Assembly: GCA_020854815.1 (NCBI GenBank) | Contig: JAHKLW010000061.1 | Location: 1-43,386, forward strand | Direction of reading: 5' to 3' | DNA length: 43,386 nucleotides | Source of the DNA: Methanofastidiosum sp. | GTDB taxonomy: Archaea; Methanobacteriota_B; Thermococci; Methanofastidiosales; Methanofastidiosaceae | Shown: in pieces, positions 1 through 43,386 of the stretch | Layout: every line of letters begins with the position of its first letter | Position numbering within the stretch: the first letter of the stretch is position 1 | Notes under the pieces: generated by a model | The model's input: the letters and a program-made list of their open reading frames with translations, nothing else | Databases searched by the model: none | Told to the model about the DNA's origin: nothing | Position numbers and translations under genes: made by a program

Positions 1-3
1 ATG

Positions 4-595
4 TTAAAGTTTATCCTTTATAGCGCTGTCAAAAATTCTTGCTAAGAAGGCAAGAATTATGAGAAAAATTTGAAGTGTAGGAAAAAATATGGCGAAAAAA
101 ATACCCCCATTTCCACTGAACCACAATTATTCAACCATGCAATCTTTATTAACCATCTTATAACTCCGGGACCTGGACCTATTGGCATTGCTCCATTAGT
201 TCCTATGACCTTAAGCTTCATCACTCTTTTACCAATTGTTGCTCCCTTCATACCATCTAAGTATACATAATATGCAAGAGATATCAATAAAGTTAAAATT
301 GTTCCTGTGCCGCTAGATTAAAGCCGGTCTCATAGCCCATACCAGAGCCATATCCATAATTAGTTCCAAATGGTATGCTTATTATCCATCCAATGACTCC
401 AAAGATTATAGTATCAACAATCCATGCGATCAATCTTGGCAAGAATCCTACATGTTCATGAGAAAGCCAATTTCCCGGTGCGTAGGTAGTTTGTGTGTTC
501 TGAGTAGCAGGTGTAGCTTCTAGAACTGCTCCACAGTTTTCACAAAACTTTGCGCCCATTGGATTATCTTTTCCACATTTTCCACAAAAAACCAT
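4..595 (-). pseudogene. Zinc-ribbon RDD-family membrane protein, two frameshifts
   Basis: The reading starts at ATG 593-595 behind a GGTGATAAA ribosome site. It opens with a double CxxC zinc ribbon (CGKCG ... CENCG), a linker, and the RDD signature FLPRLIAWIVDTIIFGVIGW, which is the first membrane helix. The frame then stops at 293. The next RDD helix and the conserved GATIGKRVMKLKVIG segment continue in a second frame, open from 317 down. A third frame, open from 126 down, supplies a final hydrophobic helix (IFLIILAFLARIFDSAIKDKL) and stops at 4-6. Each junction needs one missing base restored, near 318-322 and 127-135. Together the three pieces make a normal-length RDD protein, so this is a decayed gene or a place with two sequencing deletions. 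RDD proteins are integral membrane proteins of mostly unknown function; some are linked to ion transport. Confidence 0.75.
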
Positions 596-686
596 TTTAT
601 CACCATATTTATTACTATCTCTCCTTTTAAAAGATTTTCTAAGAGTTTTGAATATTTTTCAAGAAAATTAAAATAAATAGTTTAAT

Positions 687-1526
687 TTAATTTTTATTTT
701 TAGGTTTCTCATTTGCAAACCAAACTACTCTTTGTGGGAATGGAATTTGAATACCTTCTTTTTCAAGGCTTGTCTTTATCTTCCATAGAAGTTCTTTTTT
801 TGTTGCATACCACTGCGTCACAGGTGCCCATGCTTTAACTACTATATCCACAGAACTCTCCCCCAAGGTATCAACATAAACATCGGGTTTAGGATTTTTT
901 AAAACGAAAGGATGGTATTCAATCAAATCTGATATTATTTTAGTGGCCTTATCAGCGTCATCACTATACCGTATCCCTATAGTATATTCAATTCTTCTTG
1001 CGATATTGGCACTTACATTAATTATGTTAGTCGTGAATACCTTCTCATTTGGAATTCTTATGTACAAACCGTCATAGTTTCTCAATATAGTTGACATTAA
1101 TCCAACGTCTTCGACAAAACCTTTTACGTTATCTATTTCGACCTGACTTCCTATTTTGATTGGTCTTTCAGCCATTATAAATAATCCTGAAATGAAATTT
1201 GCAACTATGCTCTGACTCGCAAAACCTAAAACGATACCTGTGACTCCCCCTGCCACCAAAAGTCCTGATGTGTCAATATTCAAAATTGGCAATACTAGAA
1301 CTATTGCTAATACTATTATTCCATAATAGCTCCCTTTAAGTATAAGTCCCAGAATGTCTTTGTCAAACCTGTCTTTAAGGCGCTTTCTCAATCCCACAGA
1401 GACGGCCTTTGCAATTAGTATGGACAAAATAACCACAACAATAGCTAAAACATAAGGGAAGATTTTGTCAGTTTCAATATTTCCAATTGCCTTTGACAGT
1501 AAAGAAATTATCTCTCCAAGGTTCAA
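687..1526 (-). CDS. Small-conductance mechanosensitive channel, MscS family
   Basis: The product is a membrane channel that opens under membrane tension and releases solutes after osmotic downshock. Hydrophobic helices fill the N-terminal third. The third helix and beta domain carry MscS-typical sequence (glycine/alanine-rich VAGGVTGIVLGFASQSIVANFISGLFI, then RPIKIGSQVEIDNVKGFVEDVGLMST). The C-terminal alpha/beta vestibule ends in WxxKxEL and PFPQR motifs. I place the start at TTG 1524-1526. It has GGAGG just upstream and overlaps the stop of the upstream gene as TTGA, giving about 279 aa. A longer TTG start at 1577 would overlap the neighbour by 55 bp. It is last in a minus-strand operon with a DUF432-like gene and a flavoprotein gene. 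Confidence 0.92.
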   Translation of the reverse strand: MNLGEIISLLSKAIGNIETDKIFPYVLAIVVVILSILIAKAVSVGLRKRLKDRFDKDILGLILKGSYYGIIVLAIVLVLPILNIDTSGLLVAGGVTGIVLGFASQSIVANFISGLFIMAERPIKIGSQVEIDNVKGFVEDVGLMSTILRNYDGLYIRIPNEKVFTTNIINVSANIARRIEYTIGIRYSDDADKATKIISDLIEYHPFVLKNPKPDVYVDTLGESSVDIVVKAWAPVTQWYATKKELLWKIKTSLEKEGIQIPFPQRVVWFANEKPKNKN

Positions 1527-2287
1527 AATCCTTCCTCCATTAAGTATTTTTTGTTTGGTACTGGTATCTTTGTCCAAGTAAAAACTTCAAGAGATTTCTT
1601 CATACCTTTTTTTATCCCCGAGTCAATGAACTCAGTTTCAGCAGTTTTTTCAGTTAATATCTTCATATTAACTCGCGTAGATACGAGTTTTTCATTAAAG
1701 TAAATTTTCATAGCATGTGCATCAAAAATACCCATTCTAACTTCTACCCAGTTATCAGTTGTATTGAGGATCTTTAACCTCATGATCCCCTCAATAAAGG
1801 GATCTATATCATTTGGGATTGAAGTATAGACGGGGCTTTTGTAATACTTGCATATAACACCATTTCTTGGATCCCCATACAAAGTATATTTTTGCTTTGA
1901 TAAACTAAAAACATCAAGCAGATCATAATTTTTACGGCCTGAAATAAAGACTCCTATATCTACTGGGAAAATAAGGTAGATATTATTAGTACCTTTCGGT
2001 TCTATGAAAACTGAATTCGCAAACTCTATTAAAAGATGGGGAGTTACTTCTTTTGGAGTTTTAAGGGGCTCTACAGGATTTATTATTATGCCACAATCTT
2101 TAGTTAATAATAATTTGTCTATAGATTCGTTAAAACAGGTTCTTTTGTAGCGAAGAGTGCTGCCCTCTTTTTCTATCGATAGGTGCACATTTTCTGTTAA
2201 TATCCTAAGGGGATTTAAAGGTGATTTGTAATATCCATACATGGCTATTAGATATCCTATCTTTACCTTTATGAGTTTTACCCTCAT
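1523..2287 (-). CDS. DUF432-like archaeal protein
   Basis: This 254-aa soluble protein starts at ATG 2287. It resembles archaeal DUF432 proteins: N-terminal YGYYKSPL, central GVFISGRKNYDLLDVFSLSKQKYTLYGDP, and a beta-rich second half (RLKILNTTDNWVEVRMGIFDAHAMKIYF). The function is unknown. The stop codon overlaps the start of the MscS gene, and the upstream flavoprotein gene ends only 4 bp away, so the three genes are translated as a unit. Translational coupling to MscS suggests a role connected with the channel or membrane stress, but that is inference. I see no membrane segments or catalytic motif. Confidence 0.62.
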   Translation of the reverse strand: MRVKLIKVKIGYLIAMYGYYKSPLNPLRILTENVHLSIEKEGSTLRYKRTCFNESIDKLLLTKDCGIIINPVEPLKTPKEVTPHLLIEFANSVFIEPKGTNNIYLIFPVDIGVFISGRKNYDLLDVFSLSKQKYTLYGDPRNGVICKYYKSPVYTSIPNDIDPFIEGIMRLKILNTTDNWVEVRMGIFDAHAMKIYFNEKLVSTRVNMKILTEKTAETEFIDSGIKKGMKKSLEVFTWTKIPVPNKKYLMEEGF

Positions 2288-2291
2288 AAAA

Positions 2292-3665
2292 CTAATCTTT
2301 TATTTCCCTAAGATTTCCCAACGTTGAGGGGATTAACTCAGGCAATGCAGGATGTATATGGATGCCTTTGAAGATTGCCCTCATATCCATATTGTTAGCC
2401 ATGGTATTTATTACTTCTTGGATTAATATTGAGGCATATGGGCCAATTATATGAAATCCTAAGATCTTATTTGTTTCTTGATCAACAATAGCCTTTGCAA
2501 AGGACTCATCTTCAAGCATAGCAATTCCTTTTGCAACACTATTATACTTTGCATATCCCACCAGTATTTTGTGATTCTTCTTTGCCTCACTTTCTTTCAT
2601 TCCAACAGAAGCTATCTCAGGGTATGAAAAAACTGCGTGAGGTATGGCATTATAGTCCATTGGTATTTTCTTTTCATGGAGGCTGTTATGCCAGGCATAT
2701 ACCGCTTCCTTGTTTGCAGAATGCCTGAACATGTATTTACCTATAACATCTCCAAAGGCCCAAATGTTTTCCTTAGAAGTTTGTAAATACTCATCTACTT
2801 TTATATATCCTCTGGAATCTGTTTCAACGCCTGTATTTTCAACTTTTAATATATCTGAATTTGGAACCCTGCCCCCTGCAACTAAAATCTTTTCCGCTTT
2901 AACTTCAATAGTTTTTCCTGTTCTCCTGTCTTTTCCAACAACTTTAACTAAACTACCATCCTTTAGAACTTCAATAACTTCAGTGTTCGTGTATATCTTC
3001 ATCCTCTTTGACATCTCTTTTAGCAAAAGCTCGGAAACTTCAGGCTCCTCATTTGCTACAAGCCTCATATTTCTTTGAATTATTGTTACCTCACTTCCCA
3101 CCCCAGCTAGGAAATGGCCAAACTCACATGCAATGTAACCTCCACCTAAAATAACTACACTCTTTGGAAGATCATTTAATTCAAGAATGTTTTCATTTGT
3201 CAAGTAATCTATTTTGTCAAGATCCTTAATCTTCGGTATAGAGGGTCTTGCGCCGGCTGCAATGAATACCTTTTTCCCAATGATCCTTTCTCCATTTACT
3301 TCTACTGTGTAGTCATCTACAAAATATCCTGTACCATCATAGAAATCAAGATTTTTCGCATGATTTATTCCCTCTCTCATCTGATCTCTGTCTTCTGCAA
3401 TAGTTTCCCTCATTCTTTCCATTATTTCTCTAAAACGAATTTTAGTTATACTGGCTTCCACACCAAGTTTTTTTGAGTTTTCTATCTCTGCTATCCTATC
3501 TGCAGGGAAAATAAGTAATTTTGAAGGTATGCACCCTAAATTTAAACATGTCCCACCAAGAGGGCCCTTATCTACAACTGCCACCTTAAATCCATTTTCA
3601 AGAGCGTCACTTGCCACCCCCATCCCGGCACCTGAGCCTATAACTAAAACATCGTATTTTTTCAT
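2292..3665 (-). CDS. Dihydrolipoamide dehydrogenase-like flavoprotein
   Basis: This is a class I pyridine-nucleotide disulfide oxidoreductase of 457 aa, a usual length. The FAD-binding VIGSGAGMG lies at residues 8-16. The redox disulfide is GGTCLNLGCIPSK, with Cys40 and Cys45. An NAD(P)-binding GGGYIACEFG lies mid-protein, the second FAD motif is WAFGDVIG, and the C-terminal dimer/active-site segment HIHPALPE supplies the catalytic His and Glu. The residues for full dihydrolipoamide dehydrogenase chemistry are therefore present. No lipoate-dependent 2-oxoacid dehydrogenase subunits are in the window, so the physiological disulfide is unknown; it could be a dihydrolipoyl, CoA-disulfide or related substrate. 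It is the first gene of the operon ending with MscS and has GAGGCGAG upstream of the ATG. Confidence 0.85.
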   Translation of the reverse strand: MKKYDVLVIGSGAGMGVASDALENGFKVAVVDKGPLGGTCLNLGCIPSKLLIFPADRIAEIENSKKLGVEASITKIRFREIMERMRETIAEDRDQMREGINHAKNLDFYDGTGYFVDDYTVEVNGERIIGKKVFIAAGARPSIPKIKDLDKIDYLTNENILELNDLPKSVVILGGGYIACEFGHFLAGVGSEVTIIQRNMRLVANEEPEVSELLLKEMSKRMKIYTNTEVIEVLKDGSLVKVVGKDRRTGKTIEVKAEKILVAGGRVPNSDILKVENTGVETDSRGYIKVDEYLQTSKENIWAFGDVIGKYMFRHSANKEAVYAWHNSLHEKKIPMDYNAIPHAVFSYPEIASVGMKESEAKKNHKILVGYAKYNSVAKGIAMLEDESFAKAIVDQETNKILGFHIIGPYASILIQEVINTMANNMDMRAIFKGIHIHPALPELIPSTLGNLREIKD

Positions 3666-3704
3666 ATACTCGCCTCAATTGATTTTACAACATATCAAAA
3701 AATT

Positions 3705-3750
3705 AGTCTATATTTTATTACTAGATTTATAGGTATAATAAAGTTTCGTT
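3705..3750 (-). promoter_or_regulatory. Promoter for the flavoprotein-DUF432-MscS operon
   Basis: Read on the minus strand, CGAAA followed by CTTTATTATACC at about 3749-3732 has the form of an archaeal BRE plus TATA box. Transcription would start near 3710, giving an untranslated leader of about 45 nt before the ATG at 3665. The leader contains a GAGGCGAG ribosome site. No operator-like repeat is evident. Confidence 0.4.
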
Positions 3751-3785
3751 GAATAGGATTATTTTAGAATTTTTGCATAATTAAG

Positions 3786-3821
3786 AAATCTTTATTAAAT
3801 CTTAATTTTAATGTAATACCA
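3786..3821 (+). promoter_or_regulatory. Promoter of proline dehydrogenase operon (leaderless)
   Basis: The sequence AAGAAATCTTTATTAAATC resembles BRE plus a TATA box at about 3786-3804. The ATG at 3822 lies about 25 nt after the TATA centre, and no Shine-Dalgarno sequence precedes it. A leaderless transcript is therefore the simplest reading. Confidence 0.4.
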
Positions 3822-4613
3822 ATGGAAAATAAATTTTCTTTAAATTATGCTAAAAAATGGATTGCAGGAGAAGAACTTAGAGATGCTTTTTCCGTTATAT
3901 CGAGAGAAAATGAAAATGGTATATTTGGAATGATTAACTATTTGGATGAACATCTAAAATCATATGAATTTATAGAAAATAATTACTTTGAATACCAAAA
4001 AATAATAACAAAAATCAATAATAGTGGACAAGACATAAACATATCTATAAAACCAAGTCAATTAGGATTGGAAGTATCAAAAGAACTTTTTTTAGAAAAT
4101 ATGTTAAATTTAAGAAAAAAGGCTGATAGCACAATGATATGGATTGATATGGAGAAAAGTTCAATGATTGAAGATACAATTTGGGTTTATGGGCACTTGG
4201 ATACTAAAAATACAGGCATAGCATTACAAGCCAATGTGGATAGATCTCTTAAAGATATTGAAGATTTGTTATCAATTGGAAGTAAGATAAGAATTGTCAA
4301 AGGAAGTTACGCAGGCAAAGATATTATATCAAACAAGATCATTATTTCAGAAAATTACAGAAAAATGATGCATTATCTCCTTGAGAATTCTTCTTTCTTT
4401 GCATTGGCAACTCATGATGAAGTTCTAATTAATGAGTGCATAGAATTAAATAAAAATTTTAAAATTGACATTGAATATCAGTTTTTGTACGGTGTAAAAT
4501 TTGAATTGAAACGTAAACTTGCAGAAGGATTTAATGTTAGAGATTATATACCATATGGAAAAAAATGGGCCCCTTATATTTTAAGACGAATGAAAGAAAT
4601 AAAGAATAAATAA
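3822..4613 (+). CDS. Proline dehydrogenase
   Basis: This FAD-dependent enzyme oxidises L-proline to pyrroline-5-carboxylate. The 263-aa chain contains the PRODH barrel motifs in order: ISIKPSQLGL (Lys77), WIDMEKSSM (Asp109), GIALQANVDRSLKDIEDLL, IRIVKGSY (Arg157, Lys160), ALATHDE (His198), IEYQFLYGV (Glu218), and the C-terminal YIPYGKKWAPYILRRMKE with the carboxylate-binding Arg pair 255-256. It is shorter than the Thermus enzyme (about 300 aa), having lost part of the N-terminal region, but the catalytic core is complete. It is followed by an aldehyde dehydrogenase, which can oxidise the product to glutamate, and then an aminotransferase. Proline dehydrogenase is known in haloarchaea and Sulfolobales but is not typical of methanogen-related Euryarchaeota, so lateral acquisition is plausible. 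Confidence 0.88.
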   Translation: MENKFSLNYAKKWIAGEELRDAFSVISRENENGIFGMINYLDEHLKSYEFIENNYFEYQKIITKINNSGQDINISIKPSQLGLEVSKELFLENMLNLRKKADSTMIWIDMEKSSMIEDTIWVYGHLDTKNTGIALQANVDRSLKDIEDLLSIGSKIRIVKGSYAGKDIISNKIIISENYRKMMHYLLENSSFFALATHDEVLINECIELNKNFKIDIEYQFLYGVKFELKRKLAEGFNVRDYIPYGKKWAPYILRRMKEIKNK

Positions 4614-4668
4614 TTATTTTTTAATTAGTTAATTTTATATTTTCTAAAAATCAATACTAAGAGATGTT

Positions 4669-6138
4669 ATGAAATATGGCAATTTTATTAATGGAGAGTG
4701 GAAATTATCTCCAAATGATTCGACTTTCAAAAGCATAAATCCTGCAGACCCAGAAGAGATTATAGGCGAATTTGCATTAGGTAATAAGCAGGATGTCATC
4801 GAGGCATACGAAGCTGCCGAAAAAGCTTTTGAAATTTGGAGTAAAACACCTGCCCCTAAGAGAGGGGAAATACTTCTCAAAGCTGCACAATTGATGAAGG
4901 AAAAAAAAGAGGAACTTTCACTTCTAGAAAGTAGAGAGATGGGAAAAGTTTTAGTTGAAGCTAGAGGTGATGTTCAAGAAGCTATTGATATAACTGAATA
5001 CATGGCAGGGGAAGGAAGAAGACTATTTGGATTTACTACCCCAAGTGAGTTAAAAAACAAATTTGCAATGACTATCAGAAAACCTGTGGGGGTCGTAGGA
5101 CTTATTACTCCTTGGAATTTTCCCATTGCAATACCTGCATGGAAAATCATGGCGGCCTTAATTTGTGGGAATACAATAGTGTTTAAACCATCAAGTGATA
5201 CTCCCTTGTGTGCTATTGAACTAGTGAAGATATTGTCTGAAGCAGGGATTCCTCCGGGAGTAGTAAATCTTGTAACTGGCTCAGGTAAGGACGTTGGTGA
5301 AACAATAACAACACATCCTGGTATAAGGGCAATATCTTTCACAGGAAGCAGAAATACTGGTGAGCATATTTTAAAAATTGGAGGTATCAAGAAGATTGGA
5401 TTAGAGCTAGGAGGAAAAAATGTCATTATAGTAATGGAAGATGCGGATATCAAACTTGCGGTAGACGGCATAATATGGGGGGCATTTGGAACTACAGGAC
5501 AAAGATGCACGGCATGTTCTAGATTATTGGTCCAAGATACCATTCAGAAGAAACTCGAATCTAAGCTGATTGAAAAAGCAAGATCATTAATAATAGGCCC
5601 AGGATATGAAATTGGCACTGAAATGGGACCTCTAATTAACAATAACGCTTTAGAAAAATCAATTAGATATACTTCTATAGGCCAAGATGAAGGAGCAAAA
5701 ATCATCTATGGAGGAACTAAACTTGAAAGCAAAGGATTTTTCTTCCAACCAACAATATTTAATGAAGTGTCAATCGACATGAGAATAGCACAGGAAGAAA
5801 TATTTGGCCCCATCCTATCAGTTATATCTTTTGAAAAGTTAAATCAAGCAATCGATTATGCCAACTCTGTTGATTATGGGCTAAGTTCTTCAATTTATAC
5901 AAACGACATAAATATTGCTTTTAAAGCTATAGAAGAAATAGAAGCAGGCATAACTTACGTAAACTCAAGTACAATCGGCTCAGAAGTGCACTTGCCTTTC
6001 GGCGGTGTAAAGAAAACAGGAAATGGAACACGAGAAGGTGGAATTGAGGGGATAAATGAGTTTTCCGAAACTAAGACCGTATATATAGACTATTCAGGAA
6101 AACTTCAGAAAGCTCAAATTGATCTAGATAATCAATAA
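4669..6138 (+). CDS. NAD(P)-dependent aldehyde dehydrogenase, probable semialdehyde dehydrogenase
   Basis: This is a full-length ALDH-superfamily enzyme (489 aa). The oxyanion Asn lies in TPWNFP (Asn150), the cofactor clamp in VFKPSSDTPL, the Rossmann segment is FTGSRNTGEHI, the general base is Glu246 in LELGGKN, and the nucleophile is Cys280 in GQRCTACSR. The tail segment LPFGGVKKTGNGTREGG is typical of the ALDH7/semialdehyde-type branch. Position between proline dehydrogenase and a lysine-aminotransferase-like gene suggests it oxidises glutamate-gamma-semialdehyde (from pyrroline-5-carboxylate) and/or alpha-aminoadipate semialdehyde. Both substrates are cyclising amino-acid semialdehydes, and specificity cannot be read from sequence. 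It is 55 bp downstream of the first gene and 12 bp upstream of the next, consistent with one operon. Confidence 0.87.
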   Translation: MKYGNFINGEWKLSPNDSTFKSINPADPEEIIGEFALGNKQDVIEAYEAAEKAFEIWSKTPAPKRGEILLKAAQLMKEKKEELSLLESREMGKVLVEARGDVQEAIDITEYMAGEGRRLFGFTTPSELKNKFAMTIRKPVGVVGLITPWNFPIAIPAWKIMAALICGNTIVFKPSSDTPLCAIELVKILSEAGIPPGVVNLVTGSGKDVGETITTHPGIRAISFTGSRNTGEHILKIGGIKKIGLELGGKNVIIVMEDADIKLAVDGIIWGAFGTTGQRCTACSRLLVQDTIQKKLESKLIEKARSLIIGPGYEIGTEMGPLINNNALEKSIRYTSIGQDEGAKIIYGGTKLESKGFFFQPTIFNEVSIDMRIAQEEIFGPILSVISFEKLNQAIDYANSVDYGLSSSIYTNDINIAFKAIEEIEAGITYVNSSTIGSEVHLPFGGVKKTGNGTREGGIEGINEFSETKTVYIDYSGKLQKAQIDLDNQ

Positions 6139-6150
6139 TAAAGTGGTAAG

Positions 6151-7443
6151 ATGAAACCTTTAGTAAATAAATTACCAGGTATAAAATCACAGAAGATTTT
6201 AGAGAAATTAAATGATATAAACTTGGGGAATTCAAAGCCTTATCCCTTTGTTCATAGTGGAAAAGGAAACGGTGTATATTTTGAAGATATTGATGGGAAT
6301 ATATTCCTTGATTTTTCATCCCAAATAGCTTCAAATCCTTTAGGGTATAATCACGAAAATCTTCTAAATGTATTAAAAAAATATTCTGACAAACATCCCG
6401 TAAAGTATGCTGGACAGGATTTTATTATAAAAGAACATTTAGACCTGATTGAAGAATTATTATCCATTGTCCCAAAAGGAATGAATTCAGCATTTTTAAT
6501 TAATTCTGGAGCAGAAGCGGTTGAAAACTCTATAAAAATTGCTTTAAGGTCACAAAAAAAAGCCAAATTTGGCATCTCGTTTAAAAGTGCTTTTCATGGG
6601 AGAACATTAGGTGCTTTGTCATGCACCAATTCTTCAAATGTACAAAAGAAGAACTATCTTTCAATACCAATGAAAAGACTCCCTTTTGGGGAAGAGGCAA
6701 TAGCCGAACTTGAAAGATTGATTGCCCAAGAATTAACACCAGAAGAAATAGGATTTGTCATAATTGAACCTATCCAAGGCGAGGGAGGGTATAATGTAGC
6801 TCCAGATACTTTGATGAGATACTTAAGAAAATTTACAAAAGAAAATACTATCCCACTTATCTTTGATGAAGTTCAATCCGGCATAGGTAGAACTGGAAAA
6901 TGGTTTGCATCAGAGCACTATGATATAACTCCCGACATAATGTCATCTGCCAAAGCTTTACAAGTTGGGGCGACTATTTCAAACAGTGAATATAAGCCTG
7001 AATTCGGATCCATATCATCTACATGGGGCGGCGGACATTTGTTGGACATAGCTATTGGGATTGAGATTATACGTACCATCAAAGAAGAAAATCTTCTAAA
7101 AAACATAGAAAGTAATGGAAACTATCTTTTTAAAAGACTCGTAGAACTTCAGAAAGAGGACATAGTCAAAAATGTTAGGGGAAAAGGCTTGATGTTAGCC
7201 TTTGATCTTGAGAGTAATAAAAAAAGAAATGATTTTATAATGGAAGCATTGGGAAATGGACTTGTACTCCTTGGGTGCGCCCAGGTAGGTATTAGACTTA
7301 TACCCCCTTATATAATATCTAAAGAGGAAATTGATAAAGCTATTGAGCTAATAGAGGCTTCTTGCAAGAAAGTATCTGAAAAAGGATTCAAACACGAAGG
7401 AGAAATTGTTGAATACTTGTCATGTCCAAATTGCCACACTTAA
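6151..7443 (+). CDS. Class III PLP omega-aminotransferase, lysine/ornithine aminotransferase-like
   Basis: This fold-type I, class III aminotransferase (430 aa) transfers a terminal amino group from an amino acid such as lysine or ornithine to 2-oxoglutarate. Diagnostic pieces are LINSGAEAVENSIKIA, AFHGRTLGALS, IIEPIQGEGGY, IFDEVQSGIGRTGKW (Asp239), the PLP lysine Lys268 in SSAKALQVGA, and STWGGGHLLD. The ...ALQVGA ... STWGG ... RGKGLMLAFDL pattern is closer to lysine 6-aminotransferase as I recall it than to acetylornithine enzymes. The product, a semialdehyde, would be a substrate for the preceding dehydrogenase. The C-terminus ends in an unusual CPNCH motif that could bind metal. Its ribosome site is GTGGTAAG. 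Substrate assignment is inference. Confidence 0.83.
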   Translation: MKPLVNKLPGIKSQKILEKLNDINLGNSKPYPFVHSGKGNGVYFEDIDGNIFLDFSSQIASNPLGYNHENLLNVLKKYSDKHPVKYAGQDFIIKEHLDLIEELLSIVPKGMNSAFLINSGAEAVENSIKIALRSQKKAKFGISFKSAFHGRTLGALSCTNSSNVQKKNYLSIPMKRLPFGEEAIAELERLIAQELTPEEIGFVIIEPIQGEGGYNVAPDTLMRYLRKFTKENTIPLIFDEVQSGIGRTGKWFASEHYDITPDIMSSAKALQVGATISNSEYKPEFGSISSTWGGGHLLDIAIGIEIIRTIKEENLLKNIESNGNYLFKRLVELQKEDIVKNVRGKGLMLAFDLESNKKRNDFIMEALGNGLVLLGCAQVGIRLIPPYIISKEEIDKAIELIEASCKKVSEKGFKHEGEIVEYLSCPNCHT

Positions 7444-7534
7444 TCCCATAGAACAAAATAATAGAATTTCCATTTCACAAAAGAAAATATCCCATCTTAG
7501 ATAATTTTAAATATTATTAAATCCATAAATATTC

Positions 7535-8284
7535 ATGGCCACACAAAAAATTTCTTTCACAAATTCTAGAGGTTTAAAAATTGAAGGTATACTAGATGGA
7601 GAAGGAGAAAAAGGGATTATCCTATCTACTCATTTTACTGGATTTAAAGAAGTAAAACATTATTTTAATCTTGCCAAAGCGCTATCCGATAATGGAATTT
7701 GTGCATTAAGATTTGATTTCAGCGACTGCATCGGAGAATCTGAAGGAACTTGTGAGGATATGACAGTATCCAATCAAACAAAAGATATCTTTTCTGCAAT
7801 CGATTTTCTTGAACAAAAAGGAGTCAAAAAGATAGGTGTGATGGGGCATTCTCTTGGAGGATTAACAGCAATAAACGCAGCAGCGAATGACCCAAGAATA
7901 AAAGTTTTAGTTTCTGCAGCAGCGCCTGCAAAACTTGATTGGGACATTCTATTTAAGGGAAAAGAAGAGGAATGGAAAAAACAGGGTTATATACAATTTC
8001 CCTCTTGGAAAAGAGGACAGATTAAGATAAATTATGGATTCTATTTAGATCTTAAGAATCTTGATGCAACACAATTAGTAAAACGAATAAATGCCCCTCT
8101 ACTTGTAATTCATCCGGAAAAAGATGAGTTGGTAACCATAATTAATTCAAGAGGAATATATGAAAATGCTAACGAACCAAAAGATTTTGTAATAGTTAAA
8201 GACTCCGACCACATGTTTCTAAAACAAGAACATGAAGCAGAACTTATCAGGCTTTCAGTAGAGTGGTTTAAAAAATGGCTTTGA
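7535..8284 (+). CDS. Alpha/beta hydrolase (serine hydrolase)
   Basis: This 249-aa alpha/beta hydrolase belongs to the dienelactone-hydrolase/S9-like group. The nucleophile elbow is GHSLGG (Ser106), the acid is Asp197 in HPEKDELV and the base is His226 in DSDHMFL. The N-terminal beta hairpin (FTNSRGLKIEGIL) and ALRFDFSDCIGESEG match cytosolic esterase/acyl-peptidase-like members, and there is no signal peptide. The natural substrate is unknown. It has its own upstream AT-rich region and lies about 90 bp after the aminotransferase gene, so it may be a separate unit. Confidence 0.83.
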   Translation: MATQKISFTNSRGLKIEGILDGEGEKGIILSTHFTGFKEVKHYFNLAKALSDNGICALRFDFSDCIGESEGTCEDMTVSNQTKDIFSAIDFLEQKGVKKIGVMGHSLGGLTAINAAANDPRIKVLVSAAAPAKLDWDILFKGKEEEWKKQGYIQFPSWKRGQIKINYGFYLDLKNLDATQLVKRINAPLLVIHPEKDELVTIINSRGIYENANEPKDFVIVKDSDHMFLKQEHEAELIRLSVEWFKKWL

Positions 8285-8402
8285 TAATCTATAATCATAA
8301 ATTTTATATTCTTTAAAATTAAAAATATGTTGTAATGGCATATCTTTACACAACAGATATTTTCAGATATCGCCTAAACAATTTTTAATCTGAGGTGAAA
8401 TA

Positions 8403-8684
8403 ATGGTAAAAGCAAGTTGGAATGGAAAAGTTTTGGCTGAGAGTAATAAAACGATAGAAGTTGAAGGGAATCAATACTTTCCTCCAGATTCAATTAAAAA
8501 AGAATATTTTAAAGAGAGCGATTATCACACAACATGTCCATGGAAAGGATTCGCATATTATTATGACATTGTAGTAGATGGAAAAGTGAACAAGGATGCA
8601 GCTTGGTACTACCCGCAGCCTAAAGAAGCAGCAAAGCAGATTACGGGGTATGTTGCCTTCTGGAAAGGCGTTGAAGTAAAATAA
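8403..8684 (+). CDS. DUF427-domain protein
   Basis: This small 93-aa soluble protein matches the DUF427 family across nearly its full length: VKASWNGKVLAES, YFPPDSIKKEYFKESDYHTTCPWKGFAYYYDIVVDGK, then DAAWYYPQPKEAAKQITGYVAFWKGVEV. The family is a compact beta-rich fold with conserved Cys-Pro-Trp-Lys-Gly and no established biochemical role. A GAGGTGAAATA ribosome site sits directly before the ATG. The following flavoprotein gene begins about 40 bp downstream. Confidence 0.85.
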   Translation: MVKASWNGKVLAESNKTIEVEGNQYFPPDSIKKEYFKESDYHTTCPWKGFAYYYDIVVDGKVNKDAAWYYPQPKEAAKQITGYVAFWKGVEVK

Positions 8685-8724
8685 TTTAATTTTAAATTAT
8701 TAAAGGGTGTTTAAAGGAGATTAA

Positions 8725-10077
8725 ATGAATTTTGATTTCGATGTGGTAATTATAGGAACTGGTATTGCAGGTTCAACTGTAGCATTCGATTGTGCATCAA
8801 AAAAACTGAAAGTATTAATTGCTGACAATAGGCCATTTGGCGGTACCTGTGCATTGAGAGGTTGTGACCCAAAAAAAGTATTAATAGGCGTAGCTGAAGT
8901 TATAGAAAGAATAGAAAATCTAAGGGGCAAAGGTTTAGAAGGAGAGGTACGAATTAAATGGGAAGACCTAATAAAATTTAAGAAATCATTTACAGATACT
9001 TATCCAGATAAACTAGAAAAAAGTCTTCACAAGAATAGTATCGATAGCATGCATGGCACAGTAAAATTTATAGACAAAAATACTGTCGAGGTAAACGATG
9101 AAAAGATTACGGCTAAATACATAGTAGTCGCAACAGGCTCTAAACCTTTGAATTTGGGCATTGAAGGCGAACAACATATTTTAACAAGCGATGATTTTCT
9201 TGATCTAGAAATAATCCCCAAAAATATAGTTTTTATTGGAGGCGGATACATATCCTTTGAGCTCGCCCATATAGCTTCAAGAGCAGGGGCCAATGTTAGA
9301 ATTATCCACAGGGGAAGAACAGCATTAAAGAACTTTGATCAGGATATTGTAAGTATAATGATAAAATCTTCTAAAGAATCAGGAATTAACATTGATTTAG
9401 AGACAGAACCAATAAAGATTTCTAAACTAGATAATAAATACGAAATTATATGTTTGGATAAAAAAAGCATGAAGGAAATAAAACTTGATGCAGATTTAAT
9501 ATTTCATGGGGCGGGAAGGATTCCTAACATTTCTGAGTTAAAACTTGAGGCAGGATTTGTAGATTATACCTCCCATGGTATAACTGTCAACGAATATATG
9601 CAGAGTGTTTCAAATCCTTCAGTTTATGCGGCCGGGGATGTGGCCGATTGGGGCATACCCTTGACTCCGGTTGCAGCAATTACGGCCGGAATAGTTTCAA
9701 ATAACATTATTCAGAATAATATTGAAAAAATAAATGATTCTCCAATAGCTAGTACAGTATTCACAATTCCTTCCCTGTCTTCAGTAGGTTTGTCTGAGAA
9801 AGATGCAAAAATAAAGGGAATTGATTACGCCTCGAAGCTTGTTGAAACTTCAACATGGTATAATTCCAAAAGAATAGGGCAGAAATATTCTGCATATAAG
9901 ATACTCATCGATAAAAAAAAGAATAGTTTAATAGGGGCCACAATCTATGGATACAATTCTGAAGAAGTAATCAATTTATTTCTTTTGGCAATTGAAACGG
10001 GGATAAATGTAGATAATTTCTTGAGATTAATGTGGTCTTATCCCTCATATACTTATGATATGAAATATATGATATGA
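8725..10077 (+). CDS. Disulfide-reductase-family flavoprotein lacking the C-terminal His-Glu pair
   Basis: This is a second class I pyridine-nucleotide disulfide oxidoreductase (450 aa). It has the FAD motif IIGTGIAGST, the redox pair GGTCALRGCDPKK (Cys42, Cys47), the NAD(P) motif FIGGGYISFELAH, and the second FAD motif YAAGDVADWG. GCDPKK instead of GCIPSK places it with the glutathione/mercuric-reductase-like subset annotated simply as NAD(P)/FAD-dependent oxidoreductase. The C-terminus reads LMWSYPSYTYDMKYMI and has no HPxxxE, so the usual general-acid dyad is absent and the substrate is unknown. Its last bases overlap the GNAT gene start (ATGA), giving a coupled pair. Confidence 0.83.
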   Translation: MNFDFDVVIIGTGIAGSTVAFDCASKKLKVLIADNRPFGGTCALRGCDPKKVLIGVAEVIERIENLRGKGLEGEVRIKWEDLIKFKKSFTDTYPDKLEKSLHKNSIDSMHGTVKFIDKNTVEVNDEKITAKYIVVATGSKPLNLGIEGEQHILTSDDFLDLEIIPKNIVFIGGGYISFELAHIASRAGANVRIIHRGRTALKNFDQDIVSIMIKSSKESGINIDLETEPIKISKLDNKYEIICLDKKSMKEIKLDADLIFHGAGRIPNISELKLEAGFVDYTSHGITVNEYMQSVSNPSVYAAGDVADWGIPLTPVAAITAGIVSNNIIQNNIEKINDSPIASTVFTIPSLSSVGLSEKDAKIKGIDYASKLVETSTWYNSKRIGQKYSAYKILIDKKKNSLIGATIYGYNSEEVINLFLLAIETGINVDNFLRLMWSYPSYTYDMKYMI

Positions 10078-10580
10078 TTGAGGTCAAAATGGAAAAAATA
10101 AATATTGAAGGGTATAGCCCTGGAGTAATTGGGGGTATAACAAAGCTACATGCAGATTACTACTCTAAAAATTGGGGATTTGGATTATACTTTGAATCAA
10201 AAGTTGCAACTGAATTGTCTGAGTTCTTGAATAGATTTGATAAGAATAGGGATGGCATATGGGTAGTAAAAATTAATGGCCAAATTGTTGGCTCAATTAT
10301 CCTAGACGGAGCCAAATCAAAAGAAGAAGGTGCAAGACTCAGGTGGTTCATACTGGATACAAATTACCAAGGAAAAGGCATAGGCAATATATTGATGGAA
10401 AAAGCAATTGATTTTTGCAAGGAAAAAGATTATAGTAGGATATATCTTTGGACCTTTGCAGGATTAGATGCTGCAAAACATCTTTACGAAAAATTTGGAT
10501 TCAAATTGTGCAATGAGCATGAAGATACTCAGTGGGGTAAAAAAGTAAGTGAGCAGATGTTTGAACTAATTTTAGAATAA
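10074..10580 (+). CDS. GNAT-family N-acetyltransferase
   Basis: This 168-aa acetyl-CoA-dependent acyltransferase has the GNAT core: strand GIWVVKINGQIVGSIIL, strand LRWFILDTNYQGKGIGNILMEKAIDF (the acetyl-CoA pyrophosphate loop is QGKGIG), and the late helix-strand pair DAAKHLYEKFGFKL. The arrangement ITKLHADYYSKNWGFGLYFE is typical of the acetyltransferase half of MarR-GNAT fusion proteins, but no MarR domain is present here. The start at 10074 overlaps the preceding stop; ATG 10089 is an alternative. The substrate is unknown. Confidence 0.85.
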   Translation: MIEVKMEKINIEGYSPGVIGGITKLHADYYSKNWGFGLYFESKVATELSEFLNRFDKNRDGIWVVKINGQIVGSIILDGAKSKEEGARLRWFILDTNYQGKGIGNILMEKAIDFCKEKDYSRIYLWTFAGLDAAKHLYEKFGFKLCNEHEDTQWGKKVSEQMFELILE

Positions 10581-10586
10581 CTATAT

Positions 10587-11198
10587 TTATTCTAAATTTG
10601 TAGGCCTTATCCTATTTTCAATCCATGAAAATGAAATGTCAATGAATATGGCTATCCCTATTGCGGGCAAAGATCCAGCCAATAAATTTTTCATGTTTAG
10701 ACTTGCTAGACCTAAAAATACTAAAGTTCCAAGTCCACCACTCCCTATAATAGCTGTTATTATAGCAACACTATTTGCTAGTATTGCTGCGAATTTAATT
10801 CCAGCAAACATTGAAGGATATGCATTTGGAAAACGTATTTTTTTAATAATTTGCCATTTAGTAAGACCAATACCCTCAGCTGCATCAATAAGGGATTTAT
10901 CAATATCTGATAATCCTATATTTGTATTTTTTACAATTGGGAGAAGAGACCTTAGCATTATAGCTATAATAGCTGGAGTGAATCCTATTCCTAATAGTGG
11001 AACTACGATAGCAACAACTGCAAAACTTGGTACAGCCTGAACAAGATTGGCTAAAGCATTTATGAAAGATGATAATTTTTTATTATAAATCGAAACAATT
11101 GCAAGCGGTATACCAATTATAATACTAATTGCAAGCGAAGCATAAGTTAGCGTTAGGTGTTGGATTGTTGCTGCTATTATTGTTGAGATATCTGTCAT
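10587..11198 (-). CDS. Osmoprotectant ABC transporter permease (second)
   Basis: This 203-aa integral membrane permease belongs to the OpuB/OpuC/OsmX type of glycine betaine/choline/carnitine importers. It has about five to six hydrophobic helices and the cytoplasmic coupling loop ...LIDAAEGIGLTKWQIIKKIRFPNAYPSMFAGIK, the EAA-like motif that contacts the ATPase. I start it at ATG 11196-11198, which overlaps the upstream permease stop as ATGA; an in-frame extension to 11276 lies entirely inside the neighbour and is unlikely. It is the last gene of a four-gene operon in the order binding protein, ATPase, permease, permease. Confidence 0.88.
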   Translation of the reverse strand: MTDISTIIAATIQHLTLTYASLAISIIIGIPLAIVSIYNKKLSSFINALANLVQAVPSFAVVAIVVPLLGIGFTPAIIAIMLRSLLPIVKNTNIGLSDIDKSLIDAAEGIGLTKWQIIKKIRFPNAYPSMFAGIKFAAILANSVAIITAIIGSGGLGTLVFLGLASLNMKNLLAGSLPAIGIAIFIDISFSWIENRIRPTNLE

Positions 11199-11827
11199 CT
11201 GCCATACCTCGCTTTCAGGGCCTTTTCGATTATTGCGGCCCCCAAATCTAAAATAACTGCAAGTAATCCGATCCAAAGACCAACTATTAAAATTATGTTT
11301 ACATCATAAAGGTTTATTCCAGTCTGAAGAGGTGCACCTAAGCCTCCTGCCGCAATAAGGCCTCCTAGGGTAACAACAGCCATTGTGAAAACTATGGCAA
11401 TTCTAACCCCCCCTGCAATAAGGGGGAGGGCCATAGGAAATCTTACTTTAATCATTATTTCTCTTTCAGAGAGTCCTATTGCATTTGAGATTTCGATTAA
11501 ATTCTTGTTTACTCCTGTAAGCCCTGTATAAGTATTTCTTGCTACAGGGAGAATAGAGTATATTATGGAGGCTACTATTGTTGGAGCCATACCTATCCCA
11601 AATAAAGGAAGTAGTATTATAAGCAATGCAAGAGTGGGGATTGTTTCACTGGCATTTAAAATGTTTAATACGGGATTTGCAGATTTAGGTTTAGAATAAA
11701 TAATAATCCCTACTAGTAATCCTATTGCTAAAGAGAAGATCAAGGCAATAGAAAACATGTAGAGGTGCTCTATAGTTCTTGAAAAAAGATATTGCGATTG
11801 CCATACTTTAATTAGTGTTTCAATCAA
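11195..11827 (-). CDS. Osmoprotectant ABC transporter permease (first)
   Basis: This 210-aa multi-helix permease pairs with the following gene. The EAA coupling segment is NLIEISNAIGLSEREIMIKVRFPMALPLIAGGVR, followed by the AVVTLGGLIAAGGLGAPL element conserved in OpuCB/OpuBB permeases. The start is a TTG at 11825-11827, 20 bp after the ATPase gene ends. The end overlaps the second permease. Two similar but non-identical permeases are normal for this transporter class. Confidence 0.88.
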   Translation of the reverse strand: MIETLIKVWQSQYLFSRTIEHLYMFSIALIFSLAIGLLVGIIIYSKPKSANPVLNILNASETIPTLALLIILLPLFGIGMAPTIVASIIYSILPVARNTYTGLTGVNKNLIEISNAIGLSEREIMIKVRFPMALPLIAGGVRIAIVFTMAVVTLGGLIAAGGLGAPLQTGINLYDVNIILIVGLWIGLLAVILDLGAAIIEKALKARYGR

Positions 11828-11847
11828 ATAATCAAACCTTTAAACAT

Positions 11848-12972
11848 CTATACAAGTTTTAGCAATACTTCATTTGGTAGTAATATTCCTACTATATTTT
11901 CATTCTCAGTAACTATTGCATGAAAACAATTATTTTTTTTCAAAGTTAATAAGGCGTTTGTTGCACCATCATTTGCTGATAGGATAACTATCTTTTTTGT
12001 AATTTCTCCTATTTTCAGATTTCTATCTTTTAGATTAATTAAATCACTAAAATAAACAACTCCAAATGGTCTGCCTTTATCTAAGACTAATGCAAGTTCA
12101 ACATTCCTCTTTTTCATTTCTTCAATTGTTTTATTGGAATTTAGAGCTGAATCAAATAGATATTTTTTATCAATGGGGTCCATTATATCCTTCACTCTAA
12201 GATTGTCAACATGTTTGAACTTTTTATCCGAGTCAACTATTTCAGAAACAAAATCATTTGCAGGATTTAATATGAGTTCATCTGGTTCGCCAATTTGAAT
12301 TAGTTTAGAGTCTTTCATTATGGCCACTCTGTCACCTAATTTAAACGCCTCGTTAATGTCATGAGTTACAAAAACTATTGTCCTCCCAAGCTCCATTTTG
12401 ATCTTCAAAAATTCTTCTTGTAGCTGTCTTCTTAAAATTGGGTCTAGTGCGCCAAAGGGCTCATCCATCAGAAGGAGGGGGGGATTCATCATTATCGCTC
12501 TTGCAAGGCCAATTCTCTGTTGTTGCCCCCCACTTAGTTCCTTTGGGTATCGTTTTATGAAAAGCTCTGGTGAGAGTCCAAATAGATTTAAAATATCTTC
12601 TGCTCTTTTTTTAATATCTTCGTTATTCCAACCTTCAAGTTGTGGGATTATCCCTATATTCTCTAATACGTTCATGTGTGGAAAAAGACCAATTTCTTGA
12701 ATTACATATCCAATGTTTCTTCTTAGTTTTACTGGATCCAAATCTTTGATATCTTCGTTGTTTATTCTGATGCTTCCCTTATCGGGCTCAATCAATTTGT
12801 TGATGAGGCGGAGAGTAGTAGTCTTCCCGCTACCACTTGGGCCAACTAAGGCTATTAGCTTTCCTCCCTCTATCGTAAGATTAAGATCCTTTACTGCAAA
12901 GAAGTCGCCATAGCTTTTTGTTACATTTTCTATTACTACGTTGTCTATTCTGCCAAATAGCCTTTGGGTCAT
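11848..12972 (-). CDS. Osmoprotectant ABC transporter ATPase with tandem CBS domains
   Basis: This 374-aa ATPase powers uptake of compatible solutes. It has Walker A GPSGSGKTT, Q-loop YVIQEIGLFPHM, signature LSGGQQQR, Walker B LLLMDEPFGALDP and the switch His in VTHDI. After residue about 250 there is a CBS-domain pair (VKDIMDPIDKKYLF ... GVVYFSDLINL ... ATNALLTLKKNNCFHAIVTENENIVGILLPNEVLLKL). In OpuA-type importers such domains sense ionic strength or nucleotides, so activity is probably regulated post-translationally. It lies 20 bp after the binding-protein gene. Confidence 0.92.
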   Translation of the reverse strand: MTQRLFGRIDNVVIENVTKSYGDFFAVKDLNLTIEGGKLIALVGPSGSGKTTTLRLINKLIEPDKGSIRINNEDIKDLDPVKLRRNIGYVIQEIGLFPHMNVLENIGIIPQLEGWNNEDIKKRAEDILNLFGLSPELFIKRYPKELSGGQQQRIGLARAIMMNPPLLLMDEPFGALDPILRRQLQEEFLKIKMELGRTIVFVTHDINEAFKLGDRVAIMKDSKLIQIGEPDELILNPANDFVSEIVDSDKKFKHVDNLRVKDIMDPIDKKYLFDSALNSNKTIEEMKKRNVELALVLDKGRPFGVVYFSDLINLKDRNLKIGEITKKIVILSANDGATNALLTLKKNNCFHAIVTENENIVGILLPNEVLLKLV

Positions 12973-12992
12973 CTAAACACTTGTTTTCCAAT

Positions 12993-13886
12993 TCATCCTT
13001 TAATTATCCCTTTTTGAACTAAGAACTCTTTTGCTATTGCCTTTGCGTCCTGTTTTTCAACATCAAACTTGTAGTTTAAGGCCCTCATTGTATCTGTATC
13101 TATCAGATTATCCAGAACACTCAAAGCTTGGATAACTTTTGCATCTTGATTTAGTTTCTCGCTTATAAGAAGAATTGCATTGTATGGGGGGAGAGCTGAC
13201 TTATTATCTTGGAGTATCTTTAGGTTGTAGAGGTCAACTCTAGTATCTGTGGTGTAAGGTGGAATCGCATCGACTTCATTGTTTTTGATAGCCTCATACA
13301 TAAGCGTTGGAGACATTGGTCTTACTTCTTTGAACTGGATGCCATAAATCAATTTTAATCGTGGGAGGCCGTCTTCTCGCTCATGGAATACAAGGTCGCT
13401 TCCAAATCTCATATTTGTCGCATATGGCATTAGGTCTTCAATTGTTTCGATATTGTTTTTAATTGCAAAATCTTCCTTAATTGCTATAGCATAGTCATCT
13501 CTAAATCCTATCATGTTAAGAACAACTATTTTTTCTTTTTCTAATCCTTCTTTGACCTTATCATAAACAACTTCTGGATCCCAGACTTCTAAAGCCGGAT
13601 ATTTTAGAAGTTGTGCGTAAGCTGTGCCTGTATACTCAACGTATACGTCGATCTGTCCTTTCTTTATACCTTCAAAAAGAGTGGCATCATTCATCCCAGA
13701 TCTAACTTCAGTTTTATATCCCTTATCCTGAAGTATCAAAGATACCATTTCAGCTAGAATATACTGCTCATTAAAGGTTTTTGCACCTACTACAATAGTT
13801 TTTTGTTCTGTACCTTGGCCTATACAGCCAGACATCGCAACGATAAGTGTCAAGATCACAAAAAAACTTATTAAATTCTTGCTCAT
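12993..13886 (-). CDS. Osmoprotectant ABC transporter substrate-binding lipoprotein
   Basis: This is the extracytoplasmic solute receptor of the OpuBC/OpuCC class (quaternary-ammonium binding). A signal peptide ends in the lipobox-like MSGCIGQ, so the protein is probably lipid-anchored. The mature domain begins TIVVGAKTFNEQYILAEM and includes GQIDVYVEYTGTAYAQLL, which is diagnostic of the family. Two ATGs occur in tandem at 13889 and 13886. The second has the better spacing from a GGAGGG ribosome site, so I start there (297 aa). This is the first gene of the transporter operon. With the MscS channel elsewhere in the window it points to active osmoregulation. Confidence 0.9.
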   Translation of the reverse strand: MSKNLISFFVILTLIVAMSGCIGQGTEQKTIVVGAKTFNEQYILAEMVSLILQDKGYKTEVRSGMNDATLFEGIKKGQIDVYVEYTGTAYAQLLKYPALEVWDPEVVYDKVKEGLEKEKIVVLNMIGFRDDYAIAIKEDFAIKNNIETIEDLMPYATNMRFGSDLVFHEREDGLPRLKLIYGIQFKEVRPMSPTLMYEAIKNNEVDAIPPYTTDTRVDLYNLKILQDNKSALPPYNAILLISEKLNQDAKVIQALSVLDNLIDTDTMRALNYKFDVEKQDAKAIAKEFLVQKGIIKG

Positions 13887-13904
13887 CATATCCCTCCTAT
13901 AAAA

Positions 13905-13950
13905 AATTATCTGAATTAATATTTAATTATTACCTTATATAAATATTATG
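13905..13950 (-). promoter_or_regulatory. Promoter of osmoprotectant transporter operon
   Basis: On the minus strand TATTTATATAAGG (about 13945-13933) has a TATA-box form. It predicts a transcript start near 13912 and a leader of about 25 nt that includes the GGAGGG ribosome site of the binding-protein gene. Confidence 0.4.
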
Positions 13951-14032
13951 TTTTTATAAATGAAAAAAATTGCAAATATGTTTTCTTTCTTAAATATAAG
14001 TTAAAAAAATTTTAGTTAGAACTAAAGTTTTG

Positions 14033-15028
14033 CTATTTTCTATATGATCCTAAAATCTTCATGTAGTTTGCCCTTTCATAAGCAGAAGGTTCCAATATAT
14101 TTTTTTGTGACATTAACCCTTGTATCGATTTTATTGATTCGTATTCATGTTTAGAAAGCCAATCTGTTACTTCAGATAAGGTCTTTTCAATATGGTCGAT
14201 ACCATTTTTAATTAAAGCAGAAGTCATCATTGAGACTTTAGCCCCAGCCATAATTGATTTAACCACATCAGGACCGGTGTGCACCCCACCTGTAATTGCG
14301 ATATCGGGCTTTATCTTTCCATACATAATTGCAGCCCATCTAAGTCTTAATCTTAATTCATCGCTACTGCTCAAAACAAGATTTTTTGTTATTTCAAGAT
14401 TCTCTATATCAATATCTGGCTGATAGAATCTATTGAATATAACAAAAGCATCAGCACCCCCCTCTTCCAGCTTTTTTAATAAATTTGGAGTTGAAGTGAA
14501 ATAAGGACTAAGTTTCACCGCTAAGGGGATTCTAATTTTTTGTTTTACACTTTTCACAAGATTAACGTAGTTTTCCTCAATCTTTTCAGATCTTATTGAA
14601 GGGTCAGTAGGAATATAGTAAATATTCAGTTCAAGCGCATCAGCACCGGCCTCTTCAAGTTTTTGTGAATATTTTATCCAGCCCCCATCTGAAACGCCAT
14701 TTAAGCTTCCTATAATTGGGATTTCAGAATCTGACTTGACTTCCCTTAAAAGCTCTACATATTCATCAGGTGCAAACTTGAAATCCTTTATCTCTGGAAA
14801 ATATGTTAGGGCCTCTGCATAGCTTTCTGTTCCTTGCAGTAAAAATTTATTCAATTCTTCTTGTTGAATTTCAAGTTGCTCTTCAAATAAAGAGTGCAAA
14901 ACAACTGCAGCGACTCCCGATTTTTCAGCTTTTTTGATATTTTTTTGATCTTCCCATAAGTATGAAGATGAAGCTACTATGGGATTCTTTAGTTTCAATC
15001 CCATATAGTTCGTTGAAAGATCTATCAT
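14033..15028 (-). CDS. Dihydroorotate dehydrogenase-like flavoprotein
   Basis: This FMN barrel protein (331 aa) belongs to the DHODH superfamily (COG0167). It has MGLKLKNPIVASSSYLW at the N-terminus, GSLNGVSDGGWIKYSQKLEEAGADALELNIYY, IRIPLAVKLSPYF, GADAFVIFNRF and the phosphate-binding end IAITGGVHTGPDVVKSIMAGA. The typical DHODH active-site loop NxSCPN is replaced by LNIYYIP, so orotate synthesis is unlikely. It starts at ATG 15026-15028 behind GAGGAGG and overlaps the stop of the pyruvate oxidoreductase gene (ATGA), so the two are translationally coupled. That linkage suggests a redox role connected with pyruvate or ferredoxin metabolism; the reaction is unknown. Confidence 0.84.
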   Translation of the reverse strand: MIDLSTNYMGLKLKNPIVASSSYLWEDQKNIKKAEKSGVAAVVLHSLFEEQLEIQQEELNKFLLQGTESYAEALTYFPEIKDFKFAPDEYVELLREVKSDSEIPIIGSLNGVSDGGWIKYSQKLEEAGADALELNIYYIPTDPSIRSEKIEENYVNLVKSVKQKIRIPLAVKLSPYFTSTPNLLKKLEEGGADAFVIFNRFYQPDIDIENLEITKNLVLSSSDELRLRLRWAAIMYGKIKPDIAITGGVHTGPDVVKSIMAGAKVSMMTSALIKNGIDHIEKTLSEVTDWLSKHEYESIKSIQGLMSQKNILEPSAYERANYMKILGSYRK

Positions 15029-18000
15029 TTTTCCTCCTCTTTCGATATTGGCATTTCTGACCAATATTTATAGAAGTTCCATTTCTTAATGATTTCTTTC
15101 TGAGACTCTTCAAGAAGTTTCTTTGCCACTTCAGGTTTGCTTCTAAGTAGTATCTTAAACCTAGTTTCGTTGTAGATGTATTTATCAAGAGTTAACATGG
15201 GTTTACCTGAATCCAACTGAAGTGGATTTTTACCTTTGCTCTCTAGATTTGGATTGTATCTCATAAGTGGCCAGTATCCGGATTGAACGGCGAGTTTCTG
15301 TTGCTCTGGACCATTGATAAGGTCGTATCCCTGATTGATACAGTGTGCATAAGCTATAATTATTGAAGTTCCTTCATATGCCTCTGCTTCAAGGAATGCT
15401 TTGACTGTTTGAGCATTATTTGCACCGAAGGCGATCCTTGCGACGTATACGTTTCCATAACTCATTGCCATCATAGCAAGGTCCTTCTTTGGCGTTGGTT
15501 TTCCACCCATTGCAAACTTTGCAACTGCCCCAAGAGGTGTTGCTTTTGACATCTGTCCGCCTGTATTAGAATATACTTCAGTATCAAGAACAAGGATATT
15601 GACGTTCTTTCCTAATGCAAAGACATGGTCAAGACCGCCGTACCCGATATCATAAGCCCAGCCGTCCCCACCTAATATCCATACACTCTTTTTGACTAAT
15701 GAATCGGCTAAACTAATTAGATCTTTTGCTTCAGATTTTTGTATTGACTTTAGCTTAGCTTTCAATAATTTTACCATTTCTCTCTGCTTGTTTATGCCTA
15801 CTTCGGTATCCTGGTTCGTGTTTTTGAGTTCAAATACTAGGTCCTTTCCTAAATCATCTTTAAGTTTTTCAACTAGCTCCATTGCATATTCTCTCTGCTT
15901 ATCGAGTGCTAATCTCATACCAAGTCCAAACTCTGCAGTATCTTCAAAAAGAGAGTTTGACCATGTTGGGCCTCGGCCGTCCTTATTCTTTGTGTAAGGG
16001 GTTGTAGGGAGATTTCCCCCATAAATCGAAGAACATCCTGTGGCATTAGCAATTACTGCCCTATCTCCAAATAGTTGGGTCATAAGCTTTACATAAGGGG
16101 TCTGACCACAACCTGAGCAAGCGCCAGAAAACTCGAACAAAGGCTCTAGAAGCTGTATATCCTTTACAGTTGTGACATTTAGCTTCTCTCTATCAATATA
16201 AGGTAGTGAGTCAAAGAAATTCCAGTTTTCTTTTTCTCTATCGAGTATTGGATCTTTAAACTCCATGTTTATTGCTTTTAGTTTTGGATCTTTTTTATTC
16301 TTCGATGGGCATGTTTCATAACAGAGTTTGCATCCTGTACAGTCTTCTGGGGAAGCCTGGACAGTGTATACATTATCTTTAAATTGTGAGAACTTTGCCT
16401 CAGCATGTTTGAATGAAGCAGGCGCATTCTTTAATACGTCTTTTGGGTAGACTTTAGCTCTAATAACTGCATGTGGGCAGACAAAAGCACATTTACCGCA
16501 CTGTATACAGATTTCAGGGTCCCAGACAGGAATATCAAGTGAAATGTTCCTCTTCTCCCATTTAGTTGTACCGGTTGGATAGGTACCATCTTCAGGGAAT
16601 GCACTTACAGGTAGATCGTCACCCTTTCCGATAATCATCTTCGATATTGCAGTCTTTACAAATTCCGGTGCTTCTTCTGGCATTGATGATTTTAAATCAA
16701 AATTACTTGTCACCTTTCCAGTAACCTTTACTTCATATAGATTGTCAATTGCTTTATCAATTGCTTCATAGTTCATCTTTAATATCTTCTCTCCCTTTCT
16801 ACCATAGGTTTTCTCAGTGAACTTTTTAATTGATTTGATTGCGTCTTCTTTTGGAATTACATTGCTTAATGCAAAGAAACATGTCTGCATAATTGTATTT
16901 ATCCTAACTCCAAGACCAATCTCCTTTGCAATATCATACGCATCAATAGTATAGAATCTAATGTTCTTATCTATTATCTCCTGCTGGACGTTTCTAGGTA
17001 GCTGATCCCATACCTGTTCTGGCGGGTAAGGGCTATTTAAAAGAAAGATTGAATTCTTTTCTGCAACACTAAGCATGTCATATTTATCTAAAAATGAGCA
17101 TTGATGGCAAGCTACAAAGTTTGCCTTATCAATTAAGTAAGGAGATCTTATTGGGTCTGGACCAAATCTCAAGTGCGAAATCGTAAGTGATCCAGCCTTT
17201 TTTGAATCATAATAGAAGAATCCTTGTGCATAATTGTCAGTTTCTTCTCCAATTATTTTTATTGAGCTCTTATTCGCACTGACTGTACCATCAGCGCCTA
17301 AGCCGAAGAATACCGCCCTAGTTCTGTTTTCTGGCTCAACGAAAAAGTTTGGATCGTATTCTAGACTATTATGGGTTACGTCATCGTTGATTCCAACAGT
17401 AAATCTGTTCTTTGGCTCTGTCTTTTTTAATTCATCGAATACAGCTTTTGCCATTGAAGGCTTAAACTCCTTTGAAGATAATCCGTATATTCCTCCAATT
17501 ATTTTTGGCATCTTCTCCATTTTTAATATGCTATTTGAAAATGCAGAAGATATAGCGGTTGTGACATCTAAGTAAAGGGGCTCACCTAAGGCGCCTGGCT
17601 CTTTAGTTCTATCAAGAACTGCAATACTTTTTACAGTTAGAGGAATTTCTGAAATAAAATGCTTTAAAGAAAATGGCCTAAATAGTCTTACTTTTAATAT
17701 CCCTACCTTCTCTCCCTTTTTATTGAGATAATTAACAGTTTCTTCTACAGTATCACCACCGCTTCCCATAATGATAATAATCCTTTCAGCATCAGGAGCA
17801 CCTTCATATTGGAAGATTTTGTACTGCCTACCAACAATTTTCGCAAATTTATCCATAGCTTCTTGGACTAAATCAGGACAGGCATCATAACATGGATTTA
17901 TTCTTTCCCTTGCTTGGAAATATGTATCGGGATTATGTGAAGTTCCCCTTATTATGGGATTATCTGGAGATAAAGCTCTTGCACGATGAGCCTTGACTAG

Positions 18001-18594
18001 ATCTTCATCTATCATTTCTTTCAAATCTTCAAGGGTCAACTTTTCAACTTTTGATGTTTCTGCAGATGTCCTAAATCCATCAAAGAAGTGTAAAAAAGGA
18101 ACTCTAGATTTTAAAGTTGCAGCTTGAGCAATAATTGAGAGATCCATTACCTCTTGAACAGAGTTTGATGCAAGAAGAGCAAATCCCGTAGAACGTACTG
18201 ACATCACATCACTGTGGTCACAAAAGATTGATAGGGCGTGGGTTGCAAGAGATCTAGCACTTACGTGGAAAACGGTAGAAGTCAGTTCTCCCGCTATTTT
18301 ATACATATTGGGAATCATTAAAAGAAGCCCTTGAGATGCTGTGAAAGTGGTAGTGAGTGCGCCTCTCTGCAATGAGCCATGAATGGCTCCTGAGGCTCCA
18401 CCCTCACTTTGCATCTCAGTTACATGAGGAATAGTACCCCATATATTGGGTTCACCTTCAGATGCCCACTGGTCAGATAACTCTCCCATGGTAGAGGAAG
18501 GAGTTATTGGATATATTGATATAACTTCATTAACATGATAAGCTGTATATGCGGCAGCTTCATTTCCGTCAATAGTAACCATTGGCCTTTTCAT
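15025..18594 (-). CDS. nifJ: Pyruvate:ferredoxin (flavodoxin) oxidoreductase, single-chain NifJ type
   Basis: This enzyme converts pyruvate, CoA and oxidised ferredoxin to acetyl-CoA, CO2 and reduced ferredoxin, reversibly. All domains are in one 1189-aa chain: N-terminal transketolase-like domain (GNEAAAYTAYHVNEVISIYPITPSS), the central gamma-like domain, two 4Fe-4S clusters (CIQCGKCAFVCPHAV and CTGCKLCYETCPS), a further cluster site around GACSGCGQTPYVKL, and the thiamine-diphosphate domain with GGDGWAYDIGYGGLDHV and NTGGQMSKATPLG. The length matches bacterial NifJ. Most archaea use a four-subunit enzyme, so a fused form suggests bacterial origin. A GGTGAG ribosome site precedes the ATG. 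Confidence 0.96.
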   Translation of the reverse strand: MKRPMVTIDGNEAAAYTAYHVNEVISIYPITPSSTMGELSDQWASEGEPNIWGTIPHVTEMQSEGGASGAIHGSLQRGALTTTFTASQGLLLMIPNMYKIAGELTSTVFHVSARSLATHALSIFCDHSDVMSVRSTGFALLASNSVQEVMDLSIIAQAATLKSRVPFLHFFDGFRTSAETSKVEKLTLEDLKEMIDEDLVKAHRARALSPDNPIIRGTSHNPDTYFQARERINPCYDACPDLVQEAMDKFAKIVGRQYKIFQYEGAPDAERIIIIMGSGGDTVEETVNYLNKKGEKVGILKVRLFRPFSLKHFISEIPLTVKSIAVLDRTKEPGALGEPLYLDVTTAISSAFSNSILKMEKMPKIIGGIYGLSSKEFKPSMAKAVFDELKKTEPKNRFTVGINDDVTHNSLEYDPNFFVEPENRTRAVFFGLGADGTVSANKSSIKIIGEETDNYAQGFFYYDSKKAGSLTISHLRFGPDPIRSPYLIDKANFVACHQCSFLDKYDMLSVAEKNSIFLLNSPYPPEQVWDQLPRNVQQEIIDKNIRFYTIDAYDIAKEIGLGVRINTIMQTCFFALSNVIPKEDAIKSIKKFTEKTYGRKGEKILKMNYEAIDKAIDNLYEVKVTGKVTSNFDLKSSMPEEAPEFVKTAISKMIIGKGDDLPVSAFPEDGTYPTGTTKWEKRNISLDIPVWDPEICIQCGKCAFVCPHAVIRAKVYPKDVLKNAPASFKHAEAKFSQFKDNVYTVQASPEDCTGCKLCYETCPSKNKKDPKLKAINMEFKDPILDREKENWNFFDSLPYIDREKLNVTTVKDIQLLEPLFEFSGACSGCGQTPYVKLMTQLFGDRAVIANATGCSSIYGGNLPTTPYTKNKDGRGPTWSNSLFEDTAEFGLGMRLALDKQREYAMELVEKLKDDLGKDLVFELKNTNQDTEVGINKQREMVKLLKAKLKSIQKSEAKDLISLADSLVKKSVWILGGDGWAYDIGYGGLDHVFALGKNVNILVLDTEVYSNTGGQMSKATPLGAVAKFAMGGKPTPKKDLAMMAMSYGNVYVARIAFGANNAQTVKAFLEAEAYEGTSIIIAYAHCINQGYDLINGPEQQKLAVQSGYWPLMRYNPNLESKGKNPLQLDSGKPMLTLDKYIYNETRFKILLRSKPEVAKKLLEESQKEIIKKWNFYKYWSEMPISKEEEK

Positions 18595-18619
18595 AAAATC
18601 TCACCATTAACGTATTTGT

Positions 18620-18656
18620 CTATATAGGGTCATAAAAAAAATTAAAATATAAGGTT
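18620..18656 (-). promoter_or_regulatory. Promoter of pyruvate oxidoreductase operon
   Basis: On the minus strand, the sequence AACCTTATATTTTAA at about 18657-18643 resembles BRE plus TATA. It would start transcription near 18622, leaving a short leader with GGTGAG before the ATG at 18594. Confidence 0.4.
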
Positions 18657-18696
18657 ATCCCATGGTGAGTTTTCGAAGAAAGGATAGAAAAAATTA

Positions 18697-19205
18697 CTAC
18701 CATTTGTTGTATCTTATTCTTTCTCCTTTAAATCTAGTGACAGGCTTTGGCATTTCTAGCGGGTATCCAATTATTACCATCGAGAGTGGCACTATATTTT
18801 CTGGGATTCCAAGTAATTTTCTAAATCCACTAGACCTATCTTCCAGTGGGTATATACCAGACCAAACAGCACCTAAGCCAAGGGCGTGAGCAGCAAGCAA
18901 AATGTTCTGAGTAGCAGCAGAACAATCTTGAACCCAAAATACTGGATACTTCTCTAGACTGGGATCTCCACAGATTACTATTGCAGCAGCAGCCTCTTTT
19001 GCCATAGGCGCGTAAAGACTTACCTTAGGGACCTCACTTAAATATTTTTATCGTCAATGACAACAAAATCCCAGGTTTGCTGATTTCTTGCAGAAGGTGC
19101 ACTCATTGCAGCTTCCAATAATTTATCAATAACCTCTTTTGGTATCAATTTATCTGTAAATTTTCTTACACTTCTCCTTGTGCGGATTGCATCTAGGGCT
19201 TCCAT
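18697..19205 (-). pseudogene. Nitroreductase-family protein, single-base frameshift
   Basis: This gene encodes an FMN-dependent nitroreductase-like protein of about 170 aa in two frames. It starts at ATG 19203-19205 behind GGAGGAATTTAG and reads MEALDAIRTRRSVRKF ... SAPSARNQQTWDFVVIDDK, the classic FMN-binding N-terminus. It then meets a stop at a run of five A (plus-strand T run 19045-19049). Restoring one A continues the frame as KYLSEVPKVSLYAPMAKEAAAAIVICGD and then ...ALGLGAVWSGIYP ... VPLSMVIIGYPLE, the conserved C-terminal half, ending at 18697. The rest of the protein is well conserved, so this is either a recent inactivation or a homopolymer sequencing error. The 102-aa downstream piece alone would lack the flavin-binding N-terminus. 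Confidence 0.8.
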
Positions 19206-19311
19206 CTAAATTCCTCCACCAATTATTCTAATTCTAAACTTATAAATCTAATTTCAATAAATACCGAAACTATTATAAAAGTCAATATATTCAATAAACT
19301 TTGGTAGATTT

Positions 19312-19605
19312 ATGAGTTCAATTAGGGTTATAGTTCTTGATGTTTTAAAACCCCACAAACCAATACTCCCAGACTTTGCAAACAAACTAGCTGAACTTCC
19401 TGGGATTATAGGTGTAAATATCTCAGTCGTTGAAATTGACCAAAAAACTGAAACAGTCAAACTTTCAATACAAGGGGACTCAATTGATTATGAACTATTA
19501 AAAGAAGAGATAGAAAAACTTGGAGGCACTGTACACAGTATAGACAAAGTCGCCGCAGGAAAAAGGATTATTCCTGAAGTAGAGACTTTGCAGGACAGAT
19601 CTTAA
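19312..19605 (+). CDS. DUF211 archaeal protein
   Basis: This 97-aa protein matches archaeal DUF211 along its whole length: SSIRVIVLDVLKPHKPILPDFANKLAELPGIIGVNISVVEID, then VKLSIQGDSIDYELLKEEIEKLGGTVHSIDKVAAGK. The family has a ferredoxin-like fold and no assigned biochemical role. A GGTAGATTT sequence precedes the ATG. Its 3' end overlaps by 4 bp the convergent SRP19 gene. Confidence 0.87.
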   Translation: MSSIRVIVLDVLKPHKPILPDFANKLAELPGIIGVNISVVEIDQKTETVKLSIQGDSIDYELLKEEIEKLGGTVHSIDKVAAGKRIIPEVETLQDRS

Positions 19606-19892
19606 TTTCCGCCCCTATTTTTTCTTATCTCTTTTGATATTTTTTTAAGTATTTCATTTTTGGAGAATTTTTTCTCAACTATAAATCTTCCAAGATTTCT
19701 CTCATCTCTTCCCTGATCTTTGGGATATCTTGAGGTCTTTTGAACCTCATGAGTTATTCCAATAGTATCAAGAGCTTTTTTAATCTCCTCGAATTTTGGA
19801 TGGTCCAATGCTAGATTTTTTGGAAGTTTCCTGCCGCCCTTCTTTGAAAAATTTTTATCAAGATATGCCGGCCATATTATGTAACCCTTCAA
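19602..19892 (-). CDS. srp19: Signal recognition particle subunit SRP19
   Basis: This RNA-binding protein helps assemble archaeal SRP by binding helices 6 and 8 of SRP RNA so that SRP54 can join. The 96-aa chain has the characteristic start KGYIIWPAYLDKNFSKKGGRKLPKNLALDHP, the middle EVQKTSRYPKDQGRDERNLGRF, and a basic tail. The start is TTG 19890-19892, with AGGAGG about 7 nt upstream and in-frame conservation from the first residues. Confidence 0.88.
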   Translation of the reverse strand: MKGYIIWPAYLDKNFSKKGGRKLPKNLALDHPKFEEIKKALDTIGITHEVQKTSRYPKDQGRDERNLGRFIVEKKFSKNEILKKISKEIRKNRGGN

Positions 19893-19954
19893 AATAATCC
19901 TCCTAAGCTTTTAAATACTCTTTTGGCAGAATATAAAAGTGTATTGGTGAATCT

Positions 19955-20316
19955 ATGCATGAACTTTCTCTTGCCGATGGAATGCTAAAGACTGTTCTTG
20001 ACGCTGCTCAAAAAGAAAAGGCCAAGAAAATCAAATCAATTAAACTAGAGATGGGAGAGATACTTCTAGTCAATACAGAACAGCTTACATTCTGCTTTGA
20101 CATAATTTCTAAAGGGACTATGCAGAAGGAGCAAAGCTTGATATCAAATTTTTAAAGCCAAGAGTTCATTGCAATAAATGTGGCAAGGAATTTAATATTA
20201 GTTCTGAAAATGATTTTCCAATACTTCAGATGGTATGTGAGTGTGGGTCAAATGATGTCACTATTCTCTCCGGAAGAGAGTTTAACATAAAGTCTATAAA
20301 AATTGAAGAGGATTAA
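19955..20316 (+). pseudogene. hypA: Hydrogenase nickel-insertion protein HypA, single-base frameshift
   Basis: HypA is a nickel metallochaperone that, with HypB, loads nickel into NiFe-hydrogenase precursors. The gene begins with the nickel-binding MHELSLADGML and reads through KIKSIKLEMGEILLVNTEQLTFCFDIISKGT. One missing base near 20117-20121 then shifts the frame to a stop at 20153-20155. Past that point the second frame continues perfectly: AEGAKLDIKFLKPRVHCNKCGKEF ... MVCECGSNDVTILSGREF, with the CxxC...CxC zinc site, ending TAA 20314-20316. The 66-aa fragment alone would lack the zinc domain. A GGTGAATCT ribosome site and a TTTTAAATA box (about 19910) lie upstream. It overlaps the convergent aminotransferase gene by 4 bp. 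Confidence 0.85.
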
Positions 20317-21479
20317 AATTTAGAAAGAAATCTTTCCATCCTGTCACATGCCTCATTGATCTTATCTTTTTTAAGAGGATATGCAAGTCTTACAAAATCA
20401 TCTGAGTACGGACCAAAAGCTGAACCTGGTACTGTGACCACTTTTTCTTGATTTAAGAGTTTCTCAGAGAAATCTTCTGACTTCATACCAGTGCCAGAGA
20501 TGTTCATGAAGAGATAGAATGCACCTTCAGGTTTCATTGCACTAACCCCTTTCATTTCTTTAATTCTACTCAAAAGGAGATTTCTTCTATCTTCAAATTC
20601 TTCCCTCATCTGATCAACAAAGTCTTGAGGCCCCCTAAGAGCTTCTAGCGCACCAAATTGAGCAAAAGTATTATTGCACACGGGACCGTACATGTGGAGT
20701 TTTAACATTCTATCAAGGAGGCTTTCGTCTTTTGAGCATAGGTACCCAACTCTCCAACCTGTCATAGAATAAGTTTTTGAAAATGAGTTCACAGTTATAA
20801 CATTGTCTTCCATACCATTAAGTGATGCAATGCTGACATGTTTTTTGCCATCGTAGATAAGATTCTCATAGACTTCGTCAGATATTACTTTTAGATTGTA
20901 TTCTATAACTATGTCTGAAATCTTTTCTAAGTCACTTTTTTTGATGACTGAACCAGTAGGGTTTGAAGGAGAATTCAGTATTAATAGTTCTGTATTTTCA
21001 GTTATTTTTTCTTCTAATAGGTCGGGATTCAATATAAAATTTTCATCTTCTTGGCATTCTACTTCGATTGGTTTTCCTCCAGAAAGCATAACTGTCGGAA
21101 CGTAAGCAACAAAAGCTGGCGAAGGAACAATAACTCCATCTCCAGTTTTAATTGAAGATTGAATTGCGAGGGATAGAGCTTCTCCACCACCAATTGTCAC
21201 AATAATTTCGTTTTCAGACACATCCACACTGTTCTGCTTTTTCATTTTTCCAGATATTGCCTGTCTCAATTCTAAAATTCCAGAATTTGGAGAATAGTAA
21301 GTTTTTCCCTCTTTAAGAGCTTTAATTGAAGCTTCAACTATATTAATCGGTGTATCAAAATCAGGCTCTCCTATCCCAAGACTTATTATCCCTTCCATGT
21401 TCTGTGCAAGATCAAATAATTTTCTGATCCCCGATTTTGGGATCCTGTCCAGCGACGATGATATAGAATGTTCTGGCAT
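20313..21479 (-). CDS. Class I PLP aminotransferase, aspartate aminotransferase-like
   Basis: This fold-type I aminotransferase (388 aa) belongs to the archaeal aspartate/alanine/aromatic subgroup. It has LGIGEPDFDTP near the N-terminus, TIGGGEALSLAIQ, NSPSNPTGSV (Asn binding the cofactor), ISDEVYENLIYDG, the PLP lysine in NSFSKTYSMTGWRVGYL, and the carboxylate-binding Arg in FVRLAYP near the C-terminus. The exact substrate is not readable. It follows rfcL by about 11 bp on the same strand and may be co-transcribed with the clamp loader. Confidence 0.88.
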   Translation of the reverse strand: MPEHSISSSLDRIPKSGIRKLFDLAQNMEGIISLGIGEPDFDTPINIVEASIKALKEGKTYYSPNSGILELRQAISGKMKKQNSVDVSENEIIVTIGGGEALSLAIQSSIKTGDGVIVPSPAFVAYVPTVMLSGGKPIEVECQEDENFILNPDLLEEKITENTELLILNSPSNPTGSVIKKSDLEKISDIVIEYNLKVISDEVYENLIYDGKKHVSIASLNGMEDNVITVNSFSKTYSMTGWRVGYLCSKDESLLDRMLKLHMYGPVCNNTFAQFGALEALRGPQDFVDQMREEFEDRRNLLLSRIKEMKGVSAMKPEGAFYLFMNISGTGMKSEDFSEKLLNQEKVVTVPGSAFGPYSDDFVRLAYPLKKDKINEACDRMERFLSKF

Positions 21480-21490
21480 ATTCTCTTCCT

Positions 21491-22864
21491 CTAAAAGTCA
21501 AAAAGTGTTTTTTGTTGATTCTTTTGCTTGTCCTCTTTCTCTTTTTCCGTTTCCTTTGGGAGTTCTTTTTCAGTAGCTTCTTTCTTGGATTCTAATCTTT
21601 TTTCATTTGCTATTGGAACTGCCTCAATTTTCTCCTTTTTTTCTGGCTGCTTTAAAAGCTCTTCTCTTGCCAATTCAATTTTCCTATAATTCTTACCATC
21701 AATAAATTTAATCTCTTCCATATCAAATTCGAAAAAGTTTGATATAAGTGCCCCTTTTTTAGAATTAAGGAATAACGCCGATATCATGGGTAGGTAGTTT
21801 CTTGCAACTTTTCTAGAACAATGGCACTTTCTCCCAATCTTATCAAGGATTTTCTTCTTTGCCTCTCTAGACTTTTTTGAAGATCCTAAGACCTGAAAAT
21901 ATTTTGGAGGGGAAAATGGGATGTACCTCGATTCAGTTACCCCAGCAACAGAAACACCGCCAGTCATAAGGTCTGATGCATATTTCCACATGGAATAATT
22001 TCTAGTATTAAACGCCCTTTTCAAGTAGATATCTGAAGTTGATAGAAGTCTCATAGCCTCAAGTAGCTCTTTTCCTTTGTATGCCTTGGGGGTGTTTTCG
22101 TCAATCCAAAGAAGAAGCTCATCTGGTTTTTTATCAACATCAAAAAAGTCTTTTCTGACATCAATTGAGTTTGACATGTAAAGTTTTGACAAAGCCTCAA
22201 ATATGGATGCTTCTGTGTCCCTAGATCCAACTAACTTCTCATCACCTTTTATCAATTTCCTACCTAACGAGTCAAGGTCATTAATCGCTGCCCGCATATC
22301 CCCTGTCGATTGTTCTGCTATTTTCATCAGAGTTTCATCCTCTACTTGAATGCCTTCGGCGACAGCTATCTCTTTTAATCTAGCAAATACAGTCCTCGAT
22401 TGAAGTCTTTTGAACTGTACAAGTTTACAGTTGTCTCTTATAGATTGAGATACTTCCCAGTAGCTGTTTGCGGTAAGAATGATCGGATTTTGTGTATTCT
22501 TTATTATCTCAAGTAAGGCTTTTGACCCTCCAAAATCTTCCTTGCCGTGAATATTATCTGCCTCATCTAGCAGGATTATTTTCTTGTATCCAAAAAGAGT
22601 CTTTGAAGTAGAGGCATTTCCAACTATCCTGTTTAGTACAGTTTGGTCTCTTTTATCGCTGGCATTTAACTCTATTAAGTCATATCCAAGCTCTTTTGAC
22701 AATACTTTTACCATAGTAGTTTTGCCGCTACCGGGTGGGCCATAGATCAAGAGTGCTCTTTTTTCCGTGCCCCAGGTATTTATCCATGCTAGGATATCCT
22801 TTACAAGTGCCTGTTGACCTTTTATTTCAGAAAAATTTTTTGGAAAGTATTTTTCAACAAGCAT
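21491..22864 (-). CDS. rfcL: Replication factor C large subunit
   Basis: This is the large subunit of the clamp loader that opens and places PCNA on primed DNA using ATP. It has an AAA+ core (Walker A YGPPGSGKTT, Walker B ILLDEADNI), an arginine-finger/sensor region, a helical collar, and a charged Lys/Glu-rich tail that ends in QKTLFDF, a PCNA-interacting PIP box at the very C-terminus. The 457-aa length is typical of archaea. It begins 7 bp after the rfcS stop, so both subunits come from one transcript. Confidence 0.95.
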   Translation of the reverse strand: MLVEKYFPKNFSEIKGQQALVKDILAWINTWGTEKRALLIYGPPGSGKTTMVKVLSKELGYDLIELNASDKRDQTVLNRIVGNASTSKTLFGYKKIILLDEADNIHGKEDFGGSKALLEIIKNTQNPIILTANSYWEVSQSIRDNCKLVQFKRLQSRTVFARLKEIAVAEGIQVEDETLMKIAEQSTGDMRAAINDLDSLGRKLIKGDEKLVGSRDTEASIFEALSKLYMSNSIDVRKDFFDVDKKPDELLLWIDENTPKAYKGKELLEAMRLLSTSDIYLKRAFNTRNYSMWKYASDLMTGGVSVAGVTESRYIPFSPPKYFQVLGSSKKSREAKKKILDKIGRKCHCSRKVARNYLPMISALFLNSKKGALISNFFEFDMEEIKFIDGKNYRKIELAREELLKQPEKKEKIEAVPIANEKRLESKKEATEKELPKETEKEKEDKQKNQQKTLFDF

Positions 22865-22871
22865 ATTATCG

Positions 22872-23819
22872 TTATCCTGAGGAAAGATTGGCTAGAAGAT
22901 ATTCAAGCTGGATAAATTCATTTGCCCCCTGTACAAGCCTGAAATCCGCCTCACCTATCATCTCAACAATTCTAACTTTTTCTTTGTCAGAAACTTCTAA
23001 ATTGAAAGTCTCTCTATGCATCTGCATTATTATATCTTCACCGGACAATCCCTGCCCCAAAAGAAGTTCCTGAAGTATTTTTCTTGATGAAATGAAATCG
23101 CCGGACAGGGCGACTTTCATCATGTTTTTTATTTCTTCAGGTTTCGCCCTTGATGAAACCTGATAGACTAAACTTTCTGTTATAGAGTCGCCTATACCTG
23201 ATGAAGACTGGAGGGCATTGATTGCCTTTCTCATGTCCCCTTCAGAAACATAGGCAATAGCATTAAGTCCGTCTTCCTTAAGATCAATATTTTCTGCTTC
23301 GGCTATCTTCTCAATCATGATCTTTACAGAATCAGTTGACAATGGACCGAATCTGAATACTGCACATCTAGATTGTATCGGATCAATAATTCTTGATGAG
23401 TAGTTACATGAAAGAATGAATCTGCAGGTTGAAGTATAGACTTCCATAGTTCTTCTCAAAGCATTCTGTGCATCTGAAGTAAGTGCATCAGACTCATCCA
23501 AGAATATTATCTTGAAATCTCCACCTATCGGTTTAGTTCTTGCAAAATCTTTTATTTTTTCTCTCACAACATTTATGCCCCTTTCATCAGAGGCGTTTGT
23601 CTCTTGAAAATTCTGTTTCCAATATTCTCCAAAAATTTCCTTTGCAAGTGCTATAGCAGCTGTCGTTTTCCCAACACCTGGCGGCCCAGCAAATAGCAAG
23701 TGGGGCATCGATTTCTTATCTACATATGATTTAAGTCTCCTAATTATAGGGTCTCTTCCAACAATATCGTCAAGCTTTTGGGGCCTATACTTCTCTGTCC
23801 AGGGTTTTTCAAACTCCAT
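22872..23819 (-). CDS. rfcS: Replication factor C small subunit
   Basis: This is the clamp-loader small subunit (about 315 aa), normally four copies per complex. It has Walker A AGPPGVGKTT at about residues 45-53, Walker B IIFLDESDAL, sensor 1 FILSCNYSSRI, and the trans-acting Arg finger in PIQSRCAVFRF. Starts at GTG 23822 or ATG 23819 are both possible; I take the ATG. A TATA-like CTTAAATATTTTAAT lies about 25-30 nt upstream in the 37-bp gap after the kinase gene, so the RFC genes may also have their own promoter. Confidence 0.95.
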   Translation of the reverse strand: MEFEKPWTEKYRPQKLDDIVGRDPIIRRLKSYVDKKSMPHLLFAGPPGVGKTTAAIALAKEIFGEYWKQNFQETNASDERGINVVREKIKDFARTKPIGGDFKIIFLDESDALTSDAQNALRRTMEVYTSTCRFILSCNYSSRIIDPIQSRCAVFRFGPLSTDSVKIMIEKIAEAENIDLKEDGLNAIAYVSEGDMRKAINALQSSSGIGDSITESLVYQVSSRAKPEEIKNMMKVALSGDFISSRKILQELLLGQGLSGEDIIMQMHRETFNLEVSDKEKVRIVEMIGEADFRLVQGANEFIQLEYLLANLSSG

Positions 23820-23858
23820 CACATCACAACCAACTATTATAATTAAAATATTTAAGTC

Positions 23859-24548
23859 TTATTGGATATTTCCTATAAGACCTTCTATATCTGAGTTAGA
23901 CTTATACTCTTTTAAAAGTGTCTTAATTAAATCTTCTTTAAAATCAAAGATTTTCTTTATTCTTTGCCTAACAAGACAGTCTGATAGGAAGCACATCGAT
24001 AAAAATGAGGTGACATTTTTTGGTGTATTTGAGAAATGAGCCTTTTCAAAGTCGATTATAACATTTTTCCCCCCACAAATAACGTGCTTTCCCCCTTGAA
24101 TCTGTCTATGATTTATTCCAGCAAGATCAAGAGCATTGCATTGTCTTGAGATATCAAAGATATCATTTTTATCAAATTTTCCCTCAATTAGTAGATTTCC
24201 CTCTATATATTCCATTATAATGTAATTATCCTCATACCCGTATACCTTTGGCCCAACTCCATGTTCGTTGGCCTTAATTAAATAGAAAGCTTCTTTCTTA
24301 AGTGAGCCTTTTCTTTCAGAATCAGACCTTTCAATCTTGATTGAAACTTTTCTGTTTTTATAATTGCCCAAAAAAACAATTGAGGTGCTTCCTTTACCTA
24401 GTGCTCTATCACATCCAATTTCAACTTTGCCAAAAGAGTAGACATCCTTGACACCTTTTTCAAACAAAGACTCGTTTAGCAATGAGGACCTCTCAAGAGA
24501 AAACGATGGGTAATCAATAGACCTTATGTCGTTTAAGGTAGATTCCAT
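23859..24548 (-). CDS. Predicted archaeal Ser/Thr protein kinase (COG2112-like)
   Basis: This 229-aa protein has a compact eukaryotic-type kinase fold: glycine-rich loop LGKGSTSIVFLG, the VAIK-like lysine in VSIKIE, hinge IIMEYIEGNLL, a catalytic-loop equivalent LAGINHRQIQGGKHVI (HxQxxxxxH instead of HRDxxxxN), and DFG-like VIIDFEKAHF. This pattern is typical of the archaeal COG2112 predicted kinases, which are small and divergent. Targets are unknown. Its start abuts the dCMP deaminase stop directly, so it is part of the thyX-deaminase operon. Confidence 0.78.
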   Translation of the reverse strand: MESTLNDIRSIDYPSFSLERSSLLNESLFEKGVKDVYSFGKVEIGCDRALGKGSTSIVFLGNYKNRKVSIKIERSDSERKGSLKKEAFYLIKANEHGVGPKVYGYEDNYIIMEYIEGNLLIEGKFDKNDIFDISRQCNALDLAGINHRQIQGGKHVICGGKNVIIDFEKAHFSNTPKNVTSFLSMCFLSDCLVRQRIKKIFDFKEDLIKTLLKEYKSNSDIEGLIGNIQ

Positions 24549-25010
24549 CTAATCAGTTAAGAGCAATTTTTTTACCCTGACACCAGCATCCCTTATCATG
24601 CTCATTTTTATATCATTGTCAAGGTCATAATCTCTTGCATATACTATTTCTTTCACGCCTGCGTTTATCAGGATCTTTGTACAGGACATGCATGGAAAAT
24701 GCGTTGAGTAAACAGTTGAATTTTCAGTTGAAACACCATGTATTGCAGCTTGGATTATTGTATTCTGTTCTGCATGAACACCTCTGCACAGGTGAGATTT
24801 TTCAAGAGATCCAAGAGTCTGCCTCAGACAAGTTTCTTCTGAACAATGAGGTAGGCCCCTTGGAGCACCATTGTAACCAGTAGATATGATATAACCTTCT
24901 TTGACTAATACCGCACCGACATGCTGTTTTATGCAGGTTGATCTTTTCTTGACTAGTTCTGCAATACTCATAAAATATGTATCTATATCCATCCTTACCA
25001 TAAAAATCAC
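24549..25010 (-). CDS. Deoxycytidylate (dCMP) deaminase
   Basis: This zinc-dependent enzyme converts dCMP to dUMP, the substrate of thymidylate synthase. The zinc site is formed by HAEQN and PCMSC, as in the cytidine/deoxycytidylate deaminase family. KRSTCIKQHVGAVLVKEGYIISTGYNGAPRGLPHC with its Cys pair is the usual dCMP-deaminase N-terminal half, including the second metal site. The 153-aa length is normal. ATG 25001 or 24992 (MVRMDID/MDID) are plausible alternative starts. It lies 4 bp after thyX, so the two form a dUMP-to-dTMP supply pair. Confidence 0.9.
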   Translation of the reverse strand: MIFMVRMDIDTYFMSIAELVKKRSTCIKQHVGAVLVKEGYIISTGYNGAPRGLPHCSEETCLRQTLGSLEKSHLCRGVHAEQNTIIQAAIHGVSTENSTVYSTHFPCMSCTKILINAGVKEIVYARDYDLDNDIKMSMIRDAGVRVKKLLLTD

Positions 25011-25014
25011 GCTA

Positions 25015-25734
25015 TTAATTAAAAAATTCTTTAATAATTATCCTTCTTTCATCGCTATTTTTTTCCTCAAACAATTTGTAGCAACCGCAAGAAGATCTAC
25101 CCTCTGTACATATGCCTTCACTGATACATTTTGGCCCTGCAGACTCAAATAACGCCGGTGAGACTTCGAGGACTTGATACAGCATTTCCCAGGCCATATC
25201 TCTAATCTCCCACTGTGCTCTGTTGCAACATCGGAGATTAAAGAAATGCAGCAACTCTCTTGCATTCATTGTCATCACAAGATTAGTCTTTGTGGCATTT
25301 GGGAGTACAAATCTTGCATCTTCAGGAGCTATTCCTAATTCAAGCAGTTTCTTGTAGCCCTCGGTATTATAATTAATACTTTTTTTGAATATGTCCTCTG
25401 CGACTTTGTTTTTCTTAATCGATGGAGGCGTAACAAATGGAACATCATCCATCTTCACATATCTCTGGCTTTGTTGGGTGAATGAAGCTATTCTATGTCT
25501 CACAAGTTGATGTGAACACGCCCTAGAAATGCCCTCTATAGAAAAAGTAAAACTTGCATGCTCAATAACTGAGTAGTGGCCATATCCAACAACCCTCTGA
25601 ATCCTCTTTTTTGCATTATCTGCATCTATTTCACTCAACATATCGGAAGGAGTTCCTTCCTTCATTGATGTAAGAGCTGCTACAGCACACACTTTTTCAG
25701 GGTTTCTGGTATGCTCTAAAAGAACAACTTTCAT
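25015..25734 (-). CDS. thyX: Flavin-dependent thymidylate synthase ThyX
   Basis: ThyX makes dTMP from dUMP using methylene-tetrahydrofolate (or an archaeal pterin) and FAD/NAD(P)H. The signature is RHRIASFTQQSQRY (the RHRxxSxxxxSxR motif), with GHYSVIEHASFTF before it and FVLPNATKTNLVMTMNARELLHFFNLRCCNRAQWEIRDMA after it. A cysteine-rich tail (CISEGICTEGRSSCGC) is extra. I start at ATG 25732-25734 (MKVVLLEH), about 239 aa; a TTG 18 bp upstream is possible. It is the first gene of the minus-strand nucleotide/replication series. Confidence 0.93.
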   Translation of the reverse strand: MKVVLLEHTRNPEKVCAVAALTSMKEGTPSDMLSEIDADNAKKRIQRVVGYGHYSVIEHASFTFSIEGISRACSHQLVRHRIASFTQQSQRYVKMDDVPFVTPPSIKKNKVAEDIFKKSINYNTEGYKKLLELGIAPEDARFVLPNATKTNLVMTMNARELLHFFNLRCCNRAQWEIRDMAWEMLYQVLEVSPALFESAGPKCISEGICTEGRSSCGCYKLFEEKNSDERRIIIKEFFN

Positions 25735-25821
25735 TATACCGAATTGTGCCAAATATTATATAAGATTAAGCATTTATGATTAGATACATATATTACAAAA
25801 TACTTTATTGTATAATGGTAA

Positions 25822-25980
25822 ATATTGATTATCAATAGTTTCATAGTATTTAAATAATACTCTCAATAATTTGAAAGGTATTAAGCTATTTTTAGTTATA
25901 ATTTGTAATCATTTTGGAACATTGTTATATATTATCGATATCGAAAAGCTTATAAACTGGTAACTATATATTGATTATCA
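25822..25980 (+). promoter_or_regulatory. Intergenic region with a repeated 13-bp site and a promoter
   Basis: The gap between divergent thyX and the 87-aa gene holds two identical copies of ATATTGATTATCA at 25822-25834 and 25968-25980. The core TTGATTATCAA of the first copy is nearly palindromic. Between them CGAAAAGCTTATAAACTG (about 25943-25960) is a good BRE plus TATA box for the plus strand. It predicts a start near 25978, inside the second 13-bp copy. The repeat may be an operator, but no regulator is identified. Confidence 0.4.
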
Positions 25981-26005
25981 GCTACTAAAGGATAGGTGAA
26001 GTGTT

Positions 26006-26269
26006 ATGAATATTGTTGAAAGAGGAATTGAAAGGCACACAGATAAGCCCTACACAGTTAGGATACTTGTCGAAAACCTAACCCTTGACACAATAAGCCC
26101 GGGAACAATTCCAGGGTCTGTAAACGTAAAAACTTACGACTCCGATCTTGGAACATACCTTGAGCTTTCTGGTGACGCAAGGGATGTTATTGAGTGCGAA
26201 ACAAGAATAGTAGAGATGGACGATACTATTAAAGTAAAGGACGTCAGAAAAGTATTTTCCGAGATTTAA
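26006..26269 (+). CDS. Conserved-looking hypothetical protein
   Basis: This 87-aa soluble acidic protein (MNIVERGIERHTDKPYTV..., ending DVRKVFSEI) is not recognised. Alternating hydrophobic residues suggest a mostly beta fold (YTVRILVENL, GSVNVKTYDSDLGTYLELSGDA), and there is no Cys, signal peptide or membrane segment. It has its own strong TATA box and an overlapping repeat (25968-25980), with GGATAGGTGAAG about 8 nt before the ATG. The G+C- and codon-use look like that of highly expressed host genes. Downstream, the next gene starts 36 bp away. Confidence 0.6.
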   Translation: MNIVERGIERHTDKPYTVRILVENLTLDTISPGTIPGSVNVKTYDSDLGTYLELSGDARDVIECETRIVEMDDTIKVKDVRKVFSEI

Positions 26270-26304
26270 TTTTTTTATTTTAATTAATAATCTTGAGGAG
26301 AACA

Positions 26305-27915
26305 ATGCTGGGGAGAAAATCAAGGATTGTCATTTTATCAATATTAATATTGGTAATTCTGGCCCCAGCTACTTGGGGCGCCACCAACAAGAATTTTCTA
26401 TTTAAAGTTGCCAGTGTAAATGGTACTCCAATACAAGATGCAGAAATCAGAATGTCCTTACAATCTGATCCAAATTATCAAAGATCAGGAAACTCAAATT
26501 CAAGAGGAGAATTGCTTTTTGAGAATATAGCAGAAGGAACCTATTCGGTTACTATTTCAAAAAGTGGATTTGTGACAATAATTGAAAATGTAGATATCGC
26601 TTCTATTGACTCAAAGACATTCTATCTCAGACATTCAGGATTCAAAATAATCTCTGGGCAAGTTTATAGAGACGCAAACGACAACAAGATATTTGAAACA
26701 GGGGAGGCTGGAATAGACAATGCAACTGTCAAAGCCACAAATGTAACTACAAATGAAACATTTTCTGTTAATACAGATGAAAATGGACAATTTAGAATTG
26801 AAATTCCTGACGCACAAAACTATAGAGTCATAGTTTCTTATTCCACTTCGGAGTATGAAGTACCCAATACCGTTACGCCCATGGACACTGTTGATTATTC
26901 AATAATGATTCCTTTAATAATAAAAGGAGAAGTATACGGCAAGGTAACAACTGACGACGGCACTCCTTTATTTGCTATACAAGTTTTTCTAAAAGGAACA
27001 AGCGTAACTTATACTTCTACTGATCTTGGAGGATTCTTTAGATTCTCAGTTAAACCTGGAACTTATTTTGTAGAAGTTGAGTTCATGGATTATGAAAAAT
27101 ATACAACTGAGCCTTTTAATCTTGCACAGGAAGAACAAAAAGAAGTTACAGTTGTTCTATCAAAACAAAAAGGCACTCTTACTTATGAAATTAAAACAGA
27201 AGACAATAAGGCTTTATCTGAAGTTGATGCCGAGATAATACGAACAGGAAGTGGGGTGTCAATTGAAAAGATTACTAAGGCCAATGGAACAATACAGCTC
27301 CCTCCTGGGGTCTACACCTTGAAGGCTGATGCAAAAGGGTATGAACCTTCTGAAGTTACCTTTGAAATTACCAAAGCGGGGATTGCAAGGTCATTGACAT
27401 TAGAAAAAGCAAATGGCGCAGTTAAAGTTTCACTAAAGGACTCAAAAGGCAACCCAATAAGTGGAGTTTCTATTCTAGTAGATGGACAACAAAAAGGTAC
27501 CTCTGATAATTCTGGTACACTAGTAATATCGGATCTTCCTCCAAAAGAATATCAAATTACAGCTTCTTCAAATTTATATGGAAAAGTAACACAAGTCGTG
27601 AAAGTTGAAGGTGAGACTGAAAAAGAAATTAATTTAATTTTATCATCTAATTTATTAATTCAAGGATTACCTATTATTATAATTGCTGCATTTTTCATCA
27701 TAATTGCTTTATTAAAGATGAATGTAAAACACATTGGACGTCCGAAAAAGACATTTGAAAAGCTACCGACACAAGAAGTACAGTCTCAAGTATACCCTCC
27801 GGAAATTCAACAAACACAGGATGTAGCAGAATCAAAACCGGCGCCAATCAAAAAGTCAAAACTTAAGACAAAAAGACCATTGAAAGGACTTCCAAAAAAA
27901 CCTTCAAAAAAATAA
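26305..27915 (+). CDS. Secreted, membrane-anchored protein with repeated carboxypeptidase-regulatory-like (Ig-fold) domains
   Basis: A basic N-terminus plus hydrophobic stretch (SRIVILSILILVILAPATWGA) is a signal peptide. Then come about five beta-sandwich units with the CarboxypepD_reg/SdrD-B-like pattern: G.VxxxxGxPIxxAxVxxxxxxxxxxTxxxGxFxFxxxxPGxYxVxvsxxGY. The second contains DANDNKIFETGEAGIDNATV, the calcium-type SdrD-like motif. Near the C-terminus there is one transmembrane helix (GLPIIIIAAFFIIIALLKMNV) and a Lys/Pro-rich cytoplasmic tail. This is a cell-surface adhesion or stalk-like protein; binding partners are unknown. GAGGAG lies 4 nt before ATG 26305, so I prefer this start to the in-frame TTG 26293. 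Confidence 0.8.
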   Translation: MLGRKSRIVILSILILVILAPATWGATNKNFLFKVASVNGTPIQDAEIRMSLQSDPNYQRSGNSNSRGELLFENIAEGTYSVTISKSGFVTIIENVDIASIDSKTFYLRHSGFKIISGQVYRDANDNKIFETGEAGIDNATVKATNVTTNETFSVNTDENGQFRIEIPDAQNYRVIVSYSTSEYEVPNTVTPMDTVDYSIMIPLIIKGEVYGKVTTDDGTPLFAIQVFLKGTSVTYTSTDLGGFFRFSVKPGTYFVEVEFMDYEKYTTEPFNLAQEEQKEVTVVLSKQKGTLTYEIKTEDNKALSEVDAEIIRTGSGVSIEKITKANGTIQLPPGVYTLKADAKGYEPSEVTFEITKAGIARSLTLEKANGAVKVSLKDSKGNPISGVSILVDGQQKGTSDNSGTLVISDLPPKEYQITASSNLYGKVTQVVKVEGETEKEINLILSSNLLIQGLPIIIIAAFFIIIALLKMNVKHIGRPKKTFEKLPTQEVQSQVYPPEIQQTQDVAESKPAPIKKSKLKTKRPLKGLPKKPSKK

Positions 27916-27959
27916 AGTAATCCATAAGCTTTTTAGTTTATACTTCTAATCTTAGTTAT

Positions 27960-29354
27960 ATGAAGAAAAAAGTTGTTATAATCGGAGCTGGACCTGCAGG
28001 TCTTTTTTCCGCTTACAAACTTTCTAAAAGCGATAAATTTGACATTATTATCTTAGATAGAGGCAGGGACGTTGACAAGAGAAAATGTCCACTTGAGCAT
28101 ACAGGTGCGTGTGATAACTGCAATCCATGCAATGTATTATATGGGGCTGGTGGCTCAGGATGCCTCTCAGATGGAATACTAAATCTAAGGCCAGACATAG
28201 GTGGAGATTTAGAAGAGCTTACTGGAAAGGCAGACAAAGCAATAAATTTGGTGAACGAAGTTGATTCAATTTTTTTAGAGCACGGTGCTCCAGAAAAACT
28301 TTTCATTGGCGAAACAGAAATGATTGAGAATTTACAAAGAAAATCTGAAGCCTCAGGGATCAAATTTATACAGATACCTCAAAGACATATAGGAAGCGAT
28401 TATACTCCTGTAGTGATAAACTCTGTCAAAAAATATCTCGAAAAAAAAGGAGTGAAATTTGTATTAATGGCAGATGTCAACAAAATAGAAAAAGTAAAAC
28501 AAAGATACACTACTACATATCTGCAAGAAAATACTTCACATAAAGTTGATTCTGAGTATATCATTGCTGCTCCAGGCAGGGCGGGTTCTAGTTTTTTGAT
28601 GTCACAAATTAATGAACTTGGTATCAAAGTAGATCATCAACCAATAGATATTGGAGTTAGGGTCGAAGTATCCAAAGTTCTAATGAAACCAGTAATAGAG
28701 GTTAATAGAGATCCAAAGTTTCATATCTATTCTGAAACATATGATGATTTTGTAAGAACTTTCTGCACAAACCATGAAGGATATGTAATGAAAGAGCAGT
28801 ACGATGGATACGTTGGAGTAAATGGACATTCAATGAGAGATATAAAATCTCAGAATAGTAACTTTGCTTTTCTTTCAAGGGTTACACTGACATCACCTGT
28901 TGAAGATACAACATCATATGGTATATCGATTGCAAAAATTGCCACAGTTCTTGGTGGTGGTGAACCCCTAGTGCAGAGATTTGGAGACTTAAAGAGAGGC
29001 AGAAGATCCACACCTGAACGAATTAGAAGAAGCAACATAAAGCCTACACTTCTATCGGCTACTCCAGGGGACATAGCCATGGCATTACCCTATAGAATAG
29101 TCACAAATTTAATTGAATCACTTGAAAGACTGGATAATGTACTTCCGGGAGTGGGAAGTGATTCAACACTTCTTTATGCTCCTGAAATTAAATTCTATGG
29201 AATAAGGGTAAAAGTGGATTCATCAATGGAAACTAATTTACCAAATCTTTTTGTTGCTGGTGATGGAGTTGGACTTTCACGAGATATAGTAAATTCTGCA
29301 GCCACTGGGGTTCTTGCGGCGGAAGGAATACTAAAGAAGGAGAGCAAACCTTGA
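27960..29354 (+). CDS. FAD-dependent dehydrogenase (COG2509-like)
   Basis: This 464-aa flavoprotein has an N-terminal dinucleotide-binding motif VIIGAGPAGLFSAYKLS and a cysteine cluster CPLEHTGACDNCNPCNVLYGAGGSGCLSDG, as in COG2509 uncharacterised FAD-dependent dehydrogenases. It also has IIAAPGRAGSSFL and a C-terminal FAD motif NLFVAGDGVGLSRDIVNSAATGVLAAEGI. The family is related to geranylgeranyl-reductase/aromatic-hydroxylase-type folds, and the substrate is unknown. The HAD gene starts inside its stop codon (TTGA overlap). Confidence 0.84.
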   Translation: MKKKVVIIGAGPAGLFSAYKLSKSDKFDIIILDRGRDVDKRKCPLEHTGACDNCNPCNVLYGAGGSGCLSDGILNLRPDIGGDLEELTGKADKAINLVNEVDSIFLEHGAPEKLFIGETEMIENLQRKSEASGIKFIQIPQRHIGSDYTPVVINSVKKYLEKKGVKFVLMADVNKIEKVKQRYTTTYLQENTSHKVDSEYIIAAPGRAGSSFLMSQINELGIKVDHQPIDIGVRVEVSKVLMKPVIEVNRDPKFHIYSETYDDFVRTFCTNHEGYVMKEQYDGYVGVNGHSMRDIKSQNSNFAFLSRVTLTSPVEDTTSYGISIAKIATVLGGGEPLVQRFGDLKRGRRSTPERIRRSNIKPTLLSATPGDIAMALPYRIVTNLIESLERLDNVLPGVGSDSTLLYAPEIKFYGIRVKVDSSMETNLPNLFVAGDGVGLSRDIVNSAATGVLAAEGILKKESKP

Positions 29355-30157
29355 AAGCCATCCAATATATATTCATGGATATAGATGGAGTTCTTTATAG
29401 GGGAGAACACACTATTAATGGGGCTAGAGAATTTATTGATTATTTGATTGAAGAAGGAATAAAATTTATTTGTGTAACTAACAATTCTGCCAAAACACCT
29501 GCTGACTATTCAAAAAGATTGAAAGACATGGGCATAAATATAGGAGAAAATCAAATAATAAATTCTGGTGTTGCTACTGTCGAATTTTTGAAAGATACAT
29601 TCCTAAAAGAAAAAGAAAACTTAAGTGCATATGTGGTTGGTGGCGAAGGTTTGGTATCGCTCATAGAAAATTCTGGGATAAGACTAGAAGAGATTAATCC
29701 TGATCTAGTAGTTGTAGGGTGGGATATCAATTTCACATATGAGAAGATGAAGAAGGCATTCCTTGCAATCCAAAAGGGTGCAATATATATAGGAACGAAT
29801 CCAGATATGACTTATCCCTCGCATGAGGGTATACTCCCTGGGTGTGGTGCAATTTTATCATCAATAACATCTGCCAGTGGCGTTGAACCAATAATAATAG
29901 GGAAGCCCAAAACTTTAATTATGGAAATGGCAGCCAAAAGAATTTCATCAAAAAAGGAACAAAGCTTGATGATTGGGGATAGGATTGATACAGATATTTT
30001 GGCTGGAAGAAACTTTGGCATTAGAACTGCACTTGTCTTAAGCGGTGTTGTTGATAAATCAGAAGTATCAAAATCCCGTATTAAGCCAGATTATGTCTTT
30101 GAAGATATGATGGATTTATATCTTAATTTAAAAAAATCTAGAAAGGTGCAAAAATGA
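29351..30157 (+). CDS. HAD-superfamily IIA phosphatase, NagD-like
   Basis: This 268-aa phosphohydrolase has motif I MDIDGVLYRG (Asp10, Asp12), motif II CVTNNSAKT, the type IIA cap inserted between motifs II and III, the lysine in IIGKPKTLIMEMA and motif IV MIGDRIDTDILAGRNFGI. NagD-like family members dephosphorylate small sugar or nucleotide phosphates. The start is TTG 29351, which overlaps the previous stop and has GGAG 8-10 nt upstream. Its own stop overlaps the next gene (ATGA), so three genes are chained. Confidence 0.88.
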   Translation: MKAIQYIFMDIDGVLYRGEHTINGAREFIDYLIEEGIKFICVTNNSAKTPADYSKRLKDMGINIGENQIINSGVATVEFLKDTFLKEKENLSAYVVGGEGLVSLIENSGIRLEEINPDLVVVGWDINFTYEKMKKAFLAIQKGAIYIGTNPDMTYPSHEGILPGCGAILSSITSASGVEPIIIGKPKTLIMEMAAKRISSKKEQSLMIGDRIDTDILAGRNFGIRTALVLSGVVDKSEVSKSRIKPDYVFEDMMDLYLNLKKSRKVQK

Positions 30158-30645
30158 AATACAATAAATTATTAGTTTTATGTTTGATTCTAATTTTTTT
30201 ACTACCTCTATGTCTCAATACATCTCTTGACAACTGGAATACAAGCATAAAAGTTGCAAATTTAAGATTATCAAAAGGCATAGAATATTACAACATCTCT
30301 TCAAACGCTTATTCAATTCAAGATATGGACAACGTTATCGTTTATGCCGACAAAGCTATACTAGAGTTTTCAACAGCCATAATAGCCCTTGAGAATGCAA
30401 TGGGCGAAGCCCAGAAATCAAAAAAAGACTGGTTGATAATTTACACTAATTACTATCTAAAGAAAGTCCAATCTCTAAAAAACGCAGCTGTTGAGATAAA
30501 GATTTTGAAAGAGTATTATCAAAATGGTCAGGAAGATGGAATTGTTCAATCAATGAATAATATAAGACAGTATGAAAATGAGTTCAAAGAATATGACCTC
30601 AAGATGGAGGACATAAAAAGAGACCACATATCGGAATTTCAGTAA
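30154..30645 (+). CDS. Exported helical protein of unknown function
   Basis: The 163-aa product begins with a classic signal peptide or anchor (MKYNKLLVLCLILIFLLPLCLNTS). The rest is predicted to be mostly amphipathic helix (VIVYADKAILEFSTAIIALENAMGEAQKSKK; YYLKKVQSLKNAAVEIKILKEYY), suggesting a coiled or four-helix bundle outside the cell. No family is recognised. It is coupled to the HAD gene by a 4-bp overlap and converges on the flavin-reductase-like gene. Confidence 0.65.
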   Translation: MKYNKLLVLCLILIFLLPLCLNTSLDNWNTSIKVANLRLSKGIEYYNISSNAYSIQDMDNVIVYADKAILEFSTAIIALENAMGEAQKSKKDWLIIYTNYYLKKVQSLKNAAVEIKILKEYYQNGQEDGIVQSMNNIRQYENEFKEYDLKMEDIKRDHISEFQ

Positions 30646-31194
30646 CTACTCTCTTTTCTTTTCAACTATTTTTTCAGGATAGGTAAAATATGGCCCCCCA
30701 AGATGATTAATGAATTTTACCTTTTCGATATCAACACAATCTTTGTACAAGTCCTTTTCGATTTCACAATGGACTATCTCACCAATAAAGAGGTAGTGAT
30801 CACCGCACAAGATTGAATCGACGACCTTGCACTCAATAAAAGCAAAGCATTCTTTAATTGAAGGACAAGATACCTTTTTTCCTTTAACTTCTTTTAGCTT
30901 AAATGCTTTAAACTTATCAATATTCCTCCCACTTTCAGATCCGCATTGTAGAACTTTATCTAAAAGTCCAATTGAAGGAATATTTATCGTAAATTCTATA
31001 GAATTTCCAATTAAGATATGTGAAAGTTTCTTTGTTGAAAGTGAGATTGAAACAAGCGGAGGAGAATGGGAAACTGGGCTAGTCCAGGCAGCAGTAACAA
31101 TATTGGACTTGCCTTGGTATTTTGAAGTGATTAAAACTAGTGGTCCGGGATTTAATAACCGGAGCCCGTTTAGATTATCAATTCTAATTTTCAT
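30646..31194 (-). CDS. Flavin reductase-like FMN-binding protein
   Basis: This 182-aa protein has the split-barrel flavin reductase (DIM6/NTAB) fold: GPLVLITSKYQGKSNIVTAAWTSPVSHSPPLVSISLSTKKLSHILI, then EFTINIPSIGLLDKVLQCGSESGRNIDKF, and CKVVDSILCGDHYLFIGEIVHCEI. Related anaerobe proteins reduce flavin or act in electron transfer rather than supplying oxygenases. The ATG at 31194 overlaps by 4 bp the stop of the upstream kinase-like gene. Confidence 0.85.
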   Translation of the reverse strand: MKIRIDNLNGLRLLNPGPLVLITSKYQGKSNIVTAAWTSPVSHSPPLVSISLSTKKLSHILIGNSIEFTINIPSIGLLDKVLQCGSESGRNIDKFKAFKLKEVKGKKVSCPSIKECFAFIECKVVDSILCGDHYLFIGEIVHCEIEKDLYKDCVDIEKVKFINHLGGPYFTYPEKIVEKKRE

Positions 31195-31676
31195 TCTATC
31201 TTGTATCCTATTTTTTCCAAAAAATCTCTTCTTTCTTTCTTTTCGTTTTTGTCTTCAATCTTCTCGGCAGAACTTCCATCAACAACACCTATAACGGAAC
31301 TACCGAGATTAGTTTTAGCCACAATAACTTGGAAAGGATTTTCACTGGCTCCATACACAGTACATACGGAAGGGTAATTTTTTATGTTATTTAATACATT
31401 AATAGGAAAAGCGCCCCTCATCATTATAACGAATATATGTCCCGCTCCTATCTTCAAAGCAGCATTGGCAGCAAGTTCCTTCAGGTGTTCATCGTTTCCT
31501 GCAACTCTTGTGAGTTTAGGCGTGGCTTCATTCATTGCAACGCCAACCTTAATACTTGCAACACAGGTCAGAAGGGTTCTTGCAAGATCATCAACAGTAT
31601 ATATAGAAAAGTTCCCTTGACCAACTACAAACTCAACACCTTCGTCCTTCTTTATGTCAATAACATTTATTTCCAT
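31191..31676 (-). CDS. Adenosine-specific kinase-like protein
   Basis: The 161-aa product matches the adenosine-specific kinase family (DUF355, represented by the Pyrobaculum protein whose structure bound adenosine nucleotides). It has INVIDIKKDEGVEFVVGQGNFSIYTVDDLARTLLT, GVAMNEATPKLTRVAGNDEHLKELAANAALKIGAGHIFVIMM and FPINVLNNIKNYPSVCTVYGASENPFQVIVAKT. The enzymatic role remains weakly established. ATG 31674-31676 with GGTAGAT upstream is preferred to a TTG at 31694. Confidence 0.85.
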   Translation of the reverse strand: MEINVIDIKKDEGVEFVVGQGNFSIYTVDDLARTLLTCVASIKVGVAMNEATPKLTRVAGNDEHLKELAANAALKIGAGHIFVIMMRGAFPINVLNNIKNYPSVCTVYGASENPFQVIVAKTNLGSSVIGVVDGSSAEKIEDKNEKKERRDFLEKIGYKIE

Positions 31677-31705
31677 AATATCTACCTTTTTCAAATATTA
31701 AAGAT

Positions 31706-32359
31706 TTAATCTATACATCTATTGAGAGCTTCGAATGCAAGTACCATATCCTTCTCATCTACGACAAAAATAGTATCCATAAAACAGCTCATAGTTTCAA
31801 TAACATTTATTCCAACAGAGGAAAGATTTGAAGACAGATAGGATACCACCCCAGGGGTATTCCCAATATCCTCTGGACTCTTTACCGATATTTCAACTAG
31901 ATTTTTAGATACTCTCAATACATTCTCTTTACCTATAAGATTTGTAACATCCTCAAGATAGTCTTCAAGTAAGATTAAGGTTATACCTTGGGAGCCTTGG
32001 ATAATATTGATTAGATAGCCCTCCGAAAGAGTCTTCTTTAGCACTGGTTCAAGTTTCATGAAAACATGCCACCCAGGTTTTAAAGTAACAGTAGCAACTT
32101 TTGTCTTTATGTTGATCCTACTCTTCTTAAGAATTAGTTTAATTTTTTTCTCAAGAAAATTTTTTTCTTTTTGTAACTCTTCAGCATATCTTCTTGATGC
32201 TATAAGGACCGCAACCATATTGTCTATTTTGTATTCTTCCATTATCATCCGTGAAAGGGCAGAATAATTTATGATTCCATACTTAAGACAGTCCATTATA
32301 GAGGGATGTGCACCTATATATTCTCTAACTATTTCCGCAATGCTTTTTTTGTCTTGCAC
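31706..32359 (-). CDS. ACT-domain regulatory protein
   Basis: This 217-aa protein has an N-terminal helical region (SIAEIVREYIGAHPSIMDCLKYGIINYSALSRMIMEE) resembling a small winged-helix/HTH segment, and a C-terminal tandem ACT-type region (VSKNLVEISVKSPEDIGNTPGVVSYLSSNLSSVGINVIETMSCFMDTIFVVDEKDMVLAFEALNR). ACT domains bind amino acids or related ligands, so a ligand-responsive regulator is likely. It starts with GTG 32359. A TTTAAATATAG box about 25 nt upstream and no ribosome site imply a leaderless message. The mobile element begins 43 bp upstream of its start. Confidence 0.75.
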   Translation of the reverse strand: MQDKKSIAEIVREYIGAHPSIMDCLKYGIINYSALSRMIMEEYKIDNMVAVLIASRRYAEELQKEKNFLEKKIKLILKKSRINIKTKVATVTLKPGWHVFMKLEPVLKKTLSEGYLINIIQGSQGITLILLEDYLEDVTNLIGKENVLRVSKNLVEISVKSPEDIGNTPGVVSYLSSNLSSVGINVIETMSCFMDTIFVVDEKDMVLAFEALNRCID

Positions 32360-32394
32360 AATTATTATTTGTATGATACTATATTTAAATGTTC

Positions 32395-32402
32395 TGAATA
32401 TG
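32395..32402 (+). repeat. Target-site duplication, left copy
   Basis: TGAATATG lies immediately outside the left inverted repeat and is identical to the copy at 36115-36122. An 8-bp duplication is the standard size for the IS6 family. Confidence 0.85.
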
Positions 32403-32486
32403 GGTTCTTATGCAATTTCGTGACCTAGACTTTTATAAAATTAGCTTATGCAAGTCGAAGTCTCTTTGAAAATTTATTGCAAAAAG
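32403..32486 (+). repeat. Left terminal region: inverted repeat plus subterminal motifs
   Basis: The outer 18 bp form the terminal inverted repeat. A second TTATGCA motif (TTATGCAAGTCG, 32446-32457) repeats the core of the end. At 32468-32485 GAAAATTTATTGCAAAAA matches a right-end segment (36066-36083, one shifted position) in the same orientation. Such iterated motifs are typical of transposase-binding end regions. Confidence 0.7.
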
Positions 32487-32489
32487 TCC

Positions 32490-33041
32490 TTAGTCTAACC
32501 CAAAATTGTCTTTCATAAATTTTCTTATTTCTTCGTAGCATTGATAAAATGTTTCTCTTGGTACCGCAATATCATTATTACTAAGAATCTTAATATAAGA
32601 TATTATAGTATTCGCATATGAATTTGGAACTTTATTACTCTCTTTTTTTAGATTATTTGAAGATTGTAAGATTCCATTAACATAAACTTTTGCAGTTAAT
32701 CCCAAACTAGATTCAACTTTAGCGTCAGTATGTCTTGAATCCATTTGAGTTGTTTTATAATGTCTAAGGTCACTCGAAAGTTCTGTTATCTTTGAAGTTG
32801 CAGTATTATTTTTTGATTTTTCATCATAATTAAATAAATGGTCTTCTTTTGTAACAAGTTCCTTGTATTTATCATGCTTTAATTTTTCTCTCATAGAATA
32901 AACTATTTGAGAAAAAGCAAATAAGTTATACAAATCTTCTTCAGCATTACCTGTCGGACTGTCTATATGTTCTTTTGAAATCTTTAACATTTTCCAATAC
33001 AAAGGTATTTCGTATTTTCTCTCATCTGAAATATCTTTCAT
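32490..33041 (-). CDS. Unknown 183-aa protein, third gene of the element's PIN operon
   Basis: No family is recognised. The sequence is charged, mostly helical and soluble: a helical N-terminal half (DLYNLFAFSQIVYSMREKLKHDKYKELV), a Ser/Thr/Asn-rich middle and a helical end (ISYIKILSNNDIAVPRETFYQCYEEIRKFMKDNFGLD). The ATG at 33041 has AAAGG very close upstream and lies 59 bp after the PIN gene. It stops 4 bp inside the left terminal region of the element, so it is cargo. It may be an antitoxin, an immunity factor or an effector of the PIN module, but nothing in the sequence decides this. Confidence 0.6.
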   Translation of the reverse strand: MKDISDERKYEIPLYWKMLKISKEHIDSPTGNAEEDLYNLFAFSQIVYSMREKLKHDKYKELVTKEDHLFNYDEKSKNNTATSKITELSSDLRHYKTTQMDSRHTDAKVESSLGLTAKVYVNGILQSSNNLKKESNKVPNSYANTIISYIKILSNNDIAVPRETFYQCYEEIRKFMKDNFGLD

Positions 33042-33100
33042 CCTTTGTCGGTAGTAAGAAAGTTAGTTGGTGCTACAATCTTAACCACTATCGACGGACT

Positions 33101-33805
33101 TTAATCCATTGGACTTTCTTCAGTAGTAGGGAATGGATAAGACTTAAAAAAGTTTTTCAATTTATCTTGTAAATATTGAGGTTGTTTTTCTATCTGATAT
33201 TTTTTACAAAATAAATAATTTGGTGGGAATCCTACTATGTTTTCAGGCTTTAGTACCTGTATACCAGATTCTAAAAATTTTTGTTCTAATAAATGTATAT
33301 CTCTGGTTATAAATGTATCAGCATTACATTTCTTTGCACATTTTAATTGGATAGCATCTTCCAAAGATATTCCTAATTTTGGGGATAAATCAAACGCTTT
33401 GTGAAATTCATCGTCTGTTAGAGACTCAACATAAAAATGTTTTTTATATATAAGAATATTTTTTGCACTTTCTGATCCATCAGTGTTACTTTTTTCACAA
33501 CGATTACTTACCGCCGACAGAGCTATATCGATAGTTTGTTGACTAATAATTCCAATAAAATCTTTTTTGATAATTTTATTAATAAGTACAGTACTTCCAT
33601 ACCATAAAGGATACCCATCATCACAGTATCTCAGTTGTACCGAGTCTAAAAAACAACATACATCTATAAAAATTCTTTTTGGCTCGAACTTTTTTATTGG
33701 ATTAATTTTTCTATTACATTTAACAAAATTAGGCAGTAATCCAGTTTCTTTGAAACTATCAACTTTTATTAGTTCCTTTAAAAAATCTGGATTACCTGTT
33801 GTCAA
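33101..33805 (-). CDS. PIN-domain protein, probable toxin-like ribonuclease
   Basis: The 234-aa protein has a PIN nuclease core after a 40-residue N-terminal extension. The first acidic strand is KRIFIDVCCFLDSV (Asp48), the helix carrying the next acids is GISLEDAIQLKCAKKC (Glu149, Asp150), and NADTFITRDIHLLEQ supplies Asp169. These positions match VapC-like RNases, which cut tRNA or mRNA using bound metal. A further C-terminal extension of about 50 residues is unusual for VapC. The TTG start at 33805 has GGGAGG 8 nt upstream, inside the preceding 75-aa gene. The two genes overlap by 14 bp and are translationally coupled, as in toxin-antitoxin pairs. Confidence 0.75.
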   Translation of the reverse strand: MTTGNPDFLKELIKVDSFKETGLLPNFVKCNRKINPIKKFEPKRIFIDVCCFLDSVQLRYCDDGYPLWYGSTVLINKIIKKDFIGIISQQTIDIALSAVSNRCEKSNTDGSESAKNILIYKKHFYVESLTDDEFHKAFDLSPKLGISLEDAIQLKCAKKCNADTFITRDIHLLEQKFLESGIQVLKPENIVGFPPNYLFCKKYQIEKQPQYLQDKLKNFFKSYPFPTTEESPMD

Positions 33806-34019
33806 TCAAATATCCTCCCTTCATTAGAACAGGAAACAACGTTTTTACTCCAGTATAACATGCTTCCTGCGTTGGTGCAAGGGCAAAAATTTCTAGGACT
33901 AATGGGTCTAAAGACTCCAAAAAATTTTTATATTCTACTTCATCCTCTACGAAATCTGCGGTGTCCTTCAATATGCGGGATATTAAGATTTCTTTCTTGT
34001 TGTCCGTTTTTGCCACCAT
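33792..34019 (-). CDS. Small 75-aa protein upstream of PIN gene, candidate antitoxin
   Basis: The acidic 75-aa protein MVAKTDNKKEILISRILKDTADFVEDEVEYKNFLESLDPL... ends GGYLIDNR. It is predominantly helical and matches no antitoxin family I recognise. The ATG has GAGGT 8 nt upstream. Its position directly before a PIN gene with a 14-bp overlap is the classic place for an antitoxin. No RHH, AbrB or HTH signature is visible, so the role is inferred from context only. Confidence 0.6.
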   Translation of the reverse strand: MVAKTDNKKEILISRILKDTADFVEDEVEYKNFLESLDPLVLEIFALAPTQEACYTGVKTLFPVLMKGGYLIDNR

Positions 34020-34030
34020 TTTAATTACCT

Positions 34031-34093
34031 CTACTTAAAACCTCTAGGTATAACCTTTTTAAGGTTACCCATTACATTTGCGTTTTTTCTCAT
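34031..34093 (-). CDS. 20-codon basic leader ORF before the PIN operon
   Basis: A complete mini-ORF starts at ATG 34091-34093 behind an excellent AAAGGAGGAAA ribosome site and ends with TAG 34031-34033. The peptide (starts MRKNANVMG, ends VIPRGFK) is strongly basic. An inverted repeat able to form a hairpin (34047-34069) lies within its coding sequence, and it ends 11 bp before the next ATG. The strong ribosome site argues that it is translated. It may be a leader peptide regulating the operon or a tiny functional protein. Confidence 0.5.
   Translation of the reverse strand: MRKNANVMGNLKKVIPRGFK
34047..34069 (-). other. Hairpin-forming inverted repeat in the leader ORF
   Basis: The plus strand reads GGT(AT)AACCTT-TTT-AAGGTTACC, a nine-pair stem with a two-base bulge and a three-base loop. 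On the minus-strand transcript it sits inside the leader ORF and upstream of the ribosome site of the 75-aa gene. Confidence 0.45.
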
Positions 34094-34124
34094 AAAATTT
34101 CCTCCTTTTTTCTTTATATTATTA

Positions 34125-34165
34125 TCTATTTTACGGTATAATTTACGCCGTAAAGCTTAAATACT
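34125..34165. promoter_or_regulatory. Divergent promoter region with operator-like palindrome
   Basis: TTTACGG (34130-34136) and CCGTAAA (34148-34154) form a perfect 7-bp inverted repeat with an 11-bp spacer. The spacer contains GTATAATTTAC, usable as the TATA box of the minus-strand PIN operon. Just to the right is CTTAAATA (about 34156-34163), a TATA box for the transposase on the plus strand. A protein bound at the palindrome could control both directions. Confidence 0.5.
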
Positions 34166-34194
34166 AGAAAGTTCTACTATTTTATGGTGCTACA

Positions 34195-35361
34195 ATGGTA
34201 TTAACCACAAACAGTAGAATGATTAGGGGCTATGCAATAATAGCCAAAGGGGACGAGCCAATCTTGGTAAGTTCTGACGAGTTTAAAATCCACTCGCAAA
34301 GTGGAAAAGGATATTATTTGGTAAGGCACGGCTACAAGATATGGACATGCAACTGTCCCGACCACTTTTACAGGCGTATAGAGTGCAAGCATATCAACGC
34401 CGTCAAGTTCTGGATGAAACTTAAAAGTAGGCTTGAAGATGAGGCAAAGGCACGGATCTTCACACCAGAGACGGACACAGAAACTAAATGCCCGAACTGC
34501 AACTCCACAAACTTAGCAAAGAAAGGATTTAGAAAGAATAAGAACGGCATGAAGCAGATGTACCAGTGCAAGGAGTGCAACAAAAGATTTTCAGTCGATG
34601 ACGGATTCAAGTACAACACAAGCGACCAGAGGGTAATAACACTCTCACTCGATTTATACTTCAAAGGTCTATCACAGAACAATATAACACAGCACTTGGC
34701 GCAGTTCTACAACGTGACGGTCAATCAGTCCACAGTCTCACGATGGATAAGAAAGTACCTAACCTTGATTTCAGACTACACAAAGACACTAACTCCCGAC
34801 GTATCGGGCATGTGGGCGATAGACGAGATGGCCTTGAAGTGCAACGGCGAGTGGAACTGGCTCTGGAACTTGATGGACACCGATACACGCTTTTTGATAA
34901 CATCAATGATTTCAGAGGGCAAGACTAGGGATGTTGACACTGCAAGACTACCACTCAAAGAGGCAAAGCAAATCACAGGCACAACACCAGACATCTTAAT
35001 TTCTGATGGATTAAACGCATACAAAGAGGCAGTAAGAAAAGAGTTCCAGATGCACAGAAAAGGTGACGGTAGGAACACTACACACATCAGGGAAATAGCA
35101 ATCACGAACAAGGAACGAAACAACAACAAGATAGAAAGATTGCACGGTTCAATGCGACAGAGAAACAAGGTGCAGAGAGGGCTAAAGAATATCGAACCAT
35201 CAAAGGATTTTGTTGACGGCTTCAAGGCGTACTACAACTTCATACGACCCCATCAAGCCTTGAACGGAAAGACGCCTGCACAGATGGCGGGTATTGAGCT
35301 AGGTCTTGACGGCAACAAGTGGGAAGGATTGATTAAGCAGAGTGTGAGGGTAAAAAGATGA
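34195..35361 (+). CDS. IS6/IS240-type DDE transposase with SWIM and zinc-ribbon domains
   Basis: This 388-aa protein has three parts. Residues about 45-70 form a SWIM zinc finger (WTCNCPDHF ... ECKHINAVKFW; Cys52, Cys54, Cys64, His66). Residues 99-131 form a zinc ribbon (CPNCNSTN ... YQCKECNKRF). HTH-like sequence (QRVITLSLDLYFKGLSQNNITQHLAQFYNVTVNQSTVSRWI) leads into an IS240-type DDE domain with Asp210 (WAIDEMALK), Asp271 (LISDGLNAY), Glu314 (NNKIERLHG) and the ending YYNFIRPHQALNGKTPAQMAGI. All catalytic acids are present and the frame is intact. Standard IS6 transposases are about 235 aa and lack the SWIM module. No ribosome site precedes the ATG, so the message may be near-leaderless. 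Confidence 0.92.
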   Translation: MVLTTNSRMIRGYAIIAKGDEPILVSSDEFKIHSQSGKGYYLVRHGYKIWTCNCPDHFYRRIECKHINAVKFWMKLKSRLEDEAKARIFTPETDTETKCPNCNSTNLAKKGFRKNKNGMKQMYQCKECNKRFSVDDGFKYNTSDQRVITLSLDLYFKGLSQNNITQHLAQFYNVTVNQSTVSRWIRKYLTLISDYTKTLTPDVSGMWAIDEMALKCNGEWNWLWNLMDTDTRFLITSMISEGKTRDVDTARLPLKEAKQITGTTPDILISDGLNAYKEAVRKEFQMHRKGDGRNTTHIREIAITNKERNNNKIERLHGSMRQRNKVQRGLKNIEPSKDFVDGFKAYYNFIRPHQALNGKTPAQMAGIELGLDGNKWEGLIKQSVRVKR

Positions 35362-35528
35362 GTGAAATAATATCTAAAGTAGCAAGGTCAAAGAAAGAGT
35401 ATAAATCCCTTAGAACTACAGTACCATCTGAAATAAGCTTCTATCTAGGGCTTGAAGATGGCGACAGTATAGTTTGGGAAAAGAAAGAAGTTGAAGGTAA
35501 GAAAGTTATTGCCGTAAGAAAGCAGTAA
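35358..35528 (+). CDS. AbrB/SpoVT-like DNA-binding protein, 56 aa
   Basis: A short gene starts at ATG 35358 inside the transposase stop (ATGA overlap) and ends with TAA 35526-35528. The product, MSEIISKVARSKKEYKSLRT then TVPSEISFYLGLEDGDSIVWEKKEVEGK..., has the swapped-hairpin AbrB pattern (TVP.ei...LGLedGDsivW). Such proteins are usually transcriptional autoregulators or antitoxins. Coupling to the transposase suggests that it regulates transposition, perhaps through the palindrome at 34130-34154. A direct antitoxin role towards the PIN protein is possible but unproven. Confidence 0.75.
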   Translation: MSEIISKVARSKKEYKSLRTTVPSEISFYLGLEDGDSIVWEKKEVEGKKVIAVRKQ

Positions 35529-35552
35529 CTTTTATTTTTTATTTTATTTCTT
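35529..35552 (+). terminator. T-rich terminator after transposase-AbrB unit
   Basis: CTTTTATTTTTTATTTTATTTC follows the AbrB stop directly. Runs of T without a hairpin are a common archaeal termination signal. A TATTTAAGG box about 10-15 bp further on may promote the next gene. Confidence 0.4.
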
Positions 35553-35588
35553 AGTAAATTATTTAAGGAATAAAAATTAATTTTTTAT

Positions 35589-35852
35589 ATGAAACATAAA
35601 ACAACTTTTTTTGAAGTGATTTGGCTAAACATTATATTTGCACTAATTTATTTCTTTGGTGTAGTAAAACTTTGTTTTGAATTTGTATTGAGCTGGTTAT
35701 TTAAAACAGAAATAAAATTAGACTTCTTGAGTTTTATCGTTACATTAGTCACTAAATATAATCGTATCATAATTGTAGTTTGGATATTCTTTTGTTTAGT
35801 TTATCTTTATTCGTATATCAAAGATAGTCCAACACATACAAAAAGAGTGTAA
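35589..35852 (+). CDS. Small membrane protein, element cargo
   Basis: The 87-aa protein has two clear hydrophobic segments (VIWLNIIFALIYFFGVVKLCFEFVLSWLF and IIIVVWIFFCLVYLYSYI) separated by a short charged loop. It matches nothing I recognise. ATTATTTAAGG about 30 nt before the ATG and no ribosome site suggest leaderless expression. Its 3' end overlaps by 35 bp the convergent small membrane gene. Confidence 0.55.
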   Translation: MKHKTTFFEVIWLNIIFALIYFFGVVKLCFEFVLSWLFKTEIKLDFLSFIVTLVTKYNRIIIVVWIFFCLVYLYSYIKDSPTHTKRV

Positions 35853-35997
35853 TTACAAGCAAAGCTACTAGAAGCCACCCTAAAATTAGGCTGTCTACCC
35901 CCATACAAATAAACAATCCTAAAATACTTACTCCTGTTATTATATGCAATCTTTTTCTTTTTGATTGTTTAAACCATATACCAGATATTTTTTCCAT
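35818..35997 (-). CDS. Small two-helix membrane protein, element cargo
   Basis: The 59-aa protein begins MEKISGIWFKQSKRKRLHIIT, a basic N-terminus, followed by two hydrophobic stretches (GVSILGLFICMGVDSLILGWLLVALLVITLFLYVL). The ATG at 35997 has GGAGA 9 nt upstream; a GTG at 36006 overlaps that ribosome site and is less likely. It converges on the previous membrane gene and lies just inside the right terminal region. Function is unknown; small hydrophobic proteins next to toxin-like modules are worth testing for membrane effects. Confidence 0.5.
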   Translation of the reverse strand: MEKISGIWFKQSKRKRLHIITGVSILGLFICMGVDSLILGWLLVALLVITLFLYVLDYL

Positions 35998-36048
35998 ATT
36001 TATCACTCTCCAGTTTTAATCAATTTTTTAGAAACACATTTCAGACCT

Positions 36049-36114
36049 CGAAATGCATAATCCGAAGAAATTTTATTGCAAAAACGGTAAAAGCCTCGAA
36101 TTTGCATAAGAACC
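36049..36114 (-). repeat. Right terminal region: inverted repeat plus subterminal motifs
   Basis: The outer end CGAATTTGCATAAGAACC (36097-36114) is the inverted partner of the left end. An inner CGAAATGCATAA (36049-36060) repeats the core, mirroring the two TTATGCA motifs at the left end. ATTTTATTGCAAAAA (36069-36083) corresponds to the left segment around 32471-32485. Confidence 0.7.
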
Positions 36115-36122
36115 TGAATATG
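36115..36122 (+). repeat. Target-site duplication, right copy
   Basis: TGAATATG directly follows the right inverted repeat and is identical to 32395-32402. Removing the element and one copy restores a compact intergenic region of about 105 bp between the ACT-domain and pop5 genes. Confidence 0.85.
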
Positions 36123-36187
36123 CCTATATTGAATAATTATACCAAAATCCTTAAATTATGTTTATTATAACTATTTTTGTTGTTTTT

Positions 36188-36535
36188 ATGTCAATAAAAA
36201 ATCCAAAGACTCTTAGAGAAAAGACAAGATATGTCAGTTTTAAAATAGAAGGGGGGAAAGACTTTAAAAGAGAGGACCTAGTTAAAGCTATCTGGAATTC
36301 AGCCATTGATTTTTTAGGAGAGTTTGGTGCTTCTGAAATAGGTCTTTGGGTTAAGGAGTATGATGAAAGTAATAGATATGGCATAATAGAAAGTAATATA
36401 AAATCATTGTACAAAGCTATATTTATACTATCACTTACTAAATCTGTAGGTAAAGAAAAAGTTAATATATTGCCTCTTTGTGTATCAGGAACTATAAAGG
36501 GGTTAGAGAAAAATATTAAGTCTAATGTTAATTAG
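36188..36535 (+). CDS. rnp2: RNase P protein component Pop5/Rnp2
   Basis: This protein subunit of archaeal RNase P supports the catalytic RNA in 5' maturation of tRNA. The sequence [57 protein letters not shown] matches the Pop5 fold and its GxxxxxxxxxxY..G.IR-like strand, and the gene sits before psmA as in many Euryarchaeota. I use ATG 36188 (115 aa). The 10 extra residues of an upstream in-frame ATG overlap a CCTTAAATTA TATA box at about 36149-36158. A transcript starting near 36180-36188 would be essentially leaderless. Confidence 0.82.
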
Positions 36536-36552
36536 TTTATGGAGGTAAATAC

Positions 36553-37302
36553 ATGGCATTTGTTCCACCCGCATCTGGTTATGACCGGGCAATCACCGTT
36601 TTTAGTCCAGATGGAAGTTTGTATCAGGTTCAATACGCTGGCGAGGCAGTAAGAAGGGGCGCCACCGCTATAGGTATTAAATGTAACGAAGGAGTTGTCC
36701 TTTGTGTTGACAAGAGAATCCCTTCAAGGCTCGTTGAACCGGAATCATTTGAGAAGATATTTCAAATAGATGATCATCTTGCTGCAGCTACTTCAGGAAT
36801 AATAGCAGACGCAAGAATACTTGTCGACAAGGCAAGAATCGAAGCGCAGATTCATACATTAAGTTATGATGAAAAGATGTCTGTAATGATGCTGGCAAAG
36901 AAGATTGGAGATTTAAAACAGATGCACACACAGTATGGCGGATTAAGGCCATTTGGTGCTTCTTTGATTCTTGCAGGTATCAATTCAGAAGGGCCTCAGA
37001 TATTTGTAACTGAGCCTTCAGGTGCCTATCTTGAGTGGAAAGCTACGGCAATAGGCGCAGGAAGATCCGTTGCAATGGAAATATTTGAAAAAGAATATTC
37101 CCCTGAAATATCAATTGAAGATGCAATTATACTTGCTTTGAGAGCCCTTAAAAAATCAATAGAGGGGGATTTAAGCAAGAGCAATGTCGAAATGGCCGTA
37201 ATAAGCATGGAAGATAAGAGATTTAAAAAAATGAATGAAGATACATTAAATCTCTATATCGAGAAAGTTAAAGAGATAAAAGAAGAGGAGGATAAGGAGT
37301 AG
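36553..37302 (+). CDS. psmA: 20S proteasome alpha subunit
   Basis: This is the alpha subunit of the archaeal 20S proteasome. It forms the outer rings and gates substrate entry from PAN/Cdc48-type ATPases. The N-terminal gate and signature [35 protein letters not shown] are present. The 249-aa chain keeps [16 protein letters not shown] and [15 protein letters not shown], with an acidic Lys/Glu-rich tail. GGAGG lies 8 nt before the ATG. It is an early gene of the proteasome-exosome superoperon. Confidence 0.97.
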
Positions 37303-37307
37303 ATTGT

Positions 37308-38000
37308 TTGATATCTCTAGATGATGCAGTTACTGCAAAACTCAAGTACCAAGGGGAACATTTTGAGATATTAGTTGATCCCAAAAAGGCCCAAGAATTT
37401 AAGGGAGGAAATGAAGCAGACGATTTCCTCGCTACTAATTTTATTTTTAAAGATGTAAACAAAGGAGATAAAGCATCTCCGGAGTCTCTTAAAAAAGCAT
37501 TTGGTACAGATAATGTAACTGAGATTTCAAAAATTATCCTAAAGAAAGGAGAAATACACCTTACTACCGATCAGAGAAGGGCAATGATGGAAAATAAGAG
37601 AGCCCAGATCATTTCATATATATCGAGACATGCAATAAATCCTCAGACAGGCCATCCACACCCACCACAAAGAATAGAAGCTGCTCTAGAAGAGGCAAGA
37701 GTTCAAATAGACATGTACAAGAGAACTGAAGACCAAATAAAGCAGATAATTCATTTATTGGCCCCAATTCTACCTATTAAGATTGAAAATAGAAGAATTG
37801 GCGTAAAAGTTCCTGCTGAACATGCACCCAAAACAATGGGATTTGCAAAGTCTCTTGGTACTATTATTAAAGAGGAATGGGGAAGAGACGGCTCTTGGAT
37901 GTTTGTAATTGAAATACCGGCCGGATTACAAGATGACCTTTTCAATAAGTTGAACAGTGCTACAAAAGGAAACGTTGAGACAAAGATAATGGATAAATGA
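37308..38000 (+). CDS. sdo1: Ribosome maturation protein SBDS
   Basis: This is the archaeal orthologue of SBDS/Sdo1, which acts with EF-2 in 60S-type subunit maturation. The three-domain protein (230 aa) has ISLDDAVTAKLKYQGEHFEILVDPKKAQEFKGG, the middle LTTDQRRAMMENKRAQIISYISRHAINPQTGHPHPPQRIEAALEEA and a C-terminal ferredoxin-like domain. The start is TTG 37308, with AAGGAG about 9 nt upstream. It lies 5 bp after psmA. Confidence 0.95.
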   Translation: MISLDDAVTAKLKYQGEHFEILVDPKKAQEFKGGNEADDFLATNFIFKDVNKGDKASPESLKKAFGTDNVTEISKIILKKGEIHLTTDQRRAMMENKRAQIISYISRHAINPQTGHPHPPQRIEAALEEARVQIDMYKRTEDQIKQIIHLLAPILPIKIENRRIGVKVPAEHAPKTMGFAKSLGTIIKEEWGRDGSWMFVIEIPAGLQDDLFNKLNSATKGNVETKIMDK

Positions 38001-38015
38001 TACGGAGAGATAATA

Positions 38016-38696
38016 TTGGAATTTTTAGTAAAAGACAGATCTATTGTCACGCCAGGTATGGCTATTGCAAAGGGCCCTTTTAGATACGAATATGGAATTG
38101 ATAAATTCGAGGATACGATAATATCTTCTGTCTTAGGAATAGTTTACATTGAAAACGAAAATGTTAAGGTAGTTCCACTGGAAGGCAAATATATGCCAAA
38201 AAGGGGAGACGATGTAATTGGAACGGTTGTAGGCATAAATCCTCTTAGTTGGGATTTAGATATAAATGCTCCTTATTTAGCCAATCTTCATGTCCAAGAT
38301 GCTTTGAGGTATGTCAAAGATACTTCAAATCTTGAAAGGATATTCAAAGTAGGCGATGTAATATATGCAAATGTGAGAGATGTCGGAGAATCTTCAGACA
38401 TTGTTTTGCAGTCAAAGGAAAGACCTTATGGCAAAATGAAATGGGGGAGAGTTGTAAAAATTCATGCCACAAGGGTACCCCGAGTAATTGGTAAAAAAGG
38501 ATCTATGATTAAATTATTGAAGCAAATGACCAAATGTGAGATTATGGTTGGCCAGAATGGCAATATATGGATCAAGGGCGAGAGACAAATGGAAGATGTT
38601 GTTGAGAGAGCCATTCTGAAAATTGACAAAGAAGCCCACATACCAGGACTAACAGACAGAATAAAAAAAATACTTGAAGCTGAATTATCAAGATAA
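38016..38696 (+). CDS. rrp4: Exosome RNA-binding cap protein Rrp4
   Basis: This cap subunit of the archaeal exosome binds RNA at the entry pore of the Rrp41-Rrp42 ring. It has an N-terminal domain, an S1 domain (GDDVIGTVVGINPLSWDLDINAPYLANL) and a KH domain (RVPRVIGKKGSMIKLLKQMTKCEIMVGQNGNIWIKG) in that order over 226 aa. The start is TTG with CGGAGAGA upstream, 15 bp after the sbds stop. Confidence 0.96.
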   Translation: MEFLVKDRSIVTPGMAIAKGPFRYEYGIDKFEDTIISSVLGIVYIENENVKVVPLEGKYMPKRGDDVIGTVVGINPLSWDLDINAPYLANLHVQDALRYVKDTSNLERIFKVGDVIYANVRDVGESSDIVLQSKERPYGKMKWGRVVKIHATRVPRVIGKKGSMIKLLKQMTKCEIMVGQNGNIWIKGERQMEDVVERAILKIDKEAHIPGLTDRIKKILEAELSR

Positions 38697-38711
38697 TATT
38701 AGGTGTTATAT

Positions 38712-39440
38712 ATGGAGAAAGACATAAAGTTCTTTACTAACGGCAAGAGACTCGATGGACGAGCCGTAGATGAATTGAGAAATATAAAGATTGAAGTTGG
38801 AGTTTTCAAAAGAGCAGATGGCTCATCTTACATTGAATGGGGCGGAAATAAGATTTATTGTGCTGTTTATGGCCCAAGAGAAGCTTACCCAAGATTTCTT
38901 CAGAAATCTGACAGGGCCATACTGAAGTGCAGATATAATATGGCTTCATTCGCAGTTGAAGAGAGAAAAAGACCAGGCCCAAGCAGAAGGGGGGTAGAAA
39001 TAGGCAAAGTAACACAAGGTGCATTAGAACCTGCTCTGTTACTAGAAAATTTCCCAAAATGCATGGTTGAGGTTAATATTGAAGTTGTCCAAGCAGACGC
39101 TGGAACAAGATGTGCAGGAATAACGGCTGCATCTGTTGCACTTGCCAATGCAGGCATACCTATGAAAGAATTGGTACCCGCATGTGCGGCTGGAAAAGTT
39201 GACGATAAAATTGTATTGGATCTCTGTAAAGAAGAGGATAACTACGGTCAAGCAGATTTGCCATTGGCACTACTTCCAAGAAGAAACGAATTTAGTCTTT
39301 TACAGATGGACGGAGACCTATCAGAAGAGCAGCTTGAAGAAGCTTTAGACCTCGGTAGGAAAGGATGTCTTCAAGTATATGAAATTCAAAAGGAAGCACT
39401 AAAGAAAAAATACATAACGGAGGATGTGTCAAATGAGTAG
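38712..39440 (+). CDS. rrp41: Exosome catalytic subunit Rrp41
   Basis: This RNase PH-like subunit is the phosphorolytic active half of the exosome ring. It has [40 protein letters not shown], the RNA/phosphate-binding arginines in the [29 protein letters not shown] segment and the acidic catalytic region [17 protein letters not shown] use ATG 38712 with AGGTG 6 nt upstream (242 aa). Its stop overlaps the rrp42 start region. Confidence 0.96.
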
Positions 39441-40233
39441 TGTTCTTTCAGATATCAAGAAAGATTATATGATAAGCCTCTTGAAAAACGGCAAACGTGA
39501 AGACGGGAGAGGCCTTAATGACATGAGAGATCTAAAGATCGAACTTGGCATTATAAACAAAGCCGAAGGATCAAGTTTTGTCCAGATTGGAGATACAAAG
39601 GTAATTGCCGGAGTTAAGTGTGACACTGGAGCACCATTCCCTGACACACCCAATCAAGGTGTTTTTACAACTAACGCAGAATTGATTCCAATGGCATCCC
39701 CTGATTTTGAGGCAGGCCCCCCAAGGGAAGACTCAATAGAACTTGCAAGAATAGTTGACAGAGGAATCAGGGAATCAGGCGCCGTTGATTTCCAGAAATT
39801 AGTTATTAAAGAAGGAGAACTTGTTAGAGTTTTGTTTGTTGATATACACATAATGGATTACAACGGAAACCTATTCGACGCAGCTGGGATTGCAGCTATA
39901 GCAGCTCTTCATAACACCAAAATGCCAGTATTAGACGAAGAAGGGAAGAAAACAGAAGAACTAATGCCTCTACCTATGACTAAAATCCCTATACCTTGTA
40001 CATATGCAAAAATAGCAGATTCAATATTATATGATCCCTCAATGGAAGAGGAAAGTGTAATGGATTCAAGAATAACTGCAACCACTGAAGACAATGGAAG
40101 AATCGCCGCAATGCAGAAAGGGGACGTAGGAAGCTTTAAAAAAGAGGAGATTTTAGACATCGTCAGACGATCAAAGGTAAGGGGCGACGAAGTAAGGTCC
40201 CTTCTAAAAGAAAAATTTTCTGAAATGAGGTGA
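39433..40233 (+). CDS. rrp42: Exosome subunit Rrp42
   Basis: This non-catalytic RNase PH-like partner of Rrp41 completes the hexameric ring and contributes to RNA binding. It has [43 protein letters not shown] and [26 protein letters not shown] 39433 has GGAGG 9 nt upstream and is better placed than ATG 39424. The gene ends where the L37Ae gene's ribosome site begins. Confidence 0.96.
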
Positions 40234-40238
40234 TGTTC

Positions 40239-40493
40239 ATGGCAGTTTCAAATAAATCAAGCAGTGCCGGAAGATTTGGGCCAAGATATGGTAGAAAAAT
40301 TAGAGTTAAGATTTCTAACATCGAAGCCCAGATGAGACAAAAGCACAAGTGCCCACAATGTGGAAGAAAATCTGTAAAAAGGATAAACACTGCAATATGG
40401 CAATGCTCAAAGTGTGAGACTACATTTGCTGGAGGCACATATCTCCCAGATACGCCAATGGGAAGGGTTTCACAGAAAGCATCTGTAAAGTAG
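40239..40493 (+). CDS. rpl37ae: Ribosomal protein L37Ae (eL43)
   Basis: This 84-aa zinc-finger protein of the large ribosomal subunit has [60 protein letters not shown], with four cysteines in a CxxC...CxxC zinc ribbon. ATG 40239 follows GAGGTGATGTTC. The order rrp42-rpl37ae-rpoP is conserved in many archaea. Confidence 0.95.
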
Positions 40494-40504
40494 GAAGTGA
40501 GTAA

Positions 40505-40645
40505 GTGTATAAATGTATTGAGTGTAAAAGAATACTCACCCCGACGGAACTTGAGGATATAAGGGGAATTAAATGTCCCTACTGTGGTAACAGAATATTC
40601 ATCAAGATGAGGCCTGAAATGGCAAAGACAGTCCCAGCTCGTTAA
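40505..40645 (+). CDS. rpoP: RNA polymerase subunit P (Rpb12-like)
   Basis: The 46-aa protein starts with GTG 40505 and ends with TAA 40643-40645. It has a zinc ribbon YKCIECKRI ... IKCPYCGNRIFIK and the basic end of archaeal RpoP. The upstream sequence TAGGAAGTGA can serve as its ribosome site. It sits exactly where rpoP is expected after the L37Ae gene. Confidence 0.92.
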   Translation: MYKCIECKRILTPTELEDIRGIKCPYCGNRIFIKMRPEMAKTVPAR

Positions 40646-40647
40646 TT

Positions 40648-41160
40648 ATGATGTTAATCTCAACTTCTAGAAGGCCATCAACAAGGACTAGATCTTTTGT
40701 TAAAGAGCTACTAGGAGTTATACCTCTTTCTTTTCAGATCACAAGAGGTAAAAAATCTATTGAAGAATTAAAAGATATTGCTGTTCTTAAGGGTTGCAGA
40801 AGATTGATGATAGTAGAATCAAAAGATGGTAATCCTTCTGCACTTTCTTTTATGTATATTGACAAGAAAGATTGGAAATGGCTAGGCGTCATAGATATTT
40901 CTGTTTCTCTTAGAAGAGAAATGAGCATAAATAATAAATTAGATTCCTTTGATGACGATCTACCCTTACTTATCCAGGGTGATAAGAGTGAATCTTTTGA
41001 TTTCATGAAGGAGATGTTCTTCTGTCAAGATTATGAAGGTGAACAAGAAGGTCCCGTTCTATTGTGGAATGGAGATTATATCAATTTCTTAAGGGACGAT
41101 ATTTCAAGTTCTCCTATTGGCCCTAAAATTAAAGTATCAAAATGGAAGCGTTTAACCTGA
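40648..41160 (+). CDS. Brix-domain (Imp4-like) ribosome-biogenesis protein
   Basis: This archaeal single-Brix-domain protein (170 aa) is related to Imp4/Rpf factors of rRNA processing. The start MLISTSRRPSTRTRSFVKELLGVIPLSFQITRGKKSIEELKDIAV is the characteristic Brix signature, followed by CRRLMIVESKDGNPSALSFMYI. It begins 2 bp after rpoP. The 3' end overlaps hjc by 19 bp. Confidence 0.9.
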   Translation: MMLISTSRRPSTRTRSFVKELLGVIPLSFQITRGKKSIEELKDIAVLKGCRRLMIVESKDGNPSALSFMYIDKKDWKWLGVIDISVSLRREMSINNKLDSFDDDLPLLIQGDKSESFDFMKEMFFCQDYEGEQEGPVLLWNGDYINFLRDDISSSPIGPKIKVSKWKRLT

Positions 41161-41564
41161 CGGCAGTAACAAGAAATAAATCCAGAGGGGTCCGTGCGGA
41201 ATATGAAGTCAAGAAATATCTTCTTGAAAATGGATATTTTGTCTTTAGCAAAAGAGTGAGCCAAAGCGGGCCAGACATCATAGCCATAAAGGATGAAAAG
41301 GTAATTGTAATGGAGGTCAAAAACACCAAACTTTCATGTATCAAAATCAAGAACTCACAAATCAATTCGCTTTTAGACACGGCAGCTGAAATATCAAAGA
41401 AGACCGTCCTTTATCCAAAAACAATTCTTGCAGTGAAGTTTTCTTCAAAAAAGCCAGGATGGACCTTTATTTTAATTAAAAATCAGATTTATGAGGATAA
41501 AATTATAAGAAAAGAACAGGAAAATCTATTAGAATTAAGCAAAGGCTTAAAAAGTTTTATTTAA
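41142..41564 (+). CDS. hjc: Holliday junction resolvase Hjc
   Basis: This structure-selective endonuclease cleaves four-way DNA junctions in recombination and replication-fork repair. The nuclease core has the basic start TRNKSRGVRAEYEVKKYLLENGY (catalytic Glu in RAEYEV), then SQSGPDIIAIKDEKVIVMEVKNTK with the Asp...Glu-x-Lys metal site. The 140-aa length is normal. Its overlap with the Brix gene ties a DNA-repair enzyme to this ribosome/RNA operon. Confidence 0.9.
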   Translation: MEAFNLTAVTRNKSRGVRAEYEVKKYLLENGYFVFSKRVSQSGPDIIAIKDEKVIVMEVKNTKLSCIKIKNSQINSLLDTAAEISKKTVLYPKTILAVKFSSKKPGWTFILIKNQIYEDKIIRKEQENLLELSKGLKSFI

Positions 41565-41588
41565 CAGTTAGGTAAAAGAGAGGGTTAG

Positions 41589-41900
41589 ATGCAAGGACAA
41601 TCAAACACATTTTATTCAAAAGGATCTAAAAGATTCAAACAAAAAATATATTCGAGAAAAACTAAAAAATTAAACATGGCAAGAGTTTCAGATTTCAAAT
41701 GGGACCTGAACCAAATATTGAATAAAATGCCTGAAGATAAAGCTGGCCTAATCCGTGGACCTTTATACGCCAAAGCATCAAAAATAGGTTTTGACGAAGC
41801 TAAAAAGTTCTTAAAGGACAAGGAAGACGAAGGATTAATAGACAAGGACATTGCATTTGATATTTTGAGAGTCCTGACCAAATATTCAAAATTTAGATAA
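41589..41900 (+). CDS. Unknown basic 103-aa protein
   Basis: The N-terminal 45 residues are strongly basic and unstructured-looking (FYSKGSKRFKQKIYSRKTKKLN), so RNA or DNA binding is likely. The C-terminal part is a compact helical domain (FKWDLNQILNKMPEDKAGLIRGPLYAKASKIGFDEAKKFLKDKEDEGLIDKDIAFDILRVLTKYSKFR), reminiscent of winged-helix or helical RNA-binding modules. No family is recognised. It follows hjc by 24 bp and GAGAGGGTTAG supplies a ribosome site, so it may be the end of the superoperon. Confidence 0.65.
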   Translation: MQGQSNTFYSKGSKRFKQKIYSRKTKKLNMARVSDFKWDLNQILNKMPEDKAGLIRGPLYAKASKIGFDEAKKFLKDKEDEGLIDKDIAFDILRVLTKYSKFR

Positions 41901-42013
41901 TCTTTTTCTTAATATCTCTATACCTTGATTAATGAAAGATTTTTGAGGTAATAACTTTATATTGCAAGATGTTCTTAGAATACAAATATTAGATATGAGG
42001 GTTTGATGATAAG

Positions 42014-42490
42014 ATGTCATACAATCCAAAAAATGATTACTACAAAACTGTAGGAGAAATTGAGCCATCATCTACCGTTCGTGAGATCAAGAAAGCTTAT
42101 CGGAAAAAAGCCTTAGAATACCACCCGGATAAAAATCCTGGAAAAGAAGAATGGGCCAAAAACAAATTTCTTGAATTAAAAGAAATTTATGAAACTCTCC
42201 TAGATAAAGAGAAAAAAGCAAAATATGACAAAGAAAGAGAGAAATATCTATCTGTTAAAAAACCTGTTAACTATGAAGGCCGTTCTGGGTGGACATATAC
42301 TACAAATGTTGACATAGACTCTTTAGGAATTGATCCTATCCAAAGAACATTTGTTAGGAGTAGGCCTACTGTAGTCTATGACTATTCAAAAAATTCAAAA
42401 CAAATCCTTATTAGAGTCATTGTTTATTCTGCCACGTTTATCATGGTTTTAGCGACGATATACATGCTGATGATCCTTAGGCAATTATAG
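42014..42490 (+). CDS. DnaJ-domain protein with C-terminal membrane anchor
   Basis: The N-terminal J domain (DYYKTVGEIEPSSTVREIKKAYRKKALEYHPDKNPGKEEWAKNKFLELKEIYETLLDKEKKAKYD) has the essential HPD motif and would stimulate an Hsp70 ATPase. There is no Gly/Phe region or zinc domain, so it is not DnaJ itself. After a linker there is one C-terminal hydrophobic helix (LIRVIVYSATFIMVLATIYMLMIL), which anchors the chain with the J domain in the cytoplasm. An ACTTTATATTGC box near 41950 is a possible promoter. It overlaps the next convergent gene by 14 bp. Confidence 0.85.
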   Translation: MSYNPKNDYYKTVGEIEPSSTVREIKKAYRKKALEYHPDKNPGKEEWAKNKFLELKEIYETLLDKEKKAKYDKEREKYLSVKKPVNYEGRSGWTYTTNVDIDSLGIDPIQRTFVRSRPTVVYDYSKNSKQILIRVIVYSATFIMVLATIYMLMILRQL

Positions 42491-43331
42491 CCTTCTTTTC
42501 GATGTACTTTTCCACCATCTTTGCATTCAATAGTGGTAGTTTTAATTTTATTAAAGTTTTTTCTGCAGCAATTCTCTTCAAGATATCTTCTGCATTTTTG
42601 TCTGAAGATATTCTTTCCAAGCTAGAAAGAAATTCTGGAGAATTTAATTTTGAAAGTGCATTGGCAATGTCTTCTTCTTTGAATCTGCCCTTGTTTGGTA
42701 TTATATCCTCTACAAGTCCATCAAGGGATTTCATATCAAACTTCTCTGACATGTAGTCGTAGATTTTGTTATTGAAGGATTCCCTTATTGAGAGAAGAAG
42801 CATAGCTATATCAAAATCCTCCGTTAATTCGTCAATTTCCATTCTCTTAACGCACTTCCAACCACTATAGTTACCAAGAAAATGAATCATCTGCTTATCA
42901 GAACCGGCCTTGCTTTCTTTGTCCTCAATGGGATTCTGTCCGAGATAATTATCGAGGACATCAGGTGTAAGTCTTTCAATCCCTAGCTTTTCCAACATCA
43001 TTTCAGTAAGCATTCCCTTTGCAATGTCTTTAGCTTCTTTTATCTGTGCAATTTCTGATAATTTTTTAGTTGTTGTAGGCGATTTTGCTTTGTAAAGGGC
43101 TTTAGAAATAGTTTTTTCGTCCCTTACTATTGAATCAACAATGTCTTGTATATACTTTATATTAAATCCCTGGCCCAAATATTCAAATATTTTTTCATTA
43201 AATGATTCCCTTATAGAGAGTAATAATCTTGCAATATCAAGTTTTTCTTTTCCATCAAGGGATTCAAAACTTTTGTAACACTTCCATCCCTTGTAATTAC
43301 CAATAAACTCAACCTTTTCTGGTAGAGGCAT
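42477..43331 (-). CDS. Protein with two tandem copies of an unrecognised domain
   Basis: The 284-aa protein is an internal duplication. Residues 9-130 and 151-277 align with an offset of 142: FIGNYKGWKC against FLGNYSGWKC, LDIARLLLSIRESFNEKIFEYL against FDIAMLLLSIRESFNNKIYDYM, and the helical remainder. The halves are joined by a charged linker. It has no signal peptide or membrane helix and no known family that I can name. The invariant GNYxGWKC and LLLSIRESFN elements are likely functional. The ATG follows AGGTGATATA. Confidence 0.75.
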   Translation of the reverse strand: MPLPEKVEFIGNYKGWKCYKSFESLDGKEKLDIARLLLSIRESFNEKIFEYLGQGFNIKYIQDIVDSIVRDEKTISKALYKAKSPTTTKKLSEIAQIKEAKDIAKGMLTEMMLEKLGIERLTPDVLDNYLGQNPIEDKESKAGSDKQMIHFLGNYSGWKCVKRMEIDELTEDFDIAMLLLSIRESFNNKIYDYMSEKFDMKSLDGLVEDIIPNKGRFKEEDIANALSKLNSPEFLSSLERISSDKNAEDILKRIAAEKTLIKLKLPLLNAKMVEKYIEKKAIIA

Positions 43332-43386
43332 TATATCACCTAACTTCTATTGTGTAGAGGATACTTAAAAGTATTTACTGAATTAA

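Follow-up and report, generated by a model that had tools for sequence, protein, structure and literature searches.

The window, i.e. the whole stretch of 43,386 nucleotides that was analysed, contains a complete transposon at positions 32403-36114 (3712 bp; TIR GGTTCTTATGCAA). The extent of this element, here called C61, is given by paired TIRs that are both flanked by TGAATATG; in shuffles of the window, a TIR match of 18/21 (3 mismatches) is expected in none. A second element of the same genome is called C19. The features of the window copy are:

32395-32402, no strand: left target-site duplication (TSD) TGAATATG, with the same 8 bp at 36115-36122.
32403-32423, plus strand: left TIR GGTTCTTATGCAATTTCGTGA, 21 bases, matching the right TIR at 18 of 21 positions.
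32490-33041, minus strand: putative cargo ORF of 183 aa with a weak Pfam match to MmeI_TRD (E=0.0097, below cut-off).
33101-33805, minus strand: cargo PIN-domain protein of 234 aa (Pfam PIN, E=2.8e-4, slightly below cut-off).
33792-34019, minus strand: ORF of 75 aa that runs into the start of the PIN gene, the probable PIN partner; a homologous ORF has the same place in genome G012.
34130-34154, no strand: a weak operator candidate, TTTACGG-N11-CCGTAAA, immediately before a TATA-like box; palindrome not significant against shuffles.
34156-34163, plus strand: TATA-like box CTTAAATA of the putative transposase promoter, identical in both copies.
34195-35361, plus strand: transposase of 388 aa with a SWIM-like CxC..CxH motif, a zinc ribbon and an IS240-type DDE domain.
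35358-35528, plus strand: AbrB-like regulator ORF of 56 aa, sharing ATGA with the transposase stop and having an AbrB-type profile.
35529-35553, plus strand: T-rich stretch after the AbrB stop, which differs little between the two copies and may be a terminator.
35589-35852, plus strand: cargo ORF for a putative membrane protein of 87 aa.
35818-36006, minus strand: convergent cargo ORF for a putative membrane protein of up to 62 aa.
36094-36114, minus strand: right TIR, 21 bases, repeated without change at the right end of C19.
36115-36122, no strand: right TSD TGAATATG, a perfect 8-bp copy of the left one.

The earlier note had missed the ends of the element; read against these boundaries, the PIN gene and the small membrane ORFs are cargo inside the transposon. 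A short IS with an end near 34084 was considered and dropped, as the right end lies at 36114 and the left TIR at 32403. C19 and G018 also carry small membrane ORFs at the place of the 35818-36006 ORF. The PIN gene and the 75-aa ORF (33101-34019, minus strand) are conserved as a pair in G012 (L107 1230-2139) and may constitute an undescribed toxin-antitoxin-like pair; the 75-aa protein had no family match above cut-off. An inner TTATGCA..TTCG-like repeat lies next to the TIR at each end (32403-32490 and 36030-36114) and is possibly a second binding site for the transposase. The transposase itself contains the Pfam domain DDE_Tnp_IS240 (E=4e-16) and matches NCBIfam transpos_IS6 (NF033587) at 6e-33 with 114.2 bits, which is below the cut-off of 125.

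As the earlier note had described, an AbrB-like gene is present behind the transposase gene, and the ATG of this 56-codon ORF overlaps the transposase stop codon via a shared ATGA; its product is MSEIISKVARSKKEYKSLRTTVPSEISFYLGLEDGDSIVWEKKEVEGKKVIAVRKQ. Searches with AbrB/MazE profiles bore out the family assignment in part. Using the 56-aa protein alone, Pfam MazE_antitoxin gave 16.2 bits (E=0.01), below the cut-off of 24.7; however, a profile of eight relatives detected the AbrB structures 5itm, 2l66 and 5itj as the top matches in PDB (E about 0.003), with 3o27 and SpoVT ranking next. For L043 and L079, which are close relatives of the window AbrB, the sequence profile match had an E-value of about 1e-4. 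With regard to the interleaved beta-dimer fold of this superfamily, a monomer model made from the single sequence had a pLDDT of 71, and its best Foldseek matches had E > 0.001; the AbrB protein 3o27 was second in rank with a weak E-value of about 1. The profile searches indicate that assignment of the product to the AbrB/MazE swapped-hairpin superfamily is correct at the superfamily level; judged from the single sequence, an assignment to AbrB is weak.

The second element (C19:21579-24630, about 3050 bp, TSD CTAAAAGC) is likewise TIR-bounded, and in both copies TIRs and perfect 8-bp TSDs enclose the element. Both terminal regions, the transposase gene and the ATGA-linked AbrB gene are common to C61 and C19, while the cargo differs completely and C19 has no PIN gene. 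Over 126 bp, the right ends are 93% identical. The two transposases are 91% identical (dN about 0.05, dS about 0.8) and the two AbrB proteins 46% identical (dN 0.46, dS about 1.0, dN/dS about 0.46). Moreover, the C19 AbrB is 70% identical to the AbrB of G018, which belongs to another family, and thus nearer to it than to the window AbrB, while the G018 transposase is about equally far from those of C61 and C19 (69-70%). This pattern is evidence for exchange of the AbrB gene or for unusually fast change. The candidate-operator block is not the same in C61 and C19, whereas the adjoining TATA region is conserved. CTACC/GGTA half-sites are common to C19 and L079-type elements, which is suggestive only.

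Within the phylum, the transposase is present in 6 of 115 genomes. An AbrB gene lies directly 3' of the transposase gene in five of the six relatives from the order (C61, C19, G018, G004 and a decayed element in G007); hence, the same neighbour beside related transposases, which the earlier note had suggested looking for, is kept at four loci other than that of the window, one of which is a decayed pseudogene. With an AbrB match and a conserved frame, neither of the two outcomes named in the earlier note as refuting its observation was obtained. The make-up of these relatives points to a Methanofastidiosales-like archaeon, in the class that includes Thermococcus. The ATGA overlap is found in C61, C19 and G007, and the TSD of the decayed G007 element matches at 7/8 positions. 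G016:C7, with a transposase 66% identical, has neither an AbrB gene 3' of the transposase gene nor a recognised divergent regulator, and the regulator is therefore not indispensable. Placement of AbrB 3' of the transposase was found only within this order; the viral contigs searched contained no relative of the transposase, and L016, the sole match in the search of genome contigs, has no AbrB downstream. In G016:C1, a TIR-bounded stretch of 1.3 kb (L024 4467-5775) with an imperfect target duplication has no transposase and is possibly a non-autonomous relative; it holds a 228-aa ORF and a small membrane ORF, and a lone AbrB gene is located 57 bp beyond its boundary.

Related transposases that are 30-47% identical to that of the window occur across the archaea, and one family rich in them (54 of 200 genomes) looks like the ammonia-oxidising Nitrosopumilaceae. 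We examined the best 42 distant loci, and the upstream region was visible in 40 of these. At 36 of the 40 informative loci, a divergent ORF of 44-82 aa, probably encoding a DNA-binding protein, lies near the transposase start. The 36 partners comprise 15 ribbon-helix-helix (RHH), 11 AbrB-like and 5 zinc-ribbon proteins and 5 other small candidates, classes that were assigned mainly by eye and spot-checked with Pfam, several having no Pfam match. The divergent AbrB proteins of L043 and L079 are 38% identical to the window protein, and a profile search detected four more divergent AbrB pairs (L082, L084, L087 and L089). TIR/TSD-bounded elements that enclose the regulator include L038, L060, L061, L065, L069, L072 and L078; exact 8-bp duplications accompany TIR matches of 18/18 in L060 and L069, 16/18 in L078 and 15/18 in L038 and L061. 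In L040, L045, L055, L068 and L073, the place of the regulator is taken by a small zinc-ribbon protein (CxxC..CPKCKS.YWNKP), which is no obvious repressor. Separately, members of the same AbrB subfamily are encoded, in other archaea, immediately ahead of genes for DNA methyltransferases or type I restriction-modification systems (L036 3569-5654, L085, L100 and L105), recalling restriction controller (C) proteins. The AbrB gene of the Thermococcus-like G050, located beside a transposase remnant in L036, is followed at once by a gene for a type I methyltransferase, and we set it aside as a probable coincidence.

The 120 bases before the transposase gene were compared with shuffles at 44 loci. 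In 23 of the 44 promoters, the palindrome was stronger than those in shuffled sequence (p<0.05), with about 2 such promoters expected. The earlier note had proposed an operator in 34125-34165; an inverted repeat is indeed present there, but it is no stronger than in shuffled sequence (p about 0.23), and we therefore do not use the window promoter as proof of an operator. Similarly, the palindrome of the C19 promoter was not significant (p 0.72). Candidate operators in the transposase promoter are clear across the distant relatives, but the window's own palindrome is not significant. Three promoter motifs (RHH-type, AbrB 'MKLQ'-type and AbrB 'W'-type) occur mainly with the matching partner, i.e. 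TACCAATAGATA-like sites mainly with an RHH partner, TTAGGTACCTAA sites mainly with one AbrB type and ATCCGTACGGAT sites with another; because the motifs were read from the very sequences in which they were scored, this specificity is only suggestive. Among thaumarchaeal pairs, L076 has an AbrB partner and TATCCGTACGGATA, and L063 an RHH partner and TACCAATAGATA.

Closely related transposases have partners of different classes in L054/L055 (91% protein identity), L063/L076 (85%), L064/L075 (82%) and L052/L053 (78%). In all four pairs, DNA homology begins at the transposase start codon or no more than about 20 nt from it, with additional similarity in the distal flank of L063/L076; in the same-partner pairs L059/L062 and L063/L067, by contrast, similarity runs on through the regulator. 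Because homology ends at or near the start codon, regulator and promoter sites appear to change together. The promoter palindromes of L054/L055, L063/L076 and L064/L075 differ along with regulator class. A transposase tree with 33 labelled loci shows at least 10 switches between partner classes.

Altogether, we consider it likely that the 56-aa ORF encodes an exchangeable AbrB-type repressor of the element's own transposase, which in this element is located 3' of its target and is probably translationally coupled to it. The AbrB protein would be translated from the mRNA of the transposase gene, probably through coupling of translation at the ATGA, and would act by binding and repressing the transposase promoter; transposase and repressor would rise together, and transposition would shut itself down. 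As the gene is 3' and overlapping, both proteins would come from a single transcript, with repression setting in after the transposase has been synthesised. Repressor gene and operators would move as a cassette. The earlier note had suggested a repressor that is encoded by the element and tied to the transposase, and the comparisons support this idea well: the gene lies inside TIR-bounded elements and stays with the transposase as the cargo changes, and distant divergent AbrB and RHH genes have palindromes in the shared promoter, although the window palindrome is not significant. The fixed ratio of repressor to transposase that was part of the same idea is something we only infer from the overlap. 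More widely, the best explanation of the sequence comparisons is that archaeal zinc-ribbon/SWIM-like IS6-type transposons combine a transposase with one small, exchangeable and probably DNA-binding regulator (AbrB, RHH or zinc ribbon) and that, outside the order, the genes for regulator and transposase point away from each other, with palindromic sites in the intervening DNA.

It is conceivable that AbrB is an accessory factor of the transposition complex, rather than mainly a repressor, that binds or bends the ends or brings the transposase to target or host DNA. AbrB stays with and overlaps the transposase as equimolar subunits would, and the second subterminal repeat at each end could be bound by some protein; however, a role as a structural partner is hard to hold because unrelated regulator folds replace each other beside transposases that are 82-91% identical, and the regulator-matched palindromes sit in the promoter. 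We therefore regard an accessory factor as unlikely. It is also unlikely that AbrB is a cargo regulator that by chance lies behind the transposase gene and controls other genes, as its relatives beside DNA methyltransferases may do. While subfamily members precede restriction-modification or methyltransferase genes at four loci and the AbrB gene of G016:C1 has no adjoining transposase gene, AbrB remains constant beside the transposase in copies with wholly different cargo.

The earlier note had alternatively proposed that AbrB acts in trans as an antitoxin to PIN. Pairs of a PIN toxin and an antitoxin of the AbrB/MazE type are known from other systems, among them a Tn3-family transposon (PMC7157771), but the linkage fails in both directions and this proposal was rejected as very improbable: in C19, G018, G004 and G007, AbrB accompanies the transposase and no PIN match is present, and the PIN homologue of G012, in which no AbrB or transposase homologue was found, is preceded by an overlapping partner of its own that is a homologue of the window 75-aa ORF. 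Because the PIN protein has a conserved partner of its own, an antitoxin role of AbrB is unlikely. Finally, the ORF is short and its Pfam score is under the cut-off, as would be expected of a chance ORF or a decaying remnant without function; conservation contradicts this reading, i.e. length, start overlap and AbrB profile are conserved across loci and dN/dS is below 1. The probability of a chance ORF is thus negligible, and comparison across loci confirms that the 56-aa ORF is a real gene.

Returning to the self-repression reading, a tentative extension is that archaeal IS6-like transposons have the equivalent of a phage immunity region, in which repressor and operators are swapped as a unit between nearly identical transposases. 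Elements with different repressors might then escape cross-silencing, and C61 and C19, with their similar transposases and dissimilar AbrB proteins, could represent two immunity types. If the proposed self-repression is true, a common group of archaeal transposons holds a compact module with interchangeable regulators and operators; this would explain how several near-identical elements coexist in one genome, and would provide small, ready repressor-operator pairs for archaeal genetics. The control of archaeal transposition has been little studied. A survey of thaumarchaeal mobile elements reports IS-like transposons of one or two genes (PMC6563490), and a text search of it gave no match to AbrB or SWIM. 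In a literature search that lay outside subscription papers and ISfinder, we found no account of a lone exchangeable transposon regulator. Self-repression of transposons is a known principle, and a lone regulator that is exchangeable together with its operators is what appears to be new.

The AbrB/SpoVT-MazE proteins, among them C68 of pSSVx and C56 of pSSVi, are similar to the product of the 56-aa ORF in their size and profile match and are likewise associated with mobile elements of archaea; unlike these, the gene described here is 3' of and overlaps a transposase gene and has no toxin partner. In Tn3-family transposons, toxin-antitoxin pairs are located close to the control region (PMC7157771), i.e. 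antitoxin-type DNA-binding proteins beside transposition genes and proposed to regulate them, whereas here a lone regulator without a toxin is found in an archaeal IS6-like element. The IS6 family is described as having 8-bp duplications, zinc-finger clades and one passenger-carrying member, ISDsp3 (PMC7986276), and long and archaeal members have been argued not to be true IS6/IS26 (PMC6807381). The elements studied here share with the long forms (clades h and i, PMC7986276) a DDE transposase with an N-terminal zinc-finger extension, a TIR starting with GGTTCT, as in GGTTCTTATGCAA, and 8-bp target duplications (TGAATATG in C61, CTAAAAGC in C19). They differ from IS6/IS26 in that they are 3.0-3.7 kb long (3712 and about 3050 bp), rather than about 0.7-1.8 kb with a transposase only, in that they hold a regulator and cargo, and in the score of the transposase under the NCBIfam IS6 cut-off.

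Transposon-encoded repressors include InsA of IS1, OrfA of the IS3 family, the Mu repressor and TnpR of Tn3, with one repressor type per family. As in these systems, a small element-encoded DNA-binding protein is thought to limit transposase synthesis; by contrast, the proteins that substitute for each other in the archaeal elements, together with their sites, are of AbrB, RHH and zinc-ribbon type.
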